In this document: one piece after another, positions 1-64,000 of the stretch
Position numbering within the stretch: the first letter of the stretch is position 1
How the letters are laid out: every line of letters begins with the position of its first letter
From: Cellulomonas chitinilytica
GTDB taxonomy: Bacteria; Actinomycetota; Actinomycetes; Actinomycetales; Cellulomonadaceae
Reading direction: 5' to 3'
Length of the DNA stretch: 64,000 nucleotides
Assembly (NCBI RefSeq): GCF_016862675.1
Contig: NZ_BONK01000004.1
Coordinates: 124,001-188,000 of the forward strand
Notes under the pieces: generated by a model
What the model was told of the DNA's origin: nothing
What the model saw: only the letters and a program-made list of their open reading frames with translations
Databases searched by the model: none
Position numbers and translations under genes: made by a program

Positions 1-414
1 CAGGATGCTCTTCATGAGCTTCGCCGAGATGTCGGGGGCGGACGTCGACAGCCCCATGTCACGCTTCATGCTCACGCACGACGCCGCGAGCTGGTCGTCG
101 AACGTGCCGTTGCCGACCGTGCCGCCCGGGTACCCCTTGCACCACAGCGCCGCGCGCAGGATCCGGACCACGTTCCCGCTGGGGGTGCTCGGCGAGATGC
201 TGCCGATCATGCTGGTGAATCGCGACTCGGTGGTCGCGCCGAAGTTGTCGGAGAGCGCCGTGATGCTGAGCTCGATCTGCAGCGCCCGGGTCAGTGCCCA
301 CACCGTGCGCCACCCGGTGATCCCGTCCTCCTCGACGGGGACGTAGCCCGGTGACACGCCGGTGTAGGTGGAGTTGACCCACTTCTGCGCGAGCAGGACC
401 TGCTGGTCTGTCAT
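1..414 (-). CDS. DUF1906-type (glycoside-hydrolase-like) protein, N-terminal part
   Basis: The gene runs off the left edge, so only the first 138 codons are seen. The ATG at 414 follows an AGGAGG ribosome site on the minus strand. The visible part (start MTDQQVLLAQKWVN, then DGITGWRTVWALTRALQ and LSDNFGATTESRF) resembles the N-terminal peptidoglycan-binding-like region found ahead of the DUF1906 (Rv2525c-like) domain in actinobacterial proteins. That family is thought to act on the cell envelope. The DUF1906 domain itself would lie outside the window and cannot be checked. It sits 24 bp downstream of a Tat-signal secreted protein on the same strand, so the two are probably co-transcribed. Confidence 0.6.
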   Translation of the reverse strand, partial: MTDQQVLLAQKWVNSTYTGVSPGYVPVEEDGITGWRTVWALTRALQIELSITALSDNFGATTESRFTSMIGSISPSTPSGNVVRILRAALWCKGYPGGTVGNGTFDDQLAASCVSMKRDMGLSTSAPDISAKLMKSIL

Positions 415-438
415 GTCGGTGAGCCTCCTGGTGAGCGG

Positions 439-1530
439 TCAGACCGTGCCGACGGCGACGCCGTCGACCTGGGGCGTGCCGGACGCGGTGAGGTCCGCGG
501 TCGTGTAGCCGCCGGTGTCGCGCAGCCGCTCGCCTGGTACGCCTGTGCCGGTGAGCGCCACGGACGCGAATCGGATCGCGCGGCCGACCTTGTCCCCGGT
601 GGACCCGAACGCGAGCTGCACCCGCAGCGCCGATCCTGCGGCGACCTCGGGCAGCACCAACCGGGTCCTCAGCACGTCGCCGACCTGTTCGGAGCTCGCC
701 TGCAGCAGTGCGACGTCGACCGGCTGGTCGGCGGGCGCGTCGGGACTGCCGCCGTCCGCGCCGACCTCCGCCTCCGACCGCGAGAGCGGGGCGGTGACGG
801 CGGCCGCGGTCGCGGTGCACGAGGACGCCAACGCGCTGTCGACCTCGACCGTGAGCGACGCGCCGGCCGGCACGGGCAGGGGGCCGACGCTCTCGACGCG
901 GACCGCTGAGGGGAGGCGGTAGCCGACCGCCGTCGCCGCCCACGCCGCGGTGACGAGCGCACCCCACGGGGCCACGCCGCTCGTGGCGGCGGGCGCGACC
1001 CACCGGTAGGCCCGGCGCTCCAGGCTTCCCTGCCGCCCCACGGCGATCTCCAGCGGGAGGGGCACGCCGATGTTCTCCGACGGGAACAGCTCTCGTGGCC
1101 GCAGCGGCAGCGACACGATCGTCGAATCGCGTGTCCGCGCCCGGCCGTCGGGCCGGGCGACCGAGAACCGCAGGACGCCGAGACCTGCGGCGTCGGGGCC
1201 GGTGACCTGCGGTGCGGCCGTCCAGACGGCGCCTGCCGCGGCCAGCACCACGTCGCCCGTCGCGTCCAGGAGCCGCGTGTCGAACGACACGGTCATCTCC
1301 AGGCGCGACGCTCCGGACGCGAAGCCCGCCAGCTCGAGCACGAGCGGAACCTCGAGCGTCGTCTCCTGCGCCCACGTCACGTCGAACGTCCGCAGCGGGA
1401 CGGACTGCAGCACCGTCAGGGCCAGCGGCCGGCGAGGCCCGCTGTCGCTCGCGTGCGCCGGCTCGGACAGTCCGACGACGACCGCTCCCGCGGCGATCGA
1501 CCCGAGCACGGTTCTCCGCGACACGTCCAT
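439..1530 (-). CDS. Secreted protein of unknown function with Tat-type signal
   Basis: 363 residues from the ATG at 1530, chosen because GGAGGGGAG precedes it. An in-frame start 14 codons upstream lacks such a site. The N-terminus carries a twin-arginine motif (SRRTVLG, residues 3-9) followed by an Ala/Val-rich hydrophobic stretch and a PAHA-like cleavage region near residue 27, so Tat export is likely. The rest is rich in Val, Thr and Ala without a catalytic motif I recognise. The alternation of short hydrophobic strands would suit beta-sandwich domains. The downstream DUF1906-type gene follows after 24 bp, which suggests a shared cell-wall or extracellular role. Function is unknown. Confidence 0.65.
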   Translation of the reverse strand: MDVSRRTVLGSIAAGAVVVGLSEPAHASDSGPRRPLALTVLQSVPLRTFDVTWAQETTLEVPLVLELAGFASGASRLEMTVSFDTRLLDATGDVVLAAAGAVWTAAPQVTGPDAAGLGVLRFSVARPDGRARTRDSTIVSLPLRPRELFPSENIGVPLPLEIAVGRQGSLERRAYRWVAPAATSGVAPWGALVTAAWAATAVGYRLPSAVRVESVGPLPVPAGASLTVEVDSALASSCTATAAAVTAPLSRSEAEVGADGGSPDAPADQPVDVALLQASSEQVGDVLRTRLVLPEVAAGSALRVQLAFGSTGDKVGRAIRFASVALTGTGVPGERLRDTGGYTTADLTASGTPQVDGVAVGTV

Positions 1531-1645
1531 GTGAGCTCCCCTCCGGCGCCACGGCGTGGCTTGGCGCGTCAAGGTAGCGATATGTCGGAGATGCGAGGTG
1601 CTCGTCCGCCATGTGGGCTAAAGGTGCGCAGGTCACAGCGTCACC

Positions 1646-1685
1646 GCCGGTCTGCCATGGGCGGATCCGCGCTCGGCAGACCGGC
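1646..1685. repeat. Inverted repeat, 11-bp arms, 18-bp spacer
   Basis: Arms 1646-1656 (GCCGGTCTGCC) and 1675-1685 are perfect reverse complements. The position between two divergent starts is compatible with an operator or an upstream terminator-like hairpin. Neither role can be shown from sequence alone. Confidence 0.55.
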
Positions 1686-1769
1686 GCGTCCACCGGCCGC
1701 ACGACGTCCCACCGAGAACTCCGTCAAACCGCCCACACGCTGGACTTTCGCCCCCTACCCTGTGCCGCA

Positions 1770-1795
1770 CACGGGCGCCGTCGACGGCGCCCGTG
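1770..1795. repeat. Perfect 26-bp palindrome in the leader of the peptidoglycan-binding gene
   Basis: Positions 1770-1782 and 1783-1795 are exact reverse complements with no spacer, centred on GTCGAC. It lies about 90 bp upstream of the ATG at 1883, probably within the 5' leader. It could be a protein-binding site or a strong leader hairpin. Confidence 0.6.
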
Positions 1796-1882
1796 CACGC
1801 GTCCCGGGCGCGCCTCGCACGTCGTGACCCGGGCACCTGACGGTCGGGCGACGGGCCGGCCGTCCCGACGAGAGGATGCAAG

Positions 1883-2446
1883 ATGCAGCTGCGCAGGCGC
1901 AGGTCGGTGGCCGGACGGATCGTCGCGACGATCACACTGATGGTCGCGATGGTCGCGGGGACGTCGGTGGCGGCGAACGCGTACAGCGCGTCGTACTCGG
2001 ACTTCCGTGGCCTGCCCACGCTGGGCACCGCGTACGTCAAGCAGGGCAACGTCGTCGGCCTGTGGCAGAACATCCTGTTCCGGGACGGCTACATCAACAA
2101 GTGCACGTCACTGTCCGCCGTCGCGATCGACGGCTACTTCGGCAGCGGGACCGCGGCGGCGACGAAGCGCTGGCAGGCCAACCACGGTCTCGCTGCGGAC
2201 GGCATCGTCGGCAAGGCATCGTGGGCGGCGGCGTCGACGCGCCTGCGTGGCCCGTCGTTCTACGAGTGGGACGCGTCCTCGGAGCTGTGGGGCTACGAGG
2301 GTGCCGGGGGCTGGTTCGACCTCGTGCGCCGGCCGGCCGACAGCCTGTCCCTCCCGCACGACTCGTGGACGTTCGTCTCCCTGTCGAACCCGAACGGCGG
2401 CGACAAGGAGATCATCTGGCCGAGCATCACCTTCAGGACCTGCTGA
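1883..2446 (+). CDS. Secreted peptidoglycan-binding domain protein
   Basis: 187 residues, starting at the ATG preceded by GAGAGGA. A Sec signal peptide is evident: basic RRRR near residues 4-7, a hydrophobic core, then an ANAYS cleavage area around residue 33. A PG_binding_1-type segment follows at about residues 50-105 (VVGLWQNIL, AIDGYFGSGTAAATKRWQ, HGLAADGIVGKASW), a fold that anchors proteins to peptidoglycan. The C-terminal third has no known domain and ends in Cys. Two other cysteines suggest one or more disulfides after export. The gene stands alone and ends at a bidirectional terminator shared with rplI. Confidence 0.85.
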   Translation: MQLRRRRSVAGRIVATITLMVAMVAGTSVAANAYSASYSDFRGLPTLGTAYVKQGNVVGLWQNILFRDGYINKCTSLSAVAIDGYFGSGTAAATKRWQANHGLAADGIVGKASWAAASTRLRGPSFYEWDASSELWGYEGAGGWFDLVRRPADSLSLPHDSWTFVSLSNPNGGDKEIIWPSITFRTC

Positions 2447-2542
2447 GACGCACGTCTGCACGGAGTGCTGCGCCGGCTTCTGAGGGGACCGGCCGGTGAC
2501 GGACCGGCATGCGACGGTCGTCATGACGACTGCTCCGTGACG

Positions 2543-2577
2543 CACGAAGGCCCCGCCCATCGGGCGGGGCCTTCGTG
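2543..2577. terminator. Bidirectional rho-independent-type terminator
   Basis: Perfect 16-bp stem, arms 2543-2558 and 2562-2577, with a 3-nt loop. It lies between the convergent peptidoglycan-binding gene and rplI, so it can serve both. It lacks a long T tract, as is common in high-GC Actinobacteria. Confidence 0.85.
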
Positions 2578-2596
2578 GTGGTGCAGCAGCCTGAGG

Positions 2597-3046
2597 TCAG
2601 GCGGCGACGACCTTGACGGTTACCGTCGCGGCGACGTCGGCGTGCAGGCGGACGGACACCTGGTACTCGCCCAGGGCCTTGATCGGCTGACCGATCTCGA
2701 CCTTGCGCTTGTCGATCTGCGGGGCGCCCGACGCCTTGACCGCCTCGGCGATCTCGGCGGTCGTGACGGCACCGAACAGGCGACCGGCGTCGCCGGCCTT
2801 GGCCTTCACGACGACCGGCTTCGACTGCAGCGAGTCGCGGATCGCCTTGGCGTCGTCGAGCGTCGCGATCTCACGGGCCTTGCGGGCCTTGCGGATCGCG
2901 GTGACGTCCTTCTCGGCACCCTTGGTCCACGGCGTGGCCAGGTTGCGCGGGATGAGGTAGTTCCGGGCGTACCCGTCCTTCACCTCGACGACGTCACCCG
3001 GGGCACCGAGGCCGGTGACCTCGTGGGTCAGGATGATCTTGCTCAT
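2597..3046 (-). CDS. rplI: 50S ribosomal protein L9
   Basis: 149 residues, full length for bacterial L9. It binds 23S rRNA and forms the elongated two-domain protein at the base of the L1 stalk. The N-terminal rRNA-binding domain is clear ([21 protein letters not shown], then [14 protein letters not shown] at residues 24-37). A long charged helix and the C-terminal domain follow. It is the last gene of rpsF-ssb-rpsR-rplI, 14 bp after rpsR, and its ATG is preceded by AGGAGAACC. Expression should follow ribosome synthesis from the promoter ahead of rpsF. Confidence 0.97.
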
Positions 3047-3060
3047 GAGGTTCTCCTTCC

Positions 3061-3297
3061 TCAGCGAGCCGACGACGAGTACGGCAGAAGAGCCATCTCG
3101 CGGGCGTTCTTGACGGCACGCGCGATCGCGCGCTGCTCCTGGACGGACACACCGGTCACCCGGCGAGCGCGGATCTTCCCGCGGTCGCTGATGAACTTGC
3201 GCAGCAGCGCGGTGTCCTTGTAGTCGACAGCGTCGATCTTCGCTGCCTTGAGGGGGTTCTGCTTCTTCTTCGGCTTACGGACCACGGCCTTGGCCAT
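3061..3297 (-). CDS. rpsR: 30S ribosomal protein S18
   Basis: 78 residues, normal length for S18. It sits on the platform of the small subunit and pairs with S6. The family core is visible: a Lys-rich N-terminus ([10 protein letters not shown]), then [25 protein letters not shown] and a C-terminal helix. No zinc-type cysteines are present, so it is a C- form of S18. It lies between ssb and rplI in the conserved operon. Many actinobacteria have a second S18 paralogue elsewhere; that cannot be judged here. Confidence 0.97.
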
Positions 3298-3374
3298 CGT
3301 GGTGCTCCTTGTCTGCTGGAGCCCCGGGCGTTGCCATGCCCGGGGATGGATGTCTGGAGTTGTCGATCAGACGA

Positions 3375-3881
3375 TCAGAACGGGGGCTCGTCGGAGTAGC
3401 CGCCGGCACCACCCGCGGGCGTCGCCCACGGGTCGTCCTGCTGGCCGCCACCGCCGCCGCCGCCACCGCCGCTGAAACCGCCACCGCCGCCACCGAAGCC
3501 GCCGCCACCACCCGAACGCTGGGTCCGGGTGACCTTCGCGGTGGCGTACCGCAGCGACGGGCCGACCTCGTCGACCTGCAGCTCGTACACGGTGCGCTTC
3601 TCGCCCTCGCGGGTCTCGTAGGAGCGCTGCACGAGCCGACCGGTCACGATGACGCGGGTGCCCTTGGTGAGGGACTCGGCGACGGACTCGGCCGCCTCCC
3701 GCCAGATCGAGCAGCGCAGGAACAGCGTGTCGCCGTCCTTCCACTCGTTGCTCTGACGGTCGAACGTGCGCGGGGTCGACGCCACGGTGAAGTTCGCCAC
3801 CGCCGCACCCGACGGGGTGAAGCGGAGCTCGGGGTCCCCCGTGAGGTTCCCGATCACCGTGATGGTGGTCTCACCAGCCAT
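3375..3881 (-). CDS. ssb: Single-stranded DNA-binding protein
   Basis: 168 residues. It coats single-stranded DNA during replication and repair as a tetramer. The OB fold covers roughly residues 1-110 ([62 protein letters not shown]). A Gly-rich flexible linker of GGGG runs follows at about 118-150. The acidic tip ends in SDEPPF, the peptide that recruits SSB-partner proteins. It lies between rpsF and rpsR, as in nearly all bacteria. The Gly-rich linker is encoded by a locally repetitive GCC/ACC tract on the plus strand. Confidence 0.97.
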
Positions 3882-3973
3882 GCCAGCTCCTCGTTCGTCC
3901 AGAGTTCGATCGGTGCGTGCGGATTGCTCGTCTGATCAAGTTCGTGCGCACGCTACGCGGACGCACTGACACG

Positions 3974-4267
3974 TCACGCGTCGGCGCGCAGCACCTTCGT
4001 CCGCAGGACGACCTCGTTGAGGCCGAGCTGACGGTCGAGCTCCTTGGCGGTCGCGGGCGTCGCGGTGAAGTCGACGACGGCGTAGATGCCCTCGGACTTC
4101 TTCTTGATGTCGTACGACAGACGACGGCGACCCCAGATGTCGACCTTGTCGACCGTGCCACCGTCGGTCTTGACGACCGACAGGTACTTGTCGAGCGAGG
4201 GAGCGACGGTGCGCTCCTCGATCTCGGGGTCGAGGATGATCATGATCTCGTACTGACGCAGGCTCAT
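3974..4267 (-). CDS. rpsF: 30S ribosomal protein S6
   Basis: 97 residues from the ATG at 4267. A GTG two codons upstream is in frame, but it falls directly next to the AGGAGG ribosome site, leaving no spacing, so the ATG is preferred. S6 binds 16S rRNA with S18 on the subunit platform. The family pattern is clear: [21 protein letters not shown] at the start, then [19 protein letters not shown] and a hydrophobic [15 protein letters not shown] strand-helix. It opens the rpsF-ssb-rpsR-rplI operon. The 210 bp upstream should hold the promoter; a TAGGCT hexamer (minus strand, 4414-4419) is a weak -10 candidate. Confidence 0.97.
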
Positions 4268-4477
4268 ACCCACCTCCTCTGGTCTCAGCGGTCACGGTCG
4301 TTCCGTGACAGGAGGGTTCTCGTGCGTCGCTGCTCGCCGGCCGGCGCGACGGCCGGACGACTCCCGGAGCACCGCGTCGATCTGCGACGGGCGTTCATGG
4401 GCACAGCAAGGGCCAAGCCTACCGGCCCGGCGTCGAGCCCCGAAATCGGGCTGTGGACGACGGGCCGGCGGCCAGGA

Positions 4478-6964
4478 TCAGGGGTTGTTGCCGTTCCCGT
4501 TCCCCGCCGCGGTGGGCGTCGGGCTCGGGTTGGGCGGTGGTTGCGTCGGCTGCGCCTTCGGACCGGTCGACACGACGATCGTGACCGCCGAGCCCCGGAG
4601 CACCTGGGTCCCCGCCTTCGGGTCGATCCGGATGACGCGTCCCGAGGTCACCGTGTCCGACGGCTCGGACGCGACGTTCGCCGAGAGCCCCAGCCCGACG
4701 AGCGTCGCCGTGGCGTCGGCCTCGAGCTTGCCGTCGAGGTTCGGCACCGCGACGTTCTGCGGCGCCTGCTCGGTCGCCTGCTCGGTCGGCTGCTCGGTCG
4801 GGGTCTCCGTGGGCGTCGCCGACGCCGTCGCGCCCTTGTTGACGTTCGCCCGCGGGGGGAACTCGACGACCTGCGCGTACTGCGGCAGCGTGAACGCCTG
4901 CTTCATGTAGCTCTGCCACAGGAACGCCGGCCACGTCCCGCCGGTGACCTCCTTGACCGTGGAGCCGCCCCGCGTCTTGCCGAACTTCTCGATCGAGTTC
5001 TGCGCCTGGCCGTCCTCGCCGACCTGCATCATCGAGACCGCCGTCGCGATGTCGGGCGTGAAGCCGACGAACCACGCCGACTTGTTCGAGGACGAGGTCC
5101 CGGTCTTGCCGGCGATCGGGCGGTCCAGCGGCTTGATCCAGTCCTTGCCGGACCCGGACTGCACGACCTGCTGCATCGCGTACGTCGCGTCGGCGATGAC
5201 GTCGGGCGAGAAGACCTGCTTGCCGGTCGTGTCCGCCTGCAACGCCGTGGTGCCGCCGGGGTTCTTCACGATCGCGACGATGTGCGGCGTGATGTGCGTG
5301 CCCTTGTTCGCGATCGTGGCGTACGCGCTCGCCATGTCGAGCGGGTGGACCGCGTCGGTCCCGAGCACGTTGGCCGCGTTGTCCCTGACCGGCGTGGTGA
5401 TGCCCGCCGCGGTCGCGGTCTTCGAGGTGGTCGCGGCACCGATCTGCAGGTTGAGCTGGGCGTACACGGTGTTCACCGAGTCGGCCGTCGCCTTGACGAG
5501 GTCGATCGTGCCTTCCTGCTCGCCGTCGAAGTTGCTGACCTTGCCGTCGTCGCTGTCCCAGCCCTTGAGGACCTGCGGGGAGTGCCCGTCGAACGTCGCC
5601 GACAGGGGCACGCCGTTCGAGAGCGCGCCGATGAGGGTGAACGGCTTGAACGTCGAGCCGGCCTGGATCTTGTCGGTGGCTGCGCGGTTGTACTGGTCGA
5701 TCGCGTACTGGTCTCCCAGCGGCACCGCGGGGTCCGGCGCACCCGGCTGGTTGTCGCCGCCGTACAGCGCGACGATCGCGCCGGTGTGCGGGTCGATCGA
5801 CGTGATCGAGTAGCGGGTCCGCAGGCTCGGCGTCGCCTCGCGCTGACCCTCGAGCGTGCCCGCCCGGAAACCGGCGGCGGTGTCGACCGCCATCTGCTGC
5901 AGCTCCGGCTGGATCGTCGTGGTGATGGTGTACCCGCCGCGGTTGAGCTGGTCGCGCGAGAGGCTCAGCGGCGGCTTGGCCAGCTCGTCGAGCACCATCT
6001 GCAGCAGGAAGCCGTTGGGGCCCGTCATGTTGTTGGGCTTCTCGTACGGGTACGTCTCCGGGAAGACCGCGGCCGCGCGGTCCGCCGCCGAGAGCCAGCC
6101 CTGCGTCACCATCGAGTCGAGCACGATGTCCCAGCGGGCCTTCGTCTTGTCCGGGTTCACCGCGGGGTCCCAGTTGTTGGGCGACGGGATGATGCCGGCG
6201 AGCATCGCGGCCTGGGAGACCGTCAGGTCCTTGGCGTCGACCTTGAAGTAGGCCTGCGCGGCCGCCTGGATGCCGTACGCGTCACGACCCCAGTAGATGG
6301 TGTTGAGGTAGCCCTCGAGGATCTCGTCCTTGGACTTGTCCCGCGTCACCTTGACGGCGAGGATCGCCTCCTTCGCCTTGCCGACGTAGTCCGTCGTCGT
6401 CTTGTCGACGAAGTACCGCTCGACGTACTGCTGGGTCAGCGTGGAGCCGCCCTGGTCGCGGGCGCCCGCCTCCTTGTGGAGGTTGTACCAGAGCGCGCGG
6501 GCCATGCCCTTGAGGTCGACGCCCTGGTTCTCGAAGAACGTCTTGTCCTCGGCCGCGGCGACCGACTGGCCCACGTACTTCGGCAGCGTGACGTAGTCGA
6601 CGAGCTGGCGGTTCTGGATCTGGAACGTGCCCATGACCGCGCCGGGGCTGCCGTCGGCCTTGTTCGCGTAGTAGACGGTCGACGTCTGGGCCTTCACGTC
6701 CGCGTCGGCGGAGTCCGGCACCGTGACGGACGCGTACGCGGCGGCGGCGGCACCGGCACCGAGGAAGAACATCCCGATGAACGCGCCGAGCGTGACCCGC
6801 CACGACGGCAGCCAACGGTGCAGGCCGTGGTAGCCGGAACGCGGGTAGTCGAAGAACCGTCGCTTGCGCCCCGCGGCTGCAGCAGGGGTCGTCGACGACG
6901 GACGGGTGCGCGTGCTGCGCCGGGACCGCGCGGGGGCTGCCCGCCTCGGGTTCGTGCCTGCCAA
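4478..6964 (-). CDS. Bifunctional class A penicillin-binding protein with PASTA domain
   Basis: 828 residues. It polymerises glycan strands and cross-links peptides during wall synthesis. A basic, Thr/Ala-rich cytoplasmic tail (1-53) is followed by one membrane segment (about 56-79). The GT51 transglycosylase domain shows EDKTFFENQG with catalytic Glu139 and GGSTLTQQ. The transpeptidase has the active-site Ser in STFK (residue 437), an SVN motif and KTGT (Lys at 620). A Thr/Glu/Pro linker leads to one PASTA domain (about 745-812), which in this class senses muropeptides or beta-lactams. The tail ends in a Pro/Gly/Asn-rich run. The protein resembles mycobacterial PonA1/PonA2-type enzymes. It is transcribed towards rpsF from its own promoter. 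Confidence 0.95.
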   Translation of the reverse strand: MAGTNPRRAAPARSRRSTRTRPSSTTPAAAAGRKRRFFDYPRSGYHGLHRWLPSWRVTLGAFIGMFFLGAGAAAAAYASVTVPDSADADVKAQTSTVYYANKADGSPGAVMGTFQIQNRQLVDYVTLPKYVGQSVAAAEDKTFFENQGVDLKGMARALWYNLHKEAGARDQGGSTLTQQYVERYFVDKTTTDYVGKAKEAILAVKVTRDKSKDEILEGYLNTIYWGRDAYGIQAAAQAYFKVDAKDLTVSQAAMLAGIIPSPNNWDPAVNPDKTKARWDIVLDSMVTQGWLSAADRAAAVFPETYPYEKPNNMTGPNGFLLQMVLDELAKPPLSLSRDQLNRGGYTITTTIQPELQQMAVDTAAGFRAGTLEGQREATPSLRTRYSITSIDPHTGAIVALYGGDNQPGAPDPAVPLGDQYAIDQYNRAATDKIQAGSTFKPFTLIGALSNGVPLSATFDGHSPQVLKGWDSDDGKVSNFDGEQEGTIDLVKATADSVNTVYAQLNLQIGAATTSKTATAAGITTPVRDNAANVLGTDAVHPLDMASAYATIANKGTHITPHIVAIVKNPGGTTALQADTTGKQVFSPDVIADATYAMQQVVQSGSGKDWIKPLDRPIAGKTGTSSSNKSAWFVGFTPDIATAVSMMQVGEDGQAQNSIEKFGKTRGGSTVKEVTGGTWPAFLWQSYMKQAFTLPQYAQVVEFPPRANVNKGATASATPTETPTEQPTEQATEQAPQNVAVPNLDGKLEADATATLVGLGLSANVASEPSDTVTSGRVIRIDPKAGTQVLRGSAVTIVVSTGPKAQPTQPPPNPSPTPTAAGNGNGNNP

Positions 6965-7211
6965 CGCGATGCCTTCCTGACGACGACCTGTCCGCGGCGG
7001 GATGCCCGTTCCGGGGCATGCGTCCGCCGCCTGCCCAGTATGGGGGTGACGCCTGTCCGTGCAGCGGCGTCCGAACGGGGGACGTGGCCAGCCTTCACAC
7101 GATCGGCACGGGGTGTGCGGCGACCGTCCGCGTTCGACCGTGGAGAAGTGGCCGCGGTCACGTTCTCACGCCGATGACCAGCAGGTTACCGGGGCGCGAC
7201 GACCAGACGAC

Positions 7212-7241
7212 TTGTGGTGACACATCGCCGCGACGTAGTCT
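7212..7241 (+). promoter_or_regulatory. Candidate promoter of padR-ino1
   Basis: TTGTGG (7212-7217) and TAGTCT (7236-7241) are separated by 18 bp. The start point would fall near 7248, inside the inverted repeat at 7245-7265. That is where a repressor would block initiation. Confidence 0.5.
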
Positions 7242-7244
7242 CCA

Positions 7245-7265
7245 GATGTATCGAGTTGATACATC
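7245..7265. promoter_or_regulatory. Probable PadR operator
   Basis: Perfect inverted repeat GATGTATC-N5-GATACATC, 30 bp upstream of the padR start codon. PadR-family repressors typically bind ATGT...ACAT palindromes in their own promoters, so autoregulation is likely. It is also one of the most A/T-rich spots in this region. Confidence 0.7.
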
Positions 7266-7294
7266 GACAGCTCGCGAGTCTGAGGAGGTGCCCC

Positions 7295-7951
7295 GTGCGC
7301 GGTCGTTCCGACGTCCTCGAGCCGGCCATCCTCGGACTCCTCCACGAGTCCCCGATGCACGGCTACGAGCTCCGCAAGCGCCTGAACCTCGTGCTCGGCT
7401 CGTTCCGCGCACTGTCCTACGGCTCGCTGTACCCGTGCCTGAAGTCGCTCGTCGACCGCAACTGGATCGTGGGCTCCGAGCTGACCCCGCTCGCCGGCCA
7501 CGCGGTGGCCAGCAAGCGTGCACGCATCGTGTACCAGCTGACGGCCGACGGCAAGGAGCACCTCCAGCAGGTGCTGTCCTCGTCCGGGCCGGCCGCCTGG
7601 GAGGATGAGAACTTCGACGTCCGCTTCGCGTTCTTCGCGCAGACCGACGCCGAGACCCGTCTCCGGATCCTCGAGGGTCGGCGCTCGCGCCTGACCGAGC
7701 GGCTCGAGACGGTCCGCCAGTCCTTCGCCCGCACCCGCGAGCGCATGGACGAGTACACCCTCGAGCTCCAGCGCCACGGCCTCGAACAGGTCGAGCGCGA
7801 GGTCCGTTGGCTCGACGGGCTGATCGACAACGAGCGCGGCGTCCGCCGCGCACGTCCCGCTGGCACCGGCCAACCGGCCGTTGCCGACTCCCCCGCTGCC
7901 GCGACCGACCCCGTCGACGCGGCGCGCACCACCGAGAAGGAGCGAGGATGA
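7295..7951 (+). CDS. PadR family transcriptional regulator
   Basis: 218 residues from the GTG at 7295, chosen because TGAGGAGG lies 5 bp upstream. The open frame extends 27 codons further but would run through the operator. The N-terminal winged helix is typical of PadR ([21 protein letters not shown], then [18 protein letters not shown]). The C-terminal half is a long Arg/Glu-rich helical region (about 95-190) that should dimerise. The last four bases overlap the ino1 start (ATGA), so the two are translationally coupled. The regulator therefore probably controls inositol phosphate supply together with its own level. The inducing signal is unknown. Confidence 0.92.
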
Positions 7952-9039
7952 CCTCCATCCGCGTCGCCATCGTCGGCGTCGGCAACTGCGCCGCGTCGCT
8001 GGTCCAGGGCGTGCACTACTACGCCGATGCCGACCCGAGCGGGACCGTGCCCGGTCTCATGCACGTGCAGTTCGGTGACTACCACGTGCGTGACATCGAG
8101 TTCGTCGCCGCGTTCGACGTGGACGCCAAGAAGGTCGGCTTCGACCTCTCGGAGGCCATCGGCGCCTCGGAGAACAACACCATCAAGATCGCCGACGTCC
8201 CGCCGCTCGGCGTGACGGTCCAGCGTGGCCACACGCTCGACGGCCTCGGCAAGTACTACTCGCAGACCATCGAGGAGTCGGACGCCGAGCCGGTCGACAT
8301 CGTCGCCGCCCTGCGCGAGGCCCGTGTCGACGTCCTCATCTGCTACCTGCCCGTCGGGTCGGAGGCCGCTGCGAAGTTCTACGCGCAGGCCGCGATCGAC
8401 GCGAACGTCGCGTTCGTCAACGCGCTCCCCGTCTTCATCGCGTCCGACCCCGAGTGGGCCGCGAAGTTCGAGGCCGCCGGCGTCCCGATCGTCGGCGACG
8501 ACATCAAGTCGCAGGTCGGCGCCACGATCACGCACCGTGTGCTCGCGAAGCTGTTCGAGGACCGCGGCGTCGTGCTGGACCGCACGTACCAGCTGAACGT
8601 CGGCGGCAACATGGACTTCAAGAACATGCTCGAGCGCGAGCGCCTGGAGTCCAAGAAGGTCTCCAAGACGCAGGCCGTCACCTCCAACCTCACCGGCCCG
8701 CTCGGTGGCAAGAAGGAGGACCGCAACGTCCACATCGGCCCGTCGGACTACGTGGCGTGGCTCGACGACCGCAAGTGGGCGTACGTCCGCCTCGAGGGCC
8801 GCGCGTTCGGCGAGGTGCCCCTGAACCTCGAGTACAAGCTCGAGGTCTGGGACTCCCCCAACTCGGCCGGCATCATCATCGACGCCCTGCGCGCCGCGAA
8901 GATCGCCAAGGACCGCGGCGTCGGTGGCCCGATCCTGTCGGCGTCGACGTACTTCATGAAGTCGCCGCCGGTCCAGATGGAGGACACCCTGGGCCGTGCC
9001 CAGCTGGAGGCCTTCATCAACGGCGAGAACGAGCGCTGA
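7948..9039 (+). CDS. ino1: Inositol-3-phosphate synthase
   Basis: 363 residues. It converts glucose 6-phosphate to 1L-myo-inositol 1-phosphate using NAD. In Actinobacteria this is the first step to mycothiol and phosphatidylinositol. The Rossmann start is clear ([15 protein letters not shown], about residues 7-21). Family blocks follow: [46 protein letters not shown] and the C-terminal [18 protein letters not shown]. The length matches the short actinobacterial form. The ATG overlaps the padR stop by four bases. The gene ends at a strong hairpin. Confidence 0.96.
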
Positions 9040-9063
9040 TCTGCTGATCCGCTGATCTGACGC

Positions 9064-9101
9064 ACGAAGGCGCGCACCCTCCCGAGGGTGCGCGCCTTCG
9101 T
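9064..9101. terminator. Bidirectional terminator hairpin
   Basis: Perfect 17-bp arms, 9064-9080 and 9085-9101, with a CCCG loop. It separates ino1 (rightward) from the convergent sensor gene ending at 9174. Confidence 0.85.
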
Positions 9102-9173
9102 CGTCTGCTCGGCGGAGAGCCGGCGCCGGTCCCGGACGCGAGCAGACGGCCGGCGAGACGGACCGACCAGGCG

Positions 9174-10634
9174 TCAGTAGTGAGCGCCGCCGTGCTCGCC
9201 CGCGACCGCCCACGTCTCGAGCCCGATGGCCCACTCGGGGACGTCGACCGTCGGAGCGGGCTCCGGGGCGAGCACCACCGACGAGCCCGACGCCAGGTCG
9301 TACGCCGTCAGGTCCGTGCGGCCCGCCTCCTGGCAGGACGGTTGCGCCGCCACGAAGACGACTCCCCCGACGGCGGCGGTGGAGAACATCGTGTCGCCGC
9401 CGTCCTGGAGCGGGACGACACGGGCGCCGTCCCACAGCGAGGTGCCGGCGAGGCAGGCGTCTCCACCCCTGCTGACCATCTCGAACGCCACGCGGCCGTC
9501 GCCGAGCGACGACCCGCGCCACATGGCCGGGTAGGGCTCGTCGTCGGGGAAACGCTGCAGCTCGGTTGTGCGGGTCGATGCCCCGCTGACATCGACCCGG
9601 TACAGCGTCGCGTTCCGTCTCGGGGGGTAGTCCATGCCCTCCGGGTCCGCGTCGGCGCACAGGGCGAGGAGGGATCGGGCCTCGGCCCATCCGACGACGT
9701 CGCACGACCGCCCTGGGACGCCGAAGTCGAGCTCCGTGCGACCCCCGTGCACCACGTCGAGGATCGCGAAGCCCCCGTCCAAGCCGTCGTCGGTGGCCAG
9801 CCACTTCCCCTCGGCGTCCAGCACGGCCAGCATGCCCATACCGCCGACGAGCTCGAGGGTGCCGTCGTCGGTGCGCCGGTAGACGTCGGCGGTGTAGGCG
9901 TCGGTGCTCGTCGCCGTCGACCACAGCTCCGCGCCGTCCGCGGCGAGCCCCACGTAGTGGGGGCCACCTGCGTACTCACCGAGGTCGACCGGGGTCGGGG
10001 TCAGGGTCCCCGTCGTGAGGTCGAGCTCGGCGCGTGCTTCGCTGCCCTCGGCCAGGCCGCCCGTCCCGAAGATCGTGACGACGGCGGTCGTCGAGCCTGC
10101 GTCCCAGTGCAGCACGGTGACGGAGCGGTCCAGCGGCAGGTCGACGACCCGGTAGCGGTCACCGGTCGGGGACACGAGGACGACGGTGTGCCTGACGGGT
10201 CCGGGCTGCAAACCGCGCCCGTCCCACGGCACCTCGGGCCGGTGGATCGTCAGCACCCACCCCGGCGTCGTCCGTTCCAGCAGGCCGGGTGGGAGCGCCT
10301 GTGTCGGGGGCAGGCCGGGGATCTCGTCGAGCACCACGGGCGCAGCCGTCGCGCTCGGGGTCGGGCTCGGGGTGGCGGACGGCGTCGGGCTCGACGTCGG
10401 CGTCAGGGCCGGGGCGGGCTCCTCGTGGCCGCGCAGCCCGAACCAGGACGCCCCACCGAGGACCACGGCCAGGGCCGCGACGCCACCGGACTGCAACGTG
10501 CGCCGCACGGCCCGCTTGCGCCGCACGCGCCGAGCGGTCACGGCGAGCGTCCCGTCGGCCGGCTGGATCCCGGCGATCGAACGCTCACGGGCCTCGACGT
10601 TCGCGTGCATCAGGTCGATCAGGTCACGCGTCAC
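9174..10634 (-). CDS. Membrane-anchored putative anti-sigma/sensor protein (copy 2)
   Basis: 486 residues from the GTG at 10634, which overlaps the end of the upstream sigma gene by 11 bases. Topology: a basic cytoplasmic segment (1-48, with ARRVRRKRAVRR), one membrane helix (about 50-67), then a Pro/Thr/Ser linker with SPTPSATPSPTPSAT. A large extracytoplasmic domain follows, with repeated strand patterns (VVLVSPTGDRYRVVDLP, GKWLATDDGLDGG) that look like a beta-propeller, plus Cys pairs. Coupling to an ECF sigma gene makes an anti-sigma role likely, but no zinc-type HxxxCxxC motif is present. It is paralogous to the 11247-12632 protein. Confidence 0.7.
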   Translation of the reverse strand: MTRDLIDLMHANVEARERSIAGIQPADGTLAVTARRVRRKRAVRRTLQSGGVAALAVVLGGASWFGLRGHEEPAPALTPTSSPTPSATPSPTPSATAAPVVLDEIPGLPPTQALPPGLLERTTPGWVLTIHRPEVPWDGRGLQPGPVRHTVVLVSPTGDRYRVVDLPLDRSVTVLHWDAGSTTAVVTIFGTGGLAEGSEARAELDLTTGTLTPTPVDLGEYAGGPHYVGLAADGAELWSTATSTDAYTADVYRRTDDGTLELVGGMGMLAVLDAEGKWLATDDGLDGGFAILDVVHGGRTELDFGVPGRSCDVVGWAEARSLLALCADADPEGMDYPPRRNATLYRVDVSGASTRTTELQRFPDDEPYPAMWRGSSLGDGRVAFEMVSRGGDACLAGTSLWDGARVVPLQDGGDTMFSTAAVGGVVFVAAQPSCQEAGRTDLTAYDLASGSSVVLAPEPAPTVDVPEWAIGLETWAVAGEHGGAHY

Positions 10635-11178
10635 GACGCACCTCCTCCGTCCGGACCAGCACGACCCCGTCACGCTCGGCCGCGTCCGTCGTGCCGAGCA
10701 GCACGTGCAGCGCGGCGACACCATCGGACGCGTAGCGCTTGACCGCGCCCTCGCTCAGGCCCAGGACCGAGGCGGTCTCCCGGACCGACAGGTCGTCGAG
10801 GTGCCGCAGCACCACGCACGCACGCTGCCGCGGGCTCAACACCGCGAGAGCCGTCTCCAGCTCCGTGGACAACCCGCCCTCCCCCGGCCCGGGCTGCACC
10901 CGCTCGCCCGGGTGAGCCGCCGCACCCCACGCCGCACGCTCGGTCCCCCGCCGACGCGTGCGGTCGACGAACCGGGACACGATCGCCCGCCGCACGTACT
11001 GCTCGGCCTGCCCGACCGAGTCGAACCGCGCCCTCGCCGAGAACGTCGAGACCAACGCCTCCTGCACCAGGTCCTCGGCGTCGGCCCGCGAGGAGACCAT
11101 CAGCATCGCCCGCGCGACGAGCACCGGGTAGCGCTCACGCGCCACCTGCTCGAGCATCGGCTCCCATCGTCGGACCAC
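10624..11178 (-). CDS. ECF-type RNA polymerase sigma factor (copy 2)
   Basis: 184 residues from the GTG at 11178, just after AGGAGG. The longer open frame has no ribosome site. Region 2 shows SRADAEDLVQEALVSTF and QAEQYVRRAIVSRFVD. Region 4 shows LSPRQRACVVLRHLDDLSVRETA and GLSEGAVKRYASDGV, a typical SigE-family helix-turn-helix. The next gene overlaps it by 11 bases, giving a sigma/sensor couple. Upstream is a promoter with the same -35, spacer length and -10 as the neighbouring paralogous operon. Autoregulation, or cross-regulation by the other copy, is therefore likely. Confidence 0.9.
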   Translation of the reverse strand: MVRRWEPMLEQVARERYPVLVARAMLMVSSRADAEDLVQEALVSTFSARARFDSVGQAEQYVRRAIVSRFVDRTRRRGTERAAWGAAAHPGERVQPGPGEGGLSTELETALAVLSPRQRACVVLRHLDDLSVRETASVLGLSEGAVKRYASDGVAALHVLLGTTDAAERDGVVLVRTEEVRRDA

Positions 11179-11200
11179 CCGACCTCCTTCCCGCAGCCGT

Positions 11201-11232
11201 AGAACGCATCGGCACCCAGAAAGGTTGGGGTG
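11201..11232 (-). promoter_or_regulatory. ECF-type promoter of sigma operon 2
   Basis: Read on the minus strand: CACCCCAACC (11232-11223), 16 bp, then CGTTCT (11206-11201). AACC is the classic ECF -35 core. The same 10-mer, spacing and -10 occur upstream of the paralogous sigma gene at 13224-13255. The start codon lies about 23 bp downstream of the -10. Confidence 0.8.
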
Positions 11233-11246
11233 AGCCGGTGATCCAC

Positions 11247-12632
11247 TCAGCGCGTGGTCGCGACGGTCCACGACGTCATGCCGCGTTGCCACCAGACGGC
11301 TCCGACGCCGGGCGCCTCACCGTCGGGCGGGCGCGGCACGAGGACGGTCGTCGCCCCCGTCGCGTCGTCGTACGCCGCGAGCCAGTCGGGGGTGTCGTCC
11401 GCGTCGACGACAAGAACGAGCGTGCCCCCGCTGACGGCCACGAATGCGCTCTCGACCATCAACGAGGCGCGCCACACGGTCGAGACGGCGCTCCCGTCGA
11501 CCATCACGACGACGGACTCCTGTGTCGCCGCGTCGGTGCCCTGGACGACCAGGCGGCCGTCACCCAGCGGGACCACCTGGTTGACCGAGCCGGGTGCGAT
11601 GCCGTCGAACGCGAGCGGCTGAGGCCACGGGGAGACCCGCGGCTCGGCAGGGAACGCGACGGAGTACAGGGAGCCCACACCGGCCAGGTCCGCGCACCGG
11701 ATGACCGCCTCGCTGCCGGAGAGCCAGCCGGCCGGCCGGCAGGTCGAGCTGCCGACTGGTGGCACCCAGAACCGCTCGAACCCGGCCTCGAGGTCGACCG
11801 CCCCGAACGAGGTCGTGACGAGGCGGCGGTCCGGGCTGAACGTGCCGGAGACCGGGTCGGCCCGGACCGGGAGGACCGGGACGGCAGAGGTGCCGTCTGC
11901 AGCAAGCGCGAGCACGTCGCCTGAGGGTGCCTGCCAGATCGTGCGTCCGGCGGCGTCGACCCCTACCCAGGAGTCGTCGTCGGACGGTCCGCCCGTGGCG
12001 CTCAGCTGCCCGGTCTGCAGGTCGAGCCAACGGTGGGGCCCGCTCTCGAGGCTCACGAGGGCGCGACGCTCCCCTGCGGTCCAGTGGACCAGGTGGACGT
12101 CCCGGGGGACGTCGAACATCCGGTACCGATCGCCGGAGGGCGAGACGAGATAGAGCACGGGCCGCCCGACGGCGATCCTCTCGTCGTTGCCGTCCGCGGT
12201 CGACCGCACGTACTCGGGCGCGTACACGGCCAGCACCCAACCCTCCTCCGCGCCCGCCAGGATCGCGGCGGTTACGGGGACGGACGACGGCTGCACCCAT
12301 GACCCGAGGCTCGGGGTCTCGGTCGCGGTCGCGGTCGGGCTGACCGCCGGCGTCGCGGACGCGGTGGGTGTCGGTGTCGCAGACGGCGTCGGTGCGACCG
12401 TCGGGGTCGGCTCGACGGCGGGCGGGGGCGCGTCGAACCGCAGGCCGGCCCAGACGGCAGTGCCGACGACGCCGGCGGCAGCCACGCCGACGACGGACTC
12501 CACGGTGTGCCGCTGCACCCGCCGACGCCGCACGCTCCTGCGCAGGCTCGCCAGGAGGAGCTCGTCGGGTGCGACGGTCGAGGACAGCTCGTCGACGGCG
12601 TGTCCCAGCACGATGCTCAGGTCGGTGCTCAT
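11247..12632 (-). CDS. Membrane-anchored putative anti-sigma/sensor protein (copy 1)
   Basis: 461 residues. Its ATG overlaps the sigma stop codon by four bases (ATGA), so translation is coupled. A cytoplasmic part (1-43, with RRSVRRRRVQRH) precedes one membrane helix (about 45-66) and a Pro/Thr linker (PTPTVAPTPSATPTPTAS). The extracytoplasmic domain shares motifs with copy 2 (LYLVSPSGDRYRMFDVP, GWLSGSEAVIRCADLAG) and probably folds as a beta-propeller. The likely role is to hold the sigma factor at the membrane until a surface signal is sensed. It lacks the usual zinc anti-sigma motif, so this is inference from gene order and topology. Confidence 0.7.
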   Translation of the reverse strand: MSTDLSIVLGHAVDELSSTVAPDELLLASLRRSVRRRRVQRHTVESVVGVAAAGVVGTAVWAGLRFDAPPPAVEPTPTVAPTPSATPTPTASATPAVSPTATATETPSLGSWVQPSSVPVTAAILAGAEEGWVLAVYAPEYVRSTADGNDERIAVGRPVLYLVSPSGDRYRMFDVPRDVHLVHWTAGERRALVSLESGPHRWLDLQTGQLSATGGPSDDDSWVGVDAAGRTIWQAPSGDVLALAADGTSAVPVLPVRADPVSGTFSPDRRLVTTSFGAVDLEAGFERFWVPPVGSSTCRPAGWLSGSEAVIRCADLAGVGSLYSVAFPAEPRVSPWPQPLAFDGIAPGSVNQVVPLGDGRLVVQGTDAATQESVVVMVDGSAVSTVWRASLMVESAFVAVSGGTLVLVVDADDTPDWLAAYDDATGATTVLVPRPPDGEAPGVGAVWWQRGMTSWTVATTR

Positions 12633-13177
12633 GCCACTCCTCCCACTCCGTCACGCAGCCGCACGGCGGCCACCTCACGGTCGGTCGTCGTCGTGCCGAG
12701 CGCGGCGTCCAGCCGCGCGGTCCCGTCGGAGGTGTACCGCTTGACGGCCCCCTCGCTCAGCCCGAGCGCGGCCGCGGTCTCCCGGACGGACAGGTCGTCG
12801 ACGTGCCGCAGCACGACGCACGCACGCTCGCGCGGCGCGAGCCCCTGGAGGGCGGCGTGCACGTCGGCGCCGAGACCGCGGGCCTCGACGAGCAGCGGGG
12901 TCGCGGGCCGCGCACCGAGCCGAGTCACCGCCGACCGCTCCCGTGTGCGCCTGCGGGACTCGTCGATCGACCGCGTGACGATCGCGCGCCGCACGTAGGC
13001 CTCCGCCTGCGCGACGGTCGCGAACCGCGCGCGTCCGGAGAACGAGGCGATGAGCGCGTCCTGGACCAGGTCCTGCGCGTCGTCGCGCGAGCCGCACACG
13101 AGCATCGCGTACCCGACGAGCCGTCCGTGCCGCTCCCGCACCACCTGCTCCAGCAGGTCCTGCCACCGTGCCGCCAC
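12629..13177 (-). CDS. ECF-type RNA polymerase sigma factor (copy 1)
   Basis: 182 residues from the GTG at 13177, preceded by GAGAGGA. The open frame continues far upstream, but the promoter at 13224-13255 excludes that. Region 2 has SRDDAQDLVQDALIASF and QAEAYVRRAIVTRSIDE. Region 4 has LAPRERACVVLRHVDDLSVRETAAALG and GLSEGAVKRYTSDGT. It is closely similar to copy 2 through both regions, so the two operons arose by duplication. It is divergent from the MFS gene at 13350. Confidence 0.9.
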   Translation of the reverse strand: MAARWQDLLEQVVRERHGRLVGYAMLVCGSRDDAQDLVQDALIASFSGRARFATVAQAEAYVRRAIVTRSIDESRRRTRERSAVTRLGARPATPLLVEARGLGADVHAALQGLAPRERACVVLRHVDDLSVRETAAALGLSEGAVKRYTSDGTARLDAALGTTTTDREVAAVRLRDGVGGVA

Positions 13178-13223
13178 CGATGTCCTCTCGTCCGGCGCCG
13201 TCCATCCCCCGTGCTCGCCAAGG

Positions 13224-13255
13224 AGAACGCGCGGGACGCCGATCTGGTTGGGGTG
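13224..13255 (-). promoter_or_regulatory. ECF-type promoter of sigma operon 1
   Basis: Minus strand: CACCCCAACC (13255-13246), 16 bp, CGTTCT (13229-13224). This matches the promoter of sigma operon 2 in both boxes and in spacing, while the spacer sequence differs. That pattern is what selection for one sigma specificity would leave. Confidence 0.8.
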
Positions 13256-13349
13256 GCTTCGGCACACCCAGGGGCGGGGACCAGCAAGAACGGGGCGCGC
13301 CACCCGTCCGCGCAGCGGCGCGGGAGCGCTTCGGTGCGAGGATGACGGC

Positions 13350-14660
13350 GTGCAGGTGATCGACGACCTCAAGGCCCTGTGGCCCCTGCGGGACTTCCGC
13401 AGGCTGTTCGCCGTGCGCCTGACGAGCCAGACCGCCGACGGCATGTTCCAGGTGGGTCTGGCGACGCTGTTCTTCTTCTCCCCCGAGAACGCGAGCACCG
13501 CGGTCGGGGTCGCGACGGCGTTCGCGGTGCTGCTGCTGCCGTTCACGATCGTCGGACCGTGGGCGGGCGTGCTGCTCGACCGGTGGCGGCGCCGGCAGGT
13601 GCTGCTCGTCGGGAACCTGGTGCGGGTGGGGCTGACGGCGACGATCGCGCTGCTCATGGTCACCGGCGGGGTCGGCCCGGCGGTGTACGTGCTGGCGCTG
13701 GCGAACCTGTCGATCAACCGGTTCCTGCTGGCCGCCCTGTCGGCGTCCCTGCCGCGCGTGGTCGACGGGCCGCTGCTGCTCACGGCCAACTCGTTGACCC
13801 CGACGCTCGGTGCGGCGGCGGCGTTCGTGGGCGGCGGGCTCGGGTTCCTGCTCGGTCTGGTGCTGCCCGAGGGGCACCTGCGGGACGGGGCGGCGCTGAT
13901 CGTCGCGGCCGCGGTGATGGGCGTCGCAGCGTTGCTCGCGACCCGCCTCGGCAAGGACCGGCTCGGGCCCGACGAGCGTGCGGACGCCGCCCAGCTGCGC
14001 GCGGCGCTCGGCACGTTGGCGCGCGGTCTCGTCGAGGGCGCCCGCTACCTCGTCGAGCGGCGCACGCCCGCGCAGGCGCTCGGCATCATGGCGACGCACC
14101 GGTTCCTGTACGGCGTGACGTTCATCGCGAGCATCCTCATCAGCCGCAACCTGCTGTCGGACCCGACGGACGTCGACGCGGGCCTGACCACGTTCGCCGG
14201 AGTGCTCGGTGCGTCGGCCGTCGGGTTCATGCTCTCGGTGGTCGTCACGCCGGTGCTGTCGCCGCGGGTCGGGCCGCAGCGGTGGATCGTGCTGTGCCTC
14301 CTGCTCGCCACGGTGAGCCAGCTGCTGCTCGTCGTGAGCGTGAGCCGCACGGCGGTGCTCGTCGCGGCCGGTGCGCTCGGGCTCGCGGCGCAGGGCGCGA
14401 AGATCGCGGTCGACACGATCGTGCAGCGTGACACCGCGGACGCGTACCGGGGGCGGGCGTTCGCGCTGTACGACGTCCTGTACAACGCGGCGTTCGTCCT
14501 CGCGGCCGCGCTGGGTGCCCTCACGCTGCCGGACACGGGCTACTCGCGGGTGCTGTTCCTCGTGCTGGCCCTCGGGTACGCCGCGGGCGCCGTCGTGTTC
14601 GGCCTCGCCTCCCGGAGCGCCGTCGACCGTCGGACCGTCGACACGCCAGCTCCGGCATGA
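13350..14660 (+). CDS. MFS transporter
   Basis: 436 residues from the GTG at 13350, with CGAGGA eight bases upstream; an ATG nearby is out of frame. About 12 hydrophobic segments are visible, with a basic cytoplasmic loop between the first ones (LLDRWRRRQVLLVGN, the MFS-type motif after helix 2). The pattern fits the enterobactin-exporter-like or drug-efflux MFS group, with no substrate indicated. Its stop overlaps the ATG of the LOV phosphatase gene (ATGA), so transport and light or redox sensing are expressed together. It is divergent from ECF sigma operon 1. Confidence 0.88.
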   Translation: MQVIDDLKALWPLRDFRRLFAVRLTSQTADGMFQVGLATLFFFSPENASTAVGVATAFAVLLLPFTIVGPWAGVLLDRWRRRQVLLVGNLVRVGLTATIALLMVTGGVGPAVYVLALANLSINRFLLAALSASLPRVVDGPLLLTANSLTPTLGAAAAFVGGGLGFLLGLVLPEGHLRDGAALIVAAAVMGVAALLATRLGKDRLGPDERADAAQLRAALGTLARGLVEGARYLVERRTPAQALGIMATHRFLYGVTFIASILISRNLLSDPTDVDAGLTTFAGVLGASAVGFMLSVVVTPVLSPRVGPQRWIVLCLLLATVSQLLLVVSVSRTAVLVAAGALGLAAQGAKIAVDTIVQRDTADAYRGRAFALYDVLYNAAFVLAAALGALTLPDTGYSRVLFLVLALGYAAGAVVFGLASRSAVDRRTVDTPAPA

Positions 14661-16315
14661 CAGGCTCCGTGCCCGTGGAGCTGGCCGCGCTGGACGTCGC
14701 CGTGTGCGTGACGGACCCGCGCCTGCCCGACGACCCGGTGGTCTGGGTCAACGAGGCGTTCACCCGGCTCACGGGGTACCGGTTCGACGAGGCCGTCGGC
14801 CGCAACTGCCGGTTCCTGCAGGGGCCCGACACCGACCCTGTCGCCGTCGCCGAGCTCCGGTCGGCGCTCGACACCGACCGCCCCGCGGCGACCGTGCTGC
14901 GCAACCACCGGCGGGACGGCTCGCCGTTCTGGAACCAGGTCGTCGTCTCCGCGCTCCGCGACGAGCACCACCGCGTGACGCAGCGGATCGGCCTGCTGGT
15001 CGACGTCACGGACCGTGTCGAGTCCGAGCAGCTGGGGGACGTGACCGGCGAGCTCGCCGGTCAGACCTCCGCCCGGCTCGAGCTGCTCGCGCGCGTGAGC
15101 GACGAGCTCGCCCGTCACCTCGACTACGAGGCGGCCGTCGACGCCCTCGCCGACCTCGTCGTGCCGGCCCTGGCGACGTGGGGGTACGTCGCGGTCACCG
15201 ACGACCGGGGCCGGTTCGAGCACGTCCACGTCGTCGCGGGCGACACCGGGGGCGCCGAGCTGGCGCAGTCGCTCGCACGGCAGGACCTCGGCTGGCTGCG
15301 CCGTTCGCCGAAGATCACGGAGGCGCTCGCGACCCACCCGGGCTTCGTCGCGCTGCCCTACCAGATCGACACCACGGGCCTGCCCGAGCGGACGTCGCCC
15401 GAGCAGCTCGCGCTCCTGACCAGGCTCGGTCTCGGCAGCGCGCTCGTCGTGCCGCTGCGGGCCAGGGACCGCGTGATCGGGGTCCTGTGCCTCGTGCACG
15501 AGAAGCCGGACGGCTTCAGCTCGGACGTGGTGGTGACGACCGCGCACCTCAGCCGCCGCGCCGGGCTGGCCCTCGACAACGTCCGCCTGTTCCTCGCGCA
15601 GCGCACCGCGGCCCTCACGCTGCAGCACAGCCTCCTGCCCGAGATCCCCACCATCCCCGGCCTGGACGTCGCGGCGCAGTACGTCCCGTCGTCCCGGTTC
15701 GCCGCCGTGGGTGGCGACTGGTTCGACGTGCTGCCCCTGCCCGACGGCACCATCGGCCTCGCGGTGGGCGACGTGGTGGGGCACGACCTCGCCGCGGCCG
15801 CCGCGATGGGTCAGCTGCGGTCGCTGCTCCGGTCGTTCGCCTGGGACGGCGCCGCACCTGCCCGGGTCCTGGCGCGGATCGACGAGCTGGTGCGCGGGCT
15901 CGACGTCGCCGACATCGCGACCTGCGTGTACGCCAGGCTCCGCCCGACGCCCGACGGCTCCGAGCTCGAGTACGCCCGGGCCGGCCACCCGCCGCCGTTG
16001 CTGCGCCTGCCCGGCGGCACGGTGACCCGGCTCGACGGCGTCCTCGGCACCCCGATCGGTGTCGGCGACTTCGGCCGCCCCACCGTCGAGGAGGTCGTCG
16101 TCCTGCCGGCGGGTGCGACGCTCGTCATGTACACCGACGGGCTCGTCGAACGGCGGGACCGCGGGCTGCGGGACGGGATCGAGGCGCTCGAGTCGGCCCT
16201 CGGCGCACTGCCTGACGGCCTCGGCGCGACCGAGGTGCGCGACCGGCTCGTCGCCGAGCTGGTCGGCGAGCACCAGGAGGACGACGTGTGCCTGCTGGTG
16301 GTGCGGCGGCCCTGA
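14657..16315 (+). CDS. LOV(PAS)-GAF-PP2C (SpoIIE/RsbU-type) serine phosphatase
   Basis: 552 residues. Residues about 10-115 form a PAS domain of the LOV type with the flavin motif GRNCRFLQG; Cys51 is the adduct-forming cysteine and NHRRDGSPFWNQ gives the flavin-binding Asn pair. The strand usually reading FIGVQ-DVT is RIGLLVDVT here, so the conserved signalling Gln is replaced by Leu. A GAF domain follows (about 130-310). The C-terminal PP2C domain has GGDWFDV, GDVVGHD, YARAGHPPP, MYTDGLVER and a final EDDV, the metal-binding set. Such proteins dephosphorylate anti-sigma-factor antagonists in SigB-type stress pathways. No antagonist or anti-sigma kinase gene is adjacent. It is coupled to the MFS gene. 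Confidence 0.92.
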   Translation: MTGSVPVELAALDVAVCVTDPRLPDDPVVWVNEAFTRLTGYRFDEAVGRNCRFLQGPDTDPVAVAELRSALDTDRPAATVLRNHRRDGSPFWNQVVVSALRDEHHRVTQRIGLLVDVTDRVESEQLGDVTGELAGQTSARLELLARVSDELARHLDYEAAVDALADLVVPALATWGYVAVTDDRGRFEHVHVVAGDTGGAELAQSLARQDLGWLRRSPKITEALATHPGFVALPYQIDTTGLPERTSPEQLALLTRLGLGSALVVPLRARDRVIGVLCLVHEKPDGFSSDVVVTTAHLSRRAGLALDNVRLFLAQRTAALTLQHSLLPEIPTIPGLDVAAQYVPSSRFAAVGGDWFDVLPLPDGTIGLAVGDVVGHDLAAAAAMGQLRSLLRSFAWDGAAPARVLARIDELVRGLDVADIATCVYARLRPTPDGSELEYARAGHPPPLLRLPGGTVTRLDGVLGTPIGVGDFGRPTVEEVVVLPAGATLVMYTDGLVERRDRGLRDGIEALESALGALPDGLGATEVRDRLVAELVGEHQEDDVCLLVVRRP

Positions 16316-16324
16316 GCCCCGGCG

Positions 16325-17866
16325 TCAGGCCGAGCGGTCCGCCCACCACCGCAGCAGCACCTCGCGGGCCTCGTCGGGGGCCGTCGGGCCGTGCTCCATG
16401 CGGTGCTCCAGCAGGAACCGGTACGCCTCACCGACCTCCCGGCCGGGCGTCAGGCCGAGGATCTGCATGATCTGCGTGCCGTCCAGGTCGGGCCGGATCG
16501 CGTCGAGCTGCTCCTGCTCCTGCAGCTGCGCGATCCGCTTCTCGAGGTCGTCGTACGCCGCGGACAGCCGAGCCGCCTTGCGCAGGTTGCGCGTGGTGCA
16601 GTCGGACCGGGTCAGCCGGTGCAGCCGCTCCAGCAGCGGACCCGCGTCCGTGACGTAGCGGCGCACCGCCGAGTCCGTCCAGCCGCCCTCGCCGTACCCG
16701 TGGAACCGCAGGTGCAGCTCGGTCAGCCGCGACACCGCCTGCACGGTCGCCTTGTCGAACCGCAGCTCCTTGAGCCGCTTCGCGACGAGCTTCGCGCCGA
16801 CGACCTCGTGGTGGTGGAAGCTCACGCCGCCGCCGTCCTCGAACCGCCGGGTACGGGGCTTGCCGATGTCGTGCAGCAGCGCGGCGAGGCGCAGCACCAG
16901 GTCGGGGCCGGGCACCGGACCGTCGGGCCCGGTCTCCAGGGCGATCGCGCGCTCGAGCACCTGCAACGAGTGCTCGTAGACGTCCTTGTGGCGGTGGTGC
17001 TCGTCGATCTCGAGGCGCAGCGCCGGCAGCTCCGGCAGCACGTGGTCGGCCAGGCCGGTGTCGACGAGGACCTCCAGGCCGAGCCGCGGCTGGGCGGCGA
17101 CGAGCAGCTTGGACAGCTCGTCGCGGACCCGCTCGCCGGACACGATGCCGATGCGGCCGGCCATGTCCTGGATCGCCGCGTAGGCGTCCGGGTCGACGGC
17201 GAAGCCCAGCTGGGCGGCGAACCGGGCGGCCCGCATCATCCGCAGGGGGTCGTCGTCGAACGACTGCCGCGGGTCGACGGGCGTGCGCAGGACCCCGCGG
17301 GCGAGGGCGGTGAGGCCGTCGAACGGGTCGACGAACGTGAGGTCCGGGAGGCGGACGGCCATCGAGTTGACCGTGAAGTCGCGGCGCGACAGGTCGCCCT
17401 CGAGCGAGTCGCCGAACACGACCTCGGGCTTGCGGGACGTCGGGTCGTACGCGTCGGTGCGGTAGGTCGTGACCTCGACGACGACGTCCGACGTCGCCCC
17501 TCGGCGGCCCGCGAACCGGCGGGCGCCGATCGTGCCGAACTCCTTGCCGATGTCCCAGTGTGCGTCACCCCACCGGGCGAGGATCGCCTCGGACTCGTCG
17601 GGCGTCGCGGACGTCGTGAAGTCGAGGTCCGCGCTCAGCCGGCCGAGGAACGCGTCGCGGACCGGTCCGCCGACGAGCGCCAGCTCGTGACCGGCGTCGC
17701 GGAACAGCCCACCGAGCTCGATCGCGTCCGCCGGCAGCCCCGCGAGCACGCCGATGGCCCGCTTCTGCAGGGCGACGACGGCGGCCGACACGTCGTCGGA
17801 CGGGTCGCCCGGTCGCCGGTCGGCGGGCTCCGGCGGGGTGGGGGCGGTGGGGTCGACGGACGGCAC
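16325..17866 (-). CDS. CCA tRNA nucleotidyltransferase (poly(A) polymerase family, HD domain)
   Basis: 513 residues from the GTG at 17866; the open frame has 26 more codons without a ribosome site. It adds or repairs the 3' CCA of tRNAs. The nucleotidyltransferase signature is clear (ALVGGPVRDAFLG, then SADLDFTTSATPDES with the two catalytic Asp). The substrate-binding region follows (RRDFTVNSMAVRLPD, DDPLRMMRAARFAAQLGF). An HD phosphohydrolase segment is present (LLHDIGKPRTRRF, HHHEVVGAKL). The actinobacterial position beside murJ and a NUDIX gene, divergent from them, is the normal one. A poly(A) polymerase activity cannot be excluded from sequence. Confidence 0.93.
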   Translation of the reverse strand: MPSVDPTAPTPPEPADRRPGDPSDDVSAAVVALQKRAIGVLAGLPADAIELGGLFRDAGHELALVGGPVRDAFLGRLSADLDFTTSATPDESEAILARWGDAHWDIGKEFGTIGARRFAGRRGATSDVVVEVTTYRTDAYDPTSRKPEVVFGDSLEGDLSRRDFTVNSMAVRLPDLTFVDPFDGLTALARGVLRTPVDPRQSFDDDPLRMMRAARFAAQLGFAVDPDAYAAIQDMAGRIGIVSGERVRDELSKLLVAAQPRLGLEVLVDTGLADHVLPELPALRLEIDEHHRHKDVYEHSLQVLERAIALETGPDGPVPGPDLVLRLAALLHDIGKPRTRRFEDGGGVSFHHHEVVGAKLVAKRLKELRFDKATVQAVSRLTELHLRFHGYGEGGWTDSAVRRYVTDAGPLLERLHRLTRSDCTTRNLRKAARLSAAYDDLEKRIAQLQEQEQLDAIRPDLDGTQIMQILGLTPGREVGEAYRFLLEHRMEHGPTAPDEAREVLLRWWADRSA

Positions 17867-18057
17867 TCGTCCAAGCCTGCCAGATGGCCGGCGATCGCCC
17901 GGCGCGGGCAGGCGCGTTGCGCTGGACGGGCGACACTCCCTCACCCGTCAGGTGGACACGCGTCCAGGTCGGATTGACTTCGCCTACGGCCGGGCGCACC
18001 ATGCCGGATCGGCTTCCTCGAAGGTGTGGAAGCGATGCCAAGCGAAGGACCACCGCC

Positions 18058-18765
18058 GTGACCGAGTCGAACGGACCCCTCCGTCAGCTCGGTGCGGCCG
18101 TCTACCGGCTCCTGTTCGAGATGACCGACGAGGACCTCGAGCCCACCGACCAGCCCGCCGAGGAAGGTCAGGAGAACGCGATCTTCCTGGGCCGGCCCGC
18201 GTGGGACGGCACCCCGCTCGAACAGCTCGAGCGCGCCGAGGAGTTCTTCGACTCGTGGGTCGAGTCCCTGCCGCGGCACCGCGCCTGGCTGGAGGGCGAG
18301 CTGCGCCGCATGAGCGGGCCGCCCGTGCCGACCGGGATCAGCGGGATGGACGACCTCGCGACCTGGGTGCACGAACGGGCGGGACACCCGAAGGTGATGA
18401 CGCCGGGCCGCGTCCTCCCGTCGCACCTCATCCCGGGTGAGGGGTTCGGCGGTTCGCCGTACTGGCAGGCGATGATGTCCGGCCTCACCGCGGTGATCGC
18501 CGACGTCATGCGGCGATGGCACCCCGAGCTCGACCTGCGGCTCAAGCTCGAGGCCGGCCACGTGTACGACCTGCGGCCCGCGTGGACGCTCGCGCACATC
18601 ACCCCGCCGTGGCGTCTCGCGCTGGCGTCCGCGAACCGCTTCCAGGACCTCGGCGAGTCGCACCTCGAACGGCTCCTGCAGGCCACCCGCCGGCCGTTCC
18701 CCGAGCCGGACGAGTCGATCGCGGCGGACCCCGAGCCCGTCGTCCAGGACCGCGCGACGGTCTGA
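18058..18765 (+). CDS. Protein of unknown function
   Basis: 235 residues from the GTG at 18058, chosen because GAAGGA lies upstream and the protein-like composition begins there (TESNGPLRQLGAAVYRLLFEMTDEDLEP). I recognise no family. It is acidic in the first third and has conserved-looking aromatic stretches (AEEFFDSWVESLPRHRAWLEG, FGGSPYWQAMMSGLTAV, VYDLRPAWTLAHITPPWRLALASAN). There is no signal peptide or membrane segment, so it is probably cytoplasmic. It stands between the divergent CCA-adding enzyme gene and the NUDIX gene. Codon use matches its neighbours, which argues that it is a real gene. Confidence 0.65.
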   Translation: MTESNGPLRQLGAAVYRLLFEMTDEDLEPTDQPAEEGQENAIFLGRPAWDGTPLEQLERAEEFFDSWVESLPRHRAWLEGELRRMSGPPVPTGISGMDDLATWVHERAGHPKVMTPGRVLPSHLIPGEGFGGSPYWQAMMSGLTAVIADVMRRWHPELDLRLKLEAGHVYDLRPAWTLAHITPPWRLALASANRFQDLGESHLERLLQATRRPFPEPDESIAADPEPVVQDRATV

Positions 18766-18807
18766 GCCGGACGGGGCGACCGGGAACGGACCCTCCCGAC
18801 GACTCGT

Positions 18808-18813
18808 TACAGT
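18808..18813 (+). promoter_or_regulatory. Candidate -10 for a leaderless NUDIX transcript
   Basis: TACAGT ends 6 bp before the ATG at 18820, so a transcript starting 6-7 bases on would begin at the start codon. No Shine-Dalgarno sequence is present there. Leaderless mRNAs are common in Actinobacteria. The -35 is weak. Confidence 0.35.
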
Positions 18814-18819
18814 GTCGAC

Positions 18820-19374
18820 ATGTCGAGCCCGGCGCACCCACCCGTCCCCGGGGGCGTGCCAGCCCCGCCGGGCGGTCACGCGCTCCGGATCGACCCCCGT
18901 CACGCGGTCGTGCGGCCTGCCGCACCTCCGCTGCCGGTGGTCGACGAGACGTCCGCGGGCGGCATCGTCGTGCGCCTCACCGGCGGGGAGTACCAGGCGG
19001 CCGTCATCGCCCGCCGCAACCGGGCGGGACGCCTCGAGTGGTGCCTGCCGAAGGGCCACCTCGAGGGCACCGAGACCCCCGAGCAGGCCGCCGTCCGGGA
19101 GATCGCCGAGGAGACGGGCATCACCGGCCAGGTGCTGCGGCGGCTCGGGGTCATCGACTACTGGTTCTCCGGTGACGACCGCCGCGTGCACAAGGTCGTG
19201 CACCACTTCCTGCTCGGCGCCGTCGGCGGCTCGCTGACCGTCGAGGGCGACCCCGACGGGGAGGCGGAGGACGCCGCCTGGATCCCGGTCGTCGACCTGC
19301 ACGGCAGGCTCGCCTACCCGAACGAGCGTCGGCTCGCCGAGGCCGCGCTCGTGGTCCTCACCGACGACGCATGA
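18820..19374 (+). CDS. NUDIX hydrolase
   Basis: 184 residues. It hydrolyses a nucleoside diphosphate linked to another group; the substrate cannot be named. The Nudix box is complete (GHLEGTETPEQAAVREIAEETGI, about residues 85-107) with the metal-binding REIAEE. The first 40 residues are Pro-rich and probably disordered. It lies at its usual actinobacterial place upstream of DUF6049 and murJ, and its stop overlaps the next ATG. A Shine-Dalgarno sequence is lacking, which fits leaderless translation. Confidence 0.92.
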   Translation: MSSPAHPPVPGGVPAPPGGHALRIDPRHAVVRPAAPPLPVVDETSAGGIVVRLTGGEYQAAVIARRNRAGRLEWCLPKGHLEGTETPEQAAVREIAEETGITGQVLRRLGVIDYWFSGDDRRVHKVVHHFLLGAVGGSLTVEGDPDGEAEDAAWIPVVDLHGRLAYPNERRLAEAALVVLTDDA

Positions 19375-21587
19375 GCGCACGCCGCGGGCGCGGCTGGGTC
19401 ACGGCCGCCGCTGTCGCCGTCCTCGGCGCCCTGATGGCCTTCGGCGGCGGCGGACCCGCCGGCGCGGCGACCGAGCCCGCAGGCGCGGCGACCGAGCCCG
19501 CAGGCGCGGCCACCGAGCCCCCGACACCGTCGCCCACCGAGAAGCCGACCCTCCAGATCGAGATCACCGAGGTCTCCCCGGAGGTCCTGCGGCCCGGTGA
19601 GGACCTCACGGTGCTCGCCACGCTCCACAACACCACCGACGAGGTCGTCGACAACCCGGGCGCCGTGCTGCGGATCAAACGGGTCCGGCCCGGGAGCCTG
19701 CCCGAGCTCGAGAGCTGGGCGGACGGCTCCACGTCGTCCGCCGGTCAACGCGACGCGACGGCCACCGTCGGGTCCCCGCTCGCGCCCGGGGCGTCCGCGT
19801 CGGTCGTGCTGAGCGTTGCCGCGGACCGGATCGGGCTGCGCACGTTGGCCGACGTCTGGGGCCCGCGAGGCATCGCCGTGGACGCGACGTCCGGCAACCG
19901 GGTCACCGACCAGCAGCGCAGCTTCGTCCTGTGGCTGCCGTCCGACGACGTGCCCACCGTCCCGGTCTCGCTCCTCGTGCCCGTCACCGGACCGCCGCTC
20001 GCGCCGGCGCTCCCGGCCGGTCCCGACGAGTCCGACAGCACCGCCGCGCCCGGATCCGAGCCGTCGACGGCGCCCACGGCCGCCGACCCGGCGACCGTGC
20101 AGCGCCTGGAGGCGGCGACCGCACCCGGCGGGCGGCTCACCGCGCTCGAGTCGGCCCTGTCGTCCCATCCCGACATCGGCGTCGTCGTCGACCCGGCGCT
20201 GCTGGCGGCCGCCGCAGCCGGTGGGCCGCAGGCGCGCGAGTGGGCCGAGACGATGACCAGCACCCTCGGCAGCCGGGACGTGTGGGCCCTCCCGTGGGCG
20301 GATCCCGACATCGCTGCGGCGGCGCACGCGGACCGTGCGGACCTCGTGACGCTGGCCGCACGGACCGGGACGGAGATCAGCACGCTCCCGGTGGACGGGA
20401 CGCTGCTGTGGGCGCCGCCAGGCCCCGGGCCGGACCGGTCGACCGCCGCCGTCACGGGCGCCGCGAACGCCCGGGCGCTGGTCATCGGGCCCGACAGCGG
20501 GTTGTCCGAGGAGCGGGTGTCCGGCGCGGACGGCGCGCGGCAGCGGGTCGGCACCACGACCGGGACGGCGACGGCACTCGTCGGCGACACGACGCTCACC
20601 GACCTGCTCGTCGACCCGGACGCCGTCGAGCCGGGGTCGACCACAGCGACCGCCGTGCAGCGAGCCCTCGCCGAGCTCGCCGTCCTCGCACGGTCGGGCG
20701 ACGGCGCGCCGCCCGCGCTGCTCCTCAGCCCCGGCCGGTCGTGGACCCCCGACGACGCACGCCTCGACGCCCTGCTCGGCGCGTTCGCCGCCGCACCCTG
20801 GGTCCAGGTCCGGTCGGCGGCGACGCTCCTCGAGGGCGAGGACGACGCGCACGGCACGCTCCCCGCGACCGCGCACGACGCCGACGAGCTCGCACCCGCC
20901 GGCGTCCAGGCGCTCGGTGCGGCCCGCGAGCGCGCGCTCGGGTTCGCGACCGTGACGACCGACCCGCAGTCGCTGCTCGACGGCGTCGACACCGAGATCC
21001 TCGCGCCGCTGTCCGTCGCGTGGCGCGAGGACCCGGCCGCCCGGGACGCGCTCGTCGCCGCGACCGTCACGAGCGTCGACGCCCGCACCACCGGCCTGTC
21101 CCTGGGCGCCCAGGGCGACATCACGGTCATCAGCGCGTCGAGCGAGGTGCGCCTGTCCGTCCGCAACGACCTCGCGGTCCCCGCGACCGTGCTCGTCGAC
21201 GTCCAGCCCCGCAAGGCGTGCCTCGAGGTCGGCGAGCCGGAGCCCGTGACGGTCGCGCCGAACAGCGAGAAGAGCGTGCCCGTGCACCTCGTCGCGAACG
21301 CCAACTGCGACGTCGTCGTGGTCGCGCAGCTCACGTCGACCGAGGGCGCTCCCGTGTCACCGCCCCTGCAGTTCACCGCCCGCGTCAGCCCCACGATCGA
21401 GAACGTCGGCACGATCGTCGTCGGCGTGCTGCTGGCGATCGGCCTGATCCTCGGCATCGTCCGGACCGTGCGGCGCGGCCAGAGCGCCCGCCGCGGGGCG
21501 CGCACGGAGGCCGAGGGCACCGGACCCCTGTCCCTGCCGGTGCTCGGCGGCTCCCTCGACGACCCGACCCCCAAGGACCCGTCATGA
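19371..21587 (+). CDS. DUF6049 family secreted, membrane-anchored protein
   Basis: 738 residues. A signal peptide (1-33, ending GPAGAA) leads into three tandem AGAATEP repeats encoded by a 21-bp DNA repeat (about 19461-19520). A large extracytoplasmic part follows, starting with a beta-rich domain (LQIEITEVSPEVLRPGEDLTVLATL). A second beta domain sits near the C-terminus (VRLSVRNDLAVPATVLVDVQ). One membrane helix (about 680-700, VGTIVVGVLLAIGLILGI) and a basic tail end the protein. It overlaps both neighbours by four bases, in the order NUDIX-DUF6049-murJ. The constant link with murJ suggests an envelope role, but its function is not established. Confidence 0.88.
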   Translation: MSARRGRGWVTAAAVAVLGALMAFGGGGPAGAATEPAGAATEPAGAATEPPTPSPTEKPTLQIEITEVSPEVLRPGEDLTVLATLHNTTDEVVDNPGAVLRIKRVRPGSLPELESWADGSTSSAGQRDATATVGSPLAPGASASVVLSVAADRIGLRTLADVWGPRGIAVDATSGNRVTDQQRSFVLWLPSDDVPTVPVSLLVPVTGPPLAPALPAGPDESDSTAAPGSEPSTAPTAADPATVQRLEAATAPGGRLTALESALSSHPDIGVVVDPALLAAAAAGGPQAREWAETMTSTLGSRDVWALPWADPDIAAAAHADRADLVTLAARTGTEISTLPVDGTLLWAPPGPGPDRSTAAVTGAANARALVIGPDSGLSEERVSGADGARQRVGTTTGTATALVGDTTLTDLLVDPDAVEPGSTTATAVQRALAELAVLARSGDGAPPALLLSPGRSWTPDDARLDALLGAFAAAPWVQVRSAATLLEGEDDAHGTLPATAHDADELAPAGVQALGAARERALGFATVTTDPQSLLDGVDTEILAPLSVAWREDPAARDALVAATVTSVDARTTGLSLGAQGDITVISASSEVRLSVRNDLAVPATVLVDVQPRKACLEVGEPEPVTVAPNSEKSVPVHLVANANCDVVVVAQLTSTEGAPVSPPLQFTARVSPTIENVGTIVVGVLLAIGLILGIVRTVRRGQSARRGARTEAEGTGPLSLPVLGGSLDDPTPKDPS

Positions 21588-23224
21588 GCGACACGACCAC
21601 CGGAGGGATGCGCCGCGGCGCCGCTCTCATGGCGTCCGGGACGGCCGTGTCACGCGTCCTCGGGCTGCTCCGCGCACAGGTGCTCATCCTCGCGATCGCC
21701 GCGACCGGAGAGGCCGCCGACGCGTTCTCGGTGGCGAACAAGCTGCCGAACATCCTCTACATGCTGCTCGCGGGCGGCGTGCTCAACGCCGTCCTCGTGC
21801 CGCAGGTCGTCCGCGCCTACCGACGCGACGCGGGGCAGGAGTACGTCGACCGGCTCCTCAGCCTCGGGTTCGCGATCCTCGCCGTCGTCACCCTCGTCCT
21901 CACCCTCGCGGCACCCCTGCTGGTGCAGCTGTACACGAAGGGCGGCGACCCGGCGCAGGTCGACCTGGCCGTCACGTTCGCCTACTGGTGCCTGCCGCAG
22001 CTGTTCTTCTACGGCGCGTACGCCCTGCTGGGCCAGGTGCTCAACGCCCGCGGGTCGTTCGGGCCGTTCATGTGGGCGCCCGTCGTCAACAACATCGTGT
22101 CCATCTCGGGCTTCTTCGCGTTCATCCTGGCGTTCGGCGGGTTCGAGTCCAGCGGTCTGAGGGAGGCGAGCGCGTGGGGGCCGTCCCAGGTCGCGCTGCT
22201 CGCCGGGTCGGCGACGCTCGGCGTGATCGTGCAGGCGGTGGTCCTGCTGCCCGCGATGCGCCGCGCGGGGGTCCACCTGCGGTTCCGGTGGGGGCTGCGC
22301 GGGTCGGGCCTGGGCCGCGCCGGGACGGTCGCCACCTGGACGTTCGTCGGCCTCGGGATCGGGCAGCTCGCCTTCATCGTCGTGTCCCGGGTGTCGTGGG
22401 CCGCCGGGCACGCCCCCGGCGTCGACCAGACCGTCGCCGGCAACGCCGCCTACGACCCGGCGTTCACCGTGTTCATGCTCCCCCACTCGCTCGTCACCGT
22501 GTCGCTCGCGACGGCGCTGTTCACCCGGCTGTCGCAGCAGGCGCACGACGGCGACGTCGACGGGGTCCGGGCGAGCATGTCCTACGGCCTGCGCGTGGTC
22601 GGGCTGTTCACGATCATCGCGACGGCCGTCATCGCCGTCCTGGCCGTCCCCGTCACCCGCGTCGTGCTCCTCAGCGACCAGGGCTCGGTCGACGCCGTCG
22701 CCGGGGTCGTCCTCGCGATGATCGTCGGGCTGCCCTGGTTCGGCGCCTGGTCGCTCAGCCAGCGCACGTACTACGCGTACGAGGACGCGAAGGGCATGAT
22801 CCCGATCCAGGTGGCGATGGCCGCGGTCGTCGTCGCGGGCACCCTGCTCGGTCAGGCGCTGCTGCCGCCGTCCGCCTGGGTCGCGTGCGCCGGGGCGTCG
22901 ATGAGCGTGTCGTACGTGCTCGGCGCGCTCGCGTCGCAGTGGCACCTGCGGCGGCGGCTCGGCACCGTCGACGGGCCGCGCGTCGTCCGGACCCACGCGC
23001 GTGCCCTCGTCGCCGCGCTCGTGGCCGTCGGTGTCGGCCTGCTGACGCTCCGGGTGCTGCAGGCGGCCCTGTCCGACGGGGTCGTGGCCGCGCTCGTGGA
23101 GTGCGCCGTCGTCGGCGGCCTGATGTCGGCGATCTACGTCGGCGGCCTCCGGGTGCTGCGCGTCAGCGAGCTCGACGGGCTCCTCGGACCGGTGATCCGA
23201 CGCCTGAGGGCGGGACGCCGCTGA
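21584..23224 (+). CDS. murJ: Lipid II flippase MurJ
   Basis: 546 residues. It flips lipid-linked peptidoglycan precursor across the membrane. Many hydrophobic helices are visible (about 14), with the MurJ start pattern GTAVSRVLGLLRAQVLI, then DAFSVANKLPNILYMLLAGGVLNAVLVP and FMLPHSLVTVSLATALFTRLS. Essential-type Arg residues appear in the first helices. It begins with an ATG that overlaps the DUF6049 stop. In Mycobacterium the homologue (Rv3910) carries a fused pseudokinase. Here MurJ ends after its membrane part and the pseudokinase is a separate gene 131 bp on. Confidence 0.95.
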   Translation: MSDTTTGGMRRGAALMASGTAVSRVLGLLRAQVLILAIAATGEAADAFSVANKLPNILYMLLAGGVLNAVLVPQVVRAYRRDAGQEYVDRLLSLGFAILAVVTLVLTLAAPLLVQLYTKGGDPAQVDLAVTFAYWCLPQLFFYGAYALLGQVLNARGSFGPFMWAPVVNNIVSISGFFAFILAFGGFESSGLREASAWGPSQVALLAGSATLGVIVQAVVLLPAMRRAGVHLRFRWGLRGSGLGRAGTVATWTFVGLGIGQLAFIVVSRVSWAAGHAPGVDQTVAGNAAYDPAFTVFMLPHSLVTVSLATALFTRLSQQAHDGDVDGVRASMSYGLRVVGLFTIIATAVIAVLAVPVTRVVLLSDQGSVDAVAGVVLAMIVGLPWFGAWSLSQRTYYAYEDAKGMIPIQVAMAAVVVAGTLLGQALLPPSAWVACAGASMSVSYVLGALASQWHLRRRLGTVDGPRVVRTHARALVAALVAVGVGLLTLRVLQAALSDGVVAALVECAVVGGLMSAIYVGGLRVLRVSELDGLLGPVIRRLRAGRR

Positions 23225-23355
23225 GGAAGCCCGTCTAGCATGCAGTGTTCCCCCCGGGCATCGGGGACGGATCGGACACCCGACGGCAGGCCGTCGGACG
23301 CCGTCCGGACCGCGGCGGGACGAGGACAGCAGACGAGTCGGACCGGGAGGTGCGG

Positions 23356-25437
23356 GTGAACGAGGCCGTCGGACGAGGGACCGTGCTCGCAGGCCGGTAC
23401 CGGGTCGTGCAACCCGTCGCGTCGGACCTGGTCGGGTCGAGCGCCTGGCAGGCCACCGACCAGATCCTCGACCGCCCCGTGCGGGTCCGGGTCCTCGAGT
23501 CCGGTGCGGTCGCGCCCGCGCTCGACGCCGCCCGCCGGGCCGCGCTCGTCACCGACCCGCGCCTCGTGCGGGTGCTCGACGTCGGCACCCACGAGGGCGT
23601 CGGCTACGTCGTCACGGAGCAGGTCTCCGGGCCCTCCCTCGCCGAGCTCGTCGCCCGCGGCCCTCTCGGCGCCGACCAGGCGCGGGCGATCGTCGGCGAG
23701 GCCGCGTCCGCGCTCGAGGTCGCCCGACGCCGCGGCGTGCACCACCTCGCGCTGCGGCCGTCGGCCCTGCACGTGAGCCCGGACGGCCGCGTGATGCTCA
23801 GCGGGCTCGCCCTCGACGCGGCCCTGCGCGGGGAGCCGAGCGGGGACGCGCGCGCCACCACCCGGGCGGACACCGTCGGCCTCGTGCGCCTGCTCTACAC
23901 CGCGCTCACCGGTCGGTGGCCGGCGGACCCGCGCCAGCCGTGGCCGACGGGCGACGGGCCGGCGCAGGCGCCCGTGCACGAGGGGTCGCCCGTGCCACCC
24001 GTCGACCTCGTGCCGAGCGTCCCGGCCGACCTCGACACCCTGTGCGCCGTCACCCTCGGCCCGTACGAGGACGGCCCGCACAGCCCCGGCGAGCTGGTCC
24101 GCGAGCTCGAGCCGTGGGGCGAGCTGCAGCCGGTTCCCGCGTCCGCACCGCCCACCGTGGTCGCGCCTCCCCTGGTCGAGGAGCCCGTCTTCGTCGACCA
24201 CGACTCGCAGGACACCGCACCCGTCCGGGTCCAGCGCCAGTCCGCCCGCACCGCGTTCGACGAGCTGCAGGCCCCGGGGGCGAACCTCCCCGGGACGCCG
24301 CCACCGGCCGCACCGACCCGGACGAGCGCCTTCGGGGCGGCCACGGCCGGTGCTGCGGCGGGGGCTGCCGCGGGTGCCGTCGCCGGTGCCGAGGCCGGGG
24401 GGTACGTCGCGCCTCCCGCACCGCCCGCGCCCCTGCCGGGCGCGGGTGCCGGTGCGACGACGCCGATGCCGCCCGTCGGTGCGACCGCGCCGATGCCGCC
24501 GGCGACGTTCGGGGCCGCTCCCCCGTCGCCGTACGGGCAGCCGCAGCCGCCGACCGGGTACGGCCCGCCTCCTGCCGCCTACGGGCAGGCGCCGGCGGGC
24601 TACGGGCAGGCCCCGCCCGCCGCGTACGGCCCCGTGCCGCCCGGCGCGCCGCAGGGTGCCCTCCACCAGTCGGCCCCCGCGTCGTTCGGCCCGCCGAACG
24701 GGTACCAGGGCCACGTCGCCCAGGGTCCCGTCGAGGAGCCGCTCGACTTCGACGGGTTCGCGGTGGAGGACGTGCCCGCGGCCCCGACGCGCCGCCGGTT
24801 CGACCCGACCGCGCTCGTGCTGGGCATCGTCGCCGTGGTCGTCGTCATCGGCGTGATCATCGCGTTCAAGTCGCTGTTCTCGTCGTTCGACCCCCAGAAG
24901 CCGAGCACCGACGACGCCGCGAGCGCCCCTGAGGCCTCGGCGTCCGCCCCGGCCCAGGCGGCCCCGCCGTCCGCGGAGCCGTCGCAGCCCGCGGCACCAC
25001 CGGCCGGCGGCGTCCCGACGATCGCGACCGCGATCACGATCGACCCGTCCGACGAGGACGGTGAGCACGAGGAGGATGCGGCGAAGGCGTACGACGGCGA
25101 CCCGTCGACGTTCTGGTACACGCAGACGTACAAGCGCGACGACTTCGCCGGGTTCAAGGACGGCGTCGGCTACGCCATCACGCTCACCGCCCCGGCCCAC
25201 GTGAAGACCGTCACGCTGCACTCGAACAGCACGGGCGGTCACGTGGAGGTCCGCGCGACCGACGCCACCGCACCGACCACCGGCCCCGTGCTCGCGTCGG
25301 GCGCCTTCGGGCCGGAGACCGTGCTCACGCTGGACCCCGCGACCGACACCCAGTCGATCGTCCTGTGGGTCACCCAGCTGCCCACCGCCCCGGACGGCGG
25401 GTTCCGCCTCGAGCTGACGGAGATCTCGCTGTCCTGA
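23356..25437 (+). CDS. Pseudokinase-like membrane protein with C-terminal extracellular domain, MurJ partner
   Basis: 693 residues from the GTG at 23356, five bases after GGGAGG. The N-terminal kinase-like fold (about 10-260) has lost its catalytic residues. The VAIK lysine is absent (VRVRVLESG), the catalytic loop reads HHLALRPSALHV without Asp, and DFG is replaced by LSGLA. A Pro/Ala/Gly/Tyr-rich linker follows (YGQAPAGYGQAPP repeats), then one membrane helix (about 492-514, ALVLGIVAVVVVIGVIIAF). Last comes an extracellular F5/8C-like domain (AYDGDPSTFWYT, VKTVTLHSNSTGG). In M. tuberculosis the same parts are fused to MurJ and regulate it through FhaA, so a MurJ-regulating role is likely. 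Confidence 0.88.
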   Translation: MNEAVGRGTVLAGRYRVVQPVASDLVGSSAWQATDQILDRPVRVRVLESGAVAPALDAARRAALVTDPRLVRVLDVGTHEGVGYVVTEQVSGPSLAELVARGPLGADQARAIVGEAASALEVARRRGVHHLALRPSALHVSPDGRVMLSGLALDAALRGEPSGDARATTRADTVGLVRLLYTALTGRWPADPRQPWPTGDGPAQAPVHEGSPVPPVDLVPSVPADLDTLCAVTLGPYEDGPHSPGELVRELEPWGELQPVPASAPPTVVAPPLVEEPVFVDHDSQDTAPVRVQRQSARTAFDELQAPGANLPGTPPPAAPTRTSAFGAATAGAAAGAAAGAVAGAEAGGYVAPPAPPAPLPGAGAGATTPMPPVGATAPMPPATFGAAPPSPYGQPQPPTGYGPPPAAYGQAPAGYGQAPPAAYGPVPPGAPQGALHQSAPASFGPPNGYQGHVAQGPVEEPLDFDGFAVEDVPAAPTRRRFDPTALVLGIVAVVVVIGVIIAFKSLFSSFDPQKPSTDDAASAPEASASAPAQAAPPSAEPSQPAAPPAGGVPTIATAITIDPSDEDGEHEEDAAKAYDGDPSTFWYTQTYKRDDFAGFKDGVGYAITLTAPAHVKTVTLHSNSTGGHVEVRATDATAPTTGPVLASGAFGPETVLTLDPATDTQSIVLWVTQLPTAPDGGFRLELTEISLS

Positions 25438-25458
25438 CCGGGTGGGTCCCACGGGTGC

Positions 25459-25485
25459 GGAACAGATCCGGCCTAGGATCGGTTG
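25459..25485 (+). promoter_or_regulatory. SigR-type (thiol stress) promoter of trxB-trxA
   Basis: GGAAC (25459-25463), 18 bp, then GTTG (25482-25485). SigR/SigH promoters in Actinobacteria follow GGAAT-N18-GTT, and trxBA is a classic member of that regulon. The start codon is 55 bp downstream. Confidence 0.75.
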
Positions 25486-25540
25486 ACCACACAGCCGATC
25501 GCCGGACACCGTCCGGCTCCCCGTCACCGCAAGGACTCAC

Positions 25541-26545
25541 GTGAGCGACCAGACCAGCACCGTGCGCGACCTGATCATCGTCGGGTCCGGACCCGCCGGT
25601 TACACCGCCGCCATCTACGCCGCTCGTGCCGGGCTCGCCCCGCTGGTGGTCGCCGGCTCGGTCACGGCCGGCGGTGCGCTGATGAACACCACCGAGGTCG
25701 AGAACTTCCCGGGCTTCCCCGACGGCATCCAGGGCCCCGAGCTGATGGACAACCTGCAGAAGCAGGCGGAGAAGTTCGGCGCCGAGGTGCTCTGGGACGA
25801 CGCGGTCTCCCTCTCGCTCGACGGCCCCGTGAAGACGGTCGTCACCGGCGGCGGGGACACGTTCCAGGCGCGCGCGATCATCCTGTCCACCGGCTCCGCC
25901 TACCGGGAGCTCGGCCTCGACGACGAGAAGCGGCTCTCCGGCCGCGGCGTCTCGTGGTGCGCGACCTGCGACGGCTTCTTCTTCCGCGACCAGGAGATCC
26001 TCGTGGTCGGCGGCGGCGACTCCGCCGTCGAGGAGGCCACGTTCCTCACCCGGTTCGGCAAGCGGGTCACCCTCGTGCACCGCCGCGACCAGCTGCGCGC
26101 GTCGAAGATCATGGCCGACCGCGCGCTGAACGACCCGAAGATCGAGATGGCCTGGAACTCCGAGGTCGTCGCGATCCACGGCGACGCGAAGGTCACGGGC
26201 GTGACGCTGCGCGACACCGTCACCGGTGAGACCCGCGAGCACCCCGCCACGGGCGTGTTCGTCGCGATCGGTCACGTGCCGCGCACCGAGCTCGTCGTCG
26301 GCCAGGTCGACCTCGACGAGGACGGGTACATCGAGGTCGTCGGGCGCACCACGAAGACCAACCTCGAGGGCGTGTTCGCGTGCGGCGACGTCGTCGACCA
26401 CACCTACCGCCAGGCGATCACGGCCGCCGGGTCGGGATGTGCCGCGGCGCTCGACGCGCAGCACTTCCTCGCCTCGCTCGGCGACAGCGTGTCGCACCCC
26501 GTCGAGCCGTTCCCCGCCACCGAAGCCCTGGAGGCCACCCGATGA
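25541..26545 (+). CDS. trxB: Thioredoxin-disulfide reductase
   Basis: 334 residues, GTG start after AAGGA. It uses NADPH to reduce thioredoxin. The FAD-binding [13 protein letters not shown] motif lies at about residues 12-24, the redox pair is [11 protein letters not shown] (about 144-154), and the NADPH-binding [10 protein letters not shown] follows. The end has the FAD motif [22 protein letters not shown]. All family features are intact. The stop overlaps the trxA ATG by four bases. A SigR-type promoter just upstream points to induction by disulfide stress. In this phylum the system works beside mycothiol, which depends on ino1 at 7.9 kb. Confidence 0.97.
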
Positions 26546-26874
26546 GCACCCTCACCGCCGTCACCGACGCCACGTTCAAGGCCGAGGTCCTCGACTCCGA
26601 CATCCCCGTGGTCGTCGACTTCTGGGCGGAGTGGTGCGGGCCGTGCCGCATGGTCGCGCCGGTCCTCGAGGAGCTCGCCGTGACCTACGAGGGCAAGATC
26701 AAGATCGTCAAGCTCGACACCGAGGCGAACCCGCAGGTCACGGCCGACTTCGGGATCGTGTCCATTCCGACCCTGAACGTGTACGCGGGCGGCGAGCTGG
26801 TCAAGTCCGTCATCGGCGCCCGGCCGAAGATGTTCTACACGCAGGAGTTCGACGAGGTCCTCGCCTCCGTCTGA
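26542..26874 (+). CDS. trxA: Thioredoxin
   Basis: 110 residues, full length. The active site is [14 protein letters not shown] (about residues 27-40), and the cis-Pro loop is [12 protein letters not shown]. It reduces protein disulfides in the cytoplasm and is recharged by TrxB, whose gene it overlaps by four bases. A strong hairpin follows 18 bp after the stop, ending the operon. Confidence 0.97.
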
Positions 26875-26892
26875 CCGCATCCTCACCCCGTC

Positions 26893-26924
26893 ACGGCCCG
26901 GACAGTTCGCTGTCCGGGCCGTGT
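26893..26924 (+). terminator. Terminator of trxB-trxA
   Basis: Perfect 14-bp stem (26893-26906 and 26911-26924) closed by a stable TTCG tetraloop. There is no long T run. Confidence 0.85.
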
Positions 26925-26943
26925 CGCGTGCGACACTGCTCGG

Positions 26944-28293
26944 ATGACTGAGCAGCCTGGGCCCGAGCGCGAGACGGCGGGCCACCTTCCCACGTCCTCC
27001 GCCGCCGCCCACGGCACGCGGCTCGACCCGTGGCTCGGCGCGTACGCCGACCGCACGCACGGCATGCGCGCCTCGGAGATCCGCGCCCTGTTCGCCGTCG
27101 CCAACCGCCCCGAGGTGGTCTCCCTCGCGGGCGGGATGCCGTATCTCGACGGGCTCCCCCTCGACGTCCTCGGCGAGATCGCGCAGCGCGTCGTCGCCAC
27201 CCGCGGGCTGCAGGCCCTGCAGTACGGGTCCGGCCAGGGCGACGAGACGCTCCGCGAGCAGATCCTCGAGGTCATGCGTCTGGAGGGCATCGACGCCCAC
27301 CCGGACGACGTCGTCGTGACGACGGGGTCGCAGCAGGCGCTCGACCTGGTGACCCGCATCTTCATCAACCCGGGCGACGTCGTCGTCGCCGAGGCACCGT
27401 CGTACGTCGGTGCGCTCGGTGTGTTCCGCGCGTACCAGGCCGACGTGGTGCACGTCCCGATCGACGCCGAGGGGCTGATCCCCGAGGAGCTCGAGTCGAC
27501 GCTCGCCGCGCTGTCTGCCGCCGGCCGCCCGGTGAAGTTCCTGTACACCGTGCCGAACTTCCACAACCCGGCGGGCGTGTCGCTGTCCGTCGAGCGGCGG
27601 CCGCGCGTCCTGGAGATCGCCCGCCGCTACGGCGTGCTCGTCCTCGAGGACAACCCGTACGGCCTGCTCGGGTTCGACGGTGAGCCTCGCGCCGCGATGC
27701 GGTCGATGGACGCCGATGGGGTCCTCTACCTGGGGTCGTTCTCGAAGACGTTCGCCCCGGGGTACCGCGTCGGCTGGGTCGTCGCACCGCACGCCGTCCG
27801 CGAGAAGCTCGTGCTCGCCTCCGAGTCCGCGATCCTGTGCCCGTCCAACGCGTCGCAGATCGCGATCTCGACGTACCTGTCGACGTGCGACTGGCGCGGT
27901 CAGATCAAGAGCTACCGGGAGATGTACCGGGAGCGTCGCGACGCGATGGTCGGCGCGCTCGCCGAGCACCTGCCCGAGGCGTCGTGGAACGTGCCGGACG
28001 GCGGCTTCTACACGTGGGTCCGTCTGCCCGACGGCCTCGACGCGAAGGACATGCTGCCGCGTGCCGTCACCGCCCGCGTCGCCTACGTCCCCGGGACCGC
28101 CTTCTACTACGACGGCGCCGGCTCCGACCACATGCGGCTCTCGTTCTGCTACCCGACGCCCGAGCGGATCCGTGAGGGTGTGCGGCGGCTGGCGTCGGTC
28201 GTGGCCGGCGAGCGCGAGCTCGTCGAGCTGTTCGGGACGAGCGCGTCGGTCCCCGGGGACGTCGTCCAGGCGCCCGGGCCCGACGTCGCCTGA
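26944..28293 (+). CDS. PLP-dependent aminotransferase (class I/II, 2-aminoadipate-transaminase-like)
   Basis: 449 residues, ATG start. It belongs to fold type I aminotransferases of the LysN/MocR-catalytic-domain type, without the MocR DNA-binding part. Visible motifs are VSLAGGMPYLDGLP at the start of the catalytic domain, LQYGSGQGDETLREQI, VTTGSQQALDLVTRIF, TVPNFHNPAGVSLS and the PLP lysine in GSFSKTFAPGYRVGW. The first 30 residues are extra. The substrate cannot be fixed; amino-adipate, aromatic or branched-chain amino acids are possible. A GACACT hexamer 7 bp before the ATG could be a -10 for a leaderless transcript. It stands between trxA and a D-Ala ligase-like gene. Confidence 0.88.
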   Translation: MTEQPGPERETAGHLPTSSAAAHGTRLDPWLGAYADRTHGMRASEIRALFAVANRPEVVSLAGGMPYLDGLPLDVLGEIAQRVVATRGLQALQYGSGQGDETLREQILEVMRLEGIDAHPDDVVVTTGSQQALDLVTRIFINPGDVVVAEAPSYVGALGVFRAYQADVVHVPIDAEGLIPEELESTLAALSAAGRPVKFLYTVPNFHNPAGVSLSVERRPRVLEIARRYGVLVLEDNPYGLLGFDGEPRAAMRSMDADGVLYLGSFSKTFAPGYRVGWVVAPHAVREKLVLASESAILCPSNASQIAISTYLSTCDWRGQIKSYREMYRERRDAMVGALAEHLPEASWNVPDGGFYTWVRLPDGLDAKDMLPRAVTARVAYVPGTAFYYDGAGSDHMRLSFCYPTPERIREGVRRLASVVAGERELVELFGTSASVPGDVVQAPGPDVA

Positions 28294-28324
28294 CGCGACC
28301 GTGCGGGTGGTCCCCTCCTGCACC

Positions 28325-28384
28325 GGGCCGACTTTCGGGCCGACTCCCGGGCCGACTCCCGGGCCGACTCTCGGGCCGGCTGCC
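28325..28384. repeat. 12-bp tandem repeat, about five units
   Basis: Units begin at 28325, 28337, 28349, 28361 and 28373 with the core GGGCCGACTCCC; the fifth is degenerate. It lies in the 219-bp gap between the aminotransferase and D-Ala ligase-like genes. It looks like slippage-prone intergenic sequence. Confidence 0.8.
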
Positions 28385-28512
28385 AGCCCGGTGTGCGGTG
28401 CGCGCCCGGCGTCCGTCGCGGCGCGGTCCGGGTCCCGGCCGCGGCCCGGCGGCCGGCTCGCCGCACCTGTCCTTCCGTCCCTTGCCGCGTCGAACTCGGA
28501 GCGAACCTCGCC

Positions 28513-29463
28513 GTGACCACCTCGTCCTCGCCCCGCGTCGTCATCCTCGCCGGCGGCCTCTCCCACGAACGTGACGTGTCCCTGCGGTCCGGACGCCGGG
28601 TCGCCGAGGCACTGCGCGGGGCCGGGGTCGACGTCAGCGTGCACGACGTCGACTCGGACCTCGTCCCCGCGCTCACCCAGCTCCGGCCCGACCTCGTGTG
28701 GCCCGTCCTGCACGGAGCGAGCGGGGAGGACGGCTCGGTCCGTGACGTCGTGCAGCTCCTCGGCCTCCGGCTCCTCGGCACCGGACCGCGCGCCAGCCGG
28801 GTCGCCTGGAGCAAGCCGATCGCCAAGACCGTCGCCGCGCGGGCCGGCCTCACGACCCCCGACTTCGTCACGCTCCCCCAGTCGCTGTTCCGGGAGCTCG
28901 GGGCCAACCGGGTGCTCGACGCGATCGTGTCCCGGCTCGGGCTCCCGCTCGTGGTGAAGCCCTCGCGGGGTGGGTCGGCGCTCGGCGTCAACCTCGTCAC
29001 CCACGCCGACGAGCTCCCCCGAGCGATGGTCGACTGCTTCTCGTACAGCGACACCGCCCTCGTCGAGCGGGCCGCCATCGGGACGGAGGTCGCGGTGAGC
29101 GTCGTCGACACCGGCGACGGACCCGTCGCGCTCCCCGCCGTCGAGATCGTCACCGAGGGTCCGTACGACTACGACGCCCGGTACAACCCCGGTCGTGTCG
29201 AGTACTTCGCGCCCGCTCGGTTATCCGAGTCGCTCACCGCGGCGGTCGGAGCCGTGGCGGTCGCCGCGCACGAGGCGCTCGGTCTCGAACGCATCTCTCG
29301 GACCGACCTCATCGTCGGCGAGGACGGCACCGTCTGGTTCCTGGAGGTCAATGTGGCCCCCGGGATGACGGAGACGTCCCTCCTGCCGCAGGCCGCAGAG
29401 GCCGCTGGGCACAACCTTGGGGACTTGTACCGATCGCTGGTAGAGGCTTCCCTGCGGGGCTGA
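28513..29463 (+). CDS. D-alanine-D-alanine ligase family protein (ATP-grasp)
   Basis: 316 residues from the GTG at 28513, with GGAGCGA upstream; the frame is open for 40 more codons of repetitive sequence. ATP-grasp features are present: VVILAGGLSHERDVSLRSG at the start (a Ddl hallmark), VWPVLHGASGEDGSV, the ATP-binding VVKPSRGGSALGVNLV, and the metal-binding end WFLEVNVAPGMTETSLLPQAA. It should join D-Ala to D-Ala or a related pair for peptidoglycan. Its position beside parB is common in related genomes, where a separate ddl often exists too, so it may be a second, specialised ligase. Confidence 0.88.
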   Translation: MTTSSSPRVVILAGGLSHERDVSLRSGRRVAEALRGAGVDVSVHDVDSDLVPALTQLRPDLVWPVLHGASGEDGSVRDVVQLLGLRLLGTGPRASRVAWSKPIAKTVAARAGLTTPDFVTLPQSLFRELGANRVLDAIVSRLGLPLVVKPSRGGSALGVNLVTHADELPRAMVDCFSYSDTALVERAAIGTEVAVSVVDTGDGPVALPAVEIVTEGPYDYDARYNPGRVEYFAPARLSESLTAAVGAVAVAAHEALGLERISRTDLIVGEDGTVWFLEVNVAPGMTETSLLPQAAEAAGHNLGDLYRSLVEASLRG

Positions 29464-29559
29464 GATCGCCCGGCCGTCACCGCCGTCACCGGTTGGTACG
29501 TCCGAAATCGGGCGACTTGTACAGCCGTCCGACCTGACATCCTCCGCACACGCGCGGAC

Positions 29560-29597
29560 GACGAAGGGGCACCGAGATCCCTCGGTGCCCCTTCGTC
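29560..29597. terminator. Bidirectional terminator hairpin
   Basis: Perfect 17-bp arms, 29560-29576 and 29581-29597, loop ATCC. It lies between the convergent D-Ala ligase-like gene and parB. Confidence 0.85.
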
Positions 29598-29609
29598 ACT
29601 TCCACGCGG

Positions 29610-30959
29610 TCAGCCCTTGAGCAGACCCGGGTCCTCGGGCGCCAGGCTCTCGAGGATGCGGTTCAGGTCCTGCACCGACGCGAACTCCACCGTCAGCCGG
29701 CCCCGCGACTTGCCCAGGCTGACCTTCACGCGAGTCTCGAACCGATCGGACAGACGAGCCGCCAGACTGTCCAGCGCCTCGTTGCGCTCCCCGGCCCGCG
29801 GACGTGCCCGACGAACCGGAGCCGCGTCGTCGATGCCGAGCGAGACGATCTCCTCGACCGCCCGCACCGACAGCCCCTCCGAGACGATGCGCTGAGCCAG
29901 CCGCTCGATCGCCGCGCCGTCGTTGAGCCCGAGCAGCGCGCGCGCATGCCCCGCCGAGAGCACACCCGCCGCGACTCGGCGCTGCACGAGCGGCGGGAGC
30001 TTCAGCAGGCGCAGCGTGTTCGAGATCTGCGGGCGGGAGCGGTGGATCCGCGTCGCCAGCTGCTCGTGCGTGCAACCGAAGTCGTCGAGCAGCTGCTGGT
30101 ACGCGGCCGCCTCCTCCAACGGGTTCAGCTGAGCCCGGTGCAGGTTCTCCAGCAGGGCGTCGCGCAGGAGGTCCGAGTCCTCGGTGTCGCGGATGATCGC
30201 CGGGATCGTGTCGAGGCCGGCGGCCTGCGTCGCCCGCCACCGGCGCTCGCCCATGATGAGCTCGTAGCCGTCGTCGGCCGACCGCACCACGACCGGCTGC
30301 AGCACACCGATCTCCCGGATCGACCCGACGAGCTCGTCGAGCGCGTCCTCGTCGAACACCGTGCGCGGCTGGCGCGGGTTCGGCCGGATGGAGCCCACGG
30401 GCAGCTCGGCGAACCGTGCCCCAGGGACCGGGACCAGGCCGTCGATGTCCGGCAGAGCGGCCGCGCCACCCGCGTGGGCGGCATCGCCGGAGACATTCGT
30501 TGCACCGTTGGCAGTAACGGGCGTCCCGTTGGTGAGGTGCCCGTTGCTGCTGTGCCCATTCGTGCCGTGCTCGTCGACGGGCGTGCCGTTCGCAGCCGTC
30601 GCCGTGATGGTGCTCGCCGCACCCGGGGCGGCCGTCGTGTGACCGTTGGCGGGCGTCGCATCGCCGACCGTCGCACCGGCTCCGCTGCCGTCCGACGACG
30701 GAGACCCGTCCGTGAGCGCCGTCGGGTTGGTGTCGCTCGTACCCGCAGCTGCCGCAGCCGTGTCCGTGCCCGCTGCGGAGTCCGTGCCCGCCGCCGGGCG
30801 ATCGGCCTCGACGGTGGCCGTCGCCGCCACGCCGTCCTTGCGGGCGTCCGGGAAGAACACGTCCACAGGGCGCTCCGCGCCGCTCGGCCGCTGGCCGTCG
30901 AGCCCTGTCGGGATCAGGGCGCCAAGCCCTCGACCCAACCCGCGCCGCTTCTCGCTCAC
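29610..30959 (-). CDS. parB: Chromosome-partitioning protein ParB
   Basis: 449 residues. It is a CTP-dependent DNA clamp that loads at parS and spreads to form the segregation complex. The start ([17 protein letters not shown]) is typical of ParB. Residues about 20-165 are a low-complexity Ala/Thr/Gly/Asn region ([14 protein letters not shown] runs) not needed by the family. The core follows: [17 protein letters not shown], the CTP motif GERRWRA, and the parS-reading helix-turn-helix ([21 protein letters not shown]). The C-terminal dimer domain ends in EDPGLLKG. It overlaps parA by four bases. Nine parS sites occur at 32.3-37.9 kb. Confidence 0.96.
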
Positions 30960-33037
30960 TGCTCCTCCTGGGTGGCCGCCATGGCCGGCTCGTTCATGCG
31001 AATTCGGTCGTCGTGCGACTCGTCAGGCTGGATGTGCCCCTGCTCCCCGTTCGGGGCTCCGGCGCCGTCGTGCCCGTTCACCGCGGCGAGCGCCGGCTGC
31101 GCGTCGACACCGGGAGCGCCGTCACCCAGGCCATCAGCCCCACGCTCGGCGAGCTCACGCGCGGCCTCCAGGTAGGCGAGCGCGCCCGACGATCCCGAGT
31201 CGTACGTCATGACGGTCTGCCCGTAGCTCGGCGCCTCGGAGATCCGGACGGAACGAGGCACCGTCGTCCGGAGCGTGCGCTCCGGGAAGTGCGTCCGGAC
31301 CTCCCCCGCCACCTGCTGCGCGAGGTTCGTGCGCGCGTCGTACATCGTGAGGAGGATCGTCGAGACGTGCAGCTCGGGGTTCAGGTGCGCCTGGATGAGC
31401 TGGATCGTCTTGAGCAGCTGGCTCAGACCCTCGAGCGCGTAGTACTCGCACTGGATCGGGATGAGCACCTCACGCCCGACGACGAAGGCGTTCACCGTCA
31501 GCAGCCCGAGGCTCGGCGGGCAGTCGACGAACACGTAGTCGATCGGCGCCTGACCGTTCTGGACGCGCCACTCGAGGTAGGCGTCGAGAGCGTTCCTGAG
31601 CCGGGTCTCACGGGCCACCATCGACACGAGCTCGATCTCCGCACCCGAGAGATCGATCGTCGCGGGAAGGCACCAGAGGTTCTCGACGTCGGGGCTCTGC
31701 TGAACCGCGTCGGCGATCGGCGCCCCCTCGACGAGCACCTCGTAGATCGACGGCGTCCCCGCACGATGCTCGACGCCGAGCGCGGTCGACGCGTTCCCCT
31801 GCGGGTCGTTGTCGAGCACGAGGACGTTGAGGCCGGACTGGGCGAGGGCGGCGGCGAGGTTCACCGTGGTCGTCGTCTTGCCGACCCCGCCCTTCTGGTT
31901 CGCGACCGTGATGATCCTGGTCTGCTGCGGCTGCGGGAACCGGCGGCCACGGAGCTCGATCCGTCGCCGGGCGTCCTGCTGGAGCTCAGCCATCAGAGGC
32001 GTGTCGTCGGTGGGGACCGGAAGGCTCTCGACGAGTGCCGCACGACGGCCCTCGTCCGAGTCGAGACGGGACGACCGACGTGCGCCGGTGCTGCCGTCTG
32101 TGGTGGTGGCCGCGACCGGGACGGGGTCACCGATCGGGAGATGGGGCGCCTTGTCAGCGTCGGTCACGGGGTTCTCGTCGTTCCTGTCGTGCGTGTTCTC
32201 GGGCGAGTCTTCGCCGAGCTCGTCTTCCGGGGCGGTAGCCGGCGCTCCAGTGTGAGGCACGCCGGCGACCATCGGTGCATGCTGCTCATCCGTGCTCGTC
32301 GACGTCGTGGGCACGTCGCCACGAACGCGGAGGTCAGACGTGTCACGCGCAGCGGTTCCACGTGAAACATCGCCCGCGGGTGCGTCGACACCGGCCTGCT
32401 CGGCAGCTGCGGCCGCCGCACTCGCGACGAGCGGCGACCCGGCCTCCCCCGGCTGCCCGACATGCGACGCGGCAGCCGCGACCGCGGGCTGCTCGGCGGG
32501 GATGGGCGACCTCGGCGCACGGGAGTGAGGGGCTCCGACCGACGTCGGCGTCGACGGTGCAGTGTGTGCTTGCGGGGCGTCGGACGCGGTTGGGACGGAG
32601 GACGCGGTCGGGGCTGTAGCCGGATCGCGCCGGCCAGCATCGACCGGGTTCGCGCCTGACGTGCTCCCGGCGGAGGTCGTGGGTGCGACCGTGCTCGCTC
32701 GGAGCGAGTCGTCGGAGGAACCCGGCCGGGCATCCGAGGTCACGCCCGACGCTCCACTTGACCCAGGCGCGGAAACGGCGTTCGCCACGGAGACGCCTGA
32801 CGAGTCGGCGCCCACCGGGCCAGCGCTCGTTTCACGTGAAACGAGCGCCGCCGGCACCTCCCCCGCGACACCGGGATTCGACGGAGAGGGCTCCGGGACG
32901 GCGCTCGCAGCGGGGGCCCAGACGCGGGCCGGTTCTCCTGGAGGGAGAACGTCGCCACGTCCTGCGGGTGGCGTCGAGGCGGAGTCCGCCGGCGTGGACG
33001 GGATCGGATCTGCGCGACGCTTCTTCCTACCGAACAC
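30956..33037 (-). CDS. parA: Chromosome-partitioning ATPase ParA with long disordered N-terminal extension
   Basis: 693 residues against about 260-330 in the family. The ATPase core starts near residue 370 ([21 protein letters not shown], the deviant Walker A) and continues with [14 protein letters not shown] and [15 protein letters not shown]. It drives origin segregation along the nucleoid with ParB. Residues 1-370 are Ala/Pro/Ser/Thr/Asp-rich and should be disordered, starting with a basic MFGRKKRR. Two parS sites lie inside this part and encode VSRET (66-70) and VSRGT (224-228). The start is supported by the 11-base overlap with rsmG and by unbroken coding composition. No internal start with a good ribosome site near residue 350 was evident. 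Confidence 0.93.
32355..32368. promoter_or_regulatory. parS: parS site 1 (inside parA)
   Basis: GTTCCACGTGAAAC, one base off the consensus GTTTCACGTGAAAC. It lies in the parA extension, where it encodes VSRGT. Confidence 0.88.
32829..32842. promoter_or_regulatory. parS: parS site 2 (inside parA)
   Basis: Exact GTTTCACGTGAAAC, encoding VSRET in parA. It is the centre of a perfect 26-bp palindrome at 32823-32848. Confidence 0.95.
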
Positions 33038-33797
33038 TCGTCACAGCCTCCCGTACGACGCGAACAACGCGAGTCTCTTCCACACCCTCGAGGGTGGATG
33101 CGGTGATGACCTCAGCCTGCCCGCCACCGAGCTTTCGCCCTACGTGCCGCGCCGCTTCGACCTCTTCTTCTGCTTTACCGCCCTTGAGCGCCACGAGCGT
33201 GCCGCCCTGACGCAGCAGCGGGAACGCCCATCGGTAGAGCTTGTCCAGCGACGCGACAGCGCGTGCCGTCACCGCGTCACCCAGCAGCGCGCCCTGGACG
33301 TCCTGGGCCCGACCGCGATGGACCACAACGTTCGACAGCCCGAGCTCGGCCGCGACCTCGGACAGCCAGTCCGTCCGCCGCTCCATGGGCTCGAGAAGCA
33401 CGACCTCAGCGTCCGGTCGCATCGCGGCGACCACGATGCCCGGGAGTCCTGCGCCACTGCCGAGGTCGATGATCCTGCCCGAGACCGGCAGGAACGGGAC
33501 CACTGCCGCCGAGTTCAGGATGTGCCGGCTCCACAGCCGGGACACCTCACGTGGGCCGACCAGTCCACGCAGAACACCCTCGCGAACGAGGAGGTCGCGG
33601 AACGCCTTCACGGACGGGTACGCGCTGCCGAAGAAGGTCGACAGCCGCGGATCGCCGTCAAGCGGATCAGAGTCGTCGATCGACCCCGCGTCACTCACGG
33701 TCACCGTCACATCCCCCGTCGTTTCACGTGAAACACGTCCACCAGCGGCCCGCTCAGCGGCGTCAACCGTCCTGGCGCGCCGCTGTGCGATCGACAC
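33027..33797 (-). CDS. rsmG: 16S rRNA (guanine-N7) methyltransferase RsmG
   Basis: 256 residues. It methylates G527 of 16S rRNA (E. coli numbering) with S-adenosylmethionine; loss gives low-level streptomycin resistance. The SAM-binding motif is IDLGSGAGLPGIVVA, preceded by SRLWSRHILNSAAVV and followed by VVLLEPMERRTDWL. The first 50 residues are an extension compared with typical proteins and carry a parS site that encodes VSRET at residues 22-26. It leads the rsmG-parA-parB operon and overlaps parA by 11 bases. Usually jag lies just upstream; here a 4.6-kb gap separates them. Confidence 0.95.
   Translation of the reverse strand: MSIAQRRARTVDAAERAAGGRVSRETTGDVTVTVSDAGSIDDSDPLDGDPRLSTFFGSAYPSVKAFRDLLVREGVLRGLVGPREVSRLWSRHILNSAAVVPFLPVSGRIIDLGSGAGLPGIVVAAMRPDAEVVLLEPMERRTDWLSEVAAELGLSNVVVHRGRAQDVQGALLGDAVTARAVASLDKLYRWAFPLLRQGGTLVALKGGKAEEEVEAARHVGRKLGGGQAEVITASTLEGVEETRVVRVVREAVTSVR
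33721..33734. promoter_or_regulatory. parS: parS site 3 (inside rsmG)
   Basis: Exact GTTTCACGTGAAAC, encoding VSRET near the RsmG N-terminus. Confidence 0.95.
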
Positions 33798-34137
33798 AGA
33801 GAAGGCTGCGGCCTGGGCGCCGCCCTACCGTACCGTGCCGCGAGGGCTCACCCCGGGCGACCCGCAGCCCGTGGCGAACGCATCCCGTCCCTGGTCAACC
33901 GTGTGCTCCGGCTCCGCGCGCCTCGCGCCGCCAGCACCTCCGACCCACGCGGTCGGGGCTCCACCGTCGCGCGACGAAGACCGCGCCTGCGGCGGCAGTG
34001 TCACTCGACGGCGCGAGTCTCATCCCCCGCTCGCCACCCACCTCGACCCAGGCAGCCACCCGTAGCTCCGGAAGTAGTCCGAGGGCCCCGACTCGGCTTG
34101 CTCGTTCCCTGGTCCCAGTGCCAGGGAGCCCTCCGAA

Positions 34138-34445
34138 CCTGCACGCCGATCGCGAGCCCGCTCCTCGCCTCCCGGCCTGAAAGGGCAGCACAAGAGATGC
34201 TGCTCATCCTCCGAGCCTGCACGCCGATCGCGAGCCCGAACGTCGCCTCCCGGCGTGACCGGACACCACGAGGACGCCGCTCGCCCTCCGGGCCTGTACA
34301 GCGCCCATCACGGGGCGTGCTCCTCACCCCAGTCTGACCGGGCACCATGAGAGACGCTGCTCGATCACCGGGCCTGCACGCCCGCCACGGGGTCACCTGG
34401 CCTCTTGGCCGCAGGGCGCACTCGTAGGCCGCTCGTCCTCCGGGC
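34138..34445. repeat. Degenerate tandem repeat, period about 78 bp
   Basis: An exact 23-bp direct repeat beginning CCTGCACGCCGATCGC occurs at 34138-34160 and 34216-34238. Degraded copies beginning CCTGTAC or CCTGCACG follow at 34293 and 34373, and perhaps at 34445. Spacings are 78, 77, 80 and 72 bp. The diverged units do not look like CRISPR. Confidence 0.7.
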
Positions 34446-34879
34446 TGGATCGTGCGTCACGGGGACCGCACCTCGCCCTGCGGCCACTTCGCGCACGACG
34501 GGGAGCACGCTCCGGCGGCGTCCGGATCCAGCATTGCGGGACGTCCCCTCACTCCCGACCGCACCCGGTCGTCGCTGTGTGCGTACGCGCCGTGGGATAA
34601 GAGGTGAGTCCCGGCCGGGGAGCAACCCGTGGCATCAGCTCCTGGCGTAGTCGCTCGGCGTTGGGTGCGGACGTCGGTGCGGTCGTTGGTGCGGTCGTCG
34701 CCGGGCCGTCCCTGGGACGTCTACGGTCCACCAGCGCGCATGGTCACCGGCGGCCTGAAGACACGCCTGTCGCGCGCGCTCGCCGATGACGCTCGGCCGC
34801 GCGCGCAGCCGGAGACGTCCTCTGCACCACGTCGGCGAGGTGCCCCCTGTCTGCTCAGACTTGCCTTGGCTGCGTCGCG

Positions 34880-34893
34880 GTTCCACGTGAAAC
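34880..34893. promoter_or_regulatory. parS: parS site 4
   Basis: GTTCCACGTGAAAC, one mismatch to consensus, in the gene-poor region. Confidence 0.88.
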
Positions 34894-35821
34894 ATCCAAC
34901 GGCCCGGCGCGGTGGCACCTCCCACGTCATCGAGGTGCCGCCCAGCCCGGCGCAGAGTGGAGGGAGCGGAGAGTCCGACGAGCGCTGCCGGCGGCCAGCC
35001 GCCGCCCTCGAGTACCCCCGATCGGGAAGCACGGCGACACGGCATCGCCGCCAAAGACGTCGGCGTCGAGCAGCAGTGACGCTGGGACGGCAGATCACTC
35101 CTGCCGAACGGGCCACCGGAACCGACGCGACCCCACGCGGCTCAGACGACATCGCTGTCGGCCTGGACCTGCCCGTGCGCCCCCACCTGGGGCTCGGGTG
35201 ACGCGTCCCCGGCAGCTAGGCCCGACCTCACAGAGCCCGCGTCCGACCTACTACCCCAACACCGCATCGACACCGCTCCGGCCCACACGGCTCACGGGCT
35301 GCTTCGCTCGGACGATGAGAGCATCCATGTCTATGCCTCGGGTCACCCGTTTGACGGGCGACCTGTCACGCCCGCAGTCCAACGACACACACCTCGGGCC
35401 GCGCCTCACCTGCGACTGTGTCCGACGCCGATCGGGACTGGGCGGCGCCGGCCAGCGCGACCTACGACGTGGCCCGGCAAAGCCGCGAGGCACTCGGCAC
35501 TCAACCCTCTTGTGCCGCGCGAGTCCGTGCGCGAGTCCCCCCCTCGAGCAGTCCTGGCACGCATGGTCGGACCTGCACCGGGCACAACAGCCTCCGCACC
35601 CTTCCTGGCGGCCAGGCATCTGGGCACTCCTGTGTCTACGCGACGTGGGGAGGTGAGACAGGGCGATCGAGCGCCGCTCACCACTCCGTCCAACGTCGAC
35701 TCGGGACAGCGCCCCTCGCCTCCGCACCGAAGCCGACACGACGCCCGACCCGGATCCTCGATCCTGATCCTCGACACGGAGCGAACGGCGGATCCCCGGC
35801 CTAGAGCGTTGGCTGGGCCAC

Positions 35822-35835
35822 GTTCCACGTGAAAC
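35822..35835. promoter_or_regulatory. parS: parS site 5
   Basis: GTTCCACGTGAAAC, one mismatch to consensus. It is paired with site 6 only 43 bp away. Confidence 0.88.
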
Positions 35836-35864
35836 AGGACCACACCGGTGCACGACGCTCGTCC

Positions 35865-35878
35865 GTTTCACGTGAAAC
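35865..35878. promoter_or_regulatory. parS: parS site 6
   Basis: Exact GTTTCACGTGAAAC within the 16-bp palindrome CGTTTCACGTGAAACG. Confidence 0.95.
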
Positions 35879-36317
35879 GAGCTCGGTCAGCCACGCGGCA
35901 CTGCATCCTTGAGCCGGTCCAGCAAGTGTCGCCCCATGGTGCGCGGCAAACGCCCTCCACGTGAACGTGCCGTGTCGCACGCCTCACAGGTCGAGCCTCG
36001 TGACCGAGTTGCTCCACATGTCGGGTGACCTTCCCGTCACAATCACCGCCCAGCCGCCGACCCCGTGGCAGTCAGGTGCCGGCGGACAACGGCCCGCTGT
36101 ATGGCACCACACCCACGGGCCGTCTTCAGGTCACCCGCTCCGCCCACACCCACACCGATGCCTGAGTCCGGCCCTTCCCACGCCAGCCCCTGCCCGCGCT
36201 AGCGCCCGCGCCCTGCCCGCGCCCTGCCCGAGCCCTACCCGCGCCCTACCCGCCCGCCCTGGCCCCGCCTTCGCTAGCGCCCGTGCCCTGCCGTGCCACT
36301 ACCGACCACTGCCACTC

Positions 36318-36400
36318 CCCGCCCTTTCCTCTCCCCGCCCTTCCCTCTCCCCCGCCCTTTCCTCTCCCCGCCCTTCCCTCTCCCCCGCCCTTCCCTGACC
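36318..36400. repeat. C-rich 33-bp tandem repeat (G-rich on the minus strand)
   Basis: Units start at 36318, 36351 and 36384 (third partial), each made of CCCGCCCTTTCCTCT-like halves. The plus strand is almost pure pyrimidine from about 36312 to 36395. The minus strand has many G-runs of 3-5, so G-quadruplex or triplex DNA is possible. A looser GCCCTGCCC/GCCCTACCC tract precedes it (36180-36290). Confidence 0.8.
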
Positions 36401-36586
36401 CCGCCCCTGCGTCTGCCCCTGCCCTGCCCCACGATCGGACGGCGCGCCAATGCGCGTCATCGCCCGTCATCGCACCCACGCGCTGCACACGAGGTGTGAT
36501 CGGTCCGACGCAAACTCCTGAAATGTGGTGCGCCAAGGTGTCGGCTGATGGCGCGCGGGTGACCGATCTCGATGTGGGACGGCCAG

Positions 36587-36600
36587 GTTTCACGTGAAAC
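36587..36600. promoter_or_regulatory. parS: parS site 7
   Basis: Exact GTTTCACGTGAAAC, about 190 bp from the C-rich repeat. Confidence 0.95.
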
Positions 36601-37729
36601 GCCGAGCGCCCTGACGGACACGTCACACGTCGGGACTCTCCGATCGGTGACCAGCCCTCGGTGTGCCCCGATCCATCGGTCCGCGCGTGTGCCCGGCGAA
36701 GGCGTCGATTCGAGCTGAAGGCGCCGATCCGCTAGTGCGACGGCGGGGCGGTCACGTCCGCGCTGCCTTCTGAATCGCGGACCTGGCGCAGCGCGAGTGG
36801 AGATCCTCCGAATCCGCCGCGCCACCCGACTCCTGCCTCGCCATCCCAGGAACGCCACGCAAGCGGAGGACTCCGTCGAGCGATCAGGCCCACCACCCGG
36901 GATCTACTGCGCACCCTCGACGACGGCAGAGGCCTCCTCGTACGGCCGCTCGAGCGAGCGAGCGCCCTGCAGAGGTGATCCCCCTCGTCAGTTCCGGCTG
37001 GACGAGTCCTGGTGCTTGCGTCTACGCGCCCAAGGGAGCGGTGTGCCGCCAGGACGTCCTCACTCCTCTCGCGCGGACGCCGATTGCGACGGGATGCGAG
37101 GAGCCGCCCAGGCTCAGGCAGTCGAGCCCCCACAGCCGAGCCGCTCGCACAGCCGTGCGCTCACGCTCAGTCGCTCCCCCGGACATCGCCGTCCTGGTCG
37201 CAGGTGCAAGCCACCTCGGAACCCAGGCCGTCACAGGCTTCGCGGCTCTAGCCGGAGGCCAAAGGAGGAGAGGGGCACGTCGCGAAGTCCCCATCCCGTC
37301 AACGCGCTGCGCGCCGTAGGCGCGGTCGGCCGATGTGCGGAGCTACGTGTGCCAGTGGTCCTCGGTGGCGACCCCGAGTCGGCCCTCAGGTGCCCGACGT
37401 GCAATCCGTCCGCGACGGAGTCCATCGCAGACGGCCTGCGGGAGCCATGTGCGCACGATCGCATTGAATGATCTCCGCCCCGTGGACCCTGACGTGTGAG
37501 GTGAATCCGCGCGGCTTACCGGGGCCACACCGCTCTACTGGACTCGCCGTCACCCGACCCAGAACACGGCCGGCCGTCTAGCCGGGCGGGCACCCGCCGG
37601 GCGACCCGAGCGCGGCGACCACCACCCGACTGCGGCCCCAACGACATGCTTGTCGAGCGGCCCCGAAGCGCAGGCACATCCTCATGCCCATCGAGGGAGG
37701 GCATGTCCGGACTGGCCCGCCTCTCCCCA

Positions 37730-37743
37730 GTTTCACGTGAAAC
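37730..37743. promoter_or_regulatory. parS: parS site 8
   Basis: Exact GTTTCACGTGAAAC, flanked by A and A (AGTTTCACGTGAAACA). Confidence 0.95.
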
Positions 37744-37928
37744 AACCGCCAGTCGCGACCGTCCTCGAGCAGGCAGACAGCAAGCGCATGCGCACAAGCC
37801 AGATCCATCGACACGCAGAGTCGGACCGAAGCTCGCCGCCCAGCGGATCGTCAGACGGCCGCGCTGGGATCACGTCGACCCCACGACAGGAGCGGCACCA
37901 ACCAACCCGCCCTGCGATGACAGGGGGT

Positions 37929-37942
37929 GTTTCACGTGAAAC
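37929..37942. promoter_or_regulatory. parS: parS site 9
   Basis: Exact GTTTCACGTGAAAC preceded by T. It is the site nearest to oriC, about 5 kb from the dnaA-dnaN gap. Confidence 0.95.
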
Positions 37943-38326
37943 CTCGCCACAGTCGCCCTGCCCCGATCCCGTCGCGCGACACGCGCACAAGAACAAGCAT
38001 GAGCACAGCACGAGCACGAGCAGCCTCCGACACCGACCGCCCCTGACGAAACACGCACTGGTGCCACCCGGTACCTGGACGGCCCGAACACGGGACGCTC
38101 CTGTCAGCCACTCCCGTCCGACGCCGACCTCACCGGCGTCAAGCAGCCCACACCGCCACGCCCACCCAACGTCACACGATCGTCTCGACGCCCCGCCGGC
38201 CCACCAGACCGAGCCACGCCCCCGCCGGTCCATCGAACCGAGGCACGCCCCTGACGCCTGCCGTCAGGGCGAGACGGAACGCCGGCGACCACCGAGCCGG
38301 GATCCACGGGCGCGTCAGACGACGAA

Positions 38327-38354
38327 GGGCGGCGCACCGATCGGTGCACCGCCC
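38327..38354 (-). terminator. Terminator after jag
   Basis: Near-perfect palindrome, arms 38327-38340 and 38341-38354, with one position that becomes a G-U pair in the leftward transcript. It lies 29 bp past the jag stop and closes the rpmH-rnpA-yidD-yidC-jag run. Confidence 0.7.
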
Positions 38355-38382
38355 TCCGCCCCAGCAGGCAGATCGACAGCTG

Positions 38383-38895
38383 TCAGGCCTGCCGGATCAC
38401 CACGTGCCGGGAAGGCTCGACGCCCTCGGAGTCGCTGACGAGTCCCGCTGCGGCGGCGGTGTCGTGCACGACCTTCCGCTCGAACGGGTTCATCGGGTCG
38501 AGCGCCACGGGGGCACCGGACTCGCGCACCTTCGCGATGGCGGTCTCGGCGACGGCGACGAGCTCGCTCCGGCGGGCGGCGCGGAAGCCGGCGACGTCGA
38601 GCATGAGCCGGCTCCGCTCGCCGGTCTTCGTCTGCACGGCAAGCCGGGTGAGCTCCTGGAGGGCGTCCAGCACCTCCCCGTCACGACCGGCGAGCCGCCG
38701 CAGCGATCGGTCGTTCGGGTCCTCGGACACGATCTCGACCGCGGCCCGGCCGTGGTCGATGTCGATGTCGATGTCGCCGTCGAGGTCGGCGATGTCGAGG
38801 AGCTCCTCGAGGTAGTCCGCGGCGATCTCGCCTTCTTCCTCGAGGCGCTTGGTGCTGGTGGGCTCGGCCGGGGCGTCCGGCGAGATCGAGGTCAT
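38383..38895 (-). CDS. jag: RNA-binding protein Jag/KhpB (KH and R3H domains)
   Basis: 170 residues from the ATG at 38895, with GGAGA upstream; an ATG five codons earlier lacks a site. A KH-type part lies at about residues 20-100 (EEGEIAADYLEELLDIADLDGDIDIDID, GRDGEVLDALQELTRLAV). The R3H helix follows (MNPFERKVVHDTAAAAGLVSDSEG). The Jag_N domain of Firmicutes is absent, as usual in Actinobacteria. It binds RNA, probably with KhpA, and influences cell division and envelope genes. It follows yidC by 29 bp in the rpmH-rnpA-yidD-yidC-jag cluster. Confidence 0.93.
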   Translation of the reverse strand: MTSISPDAPAEPTSTKRLEEEGEIAADYLEELLDIADLDGDIDIDIDHGRAAVEIVSEDPNDRSLRRLAGRDGEVLDALQELTRLAVQTKTGERSRLMLDVAGFRAARRSELVAVAETAIAKVRESGAPVALDPMNPFERKVVHDTAAAAGLVSDSEGVEPSRHVVIRQA

Positions 38896-38924
38896 GGAGT
38901 CTCCGATCATCGGCTGCGCGTGCG

Positions 38925-40073
38925 CTACTTCTTGGGCTTGGTCGGCGTCTTCGACGACGGCTTGGACTTGCCAGGCCCGTCGTCGTCAGGGCCGGAAGGG
39001 GTGGAGGACGACGTACCCGAGGACGACGTACCCGAGGACGACGCACCCGAGGACGACGGGCCCGACGACGCCGCGTCGGACACGGGGCCACCGGTCGTCG
39101 CCCCGGCGGGACGCGGCTTGTTGCGGTCCTTGCGCTTCGGCTGCTGGCGCTGCCCGCTGCGCGGTGCGTCCTCGACGATGACCGCCCGAGGGGCGTCCTC
39201 GTCGGCCTCGGGGATGGTCCCCCGGGCCGCAGCCTTGCGCGCCTTGCGCTCCAGGAGGGCCTTCTCGGCCTCGGAGCCAGGGGCCGGCATGCGGCGGATC
39301 GTGTAGAACTGCTGACCCATCGACCACAGGTTGGTGGTGGTCCAGTAGATGAGCACACCGATCGGGAAGTTCACGCCCGAGAACGCGAAGATCAGCGGCA
39401 GGACGTAGAGCAGGACCTTCTGCTGCTGCGCCATGGGCCCCTGCAGCGCGGCGGGCGGCATGTTCTTCATCGTGAGCTGGCGCTGCGTGAGGAACGTGGT
39501 CGCGGACATCGCGATGATGAGCACGATCGTCACGACGCGGATGTGCCAGTTGTCGCCGGCCTGCATGAAGGTGCCGGACAGCGGAGCACCGAAGATCGTG
39601 GCCTGCTCGGCGGACGACGCGACCGACGCCGTGAGCGGCCCGATGGGCTCGTGCTTGCCGTCGGCGATGTCCGGGAGCGAGTTGAGCACCCGGAACAGGG
39701 CGAAGAAGATCGGCGACTGCAGCAGGATCGGCAGGCAGGAGGCGAAGGGGTTCGTCCCGTGCTTGCGGTAGAGCTCCATCGTCTCGCGGCTCATGGCCTC
39801 ACGGGACGCGGGGTCGGTCTTCCCCTTGTACTTCTTCTGGATCGCCTGCATCTCGGGCGCGAGCATCTGCATGCCGCGCGACGCCTTGATCTGCTTGAAG
39901 AACAGCGGGATCAGCAGGATCCGGATGACGATCACGAGGCCGACGATGGACAGGGCCCATGCCGCGCCACCGTCGGGGTCGAGCCCGAGCGAGGAGAGGA
40001 GCTGATGCCACCCGTACATGATCCAGGCGACGACAATCATGATCGGCTTGAGCAGACCGTCGAACCACGTCAT
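38925..40073 (-). CDS. yidC: Membrane protein insertase YidC
   Basis: 382 residues from the ATG at 40073, after GAGGAGC; the longer frame is not supported. It inserts and folds inner-membrane proteins, alone or with SecYEG. Five hydrophobic segments are expected; clear ones are LKPIMIVVAWIMYGWH, ALSIVGLVIVIRILLIPLFF (with the functional Arg), FASCLPILLQSPIFFALF, VTIVLIIAMSATTFL and VLLYVLPLIFAFSGVNFPIGVLIYW. A basic, Ser/Gly-rich tail ends in TPTKPKK. The tail contains SSSGASSSGTSSSGTSSS encoded by a 15-bp tandem repeat. It lies between yidD and jag as usual. Confidence 0.95.
   Translation of the reverse strand: MTWFDGLLKPIMIVVAWIMYGWHQLLSSLGLDPDGGAAWALSIVGLVIVIRILLIPLFFKQIKASRGMQMLAPEMQAIQKKYKGKTDPASREAMSRETMELYRKHGTNPFASCLPILLQSPIFFALFRVLNSLPDIADGKHEPIGPLTASVASSAEQATIFGAPLSGTFMQAGDNWHIRVVTIVLIIAMSATTFLTQRQLTMKNMPPAALQGPMAQQQKVLLYVLPLIFAFSGVNFPIGVLIYWTTTNLWSMGQQFYTIRRMPAPGSEAEKALLERKARKAAARGTIPEADEDAPRAVIVEDAPRSGQRQQPKRKDRNKPRPAGATTGGPVSDAASSGPSSSGASSSGTSSSGTSSSTPSGPDDDGPGKSKPSSKTPTKPKK
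39004..39064. repeat. 15-bp tandem repeat in the yidC tail
   Basis: About four units of the form GAGGACGACGTACCC, in frame with yidC, giving SSSGT/SSSGA repeats in the disordered C-terminal tail. Copy number probably varies between strains. Confidence 0.8.
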
Positions 40074-40110
40074 GTGGCAGAGCTCCTCGGTGGGTGGATC
40101 GGTGCGTGGA

Positions 40111-40416
40111 TCAGTGGGCTGACGGTGCCACGTCGACGTGACGGTGCGAGTGGTGGTGCGGCCGTGCAGGGGGAACGTCGTCGACGCCGCCCGGGTTCCA
40201 CGGGTGGCAGCGGAGCAGGCGTCGGGCGGCGAGCCAGGTGCCGTAGAACGCACCGTGACGGGTCACGGCGATGACGGCGTACTGCGAGCACGACGGGTAG
40301 AACCGGCAGGTCGGCGGTGTCATCGGGGAGATGAACCGCTGGTAGCCGCGGAGCAGCAGGAGCAGCGCCTGGGCGGGTAGGCGCACGATCGCGCGGGCCA
40401 CTCGACCTGGATTCAT
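40111..40416 (-). CDS. yidD: Membrane protein insertion efficiency factor YidD
   Basis: 101 residues from the ATG at 40416; the upstream part of the frame overlaps rnpA in another frame and is not coding. Family signature: [30 protein letters not shown], then [24 protein letters not shown] with the conserved cysteines. It assists YidC-dependent insertion at the membrane. The His/Pro-rich end is variable. It lies between rnpA (7 bp upstream) and yidC. Confidence 0.95.
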
Positions 40417-40423
40417 GGGATGA

Positions 40424-40789
40424 CTAGGCCTGGGCTCGGCGGGTGTGTCGCCGCCGAGCGCCGTCGAGAGCCGAGTCGAGGTCGGCGCCGAGCTGCGCGA
40501 ACGGCTGTGATGCCGCCGGTGGCAACGCACGCACGACGATGCCGGCGTCCGGGGGCAGGACGTCCAGCCGGTCACGGACGAGGGCCCGCAGGCGCCGCTT
40601 GACGAGGTTCCGTGTCACGGCCGTGCCGACCGTCTTGGACACGACAAGACCGACCACCGGGCCTGGGGCACCGGGGTCGGTCCTGGTCGTCAGATGCACC
40701 ACGAGGGTGTCCCGTCCGCTGCGCGCACCGCGGCGCACCGCCTGCTCGAAGTCGGCAGCGCGGCGCATGCGGTGCGCAGCGGGCAGCAC
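40424..40789 (-). CDS. rnpA: Ribonuclease P protein component
   Basis: 121 residues from a GTG at 40789. It partners the RNase P RNA in 5' tRNA maturation. The family pattern is present: [20 protein letters not shown] at the start, [28 protein letters not shown] with the RNR-like basic motif, and a C-terminal helix ([12 protein letters not shown]). It follows rpmH after 11 bp. The RNase P RNA gene is not in the window. Confidence 0.95.
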
Positions 40790-40800
40790 CGACGGTGGGG

Positions 40801-40938
40801 TCAGGCCGAGAGCTCCGCGCGGCCCTTACGGCGACGCGCGGCGAGGATCGCGCGGCCCGCGCGGGTGCGCATACGCAGGCGGAAGCCGTGCGTCTTGGCG
40901 CGGCGCCGGTTGTTCGGCTGGAACGTGCGCTTGGTCAC
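40801..40938 (-). CDS. rpmH: 50S ribosomal protein L34
   Basis: 45 residues, too short for many gene callers. The sequence is canonical L34: [19 protein letters not shown], then [19 protein letters not shown]. The start is a GTG at 40938, with GGAGA upstream on the minus strand. L34 lies deep in the 50S subunit. The gene leads the leftward rpmH-rnpA-yidD-yidC-jag cluster and is divergent from dnaA. Confidence 0.96.
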
Positions 40939-41349
40939 GAGAGTCTCCAACTACTTCGGGTTGGGCCTCGCGCGTGTCGCACGTGGCCTGGTCTGTCGCC
41001 GGGCTCGACCACTCCGGGAACACGCACTGCGTGCGTGCGGCGTCAGGGCGCGCCAGCAGGAGCCGTCAGGAAGGCTGCACCACGGTACGCGGCCGGGTCG
41101 CAGCCGGTCAAATGCGTCAGGAGGTCACCCGCTCGCACCCTCCACCGTGAGGAGACCGGGGACTAGCATCGTCCGTCGTCGTCCCCGCCGCCCACATCTG
41201 TGGAACGCGGGCAGCGCTCGTCCCCACACAGCCCCGTGGGAGCCAGGAACGACGCGGCGAACCGCCGCTCACAGGTGTGGACAAGTATGTGGACAACTTC
41301 CCGCCGTGCGAGACTCGAGCACCACGCGATCGAACAGCCGAGGTAGGAC
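40939..41349. other. rpmH-dnaA divergent promoter region
   Basis: 411 bp holding the promoters of rpmH (leftward) and dnaA (rightward). TAGCAT at 41164-41169 is a possible dnaA -10. Two perfect DnaA boxes near the right end are listed separately. No coding sequence is seen. Confidence 0.6.
41276..41296. promoter_or_regulatory. Two DnaA boxes upstream of dnaA
   Basis: TGTGGACAA occurs at 41276-41284 and 41288-41296, both exact complements of the actinobacterial box TTGTCCACA. They lie 54-74 bp before the dnaA start, fitting autoregulation by DnaA or a role in the origin. Confidence 0.85.
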
Positions 41350-42867
41350 GTGTCACAGGACGAAGAGCTGGCCCGTGTCTGGGGTCACGTGGTGTCGACC
41401 CTCGAGGGCAGCCCTGACATCACCCCGCGCCAGATCGCCTTCGTGCGCCTGGCCCGCCCTCTGGGCCTCCTCGACGGCACCCTCCTGCTTGCCGTGGGCA
41501 ACGACCTGACCAAGGACTACCTCGAGACGCGCGTGCGCTCCGAGGTCACGGACGCCCTGAGCGACGCGCTCGAGCGGGAGGCTCGCTTCGCGATCACCGT
41601 CGACCCGGACATCGTCGAGGACGCTCCCCCGGCCCTGCGGGTGCTGCCCCCGTCCGTCGACCAGCGGTCCGACGGCTACGACTCCTCGGCCCCCGCCGAG
41701 CGCCCGGACCTGTCGATCGTGCACGACGACGAGATCTCGGACGACGAGACGCCGTTCGAGCCGGGTGCGGGTCGACGGCTCATGGCCGTGGGCGACCGGC
41801 CGGGCACGGGCAGGCGGCAGGCCGCGGCCGAGCCCGCGCGCCTGAACCCGAAGTACCTCTTCGAGACGTTCGTCATCGGCAGCTCGAACCGGTTCGCGCA
41901 CGCGGCCGCCGTCGCCGTCGCCGAGGCGCCGGCCAAGGCCTACAACCCGCTGTTCATCTACGGCGACTCGGGCCTCGGCAAGACGCACCTGCTGCACGCG
42001 ATCGGCCACTACGCGCAGAACCTCTACCCGAGCGTCCGGGTGCGGTACGTGAACTCGGAGGAGTTCACCAACGACTTCATCAACTCGATCTCCGAGGGCA
42101 AGGCCGGTGCGTTCCAGCGCCGCTACCGCGAGGTCGACGTGCTCCTCATCGACGACATCCAGTTCCTGCAGGGCAAGGAACAGACGATGGAGGAGTTCTT
42201 CCACACGTTCAACACCCTGCACAACGCGAACAAGCAGGTCGTGATCACGTCCGACCTGCCGCCGAAGCAGCTCAACGGCTTCGAGGACCGGATGCGGTCG
42301 CGGTTCGAGTGGGGCCTCATCACCGACGTGCAGCCGCCGGACCTCGAGACCCGTATCGCGATCCTGCGCAAGAAGGCCGGCAGCGAGAAGCTCCAGGCCC
42401 CACCGGACGTCCTCGAGTACATCGCGAGCAAGATCTCGACGAACATCCGTGAGCTCGAGGGTGCGCTGATCCGGGTGACCGCGTTCGCGAACCTCAACCG
42501 CCAGCAGGTCGACCTGTCGCTCGCCGAGATCGTCCTCAAGGACCTCATCACGGACGACCAGACGACCGAGATCACGGCGACCCAGGTCATCGGGCAGACG
42601 GCGGCGTACTTCGGCCTGAGCATCGAGGACCTGTGCGGGTCGAGCCGGTCGCGCGTGCTCGTCACGGCCCGGCAGATCGCGATGTACCTGTGCCGTGAGC
42701 TCACGGACCTGTCGCTGCCGAAGATCGGGCAGGCGTTCGGCGGCCGGGACCACACGACCGTGATGCACGCGAACCGCAAGATCCGTGAGCTGATGGCGGA
42801 GCGCCGCTCGATCTACAACCAGGTCACCGAGCTCACCAACCGGATCAAGCAGCAGAGCCGGGGCTGA
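41350..42867 (+). CDS. dnaA: Chromosomal replication initiator DnaA
   Basis: 505 residues from a GTG preceded by TAGGA. It is the ATP-dependent initiator that opens oriC. Domain I (1-85) interacts with partners, and domain II (about 90-165) is an acidic linker. The AAA+ domain has [10 protein letters not shown] (Walker A, about residue 205) and LLIDDIQFL (Walker B, about 265). Domain IV has the DNA-reading signature ([20 protein letters not shown] and [15 protein letters not shown], from about 430). DnaA boxes lie on both sides of the gene. Confidence 0.98.
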
Positions 42868-43671
42868 GCGCCCGTTTTCGGTGCCTGACGACCTGTTCGC
42901 CCGGTCGTCTCCCCAGAAGTTATCCACAACATCCACAGGCACCTGGGGATGCTTGTGACGACATTCACCCGAACGGCGCAACGCTGTCCAAGCGCGACCC
43001 GTGAGCACGCCGCAACGCTCTGACCTGCACAAACGGACAGACGTCTCGAACATGCACGATCCCGTGGCGGCATATCGGGCCGAAACGCATGAGACAACTC
43101 TCACCGTCGAATCGATCCGACACGGTTGACGGCAAGGTTCAGCCGTCGAGTGAGACATGCATGGGACGAATGTTCACACCTGTGCACACACCTGTGGACG
43201 ACGGTGGATGAAGGCCCATCCACATGTGGATCACGAGGGTGTGGACGGTGGACGGCGATCCGGGACCTCGCGGTCGTCCACGATCGTCCACGACGACCGG
43301 CCCGCGACGCACACCCGGCATCCACACCACGATCGGCCGCTGACCTGCACGGACGGCGGTGTTCCACATCGTGCACACCCCCGATGACGACGACGACCCT
43401 TCTCTGCCTGGTCGATCCACACACCGTCGTTGTGCGGACGGCCACGCCGGCCGGGCGACGAACCCGACCAGGGCACACGCCCACGACGGGCTCTGTACCG
43501 AGCGTCGGACCTCTCGCGTAGTGTTCGCCTGACGCCTGTCCCACCCCGACGGACCGACGCCCGGACACGGGTCGACGACGAGTCGTGGAGGGCGAACCAG
43601 CGCCGCGTCCCGCGTGCACGACTTCGTGCGCCGAGGGGCGTCGGACAGGCCCGAACGACGAGAGGTGAGGC
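42868..43671. promoter_or_regulatory. oriC: Replication origin oriC (dnaA-dnaN intergenic region)
   Basis: 804 bp without a gene, at the standard actinobacterial oriC position. TTATCCACA at 42920-42928 is an exact DnaA box. Further boxes with 1-2 mismatches lie at 43193-43201 (TGTGGACGA), 43225-43233 (TGTGGATCA), 43240-43248, 43274-43282 and 43284-43292 (TCGTCCACG), and 43318-43326. They occur in both orientations. No obvious A/T-rich unwinding element is seen; 43150-43180 is locally less G/C-rich. The dnaN promoter must lie in the right part. Confidence 0.88.
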
Positions 43672-44802
43672 ATGAGGTTCCGGGTCGAACGTGACGTTCT
43701 GGCCGACGCCGTCACGTGGACGGCGCGGAGCCTGCCCACCCGTCCGCCCGTCCCCGTGCTCGCCGGCGTCCGCATCGAGGCGGACACCACGGGCACCATC
43801 CAGCTCTCGAGCTTCGACTACGAGGTCAGCGCCCGCTCGCAGATCCCTGCCGACGTGAGCGAGCCGGGCACGGTCCTGGTCTCGGGCCGTCTGCTCGCGG
43901 AGATCTCGCGTGCGCTGCCCGCCAAGCCGGTCGACGTGGTGCTCGACGGCACGAAGGTCATCGTGACCTGCGGCGCGAGCCGGTTCACCCTCCTGACGAT
44001 GCCGGTCGAGGACTACCCGAACCTGCCGTCCATGCCCGCCACGGCGGGCACGGTCGACGGCGACGAGCTGACGCACGCGGTCGCCCAGGTGTCGGTCGCC
44101 GCCAGCCGTGACGACACGCTCCCCCTGCTCACCGGCGTCCGCGTCGAGATCGAGGGCGAGAAGGTCACGCTCCTCGCGACGGACCGCTATCGCCTCGCCC
44201 TGCGCGAGCTCACGTGGAAGCCGTCGAGCCCGGACATCTCCACGGTCGCCCTCGTCCGGGCCCGCACGCTGTCGGACGCGGCGAAGTCGCTCGGCAGCGC
44301 CGGTTCGGTCACGGTCGCGCTCTCGACAGGCGCGGGCGTCGACCTCATCGGGTTCGAGGCCGCCGGCCGCCAGACGACGAGCCTGCTGGTCGACGGGGAC
44401 TACCCGGCCGTGCGCCGGCTCTTCCCGGACGAGACGCCGATCCACGCCGTCGTCCTGACGCAGGCGCTGGCGGACGCCGCCAAGCGTGTCGCGCTCGTCG
44501 CGGAGCGCAACACCCCGATCCGGCTGTCGTTCTCCGAGGGCCAGGTGGTGCTCGACGCCGGCCAGGGCGACGACGCGCAGGCCTCCGAGGCGCTCGAGGC
44601 GACGCTCGTCGGCGACGACATCTCCGTGGCGTTCAACCCGCAGTTCCTGCTCGACGGCCTGAGCGCGCTGGACACCACGTTCGTGCGGCTGTCGTTCACG
44701 CACCCGAACAAGCCCGTCGAGTTCACCGGGCAGGAGTCGCTCGAGGGCGAGGACCTGCAGGAGTACCGCTACCTGCTGGTCCCGATCCGCTTCGCCAGCT
44801 GA
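43672..44802 (+). CDS. dnaN: DNA polymerase III beta subunit (sliding clamp)
   Basis: 376 residues, ATG after GAGAGGTGAGG. It forms the ring-shaped processivity clamp. Three clamp folds are present; typical stretches are KFRVERDVLADAVTWTARSL-like at the start (MRFRVERDVLADAV), ATDRYRLALRELTW in the middle, and the C-terminal LVPIRFAS, related to the MPMRL ending of the family. It follows oriC and precedes gnd-recF, the usual order. Confidence 0.97.
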   Translation: MRFRVERDVLADAVTWTARSLPTRPPVPVLAGVRIEADTTGTIQLSSFDYEVSARSQIPADVSEPGTVLVSGRLLAEISRALPAKPVDVVLDGTKVIVTCGASRFTLLTMPVEDYPNLPSMPATAGTVDGDELTHAVAQVSVAASRDDTLPLLTGVRVEIEGEKVTLLATDRYRLALRELTWKPSSPDISTVALVRARTLSDAAKSLGSAGSVTVALSTGAGVDLIGFEAAGRQTTSLLVDGDYPAVRRLFPDETPIHAVVLTQALADAAKRVALVAERNTPIRLSFSEGQVVLDAGQGDDAQASEALEATLVGDDISVAFNPQFLLDGLSALDTTFVRLSFTHPNKPVEFTGQESLEGEDLQEYRYLLVPIRFAS

Positions 44803-44948
44803 CCGAGGCCGGGACGGGCACGAGGCCCGAACCACGGCCCGTCACGGCCCCGCACCACCCCCGGTGCGACCCGGTCGCGGCTGCGGCAGAGTGACCGTGG
44901 GATGTCACGAGATCGACCGGTCACGGTCGTCGAGGAGAGGCGAACGCC

Positions 44949-45896
44949 ATGCACATCGGTCTGGTCGGACTGGGCAAGATGGGCGCGAACATGCGTCAGC
45001 GCCTGCGTGCCGCCGGCGTCGAGGTCACAGGCTTCGACCGGAACCCCGACGTCACGGACGTCCCGTCGCTCGAGGCGCTCGTCGAGGCGCTGCCCGCGGG
45101 TGACCGTGTGGTCTGGGTGATGGTGCCGTCGGGTGCCATCACCGACGCCGTGATCCGGGACCTGGCCGGCCTGCTGACCAGCGGTGACATCGTGATCGAC
45201 GGCGGGAACTCGTACTACCAGGACGACCAGCCGCACGCCGACCTGCTCGCCGAGCACGGCATCGGCTTCCTCGACGCGGGCGTCTCGGGCGGTGTCTGGG
45301 GCCTGGCGAACGGGTACGGGCTGATGGTCGGTGGCGACGCCGCGCTCGTCGAACGCGTCCTGCCGGTGTTCGACGCGCTGCGGCCCGAGGGTCCCCGCGA
45401 GGAGGGCTTCGTGCACGCGGGCGCCGTCGGTGCGGGCCACTTCGCGAAGATGGTGCACAACGGCATCGAGTACGGCCTCATGCAGGCGTACTCGGAGGGC
45501 TACGAGCTGCTCGCCGCGAAGGACCTGGTCACGGACGTGCACGGGACCATGAAGGCGTGGATCCGCGGCACGGTCGTCCGGTCCTGGCTGCTCGAGCTGC
45601 TGGTCCAGGCGCTCGAGCAGGACCCGGGCCTCGCGGAGATCGACGACTGGGTCGAGGATTCGGGCGAGGGTCGTTGGACGGTCGACGAGGCGATCGACCT
45701 GGCCGTTCCGGCGCCGGTGATCTCGGCGAGCCTGTTCGCGCGGTTCGCCTCCCGCCAGGAGGAGTCGCCGGCGATGAAGGCCGTCGCGGCGCTGCGTCAG
45801 CAGTTCGGCGGCCACGCCGTGAAGCCCACGGGCACCACCGGCCCGGTCACCGGCACCACCCCGGTGCCGGGCGCCGCGGTCCCACCGTCCGCCTAG
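44949..45896 (+). CDS. gnd: 6-phosphogluconate dehydrogenase, decarboxylating (short form)
   Basis: 315 residues, ATG after GAGGAGAGG. It oxidises 6-phosphogluconate to ribulose 5-phosphate and CO2 in the pentose phosphate pathway. The Rossmann motif is HIGLVGLGKMGANM. The substrate-binding signature IDGGNSYYQDD and the catalytic region FLDAGVSGGVWG then KMVHNGIEYGLMQAY are intact. The short length matches the GndA-type enzyme (YqeC group), often NAD-preferring, that sits between dnaN and recF in Actinobacteria. The last 25 residues are Pro/Thr/Gly-rich with TGTTGPVTGTTP. Confidence 0.94.
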   Translation: MHIGLVGLGKMGANMRQRLRAAGVEVTGFDRNPDVTDVPSLEALVEALPAGDRVVWVMVPSGAITDAVIRDLAGLLTSGDIVIDGGNSYYQDDQPHADLLAEHGIGFLDAGVSGGVWGLANGYGLMVGGDAALVERVLPVFDALRPEGPREEGFVHAGAVGAGHFAKMVHNGIEYGLMQAYSEGYELLAAKDLVTDVHGTMKAWIRGTVVRSWLLELLVQALEQDPGLAEIDDWVEDSGEGRWTVDEAIDLAVPAPVISASLFARFASRQEESPAMKAVAALRQQFGGHAVKPTGTTGPVTGTTPVPGAAVPPSA

Positions 45897-45902
45897 GCAC
45901 CG

Positions 45903-47090
45903 ATGTACGTCGCGCACCTGTCCCTCACCGACTTCCGGTCGTACCCGCAGGTCGAGCTCCCGCTCGACCCGGGCATCACGGCCCTGGTCGGCCCGAACGG
46001 GCAGGGAAAGACGAACCTGGTCGAGGCCATCGGGTACGTCGCGACGCTCGGCAGCCACCGGGTCCCGTCCGACGCGGCGCTGGTCCGCGCGGGTGCCACG
46101 AGGGCCGTCGTCCGGACCCGGGTGATCCGCGAGCTCGACCCGGGCAGCCCGCGCGCGACCCTCGTCGAGATCGAGGTGACGCCGGGCAAGGCGAACCGGG
46201 CGCGGGTCAACGGCGGCTCCCCCGGCCGTGCCCGCGACGTGCTCGGCATCCTGCGCACGGTGCTGTTCGCGCCCGAGGACCTGTCGCTCGTGAAGGGCGA
46301 CCCCGACGGGCGCAGGAGGTTCCTCGACGACCTGCTCGTGCAGATCACCCCGAGGATCGCGGGCGTCGTGGCCGACTACGACCGTGTCCTGCGGCAGCGT
46401 TCGGCGCTCCTGAAGTCCGCGGGTGCGGCGATGCGCGGGGGGCGCAGCGGAGCGGACCTGCGCACGCTCGACGTGTGGGACGCGAAGCTCGCGCAGACAG
46501 GGGCGCAGCTCGTTGTGGCCCGTCGGGACCTCGTGACGGACCTGGCACCGCGCGTCGCGCAGGCGTACGAGCAGGTCAGCTCGGGTCAGGGCGAGGCCGT
46601 CATCACGTACAAGGCGTCCCTGGACGGCGTGCTCGGCGAGGAGGCGTCCGCCGAGCCCGCGACGACGGAGCTCGTCGAGGCGCAGCTGCTCGAGGCCATG
46701 GGCCGGCTGCGCGGCAAGGAGATCGAGCGCGGGGTGAGCCTCGTCGGCCCGCACCGTGACGACCTGGTCCTCACGCTCGGCGGGCTGCCCGCCAAGGGGT
46801 ACGCGAGCCACGGAGAGTCGTGGTCGTACGCGCTGGCGCTGCGGCTGGCGTCGTACGCGCTGCTGAGCGACGACACGTCCGCCGCGGACTGGGGTCCGGA
46901 CGGCGAGCCGGTGCTGATCCTCGACGACGTGTTCGCGGAGCTCGACACCCGCAGGCGCGACCGCCTCGCGGAGCTCGTCGCCCCGGCACGGCAGGTGCTC
47001 ATCACGGCGGCGGTCCCCGGGGACGTCCCGGAGCCGCTCGCGGGCGGCCGCGTGGACGTGATGTCGGGCGAGGTCGCTCGTGTCCTCTGA
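45903..47090 (+). CDS. recF: DNA replication and repair protein RecF
   Basis: 395 residues, six bases after gnd, with a weak ribosome site. RecF helps load RecA at gapped DNA. SMC-like features: [18 protein letters not shown] at the start, Walker [17 protein letters not shown] (about 30-45), [25 protein letters not shown], and the C-terminal Walker [12 protein letters not shown]. Length and order are standard. The end overlaps the DUF721 gene by 11 bases. Confidence 0.96.
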
Positions 47091-47694
47091 CGGGCGCCGC
47101 GACGACGGGCGCGCGACGCCGAGCGGGGGCGATGACGACGCCCTCCTCCCCCCGGTCCGTCGCCGACCCGTCGAGGGTGCGCCCCTGCGGGACGTCGTCG
47201 ACCTGGTCCCGGAGCGTCAGGTGGCCCTCGCCGCGCTGAACCGTGCGAAGGAGGCGGCCCGGGCGAAGGGTCTGCGGCCGGGTGACGCCCCGAGGCGGCG
47301 GCCGCTGATCGACACGTCGGGCACGTCGGGCGCCGGGCCGCGCGACCCGCAGGCGGTCGGCACCAGCCTCGGTGCGCTCGTCGGGCAGTTCGGCTGGGGC
47401 AGCGGCCTGGTGTCGGGGACGTTGCAGCACCGGTGGGCCGAGCTGCTGGGGCCGGAGGTCGCGGAGCACTGCGCCTACGTGTCGTTGGAGGCCGGCGTGC
47501 TGACCGTGCAGGCGAGCTCGACGAGCTGGGCGACGCACCTGGGGTGGGCGGCGCCGACGATGCTGCAGCGGTTCGCGACGGAGCTGGGCGAGGGGGTTGT
47601 CTCGGAGGTCAAGGTCCTCGGGCCGTCGGGTCCGGGGTTCAGCAAGGGCCGCAAGAGGGTCCCGGGCCGAGGCGTCAGGGACACGTACGGGTAG
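47080..47694 (+). CDS. DUF721 (DciA-like) family protein
   Basis: 204 residues from a GTG overlapping recF. The first 90 residues are charged and probably disordered. The DUF721 core lies at about 85-190 ([65 protein letters not shown]). DUF721 proteins at this position are related to DciA, a loader of the replicative helicase in bacteria without DnaC. That would fit the origin neighbourhood, though it has not been shown for this protein. Confidence 0.9.
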
Positions 47695-47876
47695 GCGGTT
47701 CGGCGGGGGTTGCGCGCAACCGGTGGAGAAACCCGGTTCCGGGCTGTCCGGCAGGTAGACTTGGCAGGTCATTCCTGGCGCGTCTGTGCCGGTCTAGACA
47801 CGAGAACGCCAGCGTCATGGAGTGATCCGCCCTCCGAGTGGTCGTGCGGGGCGCTCCGTCGCGTGTGACAACTTGA

Positions 47877-49961
<2,085 letters not shown>

Positions 49962-50010
49962 GGCCTCCCGCACCCGCCGCTCCTAGCACTACCGCGACAG
50001 AAGGAACCAC

Positions 50011-52625
<2,615 letters not shown>

Positions 52626-52629
<4 letters not shown>

Positions 52630-53543
52630 CCGACTCCACCCCACCCTCGATCCCGCCGCGCAAGCGCCCGACGACCCCGGTGACGGCCGGTCGTCCGTCG
52701 GCGAGCGCGCACGGCGTGGAGCCGAGCACGGGGCGGACGGTCACGTCCTCGCCGAACGGCACGCCGTCGGGCGAGCCGAGCGGCGGCGCCTCCTCCAACG
52801 GGACGCCCGCCGCCGTCCCGGTGCTCCCCCCGACCACGGGGTTCGACAGCCAGCGGACGCGCGACGAGCGACCTTCGTCGTCGGCCGCCTCCGTGCCCGG
52901 TGACGAGCACGACCTGCCCTCCCCTCTCATGGTCGCGGTCGACACCGCGACCGTGTGGTTCAAGAAGGCTGCCGGTGCCACCAGCACCGCGTTCGCCGCG
53001 GTCACCCGACCCCGTACCGAGGATCCGACCATGACCACTCCGGCTTCGGCGCCTGCCGCTGGTGCTCCCCCGCGCACGTCCGCGCGTCCCGCGCCGACGA
53101 CGGGGGCCGTCCCTCGCACGACCGGCGCGGTGCCCCGCACGACGACGGGTCGGATCCCGACCGTCGGCGGTCCGCACGGCGGCGCACGCCGCGTCCGCCT
53201 GGCGATCTCCCGGGTCGACCCGTGGTCCGTGATGAAGCTGTCGTTCCTGCTGTCGGTCGCGATCGGCGTGATGATCGTCGTCGCGGCGGCGGTCGTGTGG
53301 CTGACGCTGGACGGCCTGCACGTGTTCACGAAGATCAACGACCTGGTCGTGCAGATCGTCGGCACGGAGAGCCCGATCGACATCCTGCAGTACGTCGAGT
53401 TCAAGCGGATCGTCTCCGGCGCGACCCTCGTCGCGGTCATCGACGTGTTCCTGCTGACGGCGCTGTCGACGATCGGGGCGTTCCTCTACAACATCGTCGC
53501 CGCGCTGGTGGGCGGCGTGCATGTCACGATGACTGACGAGTGA
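52626..53543 (+). CDS. DUF3566 domain membrane protein
   Basis: 305 residues, ATG overlapping the gyrA stop. Residues 1-190 are Pro/Ser/Thr/Gly-rich and probably cytoplasmic and disordered, with the repeat [18 protein letters not shown]. The DUF3566 domain (about 192-303) has two membrane helices ([29 protein letters not shown] and [26 protein letters not shown]-like). It begins with the conserved [14 protein letters not shown]. The gene follows gyrA in most Actinobacteria; its function is not established. Confidence 0.93.
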
Positions 53544-53555
53544 CCGCATCCGGTT

Positions 53556-53585
53556 TGGGCGCGGCGCCTGCCCTGGGGTAGTCTC
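53556..53585 (+). promoter_or_regulatory. Promoter of tRNA-Ile
   Basis: TTGGGC (53556-53561) and TAGTCT (53580-53585) with an 18-bp spacer, ending 35 bp before the tRNA. This is a good housekeeping-type promoter for a high-GC actinobacterium. Confidence 0.6.
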
Positions 53586-53620
53586 GTCCGGCCGCACTCG
53601 GGTTGACCGGGTGATGCAAC

Positions 53621-53694
53621 GGGCCTATAGCTCAGACGGTTAGAGCGCTTCCCTGATAAGGAAGAGGTCACAGGTTCAAGTCCTGTTAGGCCCA
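53621..53694 (+). tRNA. tRNA-Ile (anticodon GAT)
   Basis: 74 nt. The acceptor stem GGGCCTA pairs with TAGGCCC. The D arm contains AGCTCAGACGGTTAGAGC, and the anticodon stem CTTCC/GGAAG encloses CTGATAA with GAT at 53655-53657. The T arm is CAGGTTCAAGTCCTG. CCA is not encoded. Its place after gyrA-DUF3566 is conserved. Confidence 0.97.
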
Positions 53695-53716
53695 CTCCCG
53701 ACCCGTGGGGGAATCG

Positions 53717-53836
53717 ATGAAGAAGCTCCTGCTCCTCGTGGCGGTCGCCGCCGTCGGTTACGTCGTCTACCAGAAGCTCGTGCAGGACCGCGACGAGCGG
53801 GACCTGTGGGCAGAGGTCACCGACACCTTCGAGTGA
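53717..53836 (+). CDS. DLW-39 family small protein
   Basis: 39 residues, below the size limit of most gene callers. One N-terminal membrane helix (KKLLLLVAVAAVGYVVYQKL) is followed by a short charged tail with the signature RDLWAEVTD. Tiny proteins with this DLW motif and exactly this length lie between tRNA-Ile and tRNA-Ala in many Actinobacteria. Function is unknown. GGGGGAA upstream may serve as the ribosome site. Confidence 0.85.
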   Translation: MKKLLLLVAVAAVGYVVYQKLVQDRDERDLWAEVTDTFE

Positions 53837-53876
53837 GTCCCGCACGGGGGGCTGCGGCGGACGCCCGCCGCACCAC

Positions 53877-53949
53877 GGGGCCATGGCGCAATTGGTAGCG
53901 CACCTGCTTTGCAAGCAGGGGGTTAGGGGTTCGAGTCCCCTTGGCTCCA
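53877..53949 (+). tRNA. tRNA-Ala (anticodon TGC)
   Basis: 73 nt. Acceptor GGGGCCA pairs with TGGCTCC (one G-U pair). Anticodon stem CCTGC/GCAGG encloses TTTGCAA with TGC at 53910-53912. T arm AGGGGTTCGAGTCCCCT. CCA is not encoded. It follows tRNA-Ile and the DLW gene. Confidence 0.97.
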
Positions 53950-53953
53950 CCCA

Positions 53954-54946
53954 TCACGTCGAGAGCAGCGCGTCCGCTGCCTCGGTCCTCGTGTAGAGGA
54001 CGGCGCGCCCGTCACGTGCGGCGCGGACCAGGCCGGCGTCACGCATCGCGGTCAGGTGGCCCGACACCCCGGCGGGTGAGAGTCCCAGCTCGTGGGCGAG
54101 TGCGGTCGTCGAGGCAGGTGCGTCGAGGCGCCGCAGGATCGTGGTGCGTGTCCGGCCGAGCACCCCGGCGAGGGCCTCGGGTCGGTCCGGCTCGGGTGCT
54201 CCCCAGATCGTGCCCGCGCCGCGTGCCGGGTAGGACAGCTGCGGTGGTTCCGGCGGGACGGCTCGGGTGAGGACGGCGTCGCCGACGAACACGTTCGGCA
54301 GCAGGACGAGTCCGTGGCCCGTGCCGTCACGGGTGATCTCGCAGTGGCGCCGGACCAGGTGCAGCGAGCCCTCGTCCCACCGCACCGTGCCGTGGAGCTC
54401 GTTGAGCACCGCACCGGTCCCCTGCTCCGCGACCTGGCGGGCGCGGTGCAGCAGGTCGGCGTCGAGCACGGCGTGGATCCGCGACCAGTGCGGGGCGAGC
54501 GCGAGGTCCCAGTAGGCGCGTACCTCGGCGGCGACGTCGACGAGCACCCGGGCGGGTTCGCGGCGCAGGGCGACGACCCGGCGGGGGTCGAGAGGGGCGC
54601 GTTCGGCGGCCAGCATGTCGAGCTCGAGCCGGACACGGTCGGGGTCGGTGGCACGGACCACGTCCAGCTCGGCCGTCAGGTCCGGTGGGCCGGACGGCGG
54701 CGGGCACGGGGTGAGCAGGTCGGCGAGATAGCCGTACGTCGGCACGAGCTCGGCGAGCCACCCGCGGTCGAGCCCGGCGGCCCGGACGGCCGGTCGCAGG
54801 TGCTCGACCCAGGTCCGGAACGGTGCCGGGGTGCTGGTGCGCGCGAGCATCCGGAAGCTCGTCACCACCTGCCACGACGGCGACACGGCGAACCGGGCGC
54901 GCGCGACGTCGTCCGCCGTGAACGCCACGACCGCCCGCACGAGCAC
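53954..54946 (-). CDS. ArsR-like regulator with DUF5937 domain
   Basis: 330 residues taking the GTG at 54946; a GTG two codons later is nearly as good. The N-terminal two thirds match DUF5937 (VVAFTADDVARARFAVSPSWQVVTSFRML). The C-terminal winged helix is ArsR-like (LDAPASTTALAHELGLSPAGVSGHLTAMRDAGLVRAARDGRAVLYTRTEAA). No metal-binding cysteine pair is seen, so it is not a classical metal sensor. It is divergent from a PEP-mutase-like gene, and a perfect inverted repeat lies at its start. It probably represses that gene and itself. The 3' end is 4 bp from tRNA-Ala, on the opposite strand. Confidence 0.85.
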   Translation of the reverse strand: MLVRAVVAFTADDVARARFAVSPSWQVVTSFRMLARTSTPAPFRTWVEHLRPAVRAAGLDRGWLAELVPTYGYLADLLTPCPPPSGPPDLTAELDVVRATDPDRVRLELDMLAAERAPLDPRRVVALRREPARVLVDVAAEVRAYWDLALAPHWSRIHAVLDADLLHRARQVAEQGTGAVLNELHGTVRWDEGSLHLVRRHCEITRDGTGHGLVLLPNVFVGDAVLTRAVPPEPPQLSYPARGAGTIWGAPEPDRPEALAGVLGRTRTTILRRLDAPASTTALAHELGLSPAGVSGHLTAMRDAGLVRAARDGRAVLYTRTEAADALLST

Positions 54947-54952
54947 CCCCGA

Positions 54953-54970
54953 ATTCGGCGGACGCCGAAT
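54953..54970. promoter_or_regulatory. Probable operator of the ArsR/DUF5937 regulator
   Basis: Perfect inverted repeat ATTCGGCG-GA-CGCCGAAT, 6 bp before the regulator start and about 70 bp before the divergent enzyme gene. The site fits a dimeric winged-helix repressor. Confidence 0.65.
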
Positions 54971-55038
54971 CGTTCGACGTCCTGCTGTGGCGCGAGCAGG
55001 ATCACTGCCGCGACGACACCTTATGGAGGACCACCGAC

Positions 55039-55890
55039 ATGACCGCCACCGCGACCGATCTCTCCCGCACCCGCACGATGGCCCGCCGGCTGCGCGACCT
55101 GGCCGACGCGCAGGTGCTCCTCCTCGCGAACGTCTGGGATGCCGCGAGTGCGGTCGTCGCGGCCGACGCAGGGGCACCGGCGCTGGCGACGACGAGCGGT
55201 GGCGTCGCGTGGGCGATCGGCCGGGGCGACGGACAGCGGGCGACACGGGACGAGATGCTCGCCGCCGCCGCCCGGATCGTCGCGGCCGTGGACGTCCCGG
55301 TGTCGGTGGACGTCGAGGGCGGGTACGGGCCGTCTCCCGACGACGTGGCGCGGACCGTCGCACGCGCCGTCGAGGTCGGCGCGGCGGGGATCAACCTGGA
55401 GGACTCGCGGGCGGCGGGCGGTCCCCTGTTCGACGTGGCCGACCAGGTCGGCCGCCTGCTCGCGGCACGCGCCGCGGCGACGAGTGCCGGTGCGGCGGAG
55501 ATCGTCGTGAACGTGCGGACCGACGTCGTGCTGTTCGGGGTCGGCACGCCGGAGACGCGGCTCGACGAGGTGCTCCGGCGTGCGGCGGCGTACGCGAGCG
55601 CCGGTGCGGACAGCCTGTTCGTCCCGGGGCTGCTCGACCTCGACGTGCTGGCGGAGCTGTGCGCCCGGTCGCCGCTGCCCGTCAACGCCATGGCCGGCCC
55701 GGGTGCACCCGACGTCGTCGCGCTGGTGACGGCGGGGGTGCGACGGGTGAGCCTCGGGACGTCGGTCGCGCAGGCCGCGTACGCCGTGGTGGAGCGGGCC
55801 ACCCGGGAGCTGCTGCGGGACGGCACGTACGAGCACGTGTCGGGCGGCCTGGACTACGGCCGGCTGGACGGGCTCGTCGACCGGCACTGA
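55039..55890 (+). CDS. Isocitrate lyase/PEP mutase family protein
   Basis: 283 residues, ATG after ATGGAGGACC. It belongs to the PEP mutase/isocitrate lyase superfamily (TIM barrel, C-C or P-C bond chemistry on 2-oxo acids with Mg). Visible motifs: LLANVWDAASAVVAADAG, ATTSGGVAWAIG, VSVDVEGGYG (metal-binding Asp/Glu), AAGINLEDS and LPVNAMAGPGAPD. The KKCGH-type catalytic cysteine motif of isocitrate and methylisocitrate lyases is missing. An oxaloacetate-decarboxylase-like or uncharacterised activity is more likely. It is divergent from the ArsR/DUF5937 gene that probably controls it. Confidence 0.85.
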   Translation: MTATATDLSRTRTMARRLRDLADAQVLLLANVWDAASAVVAADAGAPALATTSGGVAWAIGRGDGQRATRDEMLAAAARIVAAVDVPVSVDVEGGYGPSPDDVARTVARAVEVGAAGINLEDSRAAGGPLFDVADQVGRLLAARAAATSAGAAEIVVNVRTDVVLFGVGTPETRLDEVLRRAAAYASAGADSLFVPGLLDLDVLAELCARSPLPVNAMAGPGAPDVVALVTAGVRRVSLGTSVAQAAYAVVERATRELLRDGTYEHVSGGLDYGRLDGLVDRH

Positions 55891-55929
55891 GCATCCGTGC
55901 GGCGGCCTGCGTGCCGAGCACCCGGCGGA

Positions 55930-56370
55930 TCAGTCGTCGTGGCGCCAGCGCGTCAGGGCGTAGCCGACGAGGAACCCGGTGGTGGCGATCTCGATGACGG
56001 AGAAGTACACGTAGTGCGGCCGCGGGCCGGTGCCGACCAGCAGTGAGCCTGCCTGGACGACGGTCATGACGGCGCCGGCGACGACGGTCCCCCAGCGAGC
56101 GATCCGGTGGGGTGCCACGCGGGAGACGAGCACCATCGCCATCGGGATGGTCATGAGGACGGCCGACGCGAGCAGGAACCCGTCGGTGAGAGTGATTCCG
56201 CCGACGGCGCCGTCGAGGATCGCCCGGAGGTCGTCGGGGGCGAAGAAGCCGAGGACGTCGCAGTACAGGTAGCACAGGACGGCGAAGAGCCACAGGGACG
56301 AGACGACCGTGCGGGGGGTGACCCGTGCGGTGGTGGCCGACGGCGGATGCGGTGCGGTCAGGGCGGTCAC
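55930..56370 (-). CDS. DUF6326-like membrane protein
   Basis: 146 residues from the GTG at 56370, six bases after GGAGG. The extra N-terminal frame would cross the regulatory region. Four membrane helices are visible: SSLWLFAVLCYLYCDVLGFF, LLASAVLMTIPMAMVLV, WGTVVAGAVMTVVQAGSLLVG and YFSVIEIATTGFLVGYAL. The YLYCDVLGFF stretch is characteristic of the family as I recall it. It is divergent from a TetR regulator with a shared operator, so it is probably the regulator's target. Function unknown. Confidence 0.8.
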   Translation of the reverse strand: MTALTAPHPPSATTARVTPRTVVSSLWLFAVLCYLYCDVLGFFAPDDLRAILDGAVGGITLTDGFLLASAVLMTIPMAMVLVSRVAPHRIARWGTVVAGAVMTVVQAGSLLVGTGPRPHYVYFSVIEIATTGFLVGYALTRWRHDD

Positions 56371-56394
56371 GGGAGCCTCCAGGTAGCGGACGAC

Positions 56395-56425
56395 CTTACG
56401 TTGTAAGTCGACCGTACAGCGTAAG
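56395..56425. promoter_or_regulatory. Probable TetR operator
   Basis: Inverted repeat with 11-bp arms 56395-56405 (CTTACGTTGTA) and 56415-56425 (TACAGCGTAAG), one mismatch, 9-bp spacer. It lies between the divergent DUF6326 and tetR genes and is unusually A/T-rich for this genome, so it likely overlaps both promoters. Confidence 0.75.
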
Positions 56426-56449
56426 ATCAGCAGTTCACAAGGGGGTCCG

Positions 56450-57121
56450 ATGCCACCAGTCCGTGAAGCGCTGAGCCGCGACCGCGTGGTCGCCGCCGGT
56501 GTCGCCGTCGCCGACACCGAGGGTCTCGCCGCCGTCACGATGCGCCGCGTCGCCGCCGAGCTCGACTGCGAGGCCATGTCGCTCTACCACCACGTGCCGA
56601 GCAAGGACGCGCTGCTCGCCGCCCTGGCCGACGAGGCCGCCCGCCTCGTCGTGCAGGAGGCCGCCGCCATCACCGCCGACGACTGGGTCGATGCCGTGCG
56701 CCGCCGGTGCCTCGCCGCACGCGACGTCATGGTGCGGCACCCGTGGGCGGCCGGGCTGCTCGCCGCCCAGCAGCAGAGTCCGCCGTCGTCGTGGGCGCTC
56801 TACGAGCAGCTCGTCGGGACGCTCACCGAGGCCGGCTTCGACGACGACCTCGCGCACCGGGCGATCCACTCGCTCGGCTCCATGGTGTTCGGCTTCAGCA
56901 CCGAGCTCTTCGAGCCGGACGGCGGCGACAGCACGCCCGACCCCGAGATCATGGCGACGATGGCGCAGCACATGCCGAACCTCGCGCGGATGGCCGCGTC
57001 CGTGGTGCACGAGGTCGACGGCGCGCTCAGCGTGTGCGACACCCGCGCGGAGTTCGAGTTCACGCTCGGGCTCGTGCTCGACGGTCTGGAACGCGAGCGC
57101 GTCCGGCGTGCCACCGCGTAG
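56450..57121 (+). CDS. TetR family transcriptional regulator
   Basis: 223 residues. The N-terminal helix-turn-helix is clear (LSRDRVVAAGVAVADTEGLAAVTMRRVAAELDCEAMSLYHHVPSKDALLAAL). The C-terminal ligand domain resembles the TetR_C group with tetracycline-repressor-like length. It is divergent from the DUF6326 membrane protein, with a near-perfect inverted repeat between them. It probably represses both genes until a small molecule binds. Confidence 0.92.
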   Translation: MPPVREALSRDRVVAAGVAVADTEGLAAVTMRRVAAELDCEAMSLYHHVPSKDALLAALADEAARLVVQEAAAITADDWVDAVRRRCLAARDVMVRHPWAAGLLAAQQQSPPSSWALYEQLVGTLTEAGFDDDLAHRAIHSLGSMVFGFSTELFEPDGGDSTPDPEIMATMAQHMPNLARMAASVVHEVDGALSVCDTRAEFEFTLGLVLDGLERERVRRATA

Positions 57122-57314
57122 CTACCGCGTAGCCGCTGCGCAGCCGCTGCGTCGCCGACGCCGGGCCGCACGGCCGGTCGACGTGCGGCCACCGTGCTCG
57201 GCCCGCGAAGATCGGTGTGCCATCTCGGACGCCAGCCCTGTCGGATCCACCGCCGCCCGTTCGTCGGGTAGGTGAACGCGGACGACCAGGTGCGCCGACG
57301 CAGAGGAGAAGTCA

Positions 57315-57812
57315 ATGCCTGAGTACCTCATCTACTTCAACCAGCAGTGGGTGGGCGACCACTCCGAGGAATGGTTCCGCGGGCGCGTGCAGCCCTCCAT
57401 GGCGGTCGTGGAGGAGATGAAGGCCGCCGGCGTGTACGTGTTCGCCGGGGGCCTCGAGGAGGAGGACGGACCGGTCTACAGCGCCGACCCGACGGGCGTC
57501 ACCACCCTCGTCACGGACGGCCCCTACGTCGAGACCAAGGAGTTCCTCGGCGGCTTCGCGCTCGTCGACGTCGCCGACGACGAGGAGGCGAAGCGGTGGG
57601 CGGCCAAGGTCGCCGCCGGCTGCGGCTGGCCCCATGAGGTCCGTCGCTTCAAGCCGCGACCCCGGGTCGTCGCCGCAGGCGTCACGCCAGGCGTCACGGC
57701 AGGTGCCACCGCAGGCGTCACTGCAGGCGTCACCGGGGGCACCGCCGACGCGGCCGCGGATCCGGCCAGCGCCGGGCTGCCGCGCGAGCGCGTCCGGCGA
57801 CCGCTCCTCTAG
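57315..57812 (+). CDS. YCII domain protein with repeat tail
   Basis: 165 residues, ATG after GAGGAGAAG. Residues 1-115 are a YCII-related domain (EYLIYFNQQWVGDHSEEWF, AGVYVFAGGLEEEDG, TDGPYVETKEFLGGFALVDV). Such proteins are often partnered with ECF sigma factors or act as small oxidative enzymes; the activity is unknown. The last 45 residues are not part of the family. They carry GVTPGVTAGATAGVTAGVTGGT from a 12-bp repeat (about 57675-57735) and may come from slippage. The stop overlaps the convergent GNAT stop by three bases. Confidence 0.85.
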   Translation: MPEYLIYFNQQWVGDHSEEWFRGRVQPSMAVVEEMKAAGVYVFAGGLEEEDGPVYSADPTGVTTLVTDGPYVETKEFLGGFALVDVADDEEAKRWAAKVAAGCGWPHEVRRFKPRPRVVAAGVTPGVTAGATAGVTAGVTGGTADAAADPASAGLPRERVRRPLL

Positions 57813-58465
57813 GCGACGCCGAGGAGCTCGGCCACGGCCTCCGCCCCGGTGATGGTGACCGGTGGCCGCATCGTCGCGGGTCGGGCGCGCCACTGCTCGA
57901 CGGACATCGAGAACGACAGCGACTCGGCCACCTCACCCTCACGGGCCAGCCGGCGCCGACCCGACGCCAGGTAGCCGAGCTTGCGGGTCACGGCGAGCGA
58001 CGCGGCGTTGTCGGTGAACGCCCCCGTGGTCGCCTCCTGCGCGCCGAGCCCGTCGAACAGCAGGTGCAGCATCGCGAGCCGCATCCGGGTACCGATGCCT
58101 GCCCCGTGGAACCGCAGGCCCAGCCACGAGCCGGTCTCGGCGGTGCGGGTCACCGGGTACTTCGTCGCGACGGCGCCCTGGACGCCGACCAGCTCCCCGC
58201 CGACGAGCACGGCGAGCTCGAGCCTCCAGTCGTCCGGGTCGACGTGCGCCCGTGTCGCCCACTGGTAGCGCAGCACGCTGCGGGCCACCTCGTCGGGGGT
58301 GCCTCGTGTCCACGGGAACGCGAACGGCATCCGGTCCTCGGCGTGCACCCCGGAGCGTGCGAGGTCGGCGAGTCGGAGCAGGAGGTCGTCGTCGAGGAAC
58401 CGGAGCTCCAGGTCGTCGTGCTGCACACGCAGGCCGGCGGGCGGCCAGAGGTCGGCGAGGTCCAC
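57809..58465 (-). CDS. GNAT family N-acetyltransferase
   Basis: 218 residues from a GTG at 58465. The GNAT fold is recognisable: DDLELRFLDDDLLLRLADLA at the start, LELAVLVGGELVGVQGAVA, the acetyl-CoA-binding GLRFHGAGIGTRMRLAMLHLLF, and GAFTDNAASLAVTRKLGYLASG. The MPFAFPWTRGTPDE region is seen in acetyltransferases of this subgroup. The substrate is unknown. It is convergent with the YCII gene and overlaps it by a few bases. Confidence 0.9.
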   Translation of the reverse strand: MDLADLWPPAGLRVQHDDLELRFLDDDLLLRLADLARSGVHAEDRMPFAFPWTRGTPDEVARSVLRYQWATRAHVDPDDWRLELAVLVGGELVGVQGAVATKYPVTRTAETGSWLGLRFHGAGIGTRMRLAMLHLLFDGLGAQEATTGAFTDNAASLAVTRKLGYLASGRRRLAREGEVAESLSFSMSVEQWRARPATMRPPVTITGAEAVAELLGVA

Positions 58466-58574
58466 GCCGCCACCCTGTCAGGGACCGGTGGGGCCGGTCA
58501 TGCGGAATCCCCGGCGGCGTCGCGCACGGGCGCGACGCACCCGGCAGCGACGCCGCCCTCCTCGCGGGACCGCC

Positions 58575-58968
58575 TCAGTCGGCCACCGGGATCTGCACGC
58601 GACGCAGCCTGCCGGACTCCACGTACACCCCGCGACCCACCGGGAACTCGGCGCGGGCCATCCGCGGGAAGGGCGTCCGGAACAGCGCGTCGCCGTCCAG
58701 GTGGTCGGGCTGCAGGACGAGCCCGCGCCGGCCGTTGCGGACGTCCGCGACGAGCGGCCACGACGAGCCCCACGTGCTGGTCTCGGCCTCGGCGAGCAGC
58801 AGGTGACCGTTGCGCTTGGCGGCCCCCCGCCGTCGTCGCGCCCGCCGGGAGGCCGTCGACGCGCGCGACGGCTTCCGCGATGTCGCCGACGGTCGCGCCG
58901 GCGTCGGTCGTGACGACGACGTCGGTGGACACGCCACCGGGTCGCCGCAGTGTGAGTCTCGTGCGCAC
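58575..58968 (-). pseudogene. Remnant of an FtsK/SpoIIIE (EccC-like) ATPase gene
   Basis: The GTG at 58968 after GGGAGG begins a frame (RTRLTLRRPGGVSTDVVVTT, GATVGDIAEAVARVDGLPAG) that matches the N-terminus of large actinobacterial FtsK/SpoIIIE-domain proteins. After about 45 codons, near 58825, the sequence joins another frame (AAKRNGHLLLAEAE, then RRGLVLQPDHLDGDALFRTPFPR and FPVGRGVYVESGRLRRVQI) that matches the C-terminal end of the same family, stopping at 58575. The ATPase middle, normally several hundred residues or more, is gone and the frame is shifted. Type VII secretion neighbours are absent. Confidence 0.7.
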
Positions 58969-59091
58969 GTGACCTCCCAGATCCCGGGCGAGGCTAGCCG
59001 TGCCGCAGGTGGTCGGTGGCCCTGGCGTGGGGACGCCTGTGGATGTCCACGCGTCCCGCCGCCGGGCCTCCGGCGTGCTGCGGCGTCGGCA

Positions 59092-60225
59092 TCACCAGCG
59101 GTTGTCGTGGATCGCCTCGGCCAGCGCCACGTCGTCCCCGGTGAACCCGTAGGACGCGAGCGACGCCGGCATCCCCAGGTACGTCGCGGCGTACGCGTCG
59201 GCGAGCGCCTCGTACCGCGAGGTCGGGAACATCGTCCCGGTGAGCCGCTCGATCTGCTTGTGCGCCGCCTCGTGCAGCGCGACGGCCCGGACGTACGACA
59301 CGAGCTTGCTCCGCGACCCCTGGTACGCGCCCGGGTCACCGCCGCCGAACGAGAGCTGGATCGTCGAGCTGCCCGAGCTGCTGCAGCCGCGGATGGAGAA
59401 CGAGCCGGCCGACACGGAGCCGGACTGCCCGCACGCGGTCGTCGCGACCCAGGAGACCGACAGCCCGTAGCTCCCGGCGGCACCGGCCGCCGCGGCGCGG
59501 ACGTCGTCCCACGCGGACGACGCGGGTGCGGCGGCAGCGCCGTCACCGCCGCCGCTGCTGCGCGCCGGTGCGGCGGCCCGCGCGGGGGCCGGCTGCTTCG
59601 CGGACCCGTGCTTCGTCGTGGCCCGACGCGCCGCGGCCGCCTCGGCCGCCGCCTGCTCGGCCGCGGCCTGCTCCGCCGCCGCCTGAGCGGCCGCCGCAGC
59701 CGCAGCGGCAGCCGCCGCCTCGGCCGCCGCGCGGGCCTGCACCGACGCGGCGACCTCCACGGCCGCCGCCTCGGCCTGCACGACGAGCGGCCGCGCGCCG
59801 AGCAGCGATCCCGCGTCGACCACGGCCCGCGCGGACGTGACGGCAGCGGTCGCCGTGTCGACCAGGCTCTCCCTGCCCGCCTCGACCGGGGCGCCGACGA
59901 CCGCGGCCTGGACGGCGTCGAGCCGCCCGCGCAGCGCGGTCAGCTCGGCGGCGAGCTGCGAGCGGACGGCGGCGCTGGTGGCGACGGCGGCACGATGCTG
60001 CTGCCGGTCGTTCCAGTCGGCGTCGGCCGCGCTCACCTTCTGGAGCACCCGGACCCGCTCGACGAGCGCGGTGTGCTTCGCCTGCGCGACGTGGATCGCG
60101 TTCCACTGGGCGGCGGTCGGACCTCCGGTGAGCAGCACGCCGCCGAGCGCGAGGACGCTCGACGCGACGGCCGCCCCTCTGCGGAGCAGCCGGACTGGTC
60201 GTGAGGTGACGACGGGACGGTGCAC
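59092..60225 (-). CDS. Secreted coiled-coil protein with HEAAH metallopeptidase-like domain
   Basis: 377 residues from the GTG at 60225, six bases after CAGGGGG; a GTG 12 codons upstream has a poorer site. A signal peptide (basic RPVRLLRRG, then VASSVLALGGVLLTGG) leads to a helical region (about 45-190) with an Ala/Gln/Glu heptad-like run. A Lys/Pro linker follows. The C-terminal domain (about 240-377) has two cysteines (TTACGQ, IRGCSS) and HEAAHKQIERL, a zinc-peptidase HExxH (His318, Glu319, His322), with a further EALAD (Glu339, Asp343) that could give the third ligand. It may cut cell-wall or extracellular proteins. Family not recognised. Confidence 0.75.
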   Translation of the reverse strand: MHRPVVTSRPVRLLRRGAAVASSVLALGGVLLTGGPTAAQWNAIHVAQAKHTALVERVRVLQKVSAADADWNDRQQHRAAVATSAAVRSQLAAELTALRGRLDAVQAAVVGAPVEAGRESLVDTATAAVTSARAVVDAGSLLGARPLVVQAEAAAVEVAASVQARAAAEAAAAAAAAAAAQAAAEQAAAEQAAAEAAAARRATTKHGSAKQPAPARAAAPARSSGGGDGAAAAPASSAWDDVRAAAAGAAGSYGLSVSWVATTACGQSGSVSAGSFSIRGCSSSGSSTIQLSFGGGDPGAYQGSRSKLVSYVRAVALHEAAHKQIERLTGTMFPTSRYEALADAYAATYLGMPASLASYGFTGDDVALAEAIHDNRW

Positions 60226-60390
60226 GGTGGGCCCCCTGAGGTGAGTCGACGCTGGCTGCACGCTTCGATCGACGACGGGGGGTCGGTGAGGAGGCGGTGG
60301 TGAGGATCGCCCCGGTTCGGCCCGCTGGGTTCGACCCGATCGGCCTATCCAGGTGCCGGGTGTCGGTGCCGCGGTCTACGTTGAACCGCT

Positions 60391-61314
60391 GTGACCCCTG
60401 TCATCGCGGCCCGTGGCCTCACCAAGACGTTCGGCGACCTCACGGCGGTCGACGGCATCGACTTCGAGGTGCCCGCGGGCGAGTCGTTCGGCCTGCTCGG
60501 ACCGAACGGCGCGGGCAAGTCGACGACCATGCGGATGGTCGGAGCGGTGTCGTCCCGCACGGCCGGCGACCTGCGGGTGCTCGGCCTCGACCCCGACGCG
60601 CACGGCCCGGAGATCCGTTCGCAGCTCGGCGTCGTCCCGCAGGAGGACAACCTCGACCCGGAGCTGAAGGTCCGCGAGAACCTCATCGTGTACGGGCGGT
60701 ACTTCGGCATCCCGAAGGCGGTGTGCGCGAAGCGCGCGGACGAGCTCCTGGCGTTCGCGCAGCTCGAGGACAAGGCGAGGAACAAGGTCGACGACCTGTC
60801 GGGCGGCATGAAGCGTCGCCTGACGATCGCGCGGGCGCTCATCAACGAGCCGCGCATCCTCATGCTCGACGAGCCGACCACGGGCCTCGACCCGCAGGCC
60901 CGGCACGTGCTGTGGGACCGGCTGTTCCGGCTCAAGGAGCGCGGCACGACGCTGGTCCTGACCACGCACTACATGGACGAGGCCGAGCAGCTGTGCGACC
61001 GGCTCGTCGTGGTCGACCACGGCCGGATCATGGCCGAGGGGTCGCCGTCGCAGCTCATCCGGCAGTACGCGTCACGCGAGGTCGCCGAGCTGCGGTTCGG
61101 GTCGGACCGCAACGCGGACGCGGCCGCACGGCTCGAGGGCTTGGCGGAGCGCATCGAGGTACTTCCGGACCGGGTGCTGTTGTACACGGACGACGGCGAG
61201 GCCCTGCTGGAGCGGGTCACGGACCTGGGCCTGCACCCGACGACGAGCCTGGTGCGGCGGTCCAGCCTGGAGGACGTGTTCCTCCGGCTGACGGGACGGA
61301 GCCTGATCGAGTGA
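60391..61314 (+). CDS. ABC transporter ATP-binding protein (ABC-2 exporter)
   Basis: 307 residues from a GTG at 60391. It powers an exporter of the DrrA/NodI type. Walker A GPNGAGKSTTMRM (about 38-50), signature LSGGMKRRLTIARAL, Walker B ILMLDEPTTGLD and the H-loop TTHYMDEAEQL are intact. The last 70 residues form the accessory region of this group. The stop overlaps the first permease start (GTGA), and the second permease follows the same way. Three genes therefore make one operon; the substrate (drug, lipid or polysaccharide) is unknown. Confidence 0.93.
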   Translation: MTPVIAARGLTKTFGDLTAVDGIDFEVPAGESFGLLGPNGAGKSTTMRMVGAVSSRTAGDLRVLGLDPDAHGPEIRSQLGVVPQEDNLDPELKVRENLIVYGRYFGIPKAVCAKRADELLAFAQLEDKARNKVDDLSGGMKRRLTIARALINEPRILMLDEPTTGLDPQARHVLWDRLFRLKERGTTLVLTTHYMDEAEQLCDRLVVVDHGRIMAEGSPSQLIRQYASREVAELRFGSDRNADAAARLEGLAERIEVLPDRVLLYTDDGEALLERVTDLGLHPTTSLVRRSSLEDVFLRLTGRSLIE

Positions 61315-62192
61315 GCACGCACACGAGCGGTCCCCCGAGCAGCCCGACGCCGGCGCCGGCGACGGACGACGCGACGAGCCGGGCGATGTCCGCGGGCGCC
61401 CTCCCCCGCCGGCTGGGCTGGTGGTACGTCGCCGAGCACACGTGGCGCGCGATGCGCGCGTACGCGTGGACGATCGTCATGGAGGGCATCGGCCAGCCCC
61501 TGGTGTACCTGCTGGGCATCGGCCTCGGGCTGGCGGCGTTCATCGAGGTCTCGGTCGCCGACGGCGCGGACGGCCCGGTGACGTACCTGCAGTTCGTCGC
61601 CCCGGCGCTGCTGGCGTCGTCCGCGGTGGGCATCACGATGGGCGAGTTCACGTACGTCGTGATGTCGGGGTTCAAGTGGCGGCGCCTGTACTGGGGGATG
61701 AACGCGTCGCCCGTGCAGCCGCAGCAGATCGTCGGCGGCATCGTGTTCGCCGTCGTGGTGCGGATGCTGCTCACCACGGCGGCGTACTACGTGCTGATCG
61801 TGGCGTTCGGGGCGGTCGTCGACCCGTGGACGGGTGCCCTCATGCCGTTGGTCGGGACGCTCGGCGGCCTCGCGTTCGGCCTGCCGCTGCTCGCGTACGC
61901 GGCGAGCATCACGGAGGACAAGGGCCAGTTCGCGATGGTCCAGCGGTTCGTGTTCACGCCGCTGTTCCTGTTCTCGGGCACGTTCTACCCGCTCGACACG
62001 ATGCCGGTGTGGCTGCAGTGGATCGGCTGGCTGTCGCCGCTGTGGCACGCCACGGAGATCGGCCGGTCGCTCTCGTACGGGTCGCCGCCGGGCGCGTGGC
62101 CGGTGGGCGTGCACCTGGCGATCCTGCTGGTCATGGCGACGACCGGCTGGGTGCTCGCGCGGCGCGTGTTCGTGAGGAGGCTGCGCGGATGA
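61311..62192 (+). CDS. ABC-2 type permease, subunit 1
   Basis: 293 residues from the GTG overlapping the ATPase stop. The first 40 residues are Pro/Ser/Thr-rich. Six membrane helices are expected; clear ones are GQPLVYLLGIGLGLAAFI, FVAPALLASSAVGITMG, GGIVFAVVVRMLLTTAAYYVLIV, MPLVGTLGGLAFGLPLLAY, FTPLFLFSGTFYPLDTMP and HLAILLVMATTGWVLARRVF. The FSGTFYPLD-LSPLWHATE segment is typical of ABC-2 permeases of the NodJ type. It ends with an ATG overlap to subunit 2. The two permeases probably form a heterodimer. Confidence 0.92.
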   Translation: MSTHTSGPPSSPTPAPATDDATSRAMSAGALPRRLGWWYVAEHTWRAMRAYAWTIVMEGIGQPLVYLLGIGLGLAAFIEVSVADGADGPVTYLQFVAPALLASSAVGITMGEFTYVVMSGFKWRRLYWGMNASPVQPQQIVGGIVFAVVVRMLLTTAAYYVLIVAFGAVVDPWTGALMPLVGTLGGLAFGLPLLAYAASITEDKGQFAMVQRFVFTPLFLFSGTFYPLDTMPVWLQWIGWLSPLWHATEIGRSLSYGSPPGAWPVGVHLAILLVMATTGWVLARRVFVRRLRG

Positions 62193-63013
62193 CGACGACC
62201 ACGGCCCCGGCACCGGTGCGGCGCGGCGGCGGTGTCCGCGCGCTGTACGCGGGGAACGCGCGCGCGATCCTGATGCGCAGCCTGACGGCGACGAAGTCCT
62301 CGAACTGGGCGGTCGTGCTGTCCGGCTTCTTCGAGCCGGTCTTCTACCTGGTCGCGATGGGGTACGGGCTGGGCTCGTTCGTCGGCGACCTCACGCTGCC
62401 GACGGGCGAGACGGTGTCGTACGCGGCGTTCATCGCCCCCGGCCTGCTCGCCGTCTCGGCCATGAACGGCGCGGTCTACGACTCGACGTGGAACGTCTTC
62501 TTCAAGCTCCACTTCGGCAAGCTCTACCAGGCGCAGCTGACGACCTCGATCGGCCCGCTCGACGTGGCGCTCGGGGAGATCTCGTATGCGCTCCTGCGCG
62601 GCGGCGTGTACGCGCTCGGGTTCCTCACGGTCATGCAGGTCATGGGCCTGAACCTGGCGTGGTCGGCGGTCGCGGCGGTGCCCGCCGTGCTGCTCGTCGC
62701 GTTCGGGTTCGCGTCCGTCGGGATGGCGGTGACGAGCTACCTCAAGACCTTCCAGCAGATGGACTGGGTCACGTTCGTCATGCTGCCGATGTTCCTGTTC
62801 TCGGCGACGTTCTACCCGCTGTCGGTGTACCCCGAGCCGATCCAGTGGCTGATCAAGGCGATGCCGCTGTGGCACGGCGTCGAGCTGGTGCGCGGGCTGA
62901 CGCTGGGCGTCCTCGACCCGTCGATGTACGTGCACGTCGCGTACTACGTCGTCATGGTCGTCGTCGGGCTGACGTTCACCACGACCCGGCTGCGGGCGCT
63001 CTTCCTCGACTGA
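62189..63013 (+). CDS. ABC-2 type permease, subunit 2
   Basis: 274 residues, ATG overlapping the subunit 1 stop after GAGGAGG. It is a paralogue of subunit 1 with the same layout: FFEPVFYLVAMGYGLGSFV, YAAFIAPGLLAVSAMNGAVYDSTWNVFFKL, LLVAFGFASVGMAVTSYL, MLPMFLFSATFYPLSVYP and MPLWHGVELVRGLTLG. The conserved pattern FLFSATFYPLS matches the NodJ/DrrB family. It ends the three-gene operon 20 bp before the convergent CBM2 gene. Confidence 0.92.
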   Translation: MTTTTAPAPVRRGGGVRALYAGNARAILMRSLTATKSSNWAVVLSGFFEPVFYLVAMGYGLGSFVGDLTLPTGETVSYAAFIAPGLLAVSAMNGAVYDSTWNVFFKLHFGKLYQAQLTTSIGPLDVALGEISYALLRGGVYALGFLTVMQVMGLNLAWSAVAAVPAVLLVAFGFASVGMAVTSYLKTFQQMDWVTFVMLPMFLFSATFYPLSVYPEPIQWLIKAMPLWHGVELVRGLTLGVLDPSMYVHVAYYVVMVVVGLTFTTTRLRALFLD

Positions 63014-63032
63014 CGACTGACGCCTGACGGGG

Positions 63033-64000
63033 TCAGCCGACCATGCAGGGTGCGCCGTTCACCGTGAACGCGGTCGGCGCGGTGTTCGTGCCGCCGTGCG
63101 ACCCGTTGAACCCGATGTCGGTGCTCGCCCCCGGCGCGAGCACCGCGTTCCACGGCTGACCCGTGGCGGTGACGGCCGAGCCGGTCTGCGACCACGTGGC
63201 GCTCCAGCCCTGCGTCACCTTCTGGCCGGTCGGGAACGTGAAGCCGAGCGTCCAGGTCAGCGGGGACGTGGCGGTGTTGGTGAGCCTGATCCGGGCGGTG
63301 AACCCGGTGCTCCAGCCGTTCGCCGAGTAGGCCACCGTGCAGCCGGGGCCCGGGATGACGTCGTCGAGCGTGAACGCCCGGAGCACGTCGGAGGCGACCC
63401 CGACGTCGCCGGCGGAGCCGACGGCCCGGACCTGGAACGCGTACTCGCGCATGGGCCACAGGCCGGTGACGGTGTACCGGGCCACCGCGCTCGTGCCGAC
63501 GACGGCGATCGCGTCGCCGGAGATCTGCTCGACCTGGTAGGTGACGTCGCCGGGCACGTCGTCCCACACGAGCGTGAGCGTCGTGCCGGTCGCACTCGTC
63601 TGGTGGAGGCCGGTGACCTTCCCGGGCTTGCCCGGCAGCGTCCTGAACGTCCCCGCCGGGCTCGCGGCGGACCGGTTGCCGGTGCGGTCCCGCGCGCGGA
63701 CGACGAACGAGTACGACGCGCCGGCGGCGAGTCCCGTCGCCTCGTACGTGGTCGTCGACGACGACCCGACGAACGCCTCGGTGTCGCCCTGCAGGACGTA
63801 GACGTCGTAGCCGGCGACGCCGAAGGGCGCCATGGTCCCGCCGGGGTCCGTCGACGCCGTCCAGGACAGGGTGGCACCGCTCGCCGTGACGGCGGTCGCG
63901 ACCGGCGCCCCGGGGGCGGAGGGCGGGGTCGTGTCGCGCACGATCTCGCGGACCGTCGACGCGTCGACGGCGTCGGACAGCGGCCCGAGCACCCCGCCCG
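63033..64000 (-). CDS. Secreted protein with two Fn3 domains and a C-terminal CBM2 (5' end outside window)
   Basis: Only the C-terminal 320 or so residues are seen; the frame stays open to the right edge. Two fibronectin type III domains (PPSAPGAPVATAVTASGATLSW and KPGKVTGLHQTSATGTTLTLVW starts) are followed by a CBM2 cellulose-binding domain. The CBM2 has its two end cysteines (GCTVAYSANGWSTGF ... NGAPCMVG) and the surface Trp set (NGWSTGF, GWSATW, GQPWNAVLAPG). This layout is typical of Cellulomonas glycoside hydrolases. The catalytic domain should lie upstream, outside the window. There is no clear terminator between it and the ABC operon. Confidence 0.92.
   Translation of the reverse strand, partial: GGVLGPLSDAVDASTVREIVRDTTPPSAPGAPVATAVTASGATLSWTASTDPGGTMAPFGVAGYDVYVLQGDTEAFVGSSSTTTYEATGLAAGASYSFVVRARDRTGNRSAASPAGTFRTLPGKPGKVTGLHQTSATGTTLTLVWDDVPGDVTYQVEQISGDAIAVVGTSAVARYTVTGLWPMREYAFQVRAVGSAGDVGVASDVLRAFTLDDVIPGPGCTVAYSANGWSTGFTARIRLTNTATSPLTWTLGFTFPTGQKVTQGWSATWSQTGSAVTATGQPWNAVLAPGASTDIGFNGSHGGTNTAPTAFTVNGAPCMVG

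Follow-up and report, generated by a model that had tools for sequence, protein, structure and literature searches.

The gene at 59092-60225 of the 64,000-nucleotide stretch of Cellulomonas chitinilytica DNA analysed here (the window) probably encodes a small zinc-dependent protein-cutting enzyme that is exported on a helical arm. The reading favoured by sequence comparison and structure modelling, and held with reasonable but not high confidence, is an exported, tethered zinc metallopeptidase of the gluzincin type with a minimal core. Most likely, it represents a family that is new and uncurated but of a known kind, whose members differ in their surface tethers, and not a new enzyme class. 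The open reading frame (377 aa, GTG start) is present where the initial annotation had placed it; that it lies on the minus strand is a point absent from this annotation. An alternative GTG is located at 60261. Since AGGGGG precedes the GTG at 60225 and no such sequence precedes the one at 60261, the start chosen initially is the better one. The features of the gene and its product are, in the order of the protein:

60232..60237, minus strand: likely ribosome-binding sequence AGGGGG, six bases to the GTG
59092..60225, minus strand: whole gene, GTG start at 60225, stop at 59092-59094
60121..60177, minus strand: hydrophobic segment (residues 17-35) that likely serves as signal peptide or anchor
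59800..60114, minus strand: helices 38-67, 75-111 and 114-142, modelled with low to medium confidence
59614..59793, minus strand: long helix 145-204, largely Ala-rich; degenerate tandem repeats of 9-30 bases encode the Ala-rich part
59515..59613, minus strand: Gly/Ala/Ser/Pro-rich linker, residues 205-237, devoid of secondary structure in the model
59095..59514, minus strand: zincin (gluzincin-like) domain, residues 238-377, assigned by alignment and model
59431..59433, minus strand: Cys265, predicted disulfide partner of Cys281
59383..59385, minus strand: Cys281, predicted disulfide partner of Cys265
59260..59274, minus strand: HEAAH, residues 318-322, two predicted zinc-binding His and the predicted catalytic Glu319
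59209..59211, minus strand: Glu339 on the next helix, predicted third zinc ligand
59149..59151, minus strand: Tyr359, predicted active-site Tyr

The last 140 residues form a compact domain in the AlphaFold2 model (mean pLDDT 95.3, pTM 0.88). HExxH is located on helix 305-329 and Glu339 on helix 338-349, which are consecutive. The initial annotation had proposed a minimal gluzincin-like site composed of HEAAH and a downstream EALAD; its positions are correct, including the numbering of Glu319 and the beginning of EALAD at Glu339. According to the proposed mechanism, His318, His322 and Glu339 would hold a zinc ion, Glu319 would activate a water molecule and Tyr359 may steady the transition state. 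HExxH by itself is, by estimate, not rare in a large proteome. However, His318, Glu319, His322 and Glu339 are kept in all nine other aligned sequences found by single-sequence searches, and therefore the motif is more than chance. One further match (L003, E 0.136) has two stops and was left out of the alignment. Besides these four residues, A250, G280, D343, A344, Y345, Y359, G360 and A369 are invariant in the resulting ten-sequence alignment.

Single-sequence search found the domain in 8 of 200 genomes of the family. Profile searches yielded at least four of 394 genomes of the class with an early alignment (A2), at least 33 of 396 of the order with A3 and at least ten of 396 of the phylum with a 39-domain profile (A4), five of the last being weak matches outside the order; all four counts include the own genome. 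The profile counts are lower bounds, with no more than ten candidates scored in each genome. The order-level search yielded 38 match rows. Eight of these rows carried no locus identifier: a paralogue (L002), the second gene of genome G901 (inside L024) and six others that were left out (E 3.6e-7 to 9.1e-4). The five weak matches outside the order (E 2.9e-4 to 6.6e-4) were left out as well, as was G293, which belongs to the order (E 9.4e-4). In G901 (L024, L075), two neighbouring family genes are arranged in tandem. The C. chitinilytica genome contains a second, 51% identical copy of the domain (G000:C3:45094-45507; L002, L069). The protein carrying it appears to be shorter and to have a signal-like sequence, but not the helical arm.

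A loss of the His or Glu residues in homologues was looked for. Across the 39 domains, H318, H322 and E339 are kept in 39/39, E319 in 38/39 and Tyr359 in all 36 rows that reach its column (three are gapped); these counts refer to sequences and not to independent events, as some members are closely related (L041 and L042 are nearly identical), and beyond the first ten relatives the invariance of HExxH is partly circular because the profile included this motif, while the Glu and Tyr columns are less affected, yet not free of bias. The predicted minimal site is thus conserved in the family. Only H318, H322, E339 and Y359 are unchanged in all rows that reach their columns; the invariance of Tyr359 had not been noticed initially. 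H322 and E339 are separated by 16-21 residues. Residue 345 is Tyr or Trp, and residue 343 divides the family into three sub-groups with D, T or N; a Ser occupies this position in L045. In L045, HGLAH replaces HExxH (Glu to Gly), and the open frame lacks the hydrophobic segment upstream. As both the catalytic Glu and this segment are missing, L045 is probably a decaying copy. In the window gene, the zincin domain is under purifying selection: over 137 codons, it differs from the orthologous L011 of a Cellulomonas MAG (best segment 93% identical) by 32 synonymous and 12 non-synonymous changes, yielding dS ~0.37, dN ~0.04 and dN/dS ~0.11.

Single-sequence searches with the window protein yielded no significant match in Pfam, NCBIfam, PADLOC or the PDB sequences; the whole protein matched 0 Pfam families. 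Candidates at chance level were set aside: CbtB (0.13) and DUF6237 (0.62) for the domain alone in Pfam, and, far under the cut-off, ribonuclease E for the whole protein (E 0.22) and one match at 0.043 for the domain in NCBIfam. Four PDB chains found with the family profile (E ~0.02) were all ribosomal proteins and were taken as chance, too. The window domain was unmatched in plasmid and phage collections and in PHROGs. Among the 39 members, phrog_87, a metallo-protease family, matched two (best E 7.3e-4), and two further PHROGs families each matched a single member. Ten full-length members were also scanned, and all stayed below the cut-offs of the peptidase models. At E 0.05, the 39 domains produced weak matches to SprT-like (15, best 9.4e-05), Zn_peptidase_2 (PF04298; 6), M57 (3), YgjP-like (2, best 1.5e-05), M90 (1) and eCIS_core (1, E 0.007), the last of which we take to be PF13699, the PVC-metallopeptidase. 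A published description of the family was not found in the open-licence PMC literature searched.

Profile-profile comparisons, controlled by 60 column-shuffled versions per target, connect the family with known peptidases. The comparison alignments contained 10 of 27 match rows for M78, 11 of 11 for SprT-like and 10 of 17 for PF04228. M78 (ImmA/IrrE, PF06114) scored 91.9% over 79 columns including the Glu helix (best shuffle 16.4%), PF04228 (YpfJ) 86.6% over 85 columns (best shuffle 3.3%) and SprT-like 94.3% over 53 columns that end after HExxH (best shuffle 2.1%). Judged by these alignments, the domain is a relative of M78, PF04228 and SprT-like within the zincins and passes none of the models tested. 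The initial annotation had considered it as an arrangement without a known family and perhaps a new class of exported peptidase. The family is indeed absent from the protein-family databases searched; its catalytic core, by contrast, appears to be of a well-known type. Since the profiles align with known zincin peptidases, 'new class' has to be lowered to an uncurated family within the zincins.

PF04228 offers parallels in the order of parts. As in its members, a region with Cys is followed by HExxH and then by a helix, which in the window protein carries E-x-x-A-D-x-x-A. Glu aligns on Glu with the Cys regions in register, and in our own reading of the alignment the region of Cys265 and Cys281 lies opposite the invariant Cys106 and Cys118 of PF04228. 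HExxH followed by E-x-x-A-D, a PF04228 feature, occurs in the window protein, whereas Asp343 varies across the wider family. In contrast, the PF04228 model comprises 290 positions compared to 140 residues here, the local alignment does not extend to the invariant segments at the C-terminus of PF04228, and the model recognised 0 of 39 members at E 0.05. The PF04228 member KPN_02809 is described as an active zinc protease, and mutation of its HExxH abolishes activity (PMC3269727).

With M78, the family shares the strand region, the HExxH helix and the Glu helix, Glu again on Glu, and the M78-type structures PprI and IrrE are present among the fold matches given below. M78 regulators are intracellular, whereas the family studied here looks exported; at E 0.05, the PF06114 model found 0 of 39 members. 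In the case of SprT-like, Wss1 and Spartan (PF10263, WLM), the strands and HExxH align. SprT enzymes use a His as third zinc ligand, in contrast to the family, where the 39-row alignment contains no conserved His after H322 and an invariant Glu339 instead. Five of ten full-length members matched the PF10263 model with 13.1 to 17.3 bits, all below the curated 25.6; the window protein itself was unmatched. The minimal core may resemble that of minigluzincins (jannalysin, selecase) and mini-zincins (Acel_2062). These are soluble single-domain proteins, whereas the domain here is probably part of a tethered protein. The mini-zincin and the mini-Glu-zincin have been described (PMC3890501), and Wss1 has been described as minigluzincin-like (PMC4559962). 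PVC-metallopeptidase, a zincin-like domain of three strands and three helices, also carries HExxH and a Glu on the next helix (PMC3482391). Its signature is HExxHxxQ-E (PMC3482391), while in the window protein (HEAAHKQIE) the third residue behind the motif is not Gln.

Fold comparison gave modest scores. Foldseek found nothing at E 0.001 or better with the domain model. Among the best 50 of 241 chains compared by VIA-align, rows 1-13 are zincins by name or recall, with a best Z of 5.5; scores below 8 can reflect nothing more than a widespread arrangement and do not prove relationship. The top row is selecase (Z 5.5, 87 aligned residues, 3.0 A, 8% identity), followed by anthrax lethal factor (5.4), ArdC (5.2), PprI (4.8), 6mdw, presumably a Spartan-type structure (4.8), jannalysin (4.6), IrrE (4.5), HtpX (4.3) and Wss1 (4.1). 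Two entries close to the bottom are non-zincins, both DXR reductoisomerase (3zhy, Z 2.9; 3zi0, Z 2.7). Among these best 50 of 241, no YpfJ-type title occurs, and this absence is uninformative. Taken together, the modest Z values and the motifs fit a zincin.

A zincin fold may bind metal and still not cut proteins. That the domain is an HExxH oxygenase or another non-proteolytic zincin is unlikely, and yet it is the alternative that survives best. An HExxH domain described as alpha-ketoglutarate-dependent oxygenase (8s5f) occupies fold row 33 (Z 3.7) and thereby scores below many peptidases in the same list. An HExxH oxygenase needs Fe(II) and 2-oxoglutarate, and with this need the export signs considered below fit poorly. 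More generally, some HExxH proteins are reported to lack protease activity (PMC3269727), which is a point in favour of a non-peptidase.

Export of the proposed metallopeptidase had been assumed initially, and the family agrees with it. An upstream hydrophobic stretch (19 residues, Kyte-Doolittle mean at least 1.6) is present in 34 of 39 members compared to 47 of 180 neighbour proteins outside the family, a control that excludes 20 family proteins among 200 neighbours (66/200 with them included). The five members short of this line are L011 and one L024 frame, both cut by the DNA end, L045, L026 (1.47) and L037 (1.51). The window protein itself lies just above it (1.62). A possible cleavage site, TAAQ, follows its hydrophobic segment. 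Before HExxH, the aligned stretch contains either no or two Cys in 39 of 39 members. Cys329 and a Cys in the tail are both present in 34 members, both absent in four, among them the window protein, and in one member (L004) Cys329 is unpaired. Upstream hydrophobic segment and paired cysteines point to export, and Cys265 and Cys281 would form a disulfide bond.

The tethers vary. Some members have an SH3-like part, others DUF2510 and a membrane helix or a membrane helix and a helical stalk, while a signal-like sequence with an Ala-rich helical arm is found in the window protein and two relatives. According to our own reading, these two, L026 and L027, have the layout of the window protein: a signal-like sequence, a helical part, an Ala-rich stretch and a linker. 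In Pfam, the SH3 domains are sub-threshold in L004 and L009, and DUF2510 is above the cut-off in L036. The 'coiled-coil stalk' described initially is borne out in part: the model has three helices (within residues 38-142), one long Ala-rich helix and a linker. Confidence for the stalk is limited, with block means of 61-79 for residues 41-180 and 91-92 only at 181-200. A stalk query in 121 genomes of the family yielded, besides the own gene, only weak matches (best E 0.0042), none of them convincing. The arm may project the domain away from the membrane or into the wall, and peptides or envelope proteins would be cut there.

The gene is surrounded in the window by the following genes:

57315-57812, plus strand: YCII protein
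57809-58465, minus strand: acetyltransferase
58575-58971, minus strand: FHA-FtsK remnant, junction 58824-58833
60391 onwards, plus strand: ABC transporter, on the other side of the gene
63033-63992, minus strand: CBM2/fn3 protein

The protein encoded at 63033-63992 combines two stretches of fibronectin type III with a cellulose-binding CBM2 domain; it is probably the C-terminal portion of a carbohydrate-active enzyme that continues beyond the window edge. Across 22 loci, 279 predicted proteins from mechanical gene calls were clustered. Among the 25 largest clusters, the first two are the zincin proteins themselves, followed by ABC-transporter ATPases (4 loci) and a regulator (4 loci), and no neighbour family occurs in more than four of 22 loci. 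A run of housekeeping genes is common to three related loci.

An exported effector that acts on other bacteria and is delivered by the arm would also fit a small enzyme domain at the C-terminus, a variable part ahead of it and a sporadic spread (the 8 of 200 family genomes). Zincin domains such as PVC-metallopeptidase and Tox-MPTase1-5 are known as toxin tips, some of them in Actinobacteria (PMC3482391); the Tox-MPTase domains are described as zincin-like with HExxH. Such an effector is improbable. Tox-MPTase domains are typically joined to RHS repeats (PMC3482391), and none were seen here. A conserved immunity gene was not seen among the neighbour families, PADLOC yielded no match in three members, and the membrane-anchored relatives suggest a resident envelope protein.

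The activity of the family as a peptidase is a prediction, and the catalytic Glu is lost in L045. A catalytically dead zincin, used at the tip of the arm for binding or as a structural part, is nevertheless hard to reconcile with the retention of this Glu in all but one of the 39 domains and of the three predicted ligands in every one. Furthermore, L045 looks decayed. A dead domain is accordingly given little credence.

The last alternative concerns the adjacent gene. In L011, an intact FHA-FtsK/SpoIIIE (EccC/EssC-like) gene (~666-5063) follows the peptidase gene on the same strand. Of this gene, the window lacks 4,011 bases (L011 804-4814), with ten bases (58824-58833) in their place; the two ends that are left do not share a reading frame. 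The window copy appears to be an internally deleted remnant, which could reflect either a natural deletion or an assembly collapse. The genome keeps other FtsK-type genes (three long matches, one shorter), which qualifies the argument from this loss. That the zincin is a partner of this type VII secretion ATPase is highly improbable and the association was set aside, as FHA-FtsK lies beside the gene in only two of 22 loci at E 1e-3 (L011 and, as a remnant, the window), both orthologous, and is deleted in the window while the peptidase gene is intact.

The exported, tethered zinc metallopeptidase thus remains the preferred reading. Whether it stands for a whole actinobacterial envelope peptidase family for which no model exists, built from one minimal gluzincin module with an invariant Tyr359 and interchangeable tethers, is in our estimate evenly balanced. 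No new kind of chemistry would be added. If this holds true, the gluzincin module would be a general enzyme of this order for trimming surface proteins or wall peptides, a small catalytic unit combined with several kinds of surface tether. Unnamed actinobacterial surface proteins would then form a single enzyme family open to testing, with five named residues as targets for mutation.
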